A stretch of 37,372 nucleotides of DNA from a virus. Below are positions 1 to 37,372 of the stretch, in pieces; positions within the stretch are counted from its first letter, which is position 1, and every line of letters begins with the position of its first letter. The notes under the pieces are model-generated. The model had not been told where the DNA came from and searched no databases. It saw only the letters and a program-made list of their open reading frames with translations. The DNA lies in IMG/VR virus record IMGVR_UViG_3300046747_000284, positions 1 to 37,372 of that record; one strand, written 5' to 3'. Both the position numbers and the translations under genes were made by a program.

Positions 1-127
1 AGCAACGAGTTAGGACACGCATCGCACCACGCCTCCAAGGATGCCCTCAGGCGAGCCCGCCGGGGCACCGCGCCTCCGGGGCCAAGGACCGGCCTCGGGG
101 GCGGCAGGCGGGCCTGTGGCGCATCGG
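1..127. repeat. Terminal direct repeat, left copy
   Basis: These 127 bases are identical, base for base, to 37246-37372. An exact overlap of 127 is the largest k-mer size commonly used by de Bruijn graph assemblers, so it most likely marks closure of a circular assembly rather than a biological terminal repeat. The left copy opens with the last 13 bases (1-13) of the methyltransferase gene that runs off the right end. Confidence 0.95.
42..67 (+). terminator. GC-rich hairpin after the methyltransferase gene
   Basis: Arms TGCCC (42-46) and GGGCA (63-67) enclose a second stem, GGCG (50-53) with CGCC (58-61). On the circle it lies about 30 bases past the stop of the rightward methyltransferase gene. 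No T tract follows, so it is at best a weak or factor-dependent terminator. Confidence 0.3.
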
Positions 128-132
128 TGGAC

Positions 133-174
133 AAAAAAAGGGCCGGGGTCCCCCCGCGGGGTTCCCCGGCCCTT
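133..174 (-). terminator. Rho-independent terminator of the leftward operon
   Basis: Arms 138-148 and 164-174 form a perfect 11-bp stem (AAGGGCCGGGG with CCCCGGCCCTT). The intervening sequence contains a further CCCC/GGGG pairing. Read leftward, the stem is followed directly by a run of seven T (133-139 as A on the + strand). It lies 5 bases beyond the stop codon of the last leftward gene, so it should end the transcript that begins near 6198. Confidence 0.88.
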
Positions 175-178
175 GGTC

Positions 179-409
179 CTACCCCGCCGCGCTCCGCATC
201 GAGCGTTCCCGCGCGAGCGCGGCGCTCGCGTCGTCGCGCGACCGCTGCAGCGCCGAGATGGTCTCGGCGTTGATGCGCGCCGCGAGCACGGCATCGGCCC
301 GCGCACGCAAGTAGCCGTGCGCGAGTCGCTGCGCGCTGCGGTTCGCCCGCGCGTTCGCGAGCACGTCCACCGCCAGCTTCGTGAGCAGCTCGTGATTGAC
401 CGGCATCAT
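179..409 (-). CDS. Small hypothetical protein, last gene of leftward operon
   Basis: This is a 76-residue protein of unknown function. It starts at the ATG at 409, which overlaps the TGA of the upstream 309-residue gene (ATGA) and follows a GGAGG site 3 bases before. A second ATG directly follows and could also serve. The sequence is largely helical and rich in Ala and Arg (NHELLTKLAVDVLANARANR), with no cysteines, signal peptide or membrane segment. Translational coupling and the terminator just beyond its stop make it the final cistron of the operon. I do not recognise the family. Confidence 0.7.
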   Translation of the reverse strand: MMPVNHELLTKLAVDVLANARANRSAQRLAHGYLRARADAVLAARINAETISALQRSRDDASAALARERSMRSAAG

Positions 410-1335
410 GGCCTCCAGTGTTTGATGGCGTGGACGGGCTTCCAGTAGCTCGCGCCGCTGGGGATGAACACATCGTGCTCCTGCATCTCGAACGTCGAGC
501 GGCTAGTGCGGACCGCGAGCGTCGCCACGCCGCAGTCGCCAGCGCGGCGGAACCCGAAGCAGACGCAGCCCGCGATGAGCGTCGTCACCGGGTCGTCGTC
601 CACGCGAAGCAGCCACGTCAGCGGCACGACGATGGTGAGCACGACGTCCCCTGCCGCGAGCCAGCCGCGCGCGGTGTCGTACCTCTCGCCGGCCGCGTGG
701 ACCTTGATGCCCGGCGCGTGCGTCGCGTCGGCGATGCCGAAGATGACGTCGGTCGTGATGTCATCGTACATGCCGTCGCCGACGTCCTTGCGCTCGATGG
801 ACCGCGCCGTGCCGCGCAGCCCGTCCATGATGCGGTCGCGCACGCGCCGCGCGCGCCACTTGGCATCGAGCGGGCGCATCGTCGACGGCCGGAAGCTGTC
901 TTGGACCGCGTTCCGCATCGGCTTGGTCCGCTGCGTCGTCTTGAGGAGCACCGCCGCATCGCCGCGCCAGAACTCCGACGTCAGCACGCGGTCGATGAGG
1001 CCGAGGCAGCCGCAGGTCTGGTCGCCGAGCGCCCGCATCGTCCTGAGCGCCCGCAGCTCCTCGCGCGTGTGCCCGTGGAACGTGATGCGACCGCACGGCG
1101 TCACCGTGCAGGTATGGAGCGTGCCGCTGCACCGGACCTTCACGCGCACCGGCGGGGTGCTTCGGATGGTGGATGTGGACAGCGTGTCGATGCCGCGCCG
1201 GTTCGCGTACTCCTGCTGCAGGAGGGCGGGCAGCTTCCCCGCCCTCCACTGGTTCAGTTTGCGCTGCCGCGAGTAGTACCTCTTGGTGAGGACGCTGACG
1301 TCGGCTTGGCGGATTCGCGTTTCGAGCGTGGCCAT
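406..1335 (-). CDS. Hypothetical 309-aa protein downstream of the VWA gene
   Basis: The product is unknown. The start ATG at 1335 shares one base with the TGA of the VWA gene (TGATG) and is preceded by an AAGGAGG-like site, so it is translationally coupled. An in-frame upstream extension exists but lies inside the VWA gene and is not needed. The protein has a basic N-terminus, several cysteines (CSGTLHTCTV, CGCLG, CVCFG) and a hydrophobic stretch around residues 230-245 followed by acidic residues, which could be a beta core rather than a membrane helix. Its fixed place after the AAA+ and VWA genes suggests it is a partner or substrate of that pair. That is inference from position only. Confidence 0.75.
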   Translation of the reverse strand: MATLETRIRQADVSVLTKRYYSRQRKLNQWRAGKLPALLQQEYANRRGIDTLSTSTIRSTPPVRVKVRCSGTLHTCTVTPCGRITFHGHTREELRALRTMRALGDQTCGCLGLIDRVLTSEFWRGDAAVLLKTTQRTKPMRNAVQDSFRPSTMRPLDAKWRARRVRDRIMDGLRGTARSIERKDVGDGMYDDITTDVIFGIADATHAPGIKVHAAGERYDTARGWLAAGDVVLTIVVPLTWLLRVDDDPVTTLIAGCVCFGFRRAGDCGVATLAVRTSRSTFEMQEHDVFIPSGASYWKPVHAIKHWRP

Positions 1336-2936
1336 CACTTGGCCTCCTTCTTCGGCGGGTTCACACGGACCAGCGGACGGATGTGCGCTGGCACCTCGGC
1401 TTCTCCGACCACGCACGTAACCAGCCGTGCGCGGCGCGGCATCTCGTGCAGCGCCGGCCACGGCGTGTAGCCGTCGGTCACGAGCACGATGACGTCGAAC
1501 TTCCGTTCCTCGGCGGCCTTGATGCCGACACGCATGTCCGTGCCGCCGCCGCCCTTCATCAGCTTCTGCAGGTCGTCCTTCGTCTTGACCAGCACCCACG
1601 CCTGCACCGTCGCGTCGACCGCCGCGGCCCACGTCGCGCAGCCGGTCGCGAGCACCACCGCGCCGACCTCCGACAACGCTTCGTCGAACACCGTGCGGCC
1701 GCTGCGACCTGCTGCCTGCATCGAGCCGGATGCGTCGATGACGATGCCGACCTTCGGCACCGGCGATGCGTGCCCGGGCAGGATGGGTGCGTCGTCGCCG
1801 AACACCTGCTCGATGGCGATGCGCCGCCGCGACGGGCGTCCGTACTTCTGCTCGATGCGACCGCGGACGTAGGCGACCGCGTTCCGCACGAGCGGCGCGA
1901 GCACCTTCTGCCACGGCACCTCGCTCGGTGCGAGCTGCGCCTTCGCCCACTGCTCGAACGCGCCGGGCACCGTGCCCTTCCCGTAGTCCTTCATCAGCCG
2001 CTTCATCTCCGGCGTCGGCTCGAGCGTGTCGTGCGCGACCTGCCGGCGTGCGATGTCGGTCGTCGATTCCGACGCGCCCTTCGGCATGTCGTCCTCGGCG
2101 ATGTCGTCCTCTAGCTCGTGCTTGTGACCCGAGCAGCCCCCGCACATCCCTTCGAACGGTCGAGGCGCTTCCGGTTTCTCGTCAGCGCCGTCAGCATCCG
2201 GCTCATCAGCCGGCGCGCTCTCAGCGGCGGGGTCGTCGAGCGGAGAAGCGTCCGCATCGCTTGCGCCGTCTGCAGGTCCATCACCGTCGCCATCCGTCTG
2301 CCCATCGTCGTCGGCAGCACCAGCTTCGGAATCCGTGTCGCTCCCATCGGCCTGCTCCTTGTCGTTGTCCTTCGTCGGCTGCTGCATCCCCGGCATGCCC
2401 GGCTGCGGCTGCGGCTTCTGCTTCAACGCCTCGGCGCGCGCGAACAGCTCGTCCGCGTACTCCTCGGCCAGCTTGCCCTCCTGCAAGCCGAACGTTGCTG
2501 GGAACAGCGGCTTGAACCCGGGCGGGAACACGAAGCCCGAGGCGATGACCGTCGGATTGATGACGATGTCGGTCACGCAGTTCCACATGAACGCGACGCC
2601 GCGCCCGAGCAGCGGATGCAGCTTCGCGAGCCACGGCTGGAGCGCGTGGTATCGCGCGCTCTCGCGTTCGACGAACTCGTTGCCGCGGCGCAGGTCCTCG
2701 CGCAGCGGATGCTGCACCTCGTGCGCGAGGAACGTCGAGCAGTAGTCCGTGCCCCACTTCGTCACCAGCGCCGGGTCGAAGTGGACGCGCAGCTTCTGGT
2801 CGACGAAGAACGTCCCCGCGCCCGGATGTTCGACGGGCTCCAGCTTGAACAGCATCTTCATGAAGTACGGCAGCTTCCGGTAGACGCCCATGCGAGCGGC
2901 GCACACCATGTCGAACGCCGAAAGGTCTCTGCTCAT
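1335..2936 (-). CDS. VWA / DUF2201-type metallopeptidase-like protein
   Basis: A 533-residue protein with the layout of the DUF2201 family. An N-terminal zinc-peptidase-like domain carries HEVQH at residues 72-76 (HExxH). A long acidic, low-complexity linker spans roughly residues 195-270. A C-terminal VWA-like domain holds a MIDAS motif DASGS at 401-405, with a later VTDGY. Proteins of this type work with MoxR-type AAA+ ATPases, and one such gene lies two genes upstream. Known pairs of this general kind (RavA/ViaA, NorQ/NorD, CobS/CobT) remodel or metallate target complexes, but the substrate here is unknown. The ATG at 2936 is chosen because AAGGAGG precedes it and the longer reading frame overlaps the upstream gene. 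Whether HEVQH is catalytic is not shown. Confidence 0.85.
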   Translation of the reverse strand: MSRDLSAFDMVCAARMGVYRKLPYFMKMLFKLEPVEHPGAGTFFVDQKLRVHFDPALVTKWGTDYCSTFLAHEVQHPLREDLRRGNEFVERESARYHALQPWLAKLHPLLGRGVAFMWNCVTDIVINPTVIASGFVFPPGFKPLFPATFGLQEGKLAEEYADELFARAEALKQKPQPQPGMPGMQQPTKDNDKEQADGSDTDSEAGAADDDGQTDGDGDGPADGASDADASPLDDPAAESAPADEPDADGADEKPEAPRPFEGMCGGCSGHKHELEDDIAEDDMPKGASESTTDIARRQVAHDTLEPTPEMKRLMKDYGKGTVPGAFEQWAKAQLAPSEVPWQKVLAPLVRNAVAYVRGRIEQKYGRPSRRRIAIEQVFGDDAPILPGHASPVPKVGIVIDASGSMQAAGRSGRTVFDEALSEVGAVVLATGCATWAAAVDATVQAWVLVKTKDDLQKLMKGGGGTDMRVGIKAAEERKFDVIVLVTDGYTPWPALHEMPRRARLVTCVVGEAEVPAHIRPLVRVNPPKKEAK

Positions 2937-2965
2937 CGTCTGGCCTCCTTGATGGCCTCGGGGAA

Positions 2966-3541
2966 CTACACCGCGAGCGCGGTGATGCCGCTCGCCTCGT
3001 TCTGCATGGCGAAGAACATCGCCGACTTCGCCTTGATGCTCTGGCGCAGCGCATCCGACAGCGCGCCGATGTCGCCGGTGATGTCGAAGTGCAGCGCGCC
3101 CTCCTCGACCGCATCCGCAATCTGCTTCGCGCGGTACAGCGAGGCGTAGGCGTAGGCCTTCGTCTCCTTCAGGTGCTTCTCGCGCTCGGGCGTTCCGGTG
3201 CCGAGCGCCTTCGCGGCGTCGAGCCGCTTGCGGACCTCCGCGACCACCGCGTCGACGAACGCCCGCGTCTCGTCGAGGTCCTTCGTCATGTATTGCTTCG
3301 CCAGCGCGACGACCTTCTCCTCCTCGTGCTCGGCGAACTCGACGACGCCGGGCTTCGCGCCCTTCTCCGTCCACTCCTTCAGCGGGACGAGCGCGACGTG
3401 CTTCATCGGCAGCACCCACACCGACTTGTTCCAGCGGAAGCCGAGCCGGCGCAGGAACATCGACGGGTTCGGCATCTTGACCTCGCTGGGGATGTCGTAG
3501 CACAGCACCGCGTACTTCTGAGTTCCATCGTGGAGCGTCAT
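2966..3541 (-). CDS. Hypothetical protein with Cas2/PaaX-like N-terminus
   Basis: A 191-residue protein placed between the AAA+ and VWA genes. Residues about 8-50 read YAVLCYDIPSE, then FLRRLGFRWNKSVWVLP. This matches the beta1 strand, conserved Asp, helix and 'GF..xSVW' second strand of the Cas2 / PaaX middle-domain ferredoxin fold. The rest (about 60-191) is helical, Lys/Glu/Ala-rich and unlike Cas2. No Cas1 or CRISPR repeats are present, so a role in spacer acquisition is not implied. An RNA- or DNA-binding or oligomerising role within the AAA+/VWA module is possible. The start at 3541 follows AGGAGG and sits 10 bases after the ATPase stop. The fold match was made by eye. Confidence 0.75.
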   Translation of the reverse strand: MTLHDGTQKYAVLCYDIPSEVKMPNPSMFLRRLGFRWNKSVWVLPMKHVALVPLKEWTEKGAKPGVVEFAEHEEEKVVALAKQYMTKDLDETRAFVDAVVAEVRKRLDAAKALGTGTPEREKHLKETKAYAYASLYRAKQIADAVEEGALHFDITGDIGALSDALRQSIKAKSAMFFAMQNEASGITALAV

Positions 3542-3551
3542 GGCGTTCCTC

Positions 3552-4736
3552 CTAGTTCTTCGACGCGGTCGTGAAGCCCGCGGCGCGGATGATGGGTGCA
3601 AGCACCTCGTTGATGAACTTCTGGTACGTGGCGAGCAGCGCGCCCTTCGGACGATTGATGGCGAGCGTCTGACCGCCGAGCGCCAGCACCGTCTTGTCCG
3701 ACGCCGTCTCGCTGATGGCGACGAGCGCGTTCATCGCAGCGTTCCACCGCGCCGTCTTGTCGCCGTCCTTCATCGCCGCGGTGCGGTCCTTGTCGACCGC
3801 CGCGAGCGCGAGCTGCGTCACCGCTGCGAACGTCCGGTCCGGGCGCTTCGCGTCGTGCTTGAAGTGGTGCGGGTCCTTCAGCCAGTCCTCGGGGTCCGGC
3901 AGGTCGCTGTCGGTGTAGAACGCCATGAACTCCAGCGCCTGCGCCGGCCCGACGAGTCCTTCGCCGATGGTCTGCATCGCTTCGACGTCGCCGAAGATGT
4001 GGCACGTCGCTGCGACGCGGATGAACGCTTCCCACGACCGCGGCGTCGCCCACGCGAGCGGCGACCGCGCGAGGATGCGCTCGTCCTTCTCCGGGTCCTC
4101 GTCGAGCACGCCGCGCCGATGCATGAAGCCGGCGTAGACCGCGCTCGTGTACCGGAACGCTTCGTCCTCCTGCTCGGGCGTCGGCTTCTCGGGCAGCTCC
4201 AACGGCGTGTCGCGACCGCCGCCGGTGATGAACGACGCGTGCTCCATCGCCGTGACCTTCAGCCACGGCAGCCAGCAGATGCGGTTCCCCATCGGCAGCG
4301 AGATTTCCTGTGCGTCCGCAGCCGACGACGTCGGGTTCATCGCACCGCCCATGCGAACGTGCGGGCCGAGCACGTAGTCGCCGCAGCGGCGCGTGTGGAT
4401 GAAGCGCAGCATCGCGCTCTGCGTCGACCGCGGGACGTTCGACAGCTCGTCGAGATTGATGATGGCGCGCGGTGCTGCGTTCGCCTCCTTGAGCGCCGCC
4501 ATCATCTCGAGCCGCAGACCCTTCTCGCGGTCGGCCCACGGCATCCCGTTGAAGTCCTCGGCCCCCATCTGCGCGGGGGCGAGGTCCAAGTAGAACGCGT
4601 CGAGCGCGCGCGCGACCGATTCGAACAGCGCTGACTTGCCGCCGCCCGGTGCGCCGGTGAACACCGGCATTACGTTCGTCTTGGGCGTCGAGAGGACGTA
4701 CCAGAGCAGCCGTGCGTTGCGTGCGAAGTTGTTCAT
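3552..4736 (-). CDS. MoxR-type AAA+ ATPase
   Basis: A 394-residue AAA+ ATPase. The Walker A is GAPGGGKS at residues 28-35, the Walker B is IINLDE at 92-97, and a polar sensor-1 region (GGAMNPTSS) follows. The sequence 'LDELSNVPRSTQSAMLRFIH' is typical of the MoxR / dynein-like branch that partners with VWA proteins. The C-terminal half contains the helical lid and a long family-specific tail ending with a helical segment. With the VWA protein encoded downstream it should form an ATP-driven remodelling complex in the cytoplasm. The start at 4736 has a GAGGG site upstream. All core motifs look intact, so the enzyme is probably active. Confidence 0.88.
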   Translation of the reverse strand: MNNFARNARLLWYVLSTPKTNVMPVFTGAPGGGKSALFESVARALDAFYLDLAPAQMGAEDFNGMPWADREKGLRLEMMAALKEANAAPRAIINLDELSNVPRSTQSAMLRFIHTRRCGDYVLGPHVRMGGAMNPTSSAADAQEISLPMGNRICWLPWLKVTAMEHASFITGGGRDTPLELPEKPTPEQEDEAFRYTSAVYAGFMHRRGVLDEDPEKDERILARSPLAWATPRSWEAFIRVAATCHIFGDVEAMQTIGEGLVGPAQALEFMAFYTDSDLPDPEDWLKDPHHFKHDAKRPDRTFAAVTQLALAAVDKDRTAAMKDGDKTARWNAAMNALVAISETASDKTVLALGGQTLAINRPKGALLATYQKFINEVLAPIIRAAGFTTASKN

Positions 4737-4755
4737 GATTCCCTCGTGGAATGGT

Positions 4756-4780
4756 GGGGCGCGGCGCGATGCCGCGCCCC
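4756..4780 (-). other. Perfect GC hairpin upstream of the AAA+ gene
   Basis: GGGGCGCGGC (4756-4765) and GCCGCGCCCC (4771-4780) form a perfect 10-bp stem with a 5-base loop. It lies in the 50-base gap between the 72-residue gene and the AAA+ ATPase start. There is no T tract on the leftward strand, so it may be a processing or stability element, or a partial attenuator, that adjusts expression of the downstream ATPase block. Confidence 0.6.
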
Positions 4781-4786
4781 GGTGGG

Positions 4787-5005
4787 TCAGCCCTTCGCGG
4801 CGCGCTTCGCTGCGCGCGCCAGCTTCCGTTCCTTCTTCAGGTCGTCGGCGGCGATGAGCACCGCCTTCAACCAGAGGTGTCGCAGGCTCGCCGCGTAGAC
4901 CTTGCGGCGGTGCTTCTCGCGGAACTCGACGATGCCGCTCGGATAGAACGTCGCGACGATGAGCCGGCGTTCGCCGAGGTCGTAGATGCGCTTCACCGGC
5001 TTCAC
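4787..5005 (-). CDS. Small basic hypothetical protein
   Basis: A 72-residue protein of unknown function. The chosen start is GTG at 5005, which overlaps the TGA of the upstream gene (GTGTGA) and is placed just after AGGAGGT. The longer frame upstream is a shadow of the preceding gene. The N-terminal half alternates strand-forming residues (RRLIVATFYPSGIVEFREK) and the C-terminus is a Lys/Arg/Ala-rich helix, suggesting nucleic-acid contact. It belongs to the leftward operon just before the AAA+ gene. Confidence 0.7.
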   Translation of the reverse strand: MKPVKRIYDLGERRLIVATFYPSGIVEFREKHRRKVYAASLRHLWLKAVLIAADDLKKERKLARAAKRAAKG

Positions 5006-5205
5006 ACCACCTCCTGCTTGAACGCGCGCACCGCCTGCGCGAACACGCGCCGCGTGTCCTCGCCGCGGGCCAGCTCGATGCGCTGCCCGGCCTCCCAGTA
5101 GCCGAGCGCCCACACGTTCTTCCTGATGAACCAGCCGACTGCCTTGCGCGGCGCGACGACCTTCCGCAGCGCCTTCACGCTGTCGTGATGCTGGAGCTTC
5201 GCCAT
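5002..5205 (-). CDS. Small hypothetical protein
   Basis: A 67-residue basic protein (MAKLQHHDSVKALRKVVAPR...) of unknown family. Its ATG at 5205 shares a base with the TAA stop of the upstream gene (TAATG), so it is translationally coupled. It has a Trp-containing central region (VGWFIRKNVWALGYWEAG) and no membrane segment. Its role is unknown. Confidence 0.65.
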   Translation of the reverse strand: MAKLQHHDSVKALRKVVAPRKAVGWFIRKNVWALGYWEAGQRIELARGEDTRRVFAQAVRAFKQEVV

Positions 5206-5402
5206 TACCGCGCCTCCTCCTCGGCGAACAGCTCGAAGTCGGTCGACAGGTTGGCGACCAACGCGCTCAGCTTGAACGCGTCGCTCTGGAGCCAGCAGTC
5301 CTTGCCCAGCCCAACGGTGAGGCTCGATGCGTTCATCAGTTCCTTCTCGGCGCGCTTCAGCGCAGCGATGGCCTTCACGATTTTGCGGTCCAGCTTCTTC
5401 AT
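5205..5402 (-). CDS. Small helical hypothetical protein
   Basis: A 65-residue protein of unknown function. It starts at the ATG at 5402 after an AAGGAG site (spacing about 8), and the longer upstream frame has no support. The N-terminus is a Lys-rich amphipathic helix (MKKLDRKIVKAIAALKRAEK) and the C-terminus is acidic (FELFAEEEAR). It is the second cistron of the leftward operon. Confidence 0.65.
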   Translation of the reverse strand: MKKLDRKIVKAIAALKRAEKELMNASSLTVGLGKDCWLQSDAFKLSALVANLSTDFELFAEEEAR

Positions 5403-5443
5403 GGCCTTGGCTCCTTCGTCGTGGAGATGAGCTGCAGCGAGCG

Positions 5444-5701
5444 TCAGTACTCGATGACCTTCGCGACCGGCGCGCACGACTCGACGTTCATCCTGAGCGA
5501 CCAATCTTCGGCGGCGTATGCGCCGGCGCGAGTCGTCGGGAACGTGATGTCGAGTTTGGTCGAGCCCATGTTCTTTGAACCGTCGAGCTGCTTGAGTCGC
5601 TCGGTGCGGTACGTCTCGAAGAACTTGCCGCATGGCGATGCGGCGAACCCGTAGATGAAGAACGTCGTGCCGACTGGGATAGATAGGCGGGTGCGGGCCA
5701 T
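5444..5701 (-). CDS. Hypothetical protein, first gene of the leftward operon
   Basis: An 85-residue protein that starts at the ATG at 5701 after a GGAGG site. It is probably beta-rich (LSIPVGTTFFIYGF, STKLDITFPTTRAG) with two cysteines. I do not recognise a family. It is the first open frame after the roughly 490-nt leader, so any control exerted by that leader would act on this gene first. Confidence 0.7.
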   Translation of the reverse strand: MARTRLSIPVGTTFFIYGFAASPCGKFFETYRTERLKQLDGSKNMGSTKLDITFPTTRAGAYAAEDWSLRMNVESCAPVAKVIEY

Positions 5702-6198
5702 CGTGGGCCTCCATGTAATGGGCTGCGTTCGCTTCGCGCGCGCCCCCTTCTAATGGGGCGCGATTGCCTGCCTGCGCCGCGCGCGGGCGTTCGTCGGGCA
5801 TCCGCTCATCCGGGTTCCTCGCCCGGCGTCGTCATCGCGTGCCCGCGTCGTGCTGCGCGCGGTCCTTCTGATGGGCGTCTCAGTCGCTCATCGTCTCCGT
5901 TCGTTCCGACGCGTCCCTCGCCGCCCGCGCGCTGCTGCGGTCGGTGCATCCGCACCCTCGCCTCGCGGCGATGGTCTGCGGTGCTGCGATGGTCGCGCTC
6001 GATGTTGTCCCTGCCGCATGGCATCGGGGACGCCCACGAGTCGCGTGCATCGCTTCGGGCTTGCGCGTCGTATGTCCTGCTGTCGGGGTCGCTGCGCCGT
6101 CCCGCCCCTCACTGCGGCGTGCATTGGGTTGGCCTCGCGTTGCCCTTCGGCTCCGGGTTCTCCCGGGTCGCCGACCGCCCGGGGCACTTTCACGGCTG
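5702..6198 (-). ncRNA. Candidate structured leader / non-coding RNA
   Basis: The region lies between a sigma70-like leftward promoter and the first leftward gene and has no convincing gene. Over 5761-6180 I count 23 A and 94 T on the + strand, so the leftward transcript would be about 22% A and 5.5% U. Hairpins readable on the - strand include: 6166-6153 (CCGGG-AGAA-CCCGG); 6031-6007 (GUCCC/GGGAC around UGCC-AUGC-GGCA); 5971-5958 (UCGCC with GNRA loop GCGA); 5956-5943 (GGUGC-GGAU-GCACC); 5826-5810 (CCGGG/CCCGG); and 5762-5739 (8-bp stem, 8-base loop). GC-rich stems with A-rich loops suggest a functional RNA. No known riboswitch or large ncRNA class was recognised. It could be a cis-acting leader, a processed RNA, or just degenerate sequence. 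Confidence 0.5.
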
Positions 6199-6204
6199 CA
6201 TGTA

Positions 6205-6233
6205 ATGTAAGGCATGCGCGCCTGCGCAGTCAA
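6205..6233 (-). promoter_or_regulatory. Leftward sigma70-type promoter
   Basis: On the - strand, TTGACT (6233-6228) matches the -35 consensus in five of six bases. It is followed after exactly 17 bases by TTACAT (6210-6205) as the -10; TACATT with an 18-base spacer is also possible. The predicted start is near 6198, about 495 bases before the first leftward gene. This is the best promoter I can find in the window and should drive the nine-gene leftward operon. Confidence 0.7.
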
Positions 6234-6551
6234 CGGCTTGGACGTGGGCGTAAATGGCACCTCCGGAGGCCCTTCCCGGGCGCTTGCCGAGCGGCCGAAA
6301 CGAATCACGAACCGAGAGCAGCTCGCGCAGGCTGGCATCGGGCTAACTCGGACACGACGAACCTGCTGGGTGCGCGGGCGCGCCACTCAGCGTATCGGTC
6401 TCACGCCAGTCGCGACATCGCGCCGTTCTAAGTTCGATGCGGTCGATGAATCTCGCGCGGCACCCGCCTATGCTCTTGCGCGCCATTGTTCGTGCGGTCA
6501 CGATGCCACCACACGCGGTGCATCGTGCATCGCGAGAACCGGAGGGCTGCG
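6234..6551. other. Divergent intergenic region, right part
   Basis: No gene is supported here. It must hold the start signals for the rightward early genes, but I find no convincing -35/-10 pair; TATGCT at 6469-6474 is a possible -10 with no matching -35. A 10-bp palindrome CCTCCGGAGG lies at 6260-6269, about 62-72 bases upstream of the predicted leftward start, and could be a regulator site. The last 15 bases contain the GGAGGG ribosome site of the next gene. Confidence 0.5.
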
Positions 6552-6776
6552 ATGGCAACGACGACGGCGCGGAAGAAGGGTGCGAAGCGGACGCTCACCG
6601 AGAGGCTGCAGCGCGAGACCGACATCATCGCCACGTTCACTCGCAAGCTGCAGGCGGCGCGCGACCGGCGCACACGCATCATCGACGAGCAGGAGAACAA
6701 GGCGCGCGCGCTGCTGAGCGAGACGAGCAAGGTGCGCTCGCTTGAGGTGAACCTCACGGAGGACGCAGGTCGATGA
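6552..6776 (+). CDS. Small basic coiled-coil protein, first rightward gene
   Basis: A 74-residue protein starting at the ATG at 6552 after CGGAGGG (spacing about 5). It begins with a Lys/Arg-rich tail and continues as one long charged helix (residues about 14-65) with heptad-like hydrophobics, so a dimeric coiled coil is likely. Family unknown. Its stop overlaps the start of the next gene (ATGA), linking it to the recombination-type gene that follows. Confidence 0.7.
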   Translation: MATTTARKKGAKRTLTERLQRETDIIATFTRKLQAARDRRTRIIDEQENKARALLSETSKVRSLEVNLTEDAGR

Positions 6777-7813
6777 CCACAGAACTGGAAGTCGTGGCGG
6801 AGCCGACGCAGGTCGCGTCGCTCGCACCGTTGAACGCCTCGCTCGCCATCGAGCAGCAGCGCGAGGCCGGGCTGAACGCTCTCGCTCGCATCACCGACGC
6901 GGAGTTCATCGAGCGCATGAAGTCGCTGCGCCTCGGCCTCGACCGCTTCGACATGATGATGCGCGAGGTCTTGGAGCCGGGCGTCGACCTGATGACCATC
7001 GAGGGCGTGCCGAAGCCCATCCTCACGCTGAGCGGCGCGGAGAAAATCTGCTTCGTCGCTCGGCTCGTGCCGTCGTTCATCGTCGAGCGCAGCATCGGCT
7101 CGCCGCCCGAGTCGCCGGCCATCCACTACGTCATCCGCTGCAACCTGCACCTCGGCAACGACGGCGGCCCGGTCGTCGCGCAGGGCGTCGGCTCGGCGAA
7201 CTCGCACGAGAAGAAGTACCGCTGGCGCAACGCCGAGAAGAAGTGCCCGGCGTGCAGCGTCATCGGCGCGGTGGTGAAGTCGAAGTTCGATGCGAAGCCG
7301 GGCACCGAGTTCGCCGGCACCAAGCCGTGGTTCTGTTGGAAGAAGAAGGGCGGCTGTGGCGCGGAGTTCGCCGAGGACGACACGCGCATCACCGGGCAGA
7401 CGCTCGGCATGGTCGAGAACGCCGACCCCTACGACCTCGACAACACGCTGCTCAAGATGGGGAAGAAGCGCGCGCTCGTCGATGCGGCAAAGACGGCGAC
7501 GGCCTCGAGCGGGCGCGTGACTCAGGACCTCGACGAGAACGTGGGAACGAGCGACGCCGCCGTGAGGCTGCGTGCCGGCATCGCCGACGTGGCGAAGAAG
7601 CTCGGCTGGTCGAAGCTCGGCGACATCTTCACGGTCGTGTCCAAGGCAACGGGCAAGCCGGTCAAGACGAAGGTGGAGTACGAGAAGCTGACGGCGAACG
7701 ACCTCGCGAAGGTGCTCGCGGCGATGCCGTTCCCGAATGAAGCCGCGCCCGTTGACGAGTCCGCCGCTGACATCGACTCCGGCCCGACGAGCGACGGGGA
7801 GGACCTGCCATGA
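6773..7813 (+). CDS. Zinc-ribbon phage recombination-type protein
   Basis: A 346-residue protein. The middle part has the sequence style of a widespread phage family found next to Gp157 and single-strand annealing genes: GVGSANSHEKKYRWR, then CPAC ... CWKKKGGCGAEF (zinc-ribbon cysteines), then NTLLKMGKKRALVDAA and VTQDLDE. Cys pairs near residues 159/162 and 188/195 probably bind zinc. The N-terminal 100 residues are helical. From its place beside Gp157 it probably acts in DNA recombination or annealing of phage DNA, but I cannot assign it to RecT, ERF or Rad52 with confidence. The start at 6773 overlaps the preceding TGA and follows GGAGG. Confidence 0.75.
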   Translation: MTTELEVVAEPTQVASLAPLNASLAIEQQREAGLNALARITDAEFIERMKSLRLGLDRFDMMMREVLEPGVDLMTIEGVPKPILTLSGAEKICFVARLVPSFIVERSIGSPPESPAIHYVIRCNLHLGNDGGPVVAQGVGSANSHEKKYRWRNAEKKCPACSVIGAVVKSKFDAKPGTEFAGTKPWFCWKKKGGCGAEFAEDDTRITGQTLGMVENADPYDLDNTLLKMGKKRALVDAAKTATASSGRVTQDLDENVGTSDAAVRLRAGIADVAKKLGWSKLGDIFTVVSKATGKPVKTKVEYEKLTANDLAKVLAAMPFPNEAAPVDESAADIDSGPTSDGEDLP

Positions 7814-8451
7814 AGCACGACGACGCGCTCGCCTCGGCGCAGCCGGTGCGAGCTAACACGCTGACGGAGCTTGAGCAGGCCATCGACGAGAAGCTGAGCG
7901 AGCTTGCCGACAGCATCCCAATGGTGGACGAGACGGCGGAGGCCGAGCGGCGCGAGCGGCTTGAGATGCAACTCGCCGACCTGCTGTCGCGCGAGGCCGA
8001 GAAGGTCGATGCGTTGGGGAAGGTGATGCAGCGGCTGCAAGACACGGCCACCGCGTGCAGCTTGGAGGGCGACCGACTTCAGACGCGCGCGGCGGCGTTC
8101 AAGAGTAGGCGTGCCCGTCTGGCTTCCTACGTGCTCGACGCGATGATGCGGTGGGGCACGAAGAAGCTGGAGGGCACGCTGTCGACGTTCACGCGCATCC
8201 AGAATCCAGACAAGGTGGAGGTCGAGGACGCGCGCGACCTGCCGTTCCACCTGCAGCGCTGGACGTTCACGTTCCATCCGCAGTCCGAGCACGACGTCGC
8301 GATGCTCAAGACGCTGCTGTCGCAGATACCCGAGTCGTCCGTCGTGTGCGATGCGGACAAACGAGGCATCGTGGAGTACGTGAAGCAGGACGTCGTCGTG
8401 CCTGACGGCGCGCGCATCATCCCCGGCACATGGAGGCTCGCGGTTCGATGA
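7810..8451 (+). CDS. Siphovirus Gp157 family protein
   Basis: A 213-residue protein of the Gp157 type (Pfam Sipho_Gp157). It has a long N-terminal coiled coil (residues about 15-120) with acidic heptads. A short beta region follows, containing GTKKLEGTLSTFTRIQNPDKVEVEDARDLP. The C-terminus (VVCDADKRGIVEYVKQDVVVPDGARII) corresponds to the family's Asp-Lys ... Lys ... Gly-Ala ending. Members are encoded beside phage recombination genes and are thought to act with them or against host nucleases; the exact role is unsettled. The start overlaps the previous stop (ATGA) and has a GGAGG site. Confidence 0.82.
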   Translation: MKHDDALASAQPVRANTLTELEQAIDEKLSELADSIPMVDETAEAERRERLEMQLADLLSREAEKVDALGKVMQRLQDTATACSLEGDRLQTRAAAFKSRRARLASYVLDAMMRWGTKKLEGTLSTFTRIQNPDKVEVEDARDLPFHLQRWTFTFHPQSEHDVAMLKTLLSQIPESSVVCDADKRGIVEYVKQDVVVPDGARIIPGTWRLAVR

Positions 8452-8663
8452 ACGAGCGCCCGTTCATGTCGATTCAGGAAGTCGCGAAGATACTCGGGCG
8501 CACGACGTCACGCTGCTACCAGATGATAAACGCCGGGCAGCTCCCGGCGGTGAGAATCGGCGGGGCGTGGAGAGTCCCGCGATTGGCATGGCAGGCGTGG
8601 ATTCAGGAGCGTAGCGAGGCGGCTCTGGCTGTGATGAAGATTCGAAAGGACAAGGTCCGATGA
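8448..8663 (+). CDS. Excisionase / MerR-type helix-turn-helix protein
   Basis: A 71-residue DNA-binding protein of the helix-turn-helix 17 type. MSIQEVAKILGRTTSRCYQM forms the HTH, followed by the wing GQLPAVRIGGAWRVPRLAWQAWI, closely matching the 'G.lpavriGg.wrvpr..l..wl' pattern of excisionases and small phage regulators. The start at 8448 overlaps the Gp157 stop; an alternative in-frame ATG lies at 8430. With no integrase in the window, a role as transcription factor or architectural protein is more likely than excision. Confidence 0.82.
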   Translation: MNERPFMSIQEVAKILGRTTSRCYQMINAGQLPAVRIGGAWRVPRLAWQAWIQERSEAALAVMKIRKDKVR

Positions 8664-8998
8664 GCAGTCGCGCACCTATCGAGAGACGCAAGACGCCGAG
8701 CGAGCAGAAGTCGCTGACGGTGATGCTCGACGGCAACCCGACGCTGCAGAAGCTGGTGGCGACGTGGCCGAACGCCTATCGGCAGGGCGCGAAGAAGCAC
8801 GAGCAGATTTCGACGTGGGCGGCGCTCGCCATGCTTCGCGACGTTGAGGTCGCGGACGCATGGCGGGCGCTGTTCGAGAACGGGTTCTGCCGGAAGGACG
8901 GGACCATCGACGAGTTCGCAGCGAAGTACTTGGAGACGATGGTCATCAGCCGGCTACCGGCAGCAGCGCGGCGGAGGCCGAGCAAGGAGGCGGAGTGA
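8660..8998 (+). CDS. Hypothetical early protein
   Basis: A 112-residue helical protein of unknown function. It starts at the ATG at 8660, overlaps the previous TGA and has an AAGGA site. Both ends are basic (RAPIERRKTPSEQK; AAARRRPSKEAE) around a helical core with several Trp and Ala residues. It sits in a run of four small DNA-binding or regulator genes, so a DNA-related role is plausible but not shown. Confidence 0.7.
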   Translation: MSSRAPIERRKTPSEQKSLTVMLDGNPTLQKLVATWPNAYRQGAKKHEQISTWAALAMLRDVEVADAWRALFENGFCRKDGTIDEFAAKYLETMVISRLPAAARRRPSKEAE

Positions 8999-9279
8999 TG
9001 CATCAGACATCGCGTGACGCGTTCGAGAGCGTGAAGCCGATTCTCAACGACCTGCAGCGGCGCGTGCTCGACTGCGTGCAGAAGCTCGGGGCGACCGGCC
9101 TCACGAGCGAGGAACTGGAGACGTACTTCCGGGGATACAAGCCGTCGTCGTCGCGCACGCGCATCAGCGAACTCGTGCGGCTGGGGATGGTGGTGGACTC
9201 CGGCAGGACGCGGCCGAGCAGCAGCGGCCGCAAGATGATTGTGTGGGTCGCGACGCTGCAGCAGACCGAGCTGTTCTAG
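8998..9279 (+). CDS. Winged-helix DNA-binding protein
   Basis: A 93-residue protein with a winged-helix pattern. Helices span about residues 16-45 (LNDLQRRVLDCVQKLGATGL, SEELETYF), the recognition helix is SSSRTRISELVRLGMVV, and a wing follows (SGRTRPSSSGRKMIVWVA). The arrangement 'T..EL.......SSRtRiSELvrlG' is common in small phage regulators. The start TGATG at 8998 couples it to the preceding gene, with AAGGAGG upstream. It probably acts as a transcriptional regulator of early genes. Confidence 0.75.
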   Translation: MHQTSRDAFESVKPILNDLQRRVLDCVQKLGATGLTSEELETYFRGYKPSSSRTRISELVRLGMVVDSGRTRPSSSGRKMIVWVATLQQTELF

Positions 9280-9288
9280 GAGGTCACG

Positions 9289-9546
9289 GTGGATGAGCTG
9301 ACTGCGAAGCAGCGCGAGGCGTTGAAGGTCATCATCCGGCAGAAGTCGAGCACCGGCATGACGCCGACGCAGCGAGAGCTGGCGAAGCTGTTGCGCGTGA
9401 CGCCGACCGCGGTGCGGTCGAGACTCGCGTCGCTGGAACGGAAGGGCTACATCATGCTGCTGTCGCGACTCGCTCGCGGCATCGTCATCATCGAGGGAAA
9501 CCCAAGGAGGGAACATGCCGCTCACGCTGACAGTTCGGCCCGGTGA
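9289..9546 (+). CDS. LexA N-terminal-type winged-helix protein (no peptidase domain)
   Basis: An 85-residue protein with a GTG start at 9289 after TAGGAGGT. It closely follows the LexA DNA-binding domain: LTAKQREALKVI, then GMTPTQRELAKLLRVTPTAV, then RSRLASLERKGYI, then SRLARGIVI in place of the LexA 'SRGI' wing. The Ser-Lys autocleavage domain of LexA is absent, and the protein ends soon after the wing. It could bind SOS-type operators, competing with or mimicking host LexA without being inactivated by RecA, or control phage genes. The overlap with the next gene (32 bases) means co-translation. Confidence 0.82.
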   Translation: MDELTAKQREALKVIIRQKSSTGMTPTQRELAKLLRVTPTAVRSRLASLERKGYIMLLSRLARGIVIIEGNPRREHAAHADSSAR

Positions 9547-9790
9547 GTTCGTGATGGTCGGGGACGGCGCGGTGCTCGTCTCCGACATCAACGGTGGACA
9601 GGTGAAGCTCACGTTCCAGTTCGCTCGCGAGGTCAACATCGTGCGCGGCTCCATCGCGGAGCCGAACGACGCGGCGCGCGACTGCGTCGAGTCGATGCTG
9701 CGTGCCGGACGAAGTCCCGAACAGCAGCGAGCTGCGCGCCGGGAGCGCCGTGCTCGCTGGGAGGCACGTAGCGACGAACGGAGCGCGTGA
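9515..9790 (+). CDS. CsrA/RsmA-like RNA-binding regulator
   Basis: A 91-residue protein whose first 47 residues align without gaps to CsrA. LTLTVRPGEFVMVGD matches the N-terminal strand and 'GE...iGd' turn, GGQVKLTFQFAREVNIVRGSI matches strands 3-5, and the RNA-contacting Arg falls at residue 44 as in E. coli CsrA. A highly basic C-terminal helix (residues about 66-91) extends beyond the usual length of about 61. CsrA dimers bind GGA motifs in mRNA leaders and change translation or stability. A phage copy could control phage or host messages. The start follows AAGGAGGGA and lies inside the LexA-type gene. Confidence 0.85.
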   Translation: MPLTLTVRPGEFVMVGDGAVLVSDINGGQVKLTFQFAREVNIVRGSIAEPNDAARDCVESMLRAGRSPEQQRAARRERRARWEARSDERSA

Positions 9791-10701
9791 TGCCGGCCCC
9801 GGAACGGCTGCGTGGATTCAGGTTCTACCCCGGCGACTTCATCGCGGACCCCGCGGTGCAGGCGATGACGACCGAGCAGGTCGGCGCGTACATGCTGCTG
9901 CTCTGCGCCGCATGGCAGAGCGACCGGCCGGGCGTCCTGCCGAACCTCGACCCCTACCTCGCGGGGATAACACGCCTCGGTGATAGGTGGCCTGAGCACC
10001 GGGAGGCGGTGCTGCGTGCCTTCGTCGTCCGCGGTGAAACGCTCGTCCAGAAGCGGATGGTGCTCGAGGCGAAAGCGGCGTCCGAAGCGATGGCCCGCGC
10101 ACGGTCAGGTGCGAGGGCTGCGGCGAACGCACGGTGGGACAAGGAGATGCATGCGCGCGCATTGCCGGCGCAATGCGTCGCGATGCTAGGTGTAGGTGTA
10201 GGTGTAGAGAATCAGAGACTAAGCGCCGATGAGGCCGGCGCGCCCGACGCATCAGAATCGACGGACAGACCCTCCGAGGCGTCGGTCGAGTCCGAACCGA
10301 ACCCCGGGGTCGAAAGCCCACCAGAGGCGAACCGCAGCGCCGTACTCGGCCTGCTCGGTGGCCTCGCTGGTGCCATGAAGCTACCGGAGCCGCCGCCGAG
10401 AAAATCGCTCGAGCTTCAGCTCGCGTGGGACTGGGTCCGTGCTAACACCGATGCGACGAAGGCATCGGCGGCGATGCGGTTCGTCGGCTGGCTCGTCAAG
10501 ACCGGTACGCGCGACCCCGACTCGCTGCTCGCGCTCGCCAAACACTTCGTGGTCTACGCCCCGGAGAACCCGCACGCGTACTACACGAGCAAGGGCACCG
10601 CGCGGCAGTCGATAATCATGCGCGTCGGCGGCGACCGAGCGGTCGCCGAGCACGAGCGCATCAAGGCTGACGAACGCCGTTTCCTCGGAGGGAACCGATG
10701 A
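9790..10701 (+). CDS. DUF1376-domain phage replication-type protein
   Basis: A 303-residue protein. Residues about 8-90 (RFYPGDFIADPAVQAMTTEQ, GAYMLLLCAAWQ) are the DUF1376 pattern found in phage replication-region proteins. The middle is a disordered acidic and Pro-rich linker that includes LGVGVGVEN, encoded by a short GTAGGT tandem repeat (10190-10208). The C-terminal third (residues about 205-303) is a helical domain resembling the primosome-type tail of such proteins. It probably helps recruit host replication factors, as no phage polymerase or helicase is seen. ATG 9790 is preferred over GTG 9787, and it overlaps the CsrA-like stop. Confidence 0.78.
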   Translation: MPAPERLRGFRFYPGDFIADPAVQAMTTEQVGAYMLLLCAAWQSDRPGVLPNLDPYLAGITRLGDRWPEHREAVLRAFVVRGETLVQKRMVLEAKAASEAMARARSGARAAANARWDKEMHARALPAQCVAMLGVGVGVENQRLSADEAGAPDASESTDRPSEASVESEPNPGVESPPEANRSAVLGLLGGLAGAMKLPEPPPRKSLELQLAWDWVRANTDATKASAAMRFVGWLVKTGTRDPDSLLALAKHFVVYAPENPHAYYTSKGTARQSIIMRVGGDRAVAEHERIKADERRFLGGNR

Positions 10702-11054
10702 CCAGCATCAAGCGCATCAGGACCGTCATGAGCATGGAAGGCCGCAGGCTGCCGACGTCGACGCTGTTCATGCGCGACTGCCAGCGCGACTTGGAGGACG
10801 GCAGCGCGTCGACCGCGTTCAGCGTTCGCTGCCTGCTCGACCAGCACGCCCTCGACAGCGAGCGCATCAGCTACTCGATGGGAGCGAGCACAGAGTTCGA
10901 GCGCGAGTTCTTCGAAGAAGCGCTGCTGTTCGGACCGCTGACCGGGACGCGCACGCGAGCCGACAAGAACCGCGAGCGCGTCATCGCACGGTGGCACAAG
11001 CGGCAGCGCGCGGCCGCTCGGTCGCGACGGAAGGCGAGGCTCGCCAATGCGTGA
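10698..11054 (+). CDS. Hypothetical protein
   Basis: A 118-residue protein of unknown family. It starts at the ATG at 10698 after GGAGGG and overlaps the previous TGA. The N-terminal half is polar with two Cys (MRDCQRDLE, SVRCLLDQH). The C-terminus (residues about 88-118) is a strongly basic helix (RADKNRERVIARWHKRQRAA), suggesting nucleic-acid binding. It belongs to the early gene string. Confidence 0.68.
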   Translation: MTSIKRIRTVMSMEGRRLPTSTLFMRDCQRDLEDGSASTAFSVRCLLDQHALDSERISYSMGASTEFEREFFEEALLFGPLTGTRTRADKNRERVIARWHKRQRAAARSRRKARLANA

Positions 11055-11283
11055 CCGGAAGGAGGAGAAGCTCGAACGCGCGCTGGGCATCGAGCCGGTC
11101 GTCGAGTACGACGCCGTGGTGAAAATCCAAGGCTCGCACATCGTCGGCGTGTTCATCGAACCCGAGGGCATGGTCGAGATGTTGCGGATGCGCGAGTTCC
11201 AGATAGGCGGGCCTCGCGCTCGCACCGGGCCGGACCCGCATGGGTTCCTCTACGGCATGCCGTTCTTCGTGAAGGAGGGGTGA
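11047..11283 (+). CDS. Hypothetical protein
   Basis: A 78-residue protein of unknown function that starts at the ATG at 11047 inside the end of the preceding gene. A charged N-terminal helix is followed by beta-prone sequence (DAVVKIQGSHIVGVFIEPEG) and a Gly/Pro-rich tail. Eight bases overlap upstream, and the stop overlaps the next start (TGATG), so it is translated as part of the run. No motif is recognised. Confidence 0.62.
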   Translation: MRDRKEEKLERALGIEPVVEYDAVVKIQGSHIVGVFIEPEGMVEMLRMREFQIGGPRARTGPDPHGFLYGMPFFVKEG

Positions 11284-11786
11284 TGAGCGAGCTGACGAAG
11301 GAGCAAGTGGAGAAATGGCGCGGGGCGAGATGGGGAACCGCTCGCCCGGCGGTGATTGTTGAGCTTTGCGACGACTGGCTCCGCCTCCGCGCCCGCTGCG
11401 ATGAGCTGGAGCGGGAGCTGGGGAAGGACGTTCACCGCATCATGGACTTGGGCGAACAGGTCGCCGCCCTCGAAGCCGAGCGGGACGCCTTCGGGGCGGG
11501 GCTGGACAAGGCCAACCACAAGCGGGCCGTGGCTGAGTCGGAGCGGGACGAGGCGCGGCGAGCGTGCGAGGACTACGACCGCTTCCACCATGAGGACATC
11601 GCCACCATCATCGACCTGCGCTCCCAGCTCGCCGCTGCGCGCGAGGCGGCCGATAATCTCGCGACCGCATGCGAGGAGAATGGCCTCGTTGCTGACGATG
11701 GCGACGAACACGAGGAGTACAACGGCGTTTCCGCTGCGGTGAGGGCGGTGCGCGCCGCTCTCGACGGGCTCGGGGAGAAGGCATGA
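11283..11786 (+). CDS. Coiled-coil hypothetical protein
   Basis: A 167-residue protein dominated by a long coiled coil from about residue 30 to 130 (ARCDELERELGKDVHRIMDL, QVAALEAERDAFGAGLDKAN). An acidic loop (DDGDEHEEYNG) and a short C-terminal helix follow. It resembles the many coiled-coil 'Ead/Ea22'-like phage accessory proteins in style, but no family can be assigned. The ATG at 11283 overlaps the previous stop and follows GGAGGGG. Confidence 0.65.
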   Translation: MSELTKEQVEKWRGARWGTARPAVIVELCDDWLRLRARCDELERELGKDVHRIMDLGEQVAALEAERDAFGAGLDKANHKRAVAESERDEARRACEDYDRFHHEDIATIIDLRSQLAAAREAADNLATACEENGLVADDGDEHEEYNGVSAAVRAVRAALDGLGEKA

Positions 11787-12289
11787 CGCAGAGACAGGCC
11801 GAGGTGCTCGCCAAGATGCGTGACGGGGAACGCCTCATCGTCCAGCGCGGCAAGGCCACGATTGGAGCCGTGAACATCGCCGCGCGCACCGTCGAACCGT
11901 TCCTCGCCCGAGGCTTCGTCATCCACGTCCCCGCGCCCACCACCGCGGGCACCGTCTACCGCATCAGCACCGAGGGCATCGGCGCTCTGCTCACGCACGA
12001 GCACAATCACCGCACGTTCAAGGAGCTGGCTGGCGAGCACGCGCTCGAACGCTCGCTCGGCTTGAACAACGGCTGGTGGGCAGCGATGAAGCACGGCGGC
12101 CCGGTCCACTACTGGGCTGCCATCGACCATCTCGACACCGCGATGGCGCAGCGCCTCTGCGGTGACGGCAAGGGCTACAACGGCTGGCGCTGGTACTCGA
12201 TGACCGACATCGGAGTCCAGCGCGACCCAGCCACCGTCAAGCGCGTCTGCAAGTCGTGCCGCGCGCTCCTGAATGCCGATGTCGCCTGA
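11783..12289 (+). CDS. Hypothetical protein with possible winged-helix start
   Basis: A 168-residue protein. Residues 1-70 look like a winged-helix fold (MTQRQAEVLAKMRDGERLIV ... VEPFLARGFVIHV ... YRISTEGIGALLT). The remainder is Trp- and His-rich (NNGWWAAMKHGGPVHYWAAI) and ends with a CKSC pair near residue 160. The function is unknown; a regulator with a sensing domain is one possibility. It starts at the ATG at 11783 after GGGGAGAAGG and overlaps the previous TGA. Confidence 0.65.
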   Translation: MTQRQAEVLAKMRDGERLIVQRGKATIGAVNIAARTVEPFLARGFVIHVPAPTTAGTVYRISTEGIGALLTHEHNHRTFKELAGEHALERSLGLNNGWWAAMKHGGPVHYWAAIDHLDTAMAQRLCGDGKGYNGWRWYSMTDIGVQRDPATVKRVCKSCRALLNADVA

Positions 12290-12851
12290 CTTCCCGCTCT
12301 ACGCGAGACGCTGCCCGGAGTGCGGGCACATGTTCCTCAAGGGTCGTCGGGGGAAGCACTGCGAGCCGTGCAGGAAAAGACTCAAGGCCGAGCGCAAGCG
12401 CCTGCTCAACGCCGTGCGCCGTGCCGAGCGCGGTCTCCACATCGGCTGGCGCGTCCCCATGCTCGCCTGCGGTCGCAAGCACCCAACAGGCATCACGCGA
12501 CTGCGTTACATCGAGCTGACCTGCGCCGACTGCGGCACCCTGTTCACCGGTGGGCATCGCGCTGTACGCTGTATCACGTGCAACGACCTGCATCGGCGTG
12601 AGTACCAGCGCCGCAGGGACGCGAGGAGGAGGCCGAGTGTTGGACAGAGCAGGGGACCGACGTTCGTCGCTGCGACGTACTCAGCTCGCACCGGGGAAAT
12701 CGCTGGCTCGTACACCGTTCGCACGCGCACGCTCCAATCCGCTGCGGAATCGAACCGCCCTCCGTGCGATGGGCAGTCGCGAGCAGGAGAAGAAGGCGCT
12801 CGACGACCTGTTCAGGCCGTTCGTATTCCGGCGCGCGGGCGGGCGTTGTGA
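12273..12851 (+). CDS. Double zinc-ribbon hypothetical protein (extent uncertain)
   Basis: A 192-residue frame. Two zinc ribbons are clear: CPECG ... CEPC at residues about 15-33 and CADCG ... CITC at about 83-102, each followed by Arg-rich sequence. After about residue 118 the sequence becomes low in structure and overlaps the next gene (from 12637) by 215 bases in another frame, so the real protein may be shorter or may continue in the other frame. It probably binds nucleic acid or protein. ATG 12279 is an alternative start, and no strong ribosome site is seen. Confidence 0.6.
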   Translation: MPMSPDFPLYARRCPECGHMFLKGRRGKHCEPCRKRLKAERKRLLNAVRRAERGLHIGWRVPMLACGRKHPTGITRLRYIELTCADCGTLFTGGHRAVRCITCNDLHRREYQRRRDARRRPSVGQSRGPTFVAATYSARTGEIAGSYTVRTRTLQSAAESNRPPCDGQSRAGEEGARRPVQAVRIPARGRAL

Positions 12852-13173
12852 ACGCTGCGGTGCTGTCGGTGGAGCGGAGCGCCACGGTCGTGAGCGCGTC
12901 GTGCTTCAGGTCGCTCACTTCAAGTCGCGGCGCGTCGAGCACACGCGATGGGACCCCGACAACGTCGCGTGCCTGTGCAAGGGCTGCCACTTCCTGTGGG
13001 GCCATCACGAGCCGGACCAGTTCGCGGCGTGGTGGCTCGTGCGCATCGGGCAGAAGGCGCTCGACCGCCTGAACATGATTTGGAGAACGCTGCGCCAGCG
13101 CCCGCGACCCGACCTCGGGCTCATGCGCGTCTACATCATCAGCCTCAACAAGGCGGGAACGGGCGGGTTCTGA
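12637..13173 (+). CDS. HNH-type phage endonuclease-like protein
   Basis: A 178-residue protein. The N-terminus has the 'SLRRTQLAPGKSLARTPFAR' pattern common before phage HNH domains. The core has CERCG, then QVAHFKSRR (catalytic-type His), then WDPDNVACLCKGCH and WGHHEPDQF (zinc Cys and final His). The tail, RIGQKALDRLNMIWRTL, is helical. Such proteins near terminase genes can assist packaging or recombination (NinG-like). I choose GTG 12637, which has AGGAGG upstream and keeps the conserved leader; ATG 12769 would give 134 residues and lose it. The first 215 bases overlap the zinc-ribbon frame. Confidence 0.75.
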   Translation: MLDRAGDRRSSLRRTQLAPGKSLARTPFARARSNPLRNRTALRAMGSREQEKKALDDLFRPFVFRRAGGRCERCGAVGGAERHGRERVVLQVAHFKSRRVEHTRWDPDNVACLCKGCHFLWGHHEPDQFAAWWLVRIGQKALDRLNMIWRTLRQRPRPDLGLMRVYIISLNKAGTGGF

Positions 13174-13174
13174 G

Positions 13175-13579
13175 ATGCCTCTCAAGGGAACGACGGCAGC
13201 GATGTCGAGACGCAACGGTCACTTCGGCGGCGCTCCGACCGCTGCTGCCATCGAGCAACGACGCAAGGCACGCGAGAAGGCCACGCGCATCGTCTCCGCG
13301 AATCAGGAGGAGGCGGTCAAGTTCCTCGTGTACGTGATGAACAACCCGAACGCTGCGCTGTCGGAGCGCGTTCGCTGCGCGCTCGAACTCCTGAACCGCG
13401 GTGAGCTGCCGGCGAAGTCCGCTGCCTACGTCGGCGTCGGCTCGACCGACGACCTCGACCAGATGTTCGGCACGCCGAAGCTCGTCATCCTCGGCAAGTT
13501 CGGAGCCGACAAGCTCGTCGAGTCGGCTGCGGTCGTGATTTCCGAAACGAACGGGCACAAGAACGGAGGGCCGCAATGA
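13175..13579 (+). CDS. Possible small terminase subunit
   Basis: A 134-residue protein starting at ATG 13175, two bases past the HNH stop. A polar, basic N-terminus is followed by a helical segment (EEAVKFLVYVMNNPNAALSE, RVRCALELLNRGELPA) of the kind found in small terminase or DNA-recognition proteins. Its place between an HNH protein and the large terminase fits that role. No clear HTH is visible, so the call rests mainly on context. Confidence 0.5.
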   Translation: MPLKGTTAAMSRRNGHFGGAPTAAAIEQRRKAREKATRIVSANQEEAVKFLVYVMNNPNAALSERVRCALELLNRGELPAKSAAYVGVGSTDDLDQMFGTPKLVILGKFGADKLVESAAVVISETNGHKNGGPQ

Positions 13580-13698
13580 AAGCCGTGCGCATGCTGCTCG
13601 CTGCTGTCGCCATCATCCTCAGCGCCATCGCGTTGACGGCAGGAGACAAGCTCGGAGCCATCTGGCTGATGCTGCTCGCCGTCGTCATGAGGCCGTGA
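13576..13698 (+). CDS. Tiny membrane protein
   Basis: A 40-residue peptide, starting at ATG 13576 (overlapping the previous TGA) and ending with TGA at 13698 that overlaps the next ATG. It has two hydrophobic stretches, LLAAVAIILSAIALTA (residues 7-22) and LGAIWLMLLAVVM (26-38), joined by a short polar turn, so a two-helix hairpin or a single long helix is likely. The perfect overlap on both sides argues that it is a real gene. Function unknown. Confidence 0.6.
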   Translation: MKAVRMLLAAVAIILSAIALTAGDKLGAIWLMLLAVVMRP

Positions 13699-13946
13699 TG
13701 GGATACGTCGTGCCGACGTACCTGACGCAGTCGCGGATTGAGCAGCTGCGCTGGCAAGTCGTGGTTGCTCACAACTACGTGCAGCGTCGCTGGTGGGAGC
13801 GATGCATGAGAACCGACCCCGATGCGGTCGAACGCCTGCGACTCGCGCAGCAGGCGTTGCTCGAAGCCGAACTCGAAGAAGCGATGGGCGTCGCGGTCGA
13901 TAGCTCGGTGCTCAACGGCTACGACAGCTACACGATTCGCCGATGA
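13698..13946 (+). CDS. Small hypothetical protein before terminase
   Basis: An 82-residue protein starting at ATG 13698. A Trp/Arg-rich first half (QLRWQVVVAHNYVQRRWWER) leads into an acidic helix (LAQQALLEAELEEAMG). Its stop overlaps the terminase start (ATGA). The family is unknown; because of its position it could be a terminase partner. Confidence 0.65.
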   Translation: MGYVVPTYLTQSRIEQLRWQVVVAHNYVQRRWWERCMRTDPDAVERLRLAQQALLEAELEEAMGVAVDSSVLNGYDSYTIRR

Positions 13947-15490
13947 GCGCCGAAGTCCTCGACCCTGCGCTGCGGCCGCTGCATCCGTGGCGGCCGGGCG
14001 AGGGCTTCGAGCCGAACTCGTGGGCGCAGGAGCGCTTCCTCGTCAGCGAAGCACCGGAGCTGCTCTACTCCGGGCATCGCGGCTCGTCGAAGTCGCGCAC
14101 CATCTGCGAGAAGGCGGACTTCCTCTGCCGCCGCATCCCCGGCGCACGCGTCGTGCTCTCGCGCAAGAAGCGCGAGCACATGGGAAAGACGACGCTGCAG
14201 ACGCTGCTCACCGAGGTCATCAGCCCGTCGCATCGTGCGTGGGGATGGAAGGCCGCGGCCGATGGCGGCTCGACGCTCTACTACCCGAACGGTTCCGAGG
14301 TCCTGCTCGCCGGCCTCGATAACCCCGGGCGCATGCTCTCCGGTGAGTTCATGGCGAACTACACCGACCAAGCCGAGGAGCTGGACGAGGACGAGTTCAT
14401 CTCCATCGGCGGTTCGCTGCGTCAGCGCGTCGACAAGACCGGAGCGCCGATTCCGTTCCACCAGAACGGCGGTGCGTGCAACCCCGACGGCCCCGCTCAC
14501 TTCCTGTTCAAGCGGTTCAGGCCAGACCTCACCGAGCACGCATCGAGTCACATCCAGCGCAGCACCGAGCCGACGCGACTGCTCGACGGCTCGTCGCTGC
14601 CCGCAGGACGCCTGCTGCGCGAGTGCATCATCGCCGGGCTGCAGGACAACATGGAGAACCTGCCGCACGAGTACCAAGCGTGGCTCGCGTCGCTCACCGG
14701 GCGATACCGCGACCGCTTCGTGCATGGCCTGTGGGTCGCGTTCGAAGGCTCGCTGTTCGATGTCTACGACGAACGCTTCCACGTCCGCTCGCGGCCGGTC
14801 GAGTGGGACGAGTGGGGAGGCTATCCACCGCCGAACTGGAAGCGCATCCGCGGCATCGACTTCGGTTACGCCGCGCCGTTCGTGCTGCAGTGGTGGGCCA
14901 TCTCTCCCGAAGGCGCGTGGTGGTTGTACCGCGAGATTTATCGCACGGGTCGCCTCGTCGGTGACCACGCGAAGGTCGCGAAGGCCGCAGAGCTGAAGGA
15001 ACTCGCGGCGTTGAACTCCGCCATCGAGGCGAAGAACGAGAAGGCGTGGCCTAAGACGCCCGTGCTCGAGCGCCTGAAGTTCAGCATGTCGCCGGCCGAC
15101 CACGCCGACGCCGAGTCCCGCGCGCAGCTCGACAACCTCGGGTTCGCGACCATCCCAGCGGTGAAGGACCGTGACCCGGGCTATCAGACCCTGTACGAGA
15201 TGTTGACACCCCGCATCGACCCGGCCACGAACGTCGCGCGCTCGCGCATGTACTTCGTGCGCGACGCGCTCTGCGAACCTCCGGACCCGAAGCTCGTTCA
15301 CCTCGGCAAGCCGACGTGCACGTGGCAGGAGTTCCCGCTGCTGCAGTTCCGGCCGGCGCTGCGGACGAACCGCGACCACTCGCAGCCCGAGGAACACTTG
15401 AAGGGCGACGACCACGGCTACGACGCCGCGCGCTACGCCGCGCACACGTTCCGCATGCAAGGGCCGGCCAACCTGTTGCTCCTGCGGTGA
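13943..15490 (+). CDS. terL: Terminase large subunit
   Basis: A 515-residue packaging ATPase-nuclease. Walker A GHRGSSKS is at residues 44-51. A Walker B-like strand reads YTDQAEEL around 140-147. The RNase H-type nuclease begins with GIDFGYA near 304-310, and GDDHGYDAARYA near 487-498 supplies later acidic residues. It cuts concatemeric DNA and drives it through the portal into the prohead. The length is normal for the family. Context (tRNA-like gene, glycosidase, then portal-MuF) is unusual, since terL is usually followed directly by portal. Confidence 0.93.
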   Translation: MSAEVLDPALRPLHPWRPGEGFEPNSWAQERFLVSEAPELLYSGHRGSSKSRTICEKADFLCRRIPGARVVLSRKKREHMGKTTLQTLLTEVISPSHRAWGWKAAADGGSTLYYPNGSEVLLAGLDNPGRMLSGEFMANYTDQAEELDEDEFISIGGSLRQRVDKTGAPIPFHQNGGACNPDGPAHFLFKRFRPDLTEHASSHIQRSTEPTRLLDGSSLPAGRLLRECIIAGLQDNMENLPHEYQAWLASLTGRYRDRFVHGLWVAFEGSLFDVYDERFHVRSRPVEWDEWGGYPPPNWKRIRGIDFGYAAPFVLQWWAISPEGAWWLYREIYRTGRLVGDHAKVAKAAELKELAALNSAIEAKNEKAWPKTPVLERLKFSMSPADHADAESRAQLDNLGFATIPAVKDRDPGYQTLYEMLTPRIDPATNVARSRMYFVRDALCEPPDPKLVHLGKPTCTWQEFPLLQFRPALRTNRDHSQPEEHLKGDDHGYDAARYAAHTFRMQGPANLLLLR

Positions 15491-15508
15491 TGGTGCTAGG
15501 CTTCTCGT

Positions 15509-15581
15509 GACAGGGAGCGCTGGGCGCGGGACGGTTTCATAAGCCATCCCTCAGTGGGTTCGAATCCCTCCCCTGTCCCCA
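15509..15581 (+). tRNA. tRNA-like gene, anticodon CAU
   Basis: The 7-bp acceptor stem pairs perfectly: GACAGGG 15509-15515 with CCCTGTC 15571-15577. It is followed by discriminator C and an encoded CCA (15579-15581). The T arm has GTGGG / TTCGAAT / CCCTC (15554-15570) with one T-T mismatch. The anticodon loop TTCATAA (15536-15542) places CAT at 15538-15540, and its stem has one C-A mismatch but extends by three G-C pairs. The D arm is short (15 bases between acceptor and anticodon stem). It reads as Met or, if modified, Ile. It may be functional, degenerate or a tRNA mimic. Confidence 0.6.
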
Positions 15582-15596
15582 TCTTCGGGGGGGTGC

Positions 15597-17030
15597 GTGC
15601 GATACGAGGACATCCGACGCTTCTTCGCCCGCGGCGGCAAGGTGACGCTGCTCGACAAGCCGCAGCGCGAGCACCCGCCGCACGGCCAGCCCATCGAGCA
15701 GCCGGTGCCGCCTCCTGTCGTGCCGGCCGTGGACCCGCGGCTCGGCTTCCCGCACCCGTACATCTTCCCGTGGTGCGACGGCAACGGCGGTCCGCTGTGG
15801 GACAACACGCTCGGGCTCAACGCGACGTACATGGCTGCGCTCGCGAAGTACCCGTACATCGAAATCGACATGCAGATTTTCGGCCGCGAGGACACGCCAG
15901 CGCGTTCGGACATCGTGCGGCAGCTCAAGCTGCTGAACCCGAAGGCGCGCGTGTCGTGGTACTGGCAGGCGCAGTATCGCTACCAAGACACCGAGACCAA
16001 TCGCGTCGAGGGCCAGCTCTGGCCGCTCGTCATCGGGCCGCCGGACATCCGCCTCTACAACCTTGACGGAACGAGCTTCTGCTTCAACGGCGGCCCCGCA
16101 GCGAACTACCAGCCGACGTTCCACGACCTCGCGCATCCGGGCATCGCCGACGCGACGCTCAACATCTTCAAGACGTTCATGAGCGGGCACCGGCGCGCCG
16201 ACGGCATGCACATGGACTGGGCCATCGGGAACATCGGCCTCTACGGCGTGACGGCGACGCTCGACCTCACGCGACCTGCTCCCGGCTACGCATCAGTCGC
16301 CGCCATGAACGCAGCGAACAGCGCCGCGCTGACCTATCTCATGACCTCGCTGAAGAACTGGGACGGCGGCAAGTTCATGATTGGCAATCGCGGCGGCACC
16401 GGCTACACGAACAACGCCGACGCCTACCAGTGGGACGGCGAGCTGTTCGAGGGCTGGGACCACGACGAGGGACAAGGCGGTGGCTCGCCGCCGCTCAACT
16501 ACCCAAGCTACGACGCCGCGATGCAGCAGCTCGAGCACTGGCGAGGTCCGGCCTTCGACAGCGACGGCACGGCCATCATCAAGTGCGAGGCGAACACCAC
16601 CGGTATCGGCCCCGGGACGGTGTCGTGGGACCGGCTCGTGCGCTACGGTCTCGCCTCGGCGACCATCATGGGCTGCTTCGCGTGCGTGAGTCCGCAGCAT
16701 GTCGCGACGCCGTTCCACGTCGGCTTCTGGATTGCCGACGAGTACGCCGTCGATGCCAACGGGCACACGGACACGACGATGGCCGCGAGCAGCATGGGCT
16801 GGCTCGGTCGACCCATCGAGTTCGGCTTCAAGGACGCGTCGGGCATCTACGTGCGCCGGTTCCAGAACGGCATGGTGCTCGTCAACGGCACGACGGGCAC
16901 GCTGAGCATCACGCCCGGCGGAACGTGGAAGCGCATCGCTGGCGCTGCCAGCACGACCATCAACAACGGCACGCTCGGCACGACGTTCAGCGTCGGTGCG
17001 AAAGACGGCCTGTTCCTGCTGCGACCATGA
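15597..17030 (+). CDS. GHL15-type putative glycoside hydrolase
   Basis: A 477-residue protein with a GTG start at 15597 after GGGGGG; no ATG start gives the full domain. The central part looks like a TIM-barrel glycosidase (WYWQAQYRYQDT; GMHMDWAIGNIG with acidic Asp; DAYQWDGELFEGW). The C-terminal beta domain, with RRFQNGMVLVNGTTGTLSI and GGTWKRIAG, matches the ending of hypothetical glycosyl hydrolase family 15. The short proline-rich N-terminal section has no signal peptide. It may be a virion depolymerase or a moron, but its place between terminase and portal, away from tail genes, is odd. Enzyme activity is inferred. Confidence 0.7.
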   Translation: MRYEDIRRFFARGGKVTLLDKPQREHPPHGQPIEQPVPPPVVPAVDPRLGFPHPYIFPWCDGNGGPLWDNTLGLNATYMAALAKYPYIEIDMQIFGREDTPARSDIVRQLKLLNPKARVSWYWQAQYRYQDTETNRVEGQLWPLVIGPPDIRLYNLDGTSFCFNGGPAANYQPTFHDLAHPGIADATLNIFKTFMSGHRRADGMHMDWAIGNIGLYGVTATLDLTRPAPGYASVAAMNAANSAALTYLMTSLKNWDGGKFMIGNRGGTGYTNNADAYQWDGELFEGWDHDEGQGGGSPPLNYPSYDAAMQQLEHWRGPAFDSDGTAIIKCEANTTGIGPGTVSWDRLVRYGLASATIMGCFACVSPQHVATPFHVGFWIADEYAVDANGHTDTTMAASSMGWLGRPIEFGFKDASGIYVRRFQNGMVLVNGTTGTLSITPGGTWKRIAGAASTTINNGTLGTTFSVGAKDGLFLLRP

Positions 17031-17040
17031 GGCTGCTACC

Positions 17041-19290
17041 ATGCCGACCATGAGGCGACCTCCGAACATCGTCACGCGCGTGGCTGCGTCGGCGCGCTAC
17101 GGCTTCTCGCAGTTCATGCGTGCGCTGTCCGCAGCCGACATCCCGATGGGCGAGGTCTGGCGGCTGAACGCGCCGTGGTACCTGCCGCCCGAGGCGAGCA
17201 ACTACCCGTGGGCGTACAAGCTCGTCCCGACCATCCAGTTCTGCATCGAGCTGTACCAGTCGACGCTCGCTGCGACGCCGCTGCGCTTCTACACCGGGGA
17301 CGGCGACAACAAGACGGAGATTCCTCGGCAGAAGGGCAACATCGTCGACCTGTGGGCCGCGGCGAACACCGAGCAGACCGGATACGAGCTGACCGAGGAC
17401 TTGGTCGGGTCGCTCGAGGTGTACGGCAACGCGTACCTGTTCAAGGACTACGCGAAGTCGAAGCGCATCCAGCAGTTCTGGATGCTGAACCCCGAGACGG
17501 TGAGTCCGGTGCGTGGCCCCGGGCGCGCGACCGTTCGCTACGACGTGAAGGACGGCGGCAGCTCCGTCGCCGTTCCGCGCGACCAAATCATCCACTTCAA
17601 GCGCTACGACCCGCAGATGGGCGCGCTGGGTGTCTCGCGTCTGCAGGCGCTGCAGCAGGCTTACGAGACCGAGCGCGACGCCGGCCGCTTCCAGCGCATG
17701 TTCTACGCGAAGGGCGGCATGGTCGCCGGGCACTACTCGACCGAGCAGAGCATCGACGACGACGACATCGCGCGGCTCAAGACGCAGTTCCGCCAGCGCT
17801 ACCAAGGCATCGAGAACTCGTGGGACCCGGTGTTCCTGCCGAAGAAGCTGGCCTTCACGCGCGCCGGGCTGACGATGGCCGAGATGGACTTCATCGAGGC
17901 GAACAAGCTCACCGCGAACCAGATGCTGAAGCTGTTCAAGATTCCGCCGATGCTCGCGGGCGAGATGGAGGGCGGCGGCGGCCTGAACTCCGACGTCGCC
18001 AGCGTCTCGATGATGCTGTTCCTCCGCTTCGGCGTCATGCCGGCCGCGGCGCGCATCGCCACGAAGCTCAACGAGGCGCTGCTCGCGAGCGGCGAGTTCG
18101 GCTTCGGCATCTCGTGCGAGTACGACTTCTCGAACGACCCGGTGATGGTCGAGAGCTGGCTGAAGCAGGCCGAGATGTGGAACAAGGCGACGGGCGCTCC
18201 GCACATCAGCCGCGCCGAGGCGCGCGACCGTCAGGGCTTGCCCGAGCGGCCGGAGGACGAAGGGCTCGACGACATCCTCGTTCCCACGACGCTTACCGAC
18301 ACGCGCACCGCGAGCGCCATCGCTGCAGCCGACGTGAAGAACGCCGAGAATCCTCCTCCGCCCATCGTGCCGCCCGTTCCTCCCGACAACCAGCAGCCGA
18401 TGCCGCAGGACACGAAGCAGCCGAAGGCCGCCTCCCGCGACGACCGTGCTGGTGGTCGCGAGCTGATGCGGATGCGTCGCGACCGCCGGCTGCGCGCGCA
18501 GGAGGCGCGGGTCACGACGTTCGCCCGCCGCCACTTCGCCGGCCAGCAGCGCCGGCTGAAGCAGAACGCGCACGAGCAGGCCGCGCGGCTGCGGACCGTG
18601 CGCTCCTACGACCTCGACGAGCTGATGCGCGAGCTGCACGACCCCGACGCCATCGCCAAGGCGCGCCGGCTCATCCGCGGCATCGTGACCGACGCCGGGG
18701 ACGAGGCGCTGGCCGACCTCGGGCTCGACCTCGCGTTCGCGCTGCACAGCGCCGCGACCCGCGAGTACATCGCGCAGAAGGGCGCTCGCCTCATCACGCA
18801 AATCGACAACACGACCCGGGACGCGCTGCGCGACGCCATCGGCGAGGTGCTCTCGACCGGCGGCAACGTCGAGTCCGTCATCGCTGCCATCGACGCGGTG
18901 ATGGGCGAACGCATCGCCCGCTCGTCGCGCATCGGCCGCACGGAGACCGCGGCCGCGTTCAACTTCGGGACCGAGGAAGGCTACCGCCAGTCGAAGGTCG
19001 TTGAGCTGAAGGAGTGGCTCACTGCTGGGGACGAGCACGTTCGTGACACGCACCGAGAGCTTGACGGCAGTCAGGTGCCACTGGACGATGTGTTCGTCTC
19101 CAGTAGCGGCGCGCGGCTCGCGTTCCCCGGCGACCCGAACGCAAACGACCCGGCCGAGACCATCAACTGCCGCTGCACCATCGTGGCCGTGACCGATTCC
19201 ACAGTGAAGGCCGCTCCGATTCCGCAGGCCATCCGCGCGCGCATGAACGGACACGCTCCGACGCTGGAGGAATGGCTCAATGGAAAGTGA
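17041..19290 (+). CDS. Portal protein fused to MuF-like minor head protein
   Basis: A 749-residue fusion. Residues about 1-430 form an HK97-type portal (NYPWAYKLVPTIQFCIELYQ, LEVYGNAYLF, QIIHFKRYDP, FKIPPMLAG). A Pro/Gln linker (about 439-462) leads to a long basic helix. Residues about 600-735 are a Mu gpF-like domain: IGRTETAAAFNFGTEEGYRQ, EWLTAGDEHVRDTHRELDG, and DPAETINCRCTIV with the typical NCRC. The portal is the DNA gate of the head, and MuF proteins attach inside the prohead at its base. ATG 17041 is chosen for its GAGG site; an earlier frame start overlaps the glycosidase. Confidence 0.9.
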   Translation: MPTMRRPPNIVTRVAASARYGFSQFMRALSAADIPMGEVWRLNAPWYLPPEASNYPWAYKLVPTIQFCIELYQSTLAATPLRFYTGDGDNKTEIPRQKGNIVDLWAAANTEQTGYELTEDLVGSLEVYGNAYLFKDYAKSKRIQQFWMLNPETVSPVRGPGRATVRYDVKDGGSSVAVPRDQIIHFKRYDPQMGALGVSRLQALQQAYETERDAGRFQRMFYAKGGMVAGHYSTEQSIDDDDIARLKTQFRQRYQGIENSWDPVFLPKKLAFTRAGLTMAEMDFIEANKLTANQMLKLFKIPPMLAGEMEGGGGLNSDVASVSMMLFLRFGVMPAAARIATKLNEALLASGEFGFGISCEYDFSNDPVMVESWLKQAEMWNKATGAPHISRAEARDRQGLPERPEDEGLDDILVPTTLTDTRTASAIAAADVKNAENPPPPIVPPVPPDNQQPMPQDTKQPKAASRDDRAGGRELMRMRRDRRLRAQEARVTTFARRHFAGQQRRLKQNAHEQAARLRTVRSYDLDELMRELHDPDAIAKARRLIRGIVTDAGDEALADLGLDLAFALHSAATREYIAQKGARLITQIDNTTRDALRDAIGEVLSTGGNVESVIAAIDAVMGERIARSSRIGRTETAAAFNFGTEEGYRQSKVVELKEWLTAGDEHVRDTHRELDGSQVPLDDVFVSSSGARLAFPGDPNANDPAETINCRCTIVAVTDSTVKAAPIPQAIRARMNGHAPTLEEWLNGK

Positions 19291-19453
19291 ACGGCCTCGC
19301 GACGAAGCTCGGTCCGCGCCGACGTACCGATGCGATGACTGCGGGTTCTCGTACCAGCTTCAGGAGGGCTACGAGAAGGTGCTGAAGGTCGCGTGCCCGC
19401 GATGCGGCAAGCCGCCCTCGGACGAGACCTCGACAAGGACGGTGACCCGATGA
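19280..19453 (+). CDS. Com-like zinc-ribbon protein
   Basis: A 57-residue frame that starts at ATG 19280 inside the end of the portal gene (GGAGG about 9 bases upstream) and overlaps the protease start at 19450 (ATGA). The sequence YRCDDCGFSYQLQEGYEK and VACPRCGK gives two CxxC pairs, the layout of phage Mu Com, a zinc protein that activates translation of the mom modification gene. Here it may bind RNA or a head protein. The small size and overlaps on both sides support a real gene. Confidence 0.65.
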   Translation: MESERPRDEARSAPTYRCDDCGFSYQLQEGYEKVLKVACPRCGKPPSDETSTRTVTR

Positions 19454-20619
19454 GCTTCTTCGTCTCCGCACGACAGGACGCTGCGCTCGACCGCCGCGTC
19501 GGCATGGGCTTCTGGCTCGCGTCCGACCAAGAGCGCGCCATCCGCAAGCAGTACCTCTCGCAGGTCCAGCAGTTCGCGGGCCGCTCGCTCTCCGAGGACG
19601 ACTTCGCCGTGCGCGGCATGCTCGTGGCGAACACGCAGCGCGACTACTACTACTCGCGCTTCAGCAAGGAGGCGCTGACCGAAGCCTCCGAGCTGCTCGT
19701 CGGCGCGCCCGCGCTCATCGGCCACGACACGCGCGGCGTGCCCGTCGGCCGCATCTTCAACGCCCGCGTCACGCGCATCGAGGACCCGAACCTCGACGCG
19801 AAGGACCAGAACTGGCTCGAGGCGCTCTACTACGTCCCACGCGACGACGCTGGTGAGGCGCATCTCCGCCGCGTCGACCTCGGCATCTTCCGCGAGGTGA
19901 GCATCTCGTGGCGCTGCTCGGGTCAGGACTGCAACGTCTGCGGCCGCTCGATTCACGCATGCCCGCACATCCCCGGCGACATCTACGAGGACCGTGGCTT
20001 CTGCGAGTACGAGTTCAGCGGCATCACGGCGGCGATGGAGGTCAGCCACGTCTATCGCGGCGGCCAGAAGGACACATCGACGTTCGTCCCGAGCGACCCG
20101 GGGGCAGACGGTGCTGGAGCACCGGCGTCGGGGGCGCTCATGCGGTCCTGTCCCCCGGGCTCGCTCGACATCGACCCCGCCATGCTCATCGAAGCGAAGC
20201 GCGTCAACGGTGCGCTTATCCGCGGCTCGCTCGACGAGTGGTTGGCGTCCGAGCGCGGGCAGCGCGCCGTCGACCTGTTCGGCTTCTCGTTCGGGCAAGC
20301 AGGGCAGCGCGCGAACGTGCAGCGAATCGACGTGCAGGAAGGACGCTTCACCGGGCCGGCGCAGGCGAAGCGCTGGGCTCGTGACCACGACTTCCGTGTC
20401 GACCGGATGAAGGCCGGCGTCATGGGCGTTTCGTTCGAGCAGCAGAACGTGAGACACTTCGACCCCGAGGGCTGGCGGGAGATTGTTCTCGACCGTGGAG
20501 TGACCGCGGTCGTCGGCAAGCGCCCCGGCGAGGGCGCGCGACTCAGCCCGGCGCGCAACAACGATGCGGACCCGTTGGGCCACTGGCTCGACACAGCCGC
20601 AATGGGAGCGACTTCATGA
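19450..20619 (+). CDS. Prohead protease / scaffold protein
   Basis: A 389-residue protein. Residues about 65-200 carry a protease-like core (ALIGHDTRGVPVGRIFNARV with candidate catalytic His, REVSISW with candidate Ser). A cysteine-rich insertion follows (CSGQDCNVCGRSIHACPHIPG), also seen in other phage proteases of this type, then EFSGITAAMEVSHVY. The C-terminal part is helical and may act as scaffold. It should mature the capsid encoded next. The exact catalytic residues need an alignment. The start follows AAGGA and overlaps the Com-like stop. Confidence 0.7.
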   Translation: MSFFVSARQDAALDRRVGMGFWLASDQERAIRKQYLSQVQQFAGRSLSEDDFAVRGMLVANTQRDYYYSRFSKEALTEASELLVGAPALIGHDTRGVPVGRIFNARVTRIEDPNLDAKDQNWLEALYYVPRDDAGEAHLRRVDLGIFREVSISWRCSGQDCNVCGRSIHACPHIPGDIYEDRGFCEYEFSGITAAMEVSHVYRGGQKDTSTFVPSDPGADGAGAPASGALMRSCPPGSLDIDPAMLIEAKRVNGALIRGSLDEWLASERGQRAVDLFGFSFGQAGQRANVQRIDVQEGRFTGPAQAKRWARDHDFRVDRMKAGVMGVSFEQQNVRHFDPEGWREIVLDRGVTAVVGKRPGEGARLSPARNNDADPLGHWLDTAAMGATS

Positions 20620-22241
20620 GCAAGGTGGAACTGGACCTGAAGCCGGACCTGAGCACGCCGGACGGGCTGCGCAAGCACACGCTCGACATCACCCGGCACC
20701 TCAACGAGCTGCAGCTCAAGCAGCAGAAGGGCCGCGTCGTCACCGAGGACGAGTGGAACAACGTCGACGACGGCCTGAAGCAGCTCGCGGGCAGGACGCA
20801 GAGCCTCGACGATGCGATGAAGGCGGAGCGGTCGAACTATCCCGGCCCGAACGGCGAGGAACGGTTCCTGCTCGACAAGGCGTCGCTCCGGCTCGACACG
20901 CCCGAGGAGATGCCGCGCTTCATGCGCGACTACTTCAACGTCGCCGTGATGCGCTGGGACGAACTCGCCTCGCTCGCGCACTTGGGGGCCGAGCGCATTC
21001 AGAGCGTCGGGCTCTCCGAGGACATCGCCCGCGCGGCGTCGTCCACGAACAGCGGCCGGCTCCGCGACAAGGTGATGCGGTTCCAGACGCTGAACGACGA
21101 GCTGCTCGTCACCGACACGCTGCTCCACCCGGGCGCGTCGAGGCAGCCGGACCTGCACGCCCGCATGATGCGCATGCAGTCGTACAAGAAGTGGCCCGAG
21201 TACAAGCGCCTCGTGAACGACCTCTGCGACGCGATGAAAATCGAGCGTACGTTCAACGAGACCACGGGCAGCGCCGGCCTCGCGTGGGTGCCGACCATCC
21301 TCTCCGCCCAGCTCATGGACCTCGTGCAGGTGTGGTCGCGGGTCGCTCCGCTGTTCACGCCCATCACGATGACGAGCAAGGTGCTGGACTGGCCGGTGCT
21401 CGGTTCGGACCTCACCGCGTACCTGATGTCGGAAGCCACGACGGAAGCGACGGACTCGACGGGCGTCTCGGCGTCGACGGCGACCACGAACAAGGTCACG
21501 TTCACGGCGCAGAAGCTCGGCGTCCGCACGTTCGCCACGGCGGAAATCATCGAGGACTCGGTCGTCGCGATGGTGCCGTTCATCATCCAGAACGCGGCGA
21601 AGGTGCTCGCGCGCGGCATCGAGGACGCCATCATCAACGGTGACACGGCGGGCACGATGGACACGCTCGCGACGTTCAACCCCGCCGGCAACCCGAAGCG
21701 CGCGTGGATGGGGCTGCGCCAGCAGGCGCTGGTGACCGGCTCCTACCCGGCGAAGTCGGATGCGGGCGCTGCGGCCGCGACGGCTGCGAAGCTCATCGAC
21801 CTCACGTTCCTGATGGGCGCGTGGGGCGCGTCGCCGGCTCCGCTGGCGTTCATCACCGGGTTCCACGGCCTCAAGTCGCTGATGAAGCAGACCGAGTTCC
21901 TCACGCTCGAGAAGTTCGGCTCGGCGGCGACGGTGCTGACGGGTCAGATTGGCGCGATTCTCGGGTCGCCGGTCATCGTCAGCGAGTTCGTGACGGAGAC
22001 GGATGCCACGGGCATCAAGTCGACCACGGTCGCGAACAACGTGAAGGGCGAAATCATCTGCGTCCACCGCGAGAGCTACGGGCTCGCGACGCGGCGCGGC
22101 ATCAACGTCAACGGCAGTACCGACCGCTACATCGAACTCGACCAAGTCATCTTCGTGGCGACGTGCAGGAACGACTTCAAGCCGTTCTATGTGCCGTCGG
22201 CCACGGTGACGCCGGTCGGCCTGCTCTACAACATCAGCTAA
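20616..22241 (+). CDS. HK97-type major capsid protein
   Basis: A 541-residue protein. Residues about 1-95 form a charged coiled-coil delta or scaffold domain (HLNELQLKQQKGRVVTEDEW) expected to be removed by the protease upstream. The HK97 fold then follows, with N-arm, E-loop and A-domain, and the typical IIEDSVVAMVPFIIQNAAKV and DAIINGD patterns. The length exceeds the usual 380-420, mostly because of the N-terminal region. It forms the icosahedral shell. Start ATG 20616 overlaps the protease stop. Confidence 0.9.
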   Translation: MSKVELDLKPDLSTPDGLRKHTLDITRHLNELQLKQQKGRVVTEDEWNNVDDGLKQLAGRTQSLDDAMKAERSNYPGPNGEERFLLDKASLRLDTPEEMPRFMRDYFNVAVMRWDELASLAHLGAERIQSVGLSEDIARAASSTNSGRLRDKVMRFQTLNDELLVTDTLLHPGASRQPDLHARMMRMQSYKKWPEYKRLVNDLCDAMKIERTFNETTGSAGLAWVPTILSAQLMDLVQVWSRVAPLFTPITMTSKVLDWPVLGSDLTAYLMSEATTEATDSTGVSASTATTNKVTFTAQKLGVRTFATAEIIEDSVVAMVPFIIQNAAKVLARGIEDAIINGDTAGTMDTLATFNPAGNPKRAWMGLRQQALVTGSYPAKSDAGAAAATAAKLIDLTFLMGAWGASPAPLAFITGFHGLKSLMKQTEFLTLEKFGSAATVLTGQIGAILGSPVIVSEFVTETDATGIKSTTVANNVKGEIICVHRESYGLATRRGINVNGSTDRYIELDQVIFVATCRNDFKPFYVPSATVTPVGLLYNIS

Positions 22242-22253
22242 GGGCGGCGCGAC

Positions 22254-22478
22254 ATGAAAGAAGTCCCGCAGTCCGAGCAGCCAGCGGCAGCGCCGCTCCC
22301 AGCAGAACCCTCACGCCGAGGCAGATACCTCGGCGTGAGTGGGCGTCGCTTCGAGTCGTACCCGTTCGGTTCAACGCTCGTGTGCCAGTCGGGAGAAATC
22401 TACGAACTCGGCTTGGAGTACGAGTACCTGTGGACCGACACGAACTTCGCTCATCTGTGGGAGTGGGACCCCAAGTAG
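22254..22478 (+). CDS. Small virion-region hypothetical protein
   Basis: A 74-residue protein with an AGGGCGG site. The first 30 residues are Pro/Ala-rich, and the second half (YPFGSTLVCQSGEIYELGLE, NFAHLWEWDPK) looks like a compact beta domain. A perfect inverted repeat (22310-22339) lies within the frame. The family is unknown; a capsid decoration or head-completion role is possible from position. Confidence 0.6.
   Translation: MKEVPQSEQPAAAPLPAEPSRRGRYLGVSGRRFESYPFGSTLVCQSGEIYELGLEYEYLWTDTNFAHLWEWDPK
22310..22339 (+). repeat. Perfect 12-bp inverted repeat within the small post-capsid gene
   Basis: CTCACGCCGAGG (22310-22321) and CCTCGGCGTGAG (22328-22339) pair perfectly around the loop CAGATA. 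There is no following T run. It lies about 70 bases after the capsid stop codon. It could stabilise the 3' end of capsid mRNA or partly block onward transcription or translation. Confidence 0.7.
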
Positions 22479-22498
22479 TTCGCAGCGGTATGCAGCTC

Positions 22499-22563
22499 GC
22501 GGGCACCGCCCGCCGAACGGTGGTGCGGCCCCACCGAGCGGTGGCTCCGGTGCCCGCGTCTTT
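22499..22563 (+). terminator. Nested hairpin / weak terminator before the connector gene
   Basis: Outer arms GCGGGCACCG (22499-22508) and CGGTGCCCGC (22548-22557) pair perfectly. Inside, CGGTGG (22518-22523) pairs with CCACCG (22531-22536), and a second CGGTGG (22539-22544) could compete for the same arm. GTCTTT follows, giving a short T run. The structure fills the 99-base gap between the small gene and the connector and probably lowers transcription out of the capsid region. Confidence 0.6.
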
Positions 22564-22577
22564 ATGAGGAGCACGAC

Positions 22578-23198
22578 GTGGCTGAACTCATCGCGCTCGA
22601 TAACTTCACGCTCACCGACCTCGACACGGCTCGCGCCTACCTGAAGGCGACGACCACGAACTACGACGAGGTCATCAAGGCGTGCATCAATCGAGCGAGC
22701 GCGCAAATCGAGATGTACTGCAAGCGGTACTTCCTGAAGCGCCTCTACGACAGCTCCGCGGGCGACCCGGCGCGTCCGACGATGGTGCTCGACGGCGCGG
22801 GCTGTCCGGACATCATGGCCTTCGAGTACCCCATCATCACGGTGACCGGCATCACGGAGCTGTACCCGGATGGCGTCACGACGCGCGTGCTCAACATCAC
22901 CGGCCTGCAGAAGCGCCGCGGGCACATCATCCACCTGCCCTTCGACTCGTTCTCGATGGGCTACCAGAACATTCAGGTGAGGGGCGTGTTCGGCTTCGAC
23001 GCGGTCATCCACGCACGCGAGCGCCGCGCGCTTGAGGCCGCGTGCCTCCGCTGGGTGCAGGTCATGTATCAGGACCAAGACGCGGTCATCGGTCGCGGCA
23101 CGACGTTCGGCGTCGGGGGCGAGACCGTGCAGCTCATCTCCGGGGCCATGCCCGCCGACGTGATGCAGGCCATCGCGCCGTTCCAGAGATACGTCTGA
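22578..23198 (+). CDS. Head-tail connector protein (gp6/gp15-like)
   Basis: A 206-residue protein with a GTG start at 22578 after GAGGAG. The N-terminal helical pattern (TLTDLDTARAYLKATTTNYD, IKACINRASAQIEMYCKR) is typical of connector adaptors that dock under the portal. A beta domain and a C-terminal helix follow. Its position after the capsid gene is as expected for the head-completion module. Confidence 0.78.
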   Translation: MAELIALDNFTLTDLDTARAYLKATTTNYDEVIKACINRASAQIEMYCKRYFLKRLYDSSAGDPARPTMVLDGAGCPDIMAFEYPIITVTGITELYPDGVTTRVLNITGLQKRRGHIIHLPFDSFSMGYQNIQVRGVFGFDAVIHARERRALEAACLRWVQVMYQDQDAVIGRGTTFGVGGETVQLISGAMPADVMQAIAPFQRYV

Positions 23199-23845
23199 TG
23201 GCAGGCATCGCTATCCGCGGCGGCGACGGCGTGGCGCGCATGTCGCTGCGGCTCCAGTCGCGGGCCGGGAAGCTGTACATGAAGTCGACGCTCGCGATGC
23301 AGCGCGTGACGCTCAAGCTCGAGCGCGACGTAAAGCGCGACGGGTTCACCGGACACGCCGACGACAATGCGTTCTTCGGCAAGGGCGGGGCCACCGGCGA
23401 TGCGCTGGCCGTGCGCACGGGGCAGGCGCGGCGGAGCGTCGTGCAGCGCGTGTTCACGAAGGCGCTCGCGGTGGTGGGCGTCGTGGGCTCGCCGCTCGCC
23501 TACGTCCACATGCATGAGTTCGGCGGAACCGTGCGCGGCAAGCCCTACCTGCGAATCCCCACCGGCTATGCCAAGACGCCATCCGGCGTCGACCGCTACG
23601 CAGGCATCAGCGCACGCGCCATCCCGAACACCGCGATATTCCGCTCGCGTGCCGGCAACCTGTTCGTGTGGGAGGTGGGCAGCGCGCGCGCGAAGGCCAG
23701 CGGCCGCGCCATCCCGCTCTACCTGCTCAAGACCAGCGTCAAGCTCCGGGCGCGCCACATGTTCAAGAACGCGCTGACGAAGAACCGCTCATACATCCAC
23801 GAGCAGTTCCGTGGCGTCGTCGCCTACGTCGCCGGAGGCCAGTAG
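23198..23845 (+). CDS. Neck / HK97 gp10-like minor virion protein
   Basis: A 215-residue basic protein. The segment VRTGQARRSVVQRVF, then SPLAYVHMHEFGGTVRGKPY with LRIPTG, matches the 'R.G.L..S ... YA..~E~Gt....r..l' outline of HK97 gp10-like neck or minor tail proteins. The start at 23198 is coupled to the connector stop (TGATG). It probably sits at the head-tail junction. Confidence 0.7.
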   Translation: MAGIAIRGGDGVARMSLRLQSRAGKLYMKSTLAMQRVTLKLERDVKRDGFTGHADDNAFFGKGGATGDALAVRTGQARRSVVQRVFTKALAVVGVVGSPLAYVHMHEFGGTVRGKPYLRIPTGYAKTPSGVDRYAGISARAIPNTAIFRSRAGNLFVWEVGSARAKASGRAIPLYLLKTSVKLRARHMFKNALTKNRSYIHEQFRGVVAYVAGGQ

Positions 23846-24313
23846 ATGCCCGGCATCGTGACCACCGCCAAGCTGAACCAGTTCATGGACGCCGTGCTCG
23901 CGCGGCTCGCCCTGAGCATCAAGCCGCAGAGCGGCCTGAACCTCGTGCCGACGGTGCCCATCGTGAAACGCGTGCTGCGGCTCGGCGACTTCACCGGGGC
24001 CACGAAGCCGCTGCTCGCGGTGCAGGTCATGAGCTGGAACGTCCTCCCCGGATGCGCGCATCGACTCGAAGGCACGCTCCGGTTCGCAGTCCACGTCCTC
24101 GTGAACGCGAAGGACGGCGACGAGGTCGAGCTGCTGAATCTCTGCACCGACGTGGTGCGAGCGATGCTCATCGACATCACGCTGGGCGGCCTCGTGACCT
24201 ACACCTTCCCAGTCGAGTTCACTCCGAACGTAGACACCAGCGCCAACACGGGCTACGCTTCCGCGGCCGTGGTCTTTGAATCCTTGTACACGTGGGACGC
24301 GGCCACGCCCTAG
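23846..24313 (+). CDS. Tail terminator / completion-type protein
   Basis: A 155-residue protein that begins on the base after the previous stop. It has helical and beta segments (LNQFMDAVLARLALSI, LEGTLRFAVHVLVNAKDGDE, LNLCTDVVRAMLIDI) in the order seen in tail-terminator proteins, and it is placed just before the tail tube gene. Sequence similarity is too weak to be certain; the call leans on position. Confidence 0.6.
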   Translation: MPGIVTTAKLNQFMDAVLARLALSIKPQSGLNLVPTVPIVKRVLRLGDFTGATKPLLAVQVMSWNVLPGCAHRLEGTLRFAVHVLVNAKDGDEVELLNLCTDVVRAMLIDITLGGLVTYTFPVEFTPNVDTSANTGYASAAVVFESLYTWDAATP

Positions 24314-24337
24314 CGGGCAGCCACAGGAGGACACACA

Positions 24338-25402
24338 ATGTCGCCCTTCGTTCTTCCCGGCTTGGGCTTCAACTCGTCGGTGCTGATGAAGCATGAGGCC
24401 ACCTACGGAACGGCTGCGTCGGGCGCTGCGGAGAACGCGAGCGAGCTCGTGACCGCCTCCATCACCCCGCGGCTCTCCGTCATCATCGACCCGTCGCTGA
24501 CGAACACACAGCGCTCGCCGCGGTTCATCGGGCAGGGCGGCCAGTACTACGAGTTCGCCATCAAGCTGCGCGTCGGCTACAACGGCCTGCTGCCGTGGAT
24601 TCGCATGATGTTCCCGAGCTACGCGCACGCCGTCGTGGACACGACAGCCCACAACCACACGTTCAAGGAAGTGGGCATCCTGTCGCCGGCCGCTGGCTAC
24701 GGCGAGGCGCAGTGGGGCTACACCATCGACATCCTGTGGGGCAACGTCCCGACGGGCGCTCCGACGCGTCTCATCGGCGCGCTCGCCACCGGCTTCCGTA
24801 TCACGGGTCAGGCGGGCACCGGCGAGAACGCCATGCTCATGTGCGAGCTGACGGGCGTGTGCAAGAGCGTCACGCCCGGGCTCGGCGCGGGTCTGCTCAC
24901 GAGCGTGGGGCTGCCGTCGGCGCTGGGCGTCATCTTCCACCAGCAGCTCCGCACGGCCGGCAACTTCGGCATCGGCTCGGGCACGGCGGCCGACAGCATC
25001 CAGATGAAGTCCTTCGAGCTGAACGTGCAGCAGCCCTTCGACACGCAGCGCTACCTGTTCGGACAGGTCAACGCCGAGTCGCCGGTGCCGAACGGGATTC
25101 TCGACGTCACGTTCAACGCCGACCTCGAGTGGGCGGGCACGGCCGAAATGGCATCGGCGCTCACGGGCGGTGGCGCGACCATCAAGATGTTCTTCCAGAA
25201 CCCGACCCTCATCGGGGCCACGACGGCGAAGCCGGAGTTGGAGCTGCGCATCCTCGCGCCGACGACCGCCGAGTTCAGCACCGCCATCGAAGGCTACGGT
25301 GTCATCACGCAGCGCATCTCGGCCAAGGCAGCGTTCAGCGCCACGGACCAGAGCGCGCTAGTCGTGCGCGTGCAGAACACCGAAGCCGCGATGGCGTTCT
25401 AA
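24338..25402 (+). CDS. Major tail tube protein
   Basis: A 354-residue protein with a strong AGGAGG site. The beta-rich sequence (FNSSVLMKHEATYGTAAS, GGQYYEFAIKLRVGYNGLLP, GYTIDILWGN) and its place between the tail terminator and the G/GT genes identify it as the tail tube subunit. It is longer than simple tube proteins, so it may carry an extra domain. It stacks as rings around the tape measure. Confidence 0.8.
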   Translation: MSPFVLPGLGFNSSVLMKHEATYGTAASGAAENASELVTASITPRLSVIIDPSLTNTQRSPRFIGQGGQYYEFAIKLRVGYNGLLPWIRMMFPSYAHAVVDTTAHNHTFKEVGILSPAAGYGEAQWGYTIDILWGNVPTGAPTRLIGALATGFRITGQAGTGENAMLMCELTGVCKSVTPGLGAGLLTSVGLPSALGVIFHQQLRTAGNFGIGSGTAADSIQMKSFELNVQQPFDTQRYLFGQVNAESPVPNGILDVTFNADLEWAGTAEMASALTGGGATIKMFFQNPTLIGATTAKPELELRILAPTTAEFSTAIEGYGVITQRISAKAAFSATDQSALVVRVQNTEAAMAF

Positions 25403-25417
25403 CCACAGGAGGCCGCC

Positions 25418-25933
25418 GTGGAGCCGAGCACAAGTCCCGAGGACGTTGCAGCGCCCGTCGAACTCGTCGAGCTGGCCGACCTCAAGACGCTCGCCGGCAA
25501 TGCGGTCAAGGTCTACGTCGAGAAGCTGCCCGAGGAGGTGCTCGTTGACATCATGCGCATGCTCCCCGGCGACGTGCCGATTCAGCCGGCGAGCAACGAC
25601 CCGACGGTCAACGAGGAACGCGCGCGGCGCTGGCTCGGCTGGTCACCGCAAATCATCGAGGCGTCGTGCTACATGGTGCGCTCCGACGGCACCGAGGTGC
25701 GCCCGGCGTTCCGGTGGGCCGAGCCGTTCGGAGCTGCCGTTCGCGGCACTTATCTATCCGCTGGCGACCGAACGAAGCTGATGTATGCGTGCCTGCGTCT
25801 CAGCGGCTGGCTCAAGGAGGCCGCCGCTCCCGCGTCCTTTCATGCTGGAGTCGGAGGCGGGGGGGATGGTGGCGCTGGAGCTGTGGACGCTGGCGAAGGC
25901 GGCCGGACGCACGCCGTGGGAGGCACTGCATGA
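25418..25933 (+). CDS. Tail assembly chaperone G
   Basis: A 171-residue frame with GTG start after ACAGGAGG. The first 145 residues form the chaperone domain (LADLKTLAGNAVKVYVEKLP, LGWSPQIIEASCYMV, LMYACLRLSGWLKEAAA). The end beyond the 7-G run (residues about 147-171) is Gly-rich low complexity, as expected if most function lies before the slip. The protein coats the tape measure during tail assembly. The alternative GT product is produced by frameshifting. Confidence 0.8.
   Translation: MEPSTSPEDVAAPVELVELADLKTLAGNAVKVYVEKLPEEVLVDIMRMLPGDVPIQPASNDPTVNEERARRWLGWSPQIIEASCYMVRSDGTEVRPAFRWAEPFGAAVRGTYLSAGDRTKLMYACLRLSGWLKEAAAPASFHAGVGGGGDGGAGAVDAGEGGRTHAVGGTA
25859..25865 (+). promoter_or_regulatory. 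Programmed frameshift site (GGGGGGG) for G to GT
   Basis: The G frame reads GGG GGG GAT here. The overlapping downstream frame, which continues to 26048, lies at -2 or +1 relative to it. On a seven-G run a tRNA-Gly in GGG re-pairs with GGG after either move. A GGAGTCGGAGGC sequence directly upstream could act as internal SD. The predicted product is 209-210 residues. A -2 shift is known in Mu-type phages, and a -1 shift would not reach the downstream frame. Confidence 0.75.
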
Positions 25934-26048
25934 CCCGCACCTCGCGTACAACGCGACGGTGATGCGGGCCGCGCAGGAGTACAAGCGTATCCTCCTGCTG
26001 CGAGCCTCGAACCCGGCAGCGGCCGATGCCCTGATGGCAATGGAGTGA
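25863..26048 (+). CDS. T part of the GT tail assembly chaperone (frameshift product)
   Basis: About 61 residues after the slip (MVALELWTLAKAAGRTPWEA, NATVMRAAQEYKRILLLRAS, NPAAADALMAME), all helical and typical of the T extension that binds the tape measure and tube proteins. It has its own ATGs but no good ribosome site, so it is read only as the C-terminus of GT. It ends 4 bases before the tape measure start. Confidence 0.75.
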   Translation, partial: GMVALELWTLAKAAGRTPWEALHDPHLAYNATVMRAAQEYKRILLLRASNPAAADALMAME

Positions 26049-26052
26049 CGTG

Positions 26053-28143
26053 ATGGCGGACGACCTCAAAGCGCAAATCGTCATCGAGGCGCAGGACCGC
26101 GCCAGCGCCATCATCCAAGGCGTCGCTGGGCAGCTCGGCGTGCTCGGCGAGGCAATGGACGCCATCGGCTCGAAGGGCGGGCTGGTCGGCATCGCGCTCG
26201 CGGGCATGGGCGCGGCGCTCGGGGCCATCACGCTGACCGGCGTGAAGCTGGGCGAGCAGGTCGAGCAGCTCGACCGACTCTCGACGCGCACGGGCGTGTC
26301 GGTCGAGAACCTTCAGGTGCTCCAGCGCGTCATCAAGGAGATGGGCGGCGACGTGGGCGTGCTCACGACGGCGCTCACGTACCTGAACCGCAGCATCGCG
26401 CAGGGCGACCCGCTGCTGAAGCAGATGGGCATCACGACGACGGACACGTTCAGCGCGTTCATGCAGCTCAGCGACGTGTTCTCGCGCTCGAGCGACACCG
26501 CGAAAAAGACCGAGGTGTCGTTCCAGCTCATGGGCCGCGGCGCTGCGGACCTGCTGGGCATCATGCCGAAGCTGGGCGGGGCGTTCGACTCGACGCGCGA
26601 CTCGATGGACGCGGCGGGCGGCATCCTGAAGGGCGACGTGCTCGAAGGTGCGCGCAAGCTCCACGAGCAGAGCGAGCAGCTCGACCGCAGCTGGACCAGC
26701 ATGATGACCAGCATCAAGGCATCGACGATTCCCACGGCGAAGTCAGTCGTGGAGGCTCTCGACGACATGTTCCGCGCGATGCGCGGCGAGAAGCTGTCGC
26801 CCGAGGAGCAGACGGGGCGCGAAATCGAGCGGCTACAGGGCCAGCTCCAAGCGAACGTCGATGCCGTGCGCGGCATGCGCAGCCGCGGCGCTGACCCGGC
26901 GTTCGTCAAGGAGTACGACGACCTCATCGCTGCCCTGAAGCTCAAGATTGGCGTGCTACAGGGGACGCGCGTGCAGGCCGAGGACGAGGCCGACGCATTC
27001 CAGAAGGCGTTTCTCGACACGAGCAAGACCGCGGCGTCGGACCCGCTCGCGCACGTGTCGCTGAAGAAGGTCGAGCCCACGGAGCGCGACAAGGGCATCG
27101 ACGAAATCATGAAGAAGATGAAGGTCGGGCGCGAGGAGGCCACGCGCTACTACGACACGCTCCAGCGCATCTCGGACGCTAAGTTCAGCCAGCAGATACT
27201 CGACCAGCTCAAGCTCGGGGCCGACGCGCCGAAGGACATCATCGCGCTCACGGCGGCCATCGTGCAGCTCGGCGACGCGTTCGGCGTGACGGCCGACGAG
27301 TCCACCGCGCTGTTCGCGCACCTGCGCATTGACGAACAGGCCAAGAACACCGAGGCGTTCAACACCGACCTCGATGCGATGGCGGCGAAGTTCGGCATCT
27401 CGCGAGACGCCGCGGCCACGCTATTCGAGACCGTCAAGCAGGGCGGGTCCGGTGGCTTGGACAAGCTGCTGGAGGACGTGACGACCATCGCCAAGGAGTT
27501 CGGCATCTCCGAGGCAGCGGCCGCAGACATGTACGAGAAGCTGCGCCAGCTCGACGCCGAGCAGAAGAAGCGCGCCGCGCGCGACAAGCTGGGCACGACC
27601 AGCGTGACCGACATCCTCGGCGACGCGAAGAAGGCAATGGACGCCATCACGAGCGCGACCGGCATCGTGAACGACACGCTCCAAGGGCTGTTCCAGTCCC
27701 TCGACTCGGGCTTCAACTCTGCGATGCAGGACATCGTCGCCGGCACGGCCACGGCCGGAAGCATCGTCAAGACCATCTGGCACAGCATCGTCGACGCCAT
27801 CATCGCCGAGCTGGCGCGCATCGCTGCGGCGCAGGCCATCAAGGGAGTCGTGAAGCTCGTGAGCAGCATCCTGCCGTTCCTCTCGAAGTCGCCCGCGCTG
27901 CCAGTGACCTCGGTGCTGGCTCCGGCGGCTGCGTCGCTCGCCGCGCTCCAGCCGCACGCGCAGGCCCCGGTGAACGATGCCGTGTCGAAGCAGTCCACGT
28001 CCGTCGAAGCTCCGGTGCCGCAGAACATCCAGAACATCATGGTGCTCGGCTACGACAATCACAGCATCGTGCAAGACCTCACGAGCCCCACCGGAAAGCT
28101 GCGCTCGGCGTACGGGCGCGTGTCGTTCATGGGTTCCTACTGA
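26053..28143 (+). CDS. Tape measure protein
   Basis: A 696-residue mostly helical protein. A hydrophobic stretch at about 43-65 (GGLVGIALAGMGAALGAITL) and a C-terminal hydrophobic region (IVDAIIAELARIAAAQAIKG, VVKLVSSILPFL, about 575-615) flank coiled coils. Three related helical segments (ITTTDTFSAF, FGVTADESTALFAHL, FGISRDAAATLFE, FGISEAAAADMYEKL) recur between about 130 and 495. The protein sets tail length; at about 0.15 nm per residue it predicts roughly 100 nm. ATG 26053 is preferred over GTG 26050. Confidence 0.85.
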   Translation: MADDLKAQIVIEAQDRASAIIQGVAGQLGVLGEAMDAIGSKGGLVGIALAGMGAALGAITLTGVKLGEQVEQLDRLSTRTGVSVENLQVLQRVIKEMGGDVGVLTTALTYLNRSIAQGDPLLKQMGITTTDTFSAFMQLSDVFSRSSDTAKKTEVSFQLMGRGAADLLGIMPKLGGAFDSTRDSMDAAGGILKGDVLEGARKLHEQSEQLDRSWTSMMTSIKASTIPTAKSVVEALDDMFRAMRGEKLSPEEQTGREIERLQGQLQANVDAVRGMRSRGADPAFVKEYDDLIAALKLKIGVLQGTRVQAEDEADAFQKAFLDTSKTAASDPLAHVSLKKVEPTERDKGIDEIMKKMKVGREEATRYYDTLQRISDAKFSQQILDQLKLGADAPKDIIALTAAIVQLGDAFGVTADESTALFAHLRIDEQAKNTEAFNTDLDAMAAKFGISRDAAATLFETVKQGGSGGLDKLLEDVTTIAKEFGISEAAAADMYEKLRQLDAEQKKRAARDKLGTTSVTDILGDAKKAMDAITSATGIVNDTLQGLFQSLDSGFNSAMQDIVAGTATAGSIVKTIWHSIVDAIIAELARIAAAQAIKGVVKLVSSILPFLSKSPALPVTSVLAPAAASLAALQPHAQAPVNDAVSKQSTSVEAPVPQNIQNIMVLGYDNHSIVQDLTSPTGKLRSAYGRVSFMGSY

Positions 28144-28994
28144 TGGCGAACGTCCGCTTCATCCGCTACGCGAACAACAAGGCCCGCCGCACGACGGCCA
28201 GCGGCACGTTCCCGCGCGTGATGAACGGGCTCACCGGCACGTACACCGGCGTGGCCGCGCGCGTCGAGGACCCGGCGTTCCCCATGGACAACGTGCTCAC
28301 GGCCGGGCGCAAGGGCAACGTGTGGGTCGCGCCTGATGGGTCGCCGTCCAACTACTTCGACGGCACGTCGCTCGTTCTCGAAGTGGACATCGGTTCGCTC
28401 CAGAGCATCTCGGCGCTCGGCGCGCTGGCGTTCACGGTCGCGGCTGGCTTCCCGCAGGGCATGTTGGTCGACTGCATCCCGGGCACGACGACGTACAACA
28501 ATGCCGGGTACGTGGTTCAGAACACTGGCAACTTCGTGGTGAACAATGCCGTCCGCGATGGTGGCGTCGTGCTCGCAGGCCCGGTGACGGCGCGCTACTG
28601 GCGCTTCCGCTTCCCGAGCTTCAGCTCCGGCCACGGCTTATCGCTGGCGGGCGTCGTGCTCGGGTCGCTCATCACCGACCTCGGCTTCCTCTACTCGGGG
28701 GCCACGGAGACGCGCGTGCGGCCGCGGGCGCTCGTCGAGAGCTTCGACCAGACGGCCTCGCTCACGTTCGTGGGGCCGGAGTACGTGCGCTGGACGCTCC
28801 AGTACGACAACAACGACGCGACGCTGCGCCAGACGTTCGACGACCTCTACAGTGACGCGCAGCCGTTCATCTTCATCACGCCCGACAACGAGTGGCAGGA
28901 GTGCATCTGGGGCACCGAGGAGTTCGCGCGCGAGCACATCTGGCGGCCGCCTGACCGCTACCGGATGGTGGTGGAGCTGAGGCAGCTCTCGTGA
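28143..28994 (+). CDS. Tail protein, distal-tail type
   Basis: A 283-residue beta-rich protein directly after the tape measure and coupled to it (stop and start overlap). Repeating strands (LVLEVDIGSLQSISALGALA, ITDLGFLYSGATETRVRPRA) and a final RWTLQYDNNDATLRQTF / WQECIWG section fit a distal tail or receptor-distal protein, but the family is not certain. Confidence 0.65.
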   Translation: MANVRFIRYANNKARRTTASGTFPRVMNGLTGTYTGVAARVEDPAFPMDNVLTAGRKGNVWVAPDGSPSNYFDGTSLVLEVDIGSLQSISALGALAFTVAAGFPQGMLVDCIPGTTTYNNAGYVVQNTGNFVVNNAVRDGGVVLAGPVTARYWRFRFPSFSSGHGLSLAGVVLGSLITDLGFLYSGATETRVRPRALVESFDQTASLTFVGPEYVRWTLQYDNNDATLRQTFDDLYSDAQPFIFITPDNEWQECIWGTEEFAREHIWRPPDRYRMVVELRQLS

Positions 28995-31900
28995 GCGCCC
29001 CGGCGAACTTCCTCGCGCAGTGGCGGACCGGGCTGCGCAAGCTGGTCGTGCTCGCCGAGGTTGACGTGCGCGACGTGAACTCGCTCGCCGTCACGACGTA
29101 CCACTTCGCAACGTCCGAGACGCATACGCCGCAGGGCCTCACGTTCAGCGGTCTGCTCGGGCAATACTGGGCACCGCAAATCATCGAGGTGCAGCCCGTG
29201 CAGGCCCCCGGCAGCTTCGGCGGCACGACGGTCGAGCTCTGCACGTGCGGCCTCACGCTCAATGCCGGTGCGCTGCCGCCGACGATGCTGCTCGACGGCG
29301 CGACCGTGCGCATCTACCTGTGGGACACGCAGCTGAAGGACTTCGACGACGGGCTGCCCGTGTTCACTGGCGTCGTCATCAGGAGCGTATCGAACGCCAC
29401 GACGCTCGTGCTCGACCTACGGCAGCGCACCGACTGGAACCGGCTCATCGCGCCCGTCACCGTGACCGCAGAGGCATACCCGCACGCGCCCGAGGACAGC
29501 ATCGGCCAGCGCATCCCGGTGGTCTACGGCCGCCACACGGTGCCCGACCTGCGCCGGCCGTGGACGCCGGGCCTCGGCGTGAGCGACATCACGGGCACCA
29601 CCGTCGTCCGCGGCCGCTCGCTCGTCCTCGGCAGCACGCGCGTGGGCGCTGGCGTCCTCGTGGACACGGGCCGCGGTGCCGGAGCCACGGTCAACCCGAA
29701 GGCGAAGGTGCTCGTGGCGTCGCACAAGTGCGCCTTCGTCGCTGACCACCTGTTCGGCGCGGGCATGTTCGTGAAGGCCGGCGACCGGCTTGCAGCGCTC
29801 GAGCCGGTTTCGGGCGGCGACGTGGTGAACTCCGTGACCGAAGCCGGCATGCTCATCCCCGACAACGCCGACATCGCGTGGGTCTGCATCCGGCCGACCG
29901 ACGTGGACGTGGTGGCGAACTCGGCCGAGAACCCGCGCGCCGTGCTCGACCCGATGGGCGACACGAACTACGCGCATCTGGACTGGACGAACAATCTCAA
30001 GACGCTGCGCATGAAGCTGGCGTCGCTCGACGAGCTGGGCGAGATGACCGGCGTGTTCGCGGTCATCGGCTATCGGACCCTCGCCAGCACGTTCCTCACG
30101 CTGCGCGCGCGCAACACGACCAGCGGGAACACGTCGGACATCGCGCTGCCGGCATCGCCTTCGCGCACGCTGGTCATGAAGCGCATCGGCACCGCGTGGA
30201 ACTCCGGCGTACTCGGCGCGCCCTTCTCGTTCACCGACATCGAGCTCGAGTTCGGCTGGCCGACGAGCACGCCCGCCGTCACGGGCACCGGCACCGCCGA
30301 CGTGTACTTCGCGGGCGTGGTAGTCCGCTACAAGCCGCGGCTGGACGTCGTGACCTCGGAGCGCCTCGTCGACCACGCGGCAACGCGCCCGGGCGGGGCG
30401 CACGACACGCATGGCCCGCCCGGCCACAGGCGGCCCGCTTATCACCCGTACACGGTCCACGAGACACTGCCGGCGGTGACGGAGCTGAAGGGCGAGTTCT
30501 ACGCGAACGTCGTGGGCTACGCCGACGACGGGCAGTACGCGACCTCCGGCGCATTCACCGGCGGCGTCAATGCCGTCGTCGAACGCCCGCCGGACGTGGT
30601 GGCGCACATGCTCGTGGGCTACGGCGGCGAGGTGCTGGCGCGCATCGAGCGCGACCCGTCCACGTTCGGCTCCCTCGTCGACGCCCGCGCGCTGTTCACC
30701 ACGCGTCTCGGAGAGTCGATGCTGATGGCGTTCAGCGTGGCCGAGAACGTCGACATGATGACCGCGCTCTCGTGGATTGGCGCGGGCGCGTTCGCCCTCA
30801 TCTACCTCGACCGCTTCACGGACTCGTGGCACATGCTGCCGTGGAACGACACGCTGCCCGCGAACTACTCGTGGACCTTCCGCCCGGGCGACATCATCGA
30901 GCGCGAGGGCATGACGGTCGAGCGCACGCCGCTGTCGAACGTGCTCACGGGCGTCGACCTGTACTACGGGCACGACGAGTTCTCCGGCTCGTACCAGCAC
31001 CAAGCTCGCCTCGCGTGGGACGGCAGCACGGCCGGCTACAAGTACCGCGGGCTGCGCGATGAGTACCTGTCGGTCACGACGGCCAACCAGAAGCTCGACT
31101 TCCAGACCGGCGGCGGAGCGGTGACGGCCCTGCTCACGCTCGGCGACTACGACGCAGTGACCTATGCCATCATGGTGCAGGCGGCCATGAAAACCGCCGA
31201 CGCTGGCAACGACTTCTGCGTGGTGAACGGCGCGACCATCATCTCGAACGGCACCGACGGGAACGACCGCATCTTCTTCCGCGACCACATCGCCAACGTG
31301 GACCGGACCGTGGCGCTCACCCCGCAGGAGTTCCCATCGCTGCAGGCCATGCTCGACTACATCGGGGCCGCGATGACGTCCGCCTGCGGCACGCCGGGCC
31401 AGCCCATCATCGGAGCGTATACGCGGTCGAACCGCTCGGTGTCTTTCCAGCGCGTCGACAACGTCGGGCACACCGCGGTCAACCTCACGCTCTACACCAC
31501 GACCGGCGACATCCGCAGCCGGCGCATGTACATCACGCTCGGCTGGTCGGGCTCCGCCGCGCCGGGCGCATCGACCGGCCCCATCATCGCGCCCGACCAG
31601 CGCGAGGAGGAGCTGTTCGTGCTGGGCTGCCTCGGGAACGCGCTCAGCCTGCTGTGGGAGACGGGCACGAACGGGCTCAAGGGCCTGCGCGTGAACTGCT
31701 CGTCCGGGCTGGGCTTCTCGACGCTGCGCGACTCGCTCTCGGGCGGAACCGTTCGCTCGTGGGTCGGCGACTGCCCGAAGCACAATCGAGAACAAGCCCT
31801 CATGCAGACGGCGCTTCGCTACGGCGCGAGGAAAGACACGACGATGGAGCTGCGCACCGTCAACGACACCGAGACGGCGCGCGAGACGCGCGTGCGCTCG

Positions 31901-32134
31901 GCTCGGGTGATGGGCCGGCCCCGCTCGATGGTCACCTTCAGCACGGAGCTGGCACCGGACCTCGAGCGTGGCCGCGTCATCGGATTCACATCGGACTTCG
32001 ATTCTCTGCTACCCTTCCCCGACCCGGACTCCGATGGGACGTGGCAGGGCAAGCGGTTCATGGTCATCGAGACTGAGCAGCACCTCGGGCCGGTGGCCTT
32101 CTACACGAAGGTCGTCGCTGTCGGCTTGGACTAG
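28991..32134 (+). CDS. Large tail tip / hub protein
   Basis: A 1047-residue protein with GTG start at 28991 overlapping the previous TGA. Early beta domain (FSGLLGQYWAPQIIEVQPVQ ... VFTGVVIRSVSNATTLVLDL), then PVVYGRH and DLRRPW, and later domains with FRPGDIIEREGMTVERTPLS and GVDLYYG, which recall baseplate-hub and tail-tip proteins. It is the largest virion gene after the tape measure, and probably organises the tail end. The domain limits are not certain. Confidence 0.72.
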   Translation: MSAPANFLAQWRTGLRKLVVLAEVDVRDVNSLAVTTYHFATSETHTPQGLTFSGLLGQYWAPQIIEVQPVQAPGSFGGTTVELCTCGLTLNAGALPPTMLLDGATVRIYLWDTQLKDFDDGLPVFTGVVIRSVSNATTLVLDLRQRTDWNRLIAPVTVTAEAYPHAPEDSIGQRIPVVYGRHTVPDLRRPWTPGLGVSDITGTTVVRGRSLVLGSTRVGAGVLVDTGRGAGATVNPKAKVLVASHKCAFVADHLFGAGMFVKAGDRLAALEPVSGGDVVNSVTEAGMLIPDNADIAWVCIRPTDVDVVANSAENPRAVLDPMGDTNYAHLDWTNNLKTLRMKLASLDELGEMTGVFAVIGYRTLASTFLTLRARNTTSGNTSDIALPASPSRTLVMKRIGTAWNSGVLGAPFSFTDIELEFGWPTSTPAVTGTGTADVYFAGVVVRYKPRLDVVTSERLVDHAATRPGGAHDTHGPPGHRRPAYHPYTVHETLPAVTELKGEFYANVVGYADDGQYATSGAFTGGVNAVVERPPDVVAHMLVGYGGEVLARIERDPSTFGSLVDARALFTTRLGESMLMAFSVAENVDMMTALSWIGAGAFALIYLDRFTDSWHMLPWNDTLPANYSWTFRPGDIIEREGMTVERTPLSNVLTGVDLYYGHDEFSGSYQHQARLAWDGSTAGYKYRGLRDEYLSVTTANQKLDFQTGGGAVTALLTLGDYDAVTYAIMVQAAMKTADAGNDFCVVNGATIISNGTDGNDRIFFRDHIANVDRTVALTPQEFPSLQAMLDYIGAAMTSACGTPGQPIIGAYTRSNRSVSFQRVDNVGHTAVNLTLYTTTGDIRSRRMYITLGWSGSAAPGASTGPIIAPDQREEELFVLGCLGNALSLLWETGTNGLKGLRVNCSSGLGFSTLRDSLSGGTVRSWVGDCPKHNREQALMQTALRYGARKDTTMELRTVNDTETARETRVRSARVMGRPRSMVTFSTELAPDLERGRVIGFTSDFDSLLPFPDPDSDGTWQGKRFMVIETEQHLGPVAFYTKVVAVGLD

Positions 32135-32143
32135 GAGGCGAAC

Positions 32144-32608
32144 ATGGGACAGGTCGTCAAGAACGTCGTCGTCATCCAGCCGCCCATCACGGTGACAGGA
32201 GGCACGTCGGGGAGTTCGGCGAAGGCCATCTATGTCCGCGGCGCGCGCTACGTCATCCTCCGCTTCCAGTCGACCGACGCCACCGACGTGCTGTCGGCCG
32301 CCGGCATCAATGAAGGCTGGGACCCGACGTTCCTGTTGGCGCAGGCGAACGCCATCGCCTCGGCGTTCTTCACGGCGCTCGGCGCGCCCATCTCACAGCG
32401 CTTGGACAAGGTCGGCGGCCTCCCGCTTATTATCACCGCGCCCGCAGCGAACCCGCACATGCGCATCATGGTCGACTGGATTGTCGCGACGTGGACGGCC
32501 GCTGGCGTGGGCGGCACGAACGACATCTCGGGCTTCACCATCACCGCAGAAGTCGTCTACGACACGGACGACGCGTTCCTGCCCACCGGCACGCCGCTCA
32601 CCGTCTGA
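32144..32608 (+). CDS. Hypothetical virion protein
   Basis: A 154-residue protein with an AGGAGG site in the short gap after the hub gene. It is beta-rich with a helical middle (LLAQANAIASAFFTALGA) and no membrane or signal segment. The next gene overlaps its stop (TGATG). It is likely a tail-tip component, but the family is unknown. Confidence 0.6.
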   Translation: MGQVVKNVVVIQPPITVTGGTSGSSAKAIYVRGARYVILRFQSTDATDVLSAAGINEGWDPTFLLAQANAIASAFFTALGAPISQRLDKVGGLPLIITAPAANPHMRIMVDWIVATWTAAGVGGTNDISGFTITAEVVYDTDDAFLPTGTPLTV

Positions 32609-33042
32609 TGTGGACCAACGGCGGACTTCGGCGCGTGCTCGACGGCACGCTGAACCTCACCACGGCGACACTCAAGGTGATGCTGCTCGACACCGGCTAC
32701 GTGCCCGACCCGGACCATGAGTTCGTCGCTTCCCTCGCTGCGAACGAACTCAGCGGCACCGGGTACACGGCCGGCTTCGGCGGCGCTGGGCGCAAGACGC
32801 TCGCGGGCAAGACGTTCACCAAGGACGACACACTCGACGAGGCGCGCTTCGACGCGACGGACCCGACGTGGGCCGGCGCTGACTTCGGGACGGTGGGCTG
32901 CGCCGCCATCATCAACGAGGTCACGAGCAACGCCGACAGCCCGGTGCTCGCGCTGCTTCCGGTGTCTCCGACCGTGCTCACGAGCGGCGGCACGCTGACG
33001 CTGACGCTCGGAACGTACGCAATGAAACTGACGGTGGGCTGA
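32608..33042 (+). CDS. Phage virion protein (tail-fibre associated type)
   Basis: A 144-residue protein starting with LDGTLNLTTATLKVMLLDTG, then YVPDPDHEFVASLAANELSG, GYTAG and RKTLAGKTFTKDD. This sequence style (short beta proteins with DTGY.pdpdh.fv) is widely found among tail-fibre-region genes. The function is not established. It is coupled to both neighbours by TGATG overlaps. Confidence 0.68.
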   Translation: MWTNGGLRRVLDGTLNLTTATLKVMLLDTGYVPDPDHEFVASLAANELSGTGYTAGFGGAGRKTLAGKTFTKDDTLDEARFDATDPTWAGADFGTVGCAAIINEVTSNADSPVLALLPVSPTVLTSGGTLTLTLGTYAMKLTVG

Positions 33043-34349
33043 TGGCTGACGTCCTCAAGACCACGAACTGGTGGAGCGCGAACCCACCGGCCGGCACCAT
33101 CGTCAACGTCTCCGGGGCCGTGGCGACCGAGGCGGTGCTCATCGCAGCGGCGGATGCGCACGATGCGAACGACGCGACCGGCGAGCAGTTCAACGTGCAG
33201 GGCGACGGCGTGAGCATCAATGGCAGCGCCAACCTCACGCAGGTCAAGACGCTCACGGCAGCCTCGGGCGGCATCAAGTTCCTGCGGCTCAAGTGGCGCG
33301 GGCGCACCGTCATCTCCGGCAGCGGCTCCCCCAGCGGAGCGGGCAGCGTCACGCCCTACGCCGACTTCGGCGGCGGGGCGACACCCATCGGCATCGCGCA
33401 GGCGCTCACGAACGCCTATGCGAACTACACGCTCGACCTGCTCAACCATCCGCTCACGGGGCTGCCGTGGACGGCGGCGCAGGTCAACGGCACGGCGTTC
33501 GGCTATCGCATTGACGCGAGCGCAGACAGCGCGACGTTCCTCGGGCTCGCGACGACGCGCATCGTCGAGTTCACCGTCGAGGTGTGGGGTCAGGACGTGA
33601 CCGGGGGCACCGTCGGTGTCATCGGGCACGGCCTCGTGGCTGCGACGGCGGATGCTGGCGGAGCGTTTGTTCCCGCCATCGACCCGCGCGACCCGACGGC
33701 CGTGGTCGCTATCGGTTCTACGCTCGACCAGACGAGCAACCTCGTCACCGTCAGGAGCTTCAAGGCGAGCCTCAACGACCAGAGCAACCTGACGAAGGAC
33801 ACGTTCACGTCGCCCGCCTCGTGGCCGAACAGCGGCACGCAGACGCAGCCGCTCTACGGCTCGGGCACGCAGGGCGTGCAGGGCGACGCCGCTGCGGGGA
33901 ACGGCATTCAGGGCACCGACGCCATCAGCGGCATCAAGCTGTTCGCGACTGTGCGCGTGTCGAAGTCGGCCACGGCCACGGCTCCGACGAACGTTCGCTT
34001 CGGCACGACGATGGGCGTCAAGGCGCTCGTCAGCGGACCGACCGTGCGCGACATCGCTGCGCTCAACGACACGATGTGGGAGGTCGTGCAGACGGCCCTC
34101 ATCACCACCGGGCAGTTCGGCAACCCGTTCACGTGGGGGAACGACGTCGATAGCGTGTGGGCCAGCCTGTTCGGATGGACGTTCAACCACACGTACTCGA
34201 ACGCATCGAACCCGATGACCACGCAGGTCGAGGTCGCCGAAGCGTGGATTGAAATCTACGGGCCGGTCGGTGCGCAGCCGGTGCTCATCGAGCTGTCGCA
34301 CTCGCTAGGGCTCCCGGTCAAGCAGCAGGCGCTCGAAGGCACGTTCTAG
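33042..34349 (+). CDS. Tail fibre / adhesin-like virion protein
   Basis: A 435-residue beta-rich protein, Ala/Thr/Ser/Gly-dominated (GEQFNVQGDGVSINGSANLT, LRLKWRGRTVISGSGS), with two similar sandwich-like halves: each ends with a motif about a region of VE(F/A)..E(V/I)(W/Y)G (EFTVEVWG and VEVAEAWIEIYG). It lies between tail-tip genes and the lysis cassette, where receptor-binding proteins are usual. A fibre or tip role is inferred. Confidence 0.6.
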   Translation: MADVLKTTNWWSANPPAGTIVNVSGAVATEAVLIAAADAHDANDATGEQFNVQGDGVSINGSANLTQVKTLTAASGGIKFLRLKWRGRTVISGSGSPSGAGSVTPYADFGGGATPIGIAQALTNAYANYTLDLLNHPLTGLPWTAAQVNGTAFGYRIDASADSATFLGLATTRIVEFTVEVWGQDVTGGTVGVIGHGLVAATADAGGAFVPAIDPRDPTAVVAIGSTLDQTSNLVTVRSFKASLNDQSNLTKDTFTSPASWPNSGTQTQPLYGSGTQGVQGDAAAGNGIQGTDAISGIKLFATVRVSKSATATAPTNVRFGTTMGVKALVSGPTVRDIAALNDTMWEVVQTALITTGQFGNPFTWGNDVDSVWASLFGWTFNHTYSNASNPMTTQVEVAEAWIEIYGPVGAQPVLIELSHSLGLPVKQQALEGTF

Positions 34350-34359
34350 GAGGTGGCTT

Positions 34360-34710
34360 GTGGCGGATGAAGTCGTGGTCGGCGCTACGCGCAAGGACCT
34401 CGTGGTCGTGCTCCTCGATGCGACCACCGGGGTGCCCATCAACCTGACCGGAGGTAGCGCGAAGCTGCAGGGCCGCTCGCCGGACCTCGTCGCGGTGAAC
34501 ATCGACAGCGTGATGACGCTGACCGACCCGGCGAACGGCAAGGTGACGATGGCGTCGCTTGGCGCGCTCGTGACACACGCGAACCTCGCCGCAGCGAGCA
34601 TCGTGAGCGCGGTCTACAAGCTGCGCGTGCGGTTCACGGATGCGTCGGCGAAGGTGGACTTCGGGCCGGAGTTCGAACTGGTGTTCAAGGACAACCCGCT
34701 CGGAGCCTGA
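34360..34710 (+). CDS. BppU-like baseplate / Ig-fold protein
   Basis: A 116-residue protein with GTG start at 34360 after GGAGGT. VGATRKDLVVVLLDATTGVP, then INLTGGSAKLQGRS, MTLTDPANGKVT and YKLRVRFTD follow the outline of N-terminal baseplate upper protein domains (strand, 'dLTG', strand, 'G.v'). It could be a baseplate subunit or attachment domain. The similarity is by pattern only. Confidence 0.62.
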   Translation: MADEVVVGATRKDLVVVLLDATTGVPINLTGGSAKLQGRSPDLVAVNIDSVMTLTDPANGKVTMASLGALVTHANLAAASIVSAVYKLRVRFTDASAKVDFGPEFELVFKDNPLGA

Positions 34711-34712
34711 CC

Positions 34713-35171
34713 ATGAACGGACTCGGGCAACGGTCGTTCATCATGCTGCACCACTCACTCACGCCGGACGGCACGACCGTCTCGTGGGGAGCGATTCGGA
34801 AGTACCACGTCGCGACATTGGGGTGGCGCGACATCGGTTATCACATGGGCGTCGAGCTGGTTGGCGACCATCTCGAAGCGCTCATCGGGCGTCCAGAGGA
34901 CGAGGACGCGGCCGCGTGCTCACAGGACCAGATGAATCGTCTCGCGTTGCACGTCTGCATCGTCGGCGACTTCGACGATGCGCCCCCCAGCGAGGACCTG
35001 CTCACGTTCATCGCGCGGTACGTCGTCTGCCCGTGGATGCTTCGGCACAACATTCCGCCGGAACGCATCGTCGGGCACCGCGACTACGCGACCTACAAGA
35101 GCTGTCCCGGGACCAAGTTCGACCTCGAACGGTTCCGCGTCATCGCGGGGGGACTTCGTGCGGGAATATGA
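34713..35171 (+). CDS. N-acetylmuramoyl-L-alanine amidase endolysin
   Basis: A 152-residue enzyme of the Amidase_2/PGRP fold that cuts the amide bond between MurNAc and L-Ala. Zinc ligands are probably His14 (LHHS), His122 (GHRD) and Cys131 (SCPG); Lys129 and IGYHMGVE also match the family. It has no separate cell-wall-binding domain and no signal peptide, so it needs the holin to reach the wall. Its T7-lysozyme-like size is typical. It begins the lysis cassette. Confidence 0.88.
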   Translation: MNGLGQRSFIMLHHSLTPDGTTVSWGAIRKYHVATLGWRDIGYHMGVELVGDHLEALIGRPEDEDAAACSQDQMNRLALHVCIVGDFDDAPPSEDLLTFIARYVVCPWMLRHNIPPERIVGHRDYATYKSCPGTKFDLERFRVIAGGLRAGI

Positions 35172-35514
35172 GCGTGACCCCATGTACCCAATCGACAGGT
35201 TCGTTCGCCGGCTCGCCATCTACGCGGGGGCAGCCCTTGCCGTCACCTCGCTGACGGCGCTCACCATCCGCGTCTCGCAGCGCGAGATTCGGTCGTCCAT
35301 CGACGACGTGCATGACGACGTGACGCAGCTGCGCTACGAGGTCCACGCCCGCAGCGTCATGGACAGCGTGCGCTTCGAGCGCACCATCGAGGTCGTTGAG
35401 CTGGTCGCCGCGGCGCTGGTTGAGCCGGACGGCAGCAACGAGCAGAAGGAAGCCGTCACGGAACTTCGCCGTCGGCGGCACATCACCGCGGTACCGATAG
35501 GAGGTCTCCCATGA
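35158..35514 (+). CDS. Membrane-anchored coiled-coil protein (spanin-like)
   Basis: A 118-residue protein. A single membrane segment (IYAGAALAVTSLTALTIRV, residues 21-39) is followed by a charged coiled coil (about 42-105). This layout, between endolysin and holin, resembles inner-membrane spanins, though no embedded outer spanin is seen. GTG 35158 follows GGGGGGA and overlaps the amidase end; ATG 35182 is another possible start. Confidence 0.6.
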   Translation: MREYERDPMYPIDRFVRRLAIYAGAALAVTSLTALTIRVSQREIRSSIDDVHDDVTQLRYEVHARSVMDSVRFERTIEVVELVAAALVEPDGSNEQKEAVTELRRRRHITAVPIGGLP

Positions 35515-35921
35515 GATTCATCACCACGGCGCTCGCGGTCTCGGCGCTGCTGCTGCTCACGACCGTCGCCAGCTACGCGCAGGCGATGCCGCCCGGCGAC
35601 CCGGTGGCGCTGCTCGCGTGGCTCAAGGGGAACGTCATCATCCTCCAGCTCCTCGTCGGCGTCGTCTGGAAGTACGCGCCGTTCCTCAAGGGGCTCTCGA
35701 ACCAGCTCATCCCGTGGGCGAACGTCGCGGTGTTCATCGTCTCGGTGTTCGCGGGCGTCGCCATCGCGGCAACGCCGGGCGCGCCCCCGGTCGTGCATCA
35801 CAGCTTCGCCGCGGTGCTGCTGCTCGGCTTCCTGCATTCCGGCGTGGCGAAGGTGCTCTACGACGGCTGGCTGAAGCCGGCGCTCGACGCGACGCTGGGC
35901 AAGGCGTTCGGCACCGCGTGA
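35511..35921 (+). CDS. Holin candidate
   Basis: A 136-residue protein with an N-terminal signal-anchor or signal peptide (ALAVSALLLLTTVASYAQA, cleavage likely after AQA). Further hydrophobic segments are at about 44-55, 72-87 and 97-110 (WANVAVFIVSVFAGVAIAAT, FAAVLLLGFLHSG). Position in the lysis cassette and the number of membrane spans fit a class I-type holin. The strong AGGAGG site suggests high expression. No family is recognised. Confidence 0.65.
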   Translation: MRFITTALAVSALLLLTTVASYAQAMPPGDPVALLAWLKGNVIILQLLVGVVWKYAPFLKGLSNQLIPWANVAVFIVSVFAGVAIAATPGAPPVVHHSFAAVLLLGFLHSGVAKVLYDGWLKPALDATLGKAFGTA

Positions 35922-37258
35922 TGGCGAAGGCGAACGGTGCGGTCGCTCGGCCGAGCGGCGGCCTCACCATCGTCACGCTCGACATCGCCAAGCTGAACCC
36001 GGCTCCGTACAACCCACGCCGGATGACCGAGGAGCAGGCGAAGCAGCTCGTCGCCAGCATCAGGAAGTTCGGGTTCCAAGAGCCGGTGATTGTGAACCGC
36101 CATCGGTCGCGGATGAACGTCATCGTCGGCGGGCACATGCGCGTGCGCGCGGCGCAGGCGCTCGGCTACAAGCAGGTCCCGTGCGTCTACGTCTCGCTCG
36201 AGGAACCGCAGGAGCGCGAACTCAACCTGCGCCTGAACCGGAACCTCGGCGAGTGGGACTGGGACCTGCTCGCAGAGTTCGACGTGCCGGTGCTGCGCGA
36301 CGTCGGCTTCACCGACGAAGAACTGGTGAAGCACTTCGACATCGACGACGGCACCGGGTCAAGCGCGACCGACACCCTGCCGGACGAGCCCGCGCCCGAG
36401 CGCGTGAAGCCCGGCGAGGTGTGGGCGCTCGGCGACCATCGCGTCATCTGCGGCGACTCGACCGACGCGCCGACGCTGGCGAAGCTGCTCGGCGACCTGC
36501 GCATCGACTTCGTCGTGACCTCGCCGCCCTACAACGCAGACGTGGCGTACGACGAGCACGACGACAAGATGACGCGCGAGGACTACCTGAAGCTCGTCAG
36601 CGGCGTCGTCGGCACGTTCATGCCGATGATGAAGCCGGGGCGGGCCATCGCGTGGAACATCGGCGTGACGCCGAAGTCGGCGTACCACCGGCACGCCTGC
36701 GTCATCGAGGACTGCGGCGGCACCTTCGTCAGGAACCTCGTGTGGCGGAAAGCGGGTATCGCCATTCCGCTGGCGAGCGGCCACGACCACAAGGTGCGCG
36801 GCATAGCGCCGAACTACGTCCACGAGATGGTCATGGTGTTCGCGAACGGCCCGAAGCTCGAGCAGGGCGGCTCGGTGCATCTCGGCGACGTGATGCGCGA
36901 CGACGTGTTCACGATTGCATCGTCTGTGGCCACGCGCGATGTGCCGACGGTCAGCCCGACGAAGGGCGGCCTGAAGCGCAACCGCATCAAGGCGCACCCC
37001 GCGATGTTCCCCGTGCAGCTGCCGCGCGAGTTCGTGCGGTTGTTCAGCGAGCCGGGCGAGGTCGTGTACGACCCGTTCAGCGGTGCGGGCACGACGCTGC
37101 TCGCGTGCGAGGAGTCGGCGCGCGTGTTTCGAGGCGTCGAGCTGTCGCCGCGGTACGTCGACCTGACGCTGCTGCGGTGGGAGCGCATCACCGGCAAGCG
37201 GGCGGTCCTGCTGGGCGCGCCCGGGGGCAAGGCAAAGGCGGCCGCAGCAACGAGTTAG
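35921..37258 (+). CDS. ParB-domain DNA methyltransferase (beta class)
   Basis: A 445-residue protein. Residues about 18-110 form a ParB/Srx N-terminal domain (LDIAKLNPAPYNPRRMTEEQ, GGHMRVRAAQALGYKQVPCV). The methyltransferase follows: TSPPYN (motif IV) near 199-204 precedes DPFSGAGTT (motif I, AdoMet-binding) near 385-393, the beta-class order. The SPPY form is found in N4-cytosine and N6-adenine enzymes, so the modified base cannot be told. It probably protects phage DNA from restriction; no cognate nuclease is present. The start overlaps the holin stop. Its 3' end lies within the terminal repeat. Confidence 0.9.
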   Translation: MAKANGAVARPSGGLTIVTLDIAKLNPAPYNPRRMTEEQAKQLVASIRKFGFQEPVIVNRHRSRMNVIVGGHMRVRAAQALGYKQVPCVYVSLEEPQERELNLRLNRNLGEWDWDLLAEFDVPVLRDVGFTDEELVKHFDIDDGTGSSATDTLPDEPAPERVKPGEVWALGDHRVICGDSTDAPTLAKLLGDLRIDFVVTSPPYNADVAYDEHDDKMTREDYLKLVSGVVGTFMPMMKPGRAIAWNIGVTPKSAYHRHACVIEDCGGTFVRNLVWRKAGIAIPLASGHDHKVRGIAPNYVHEMVMVFANGPKLEQGGSVHLGDVMRDDVFTIASSVATRDVPTVSPTKGGLKRNRIKAHPAMFPVQLPREFVRLFSEPGEVVYDPFSGAGTTLLACEESARVFRGVELSPRYVDLTLLRWERITGKRAVLLGAPGGKAKAAAATS

Positions 37259-37372
37259 GACACGCATCGCACCACGCCTCCAAGGATGCCCTCAGGCGAG
37301 CCCGCCGGGGCACCGCGCCTCCGGGGCCAAGGACCGGCCTCGGGGGCGGCAGGCGGGCCTGTGGCGCATCGG
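37246..37372. repeat. Terminal direct repeat, right copy
   Basis: This is the exact copy of positions 1-127. It contains the final codons and TAG stop of the ParB-methyltransferase gene, then non-coding sequence that continues seamlessly into position 128 on a circular map. Confidence 0.95.

Follow-up and report, generated by a model that had tools for sequence, protein, structure and literature searches.

A uridine-poor untranslated leader behind a predicted leftward promoter in a previously undescribed phage

The divergent intergenic region and its operons

The window analysed here, 37,372 bases in length, covers positions 1-37,372 of IMG/VR record IMGVR_UViG_3300046747_000284 and comes from a phage, that is, a bacterial virus without earlier description. 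Since an exact 127-base terminal repeat joins its ends (1-127 is identical to 37246-37372), the genome is probably complete and circularly assembled. Best matches in the phage collection reached 32% for the terminase and about 27% for the portal protein, with no near relative there. Two operons diverge from one intergenic region, which is also the site of the cumulative GC skew minimum and holds the leader described below:

406-5701, minus strand: leftward operon, including the AAA+ ATPase and DUF2201/VWA genes
1335-2891, minus strand: DUF2201/VWA protein, by family match
3552-4736, minus strand: AAA+ ATPase, PHROG 1297, matching N4 gp24-like phage ATPases
5444-5701, minus strand: first gene of the leftward operon, 85 aa, with a coding signal and GGAGG before its start (5712-5708)
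From about 6552, plus strand: long rightward operon with a recombination-type protein, terminase, portal, head and tail genes

The DUF2201/VWA protein is the probable partner of the ATPase, and the 85-aa product of the first leftward gene had no match in Pfam, PHROGs or phages and belongs to no known family. At the end of the leftward operon, a strong G+C inverted repeat with an A-run before it (130-175; AAAAAAAGGGCCGGGG...CCCCGGCCC) looks like an intrinsic terminator for leftward transcripts.

Six-frame scoring with a codon model built from this phage's genes gave high values to the flanking genes and no coding signal in any frame across approximately 5702-6551. As had been noticed before this analysis, open frames within the block are without the strong third-position GC of the genes (0.63-0.75 versus 0.84-0.95 in most real genes); their matches to Pfam and PHROGs were not beyond chance, and a conserved protein frame was looked for and not found. 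Protein coding on either strand was rejected for lack of codon bias, family match and third-position GC bias. The minus strand of the region also holds a 19-codon upstream frame (MSGCPTNARARRRQAIAPH, 5809-5750), which has a GAGGA-like site before its ATG at 5809 and a TAG stop inside the loop of the hairpin at 5739-5762.

Features of the intergenic region, read on the transcribed (minus) strand, are as follows:

6204-6233, minus strand: predicted leftward sigma-70-type promoter, -35 TTGACT (6233-6228) and -10 TACATT (6209-6204)
6199-6207, minus strand: 5' copy of the 9-nt direct repeat CATTACATG, overlapping the -10 element
5719-6185, minus strand: uridine-depleted untranslated leader segment, 467 nt
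5986-6053, minus strand: 68-nt imperfect hairpin
5946-5984, minus strand: 39-nt hairpin with a GCGA (GNRA) tetraloop
5739-5762, minus strand: G+C hairpin with loop AUUAGAA (inverted repeat 5739-5749/5752-5762), a short distance upstream of the ribosome-binding site
5712-5720, minus strand: 3' copy of CATTACATG

The predicted promoter has 18-nt spacing with TACATT, or 17 with TTACAT (6210-6205), the pairing first proposed for this site, and its predicted start lies near 6198. It was the sole promoter-like match in a scan of 5000-7000, where shuffled sequences averaged 0.2. The first gene does begin at 5701, as the original prediction held, but the noncoding stretch measures 850 nt rather than 490, since on the upstream side it extends past the promoter as far as 6551. 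The two copies of CATTACATG are the only exact ones in the genome, and they flank the U-poor block. An inverted repeat, GCATG-N10-CATGC (6199-6220), lies across the leftward -10 element and could be an operator, as could a second (CACGATGC...GTGCATCGTG, 6494-6536) upstream of the rightward operon, a possible repressor site. The sequence CGATGCAC occurs three times within 5702-6551 and nowhere else in the window.

Composition and folding of the leader

Maximum-likelihood segmentation for low T content, run with no prior borders, delimited the segment 6185-5719, where T falls to 5.4% compared with 17.7% around it (log-likelihood ratio, LLR, 25.8 nats). It opens some 12 nt downstream of the predicted start and closes at the ribosome-binding site of the first gene. 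Recomputing the composition of 5761-6180 gave 22.4% A and 5.5% U on the transcribed strand, in line with an earlier hand count (about 22% and 5.5%), and no other 420-nt stretch on either strand is as poor in T; the runner-up among separate stretches, inside a gene, has 9.8%. Leftward genes do carry an excess of A over T, as the original prediction had cautioned, but this skew is too weak to explain the block.

The 497-nt leader contains only two UU steps and no RNWUU site, an absence shared by nearly half of genome windows, and its C-over-G content is low without being extreme (15% of genome windows are equally low). GGA motifs number 14 against 15.7 expected from composition; a reading of the leader as a CsrA decoy was rejected on the grounds that these motifs are not enriched. 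Selection on the composition of duplex DNA cannot by itself give one strand an excess of A over T, so that the transcript (or a single strand) would be what is selected. Transcription-linked mutation is a poor explanation, because cytosine deamination on the non-template strand adds T and does not remove it.

The transcribed strand of the whole leader folds with z-scores of -3.2 (100 dinucleotide shuffles) and -3.5, about -3.3 overall, compared with -1.8 and -2.6 for the opposite strand; a fold z reaching -3 was found in 7 of 74 control windows of the genome (~10%). Stability is more unusual in the 120-nt window 5940-6059 (z -3.63), as 1% of controls fall below -3. Among the leader's local structures the 68-nt hairpin is the best supported (6053-5986; minimum free energy, MFE, -36.2 kcal/mol, z -3.65, none of 200 shuffles as stable). 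Its tip is a bulged stem noted earlier, and the GCGA-loop hairpin next to it has a z of -4.42 (again 0 of 200 shuffles). Both the bulged stem and the GCGA hairpin of the original prediction thus appear in the MFE fold, while its third hairpin, with a GGAU loop, could form but is absent from that fold and competes with the 5940-6059 structure that the 68-nt and GCGA hairpins make up. The hairpin at 5739-5762, which has no U-run after it, is paired in the full-length MFE fold and unpaired in a local fold of the 3' end.

RNA structure in the leader is plausible on these folding models. The proposal that the leader is a structured noncoding RNA, however, is weakly supported: the fold of the window's leader is moderately stable, the leaders of two relatives (z -0.97 and -0.26) are no more stable than their shuffles, and the searches described below turned up no sequence homologue in which to look for compensatory changes.

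Leaders in related phages

Searches for the block itself found no homologue. Rfam, suggested earlier as a check, gave no match at the gathering threshold in the window and, for 5400-6600, none with E as high as 5; blastn searches of phages and plasmids with the region returned nothing or short chance matches alone; an exact 20-nt pattern from the block was not found in IMG/VR; neither the related contigs (about 1.5 Mb) nor the records of the relatives yielded homologous block sequence; and a covariance model built on the two neighbouring hairpins (108 nt) recovered no homologue. When the ATPase, the 477-aa protein and the VWA protein were each scanned singly against viral contigs, nothing matched; alignment-based scans were needed to find relatives. 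ATPase and VWA alignment scans re-found known records and nothing further, and a profile search of genome contigs with terminase and recombination-protein alignments found none.

Two relatives, L005 and G004, could be compared at the leader. L005 is the closer, with a terminase 77% identical, a recombination protein 59% identical, two small leftward genes in common and the same operons; in G004 the terminase is approximately 45% identical and the ATPase and VWA proteins 30-39% (ATPase 37-39%). In L086, L087, L089 and L090 the leader is not exposed in the contig parts examined. The 490-nt sequence is absent from both L005 and G004, but each has a short U-poor segment in the matching place. In L005, the 84 noncoding nucleotides up to the first leftward ATG contain a single T (1.2% versus 22% upstream; LLR 13.6), and in G004 an 85-nt noncoding segment contains two (2.4% versus 21% around; LLR 11.7). 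The G004 segment starts about 12 nt behind an independently predicted leftward promoter, TTGAAA-18-TAAACT; in L005 the TTGACT hexamer is present, with no full promoter by the scan's rule. This comparison has n = 2 and was made after the composition of the window had been seen.

To gauge rarity, all places with at most two T in 85 nt were listed across 1.47 Mb of phage loci. There were 54, of which 50 lie inside open frames of at least 130 codons; the four without a long open frame are the L005 and G004 leaders, a tandem repeat and an intergenic place in L086. The last (L086:6301-6387, minus strand) lies between terminase and portal, is C-rich and is unlike the leaders in composition.

Pairwise alignments of the three leaders scored no higher than shuffles (P = 0.07, 0.07 and 0.42). 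Homology of leader sequence was accordingly rejected, including for a 14-mer, GAGGGGCGGGACGG, common to the window and G004, whose alignment score is not significant (P = 0.07). The window's leader is also 5-6 times longer than the U-poor segments of the relatives. Across the predicted leaders, then, strand-specific U-depletion recurs and sequence, length and fold energy do not; that the depletion is kept without conservation of sequence or length argues for selection on the transcript, which may itself serve some control function. The original prediction, in which the AAA+/VWA operon has a leftward promoter and, behind it, a long U-poor leader that is not translated, is well supported at the level of sequence: the promoter scan, the missing coding signal, the match in extent between composition block and predicted transcript, and the U-poor segments in two relatives all speak for it. 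The long form of the leader, with its CATTACATG brackets, may be an expansion or insertion in this phage.

Candidate functions of the leader

The reading we favour, with a probability of roughly 0.4, is that the block is the untranslated 5' leader of an early leftward operon and acts in cis on its own transcript. Such a leader RNA would be selected for near-absence of uridine all the way from the start site's immediate downstream side to where the first ribosome binds, leaving G-C stems, A-rich loops and hardly any U. Loss of uridine would remove the weak rU:dA hybrid, the weakest of the RNA:DNA steps, would offer no U-rich RNase E-type site and no U-rich tails, and, with little C-over-G sequence presented to Rho, could let polymerase and transcript cross the untranslated promoter-proximal stretch without termination or decay. 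Put-like hairpins that touch the polymerase would possibly help. Transcription and its early timing are inferred here, as are a cis mode of action, any effect on termination or stability, and contact with the polymerase.

The put RNAs suppress both intrinsic and Rho-dependent termination in cis through the zinc-binding domain of the RNA polymerase beta' subunit. In the lambdoid phage HK022, putL, about 70 nt with two stem-loops just behind PL, provides a precedent for a cis-acting anti-termination leader, and the put RNAs act in cis against pausing and termination (PMC9378689). Like putL and putR, the leader described here would be an untranslated RNA downstream of an early promoter, and like putL it lies directly behind that promoter: predicted promoters and leaders stand in this arrangement in the window, in L005 (with a weaker promoter) and in G004. 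The 84-85-nt leaders of the relatives fit put in position and size. However, the window's leader is about 490 nt, the likeness is one of position and size, and U-depletion is not described as a trait of put, in which U matters in a conserved -10-like element carried by the first stem-loop.

A serious rival to this cis-acting reading, unlikely as we judge it, is that the transcript is an origin-linked primer: remaining paired with its template in an R-loop, it would start replication, and U-depletion and purine excess would serve hybrid stability. It is taken seriously because the three leaders rank among the windows of their genomes that most favour the hybrid (within the top 0.03-0.4% of windows for the balance of RNA:DNA over DNA:DNA, with 60-72% purine) and the GC skew minimum, which would suit an origin, lies here; R-loop-primed origins are known in T4 (PMC3016281). 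Like ColE1 RNA II and the T4 origin transcripts, the leader is a long untranslated RNA at a possible origin with favourable hybrid energy, but here the origin evidence is GC skew alone, and the skew minimum also marks the flip in gene direction. Hybrid stability is not independent evidence, because it follows from composition; the G-over-C skew of the block is slight (0.05), and neither initiator repeats nor an AT-rich unwinding region were identified. It is about as unlikely that the block has no RNA function and is inserted or decaying DNA of odd composition, perhaps a relic gene or an insertion with a 9-bp target duplication. Such a history would suit the exactly two copies of CATTACATG around the block and the lack of a long version in L005 and G004, yet it fits poorly with U-depletion at the matching place in those relatives and with its sharp borders at the predicted start site and the ribosome-binding site, and phages rarely retain useless DNA. 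An insertion with target-site duplication could account for the long version and leaves the relatives' U-depletion unexplained.

Readings that place the function in RNA shape or translation seem no likelier. That the operon transcript sheds from its 5' end a trans-acting structured RNA, such as a decoy or regulator of host factors, is improbable in our view: the 467-490-nt length, the fold of the transcribed strand (z about -3.3, moderately matched by the other strand) and the 68-nt and 39-nt hairpins (z about -3.7 and -4.4) would suit it, but no terminator separates leader from gene, no processing signal was recognised, no RNA family matched, the relatives' segments are ~85 nt of ordinary fold stability, and the GGA count speaks against a decoy. 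Still less credible is post-transcriptional control of the first gene or operon by a leader peptide, a riboswitch-like element or translational attenuation via the 19-codon frame and the hairpin that adjoins the ribosome-binding site. The GAGGA-like site and the TAG within the hairpin loop are what such control would use, but neither conservation nor any such arrangement was identified in the relatives, and local and global folds disagree on this hairpin.

More broadly, the leaders could tentatively be viewed as a composition-defined class of phage early leader in related phages, with near-absence of uridine immediately downstream of the leftward promoter, over lengths from 84 to about 470 nt, and with action, via composition, on RNA polymerase, RNA decay or replication priming; we think this possible and would not presume it. 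Confirmation would make it a leader RNA whose conservation lies in base composition alone, of a kind that sequence- or structure-based discovery would miss, and would raise the question of what penalises uridine early in a phage transcript, be it termination, decay, the stability of the hybrid or a defence aimed at uridine.

The downstream operon resembles the gp24/gp25 AAA+/VWA modules of N4-like phages in encoding a related ATPase/VWA pair, and we know of no comparable leader described for those modules. GOLLD and ROOL are often phage-borne. With these and OLE, large ornate RNAs of bacteria and phages (cryo-EM paper, PMC12286853), the leader shares a noncoding length of several hundred nucleotides, but it had no Rfam match at any threshold tried, it is joined to the downstream operon, and what recurs in the relatives is U-depletion, not shape. 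Elsewhere in the window, two long, near-perfect stems (fold z -3.86) occupy an intergenic stretch at 22242-22577, behind the major head protein gene.
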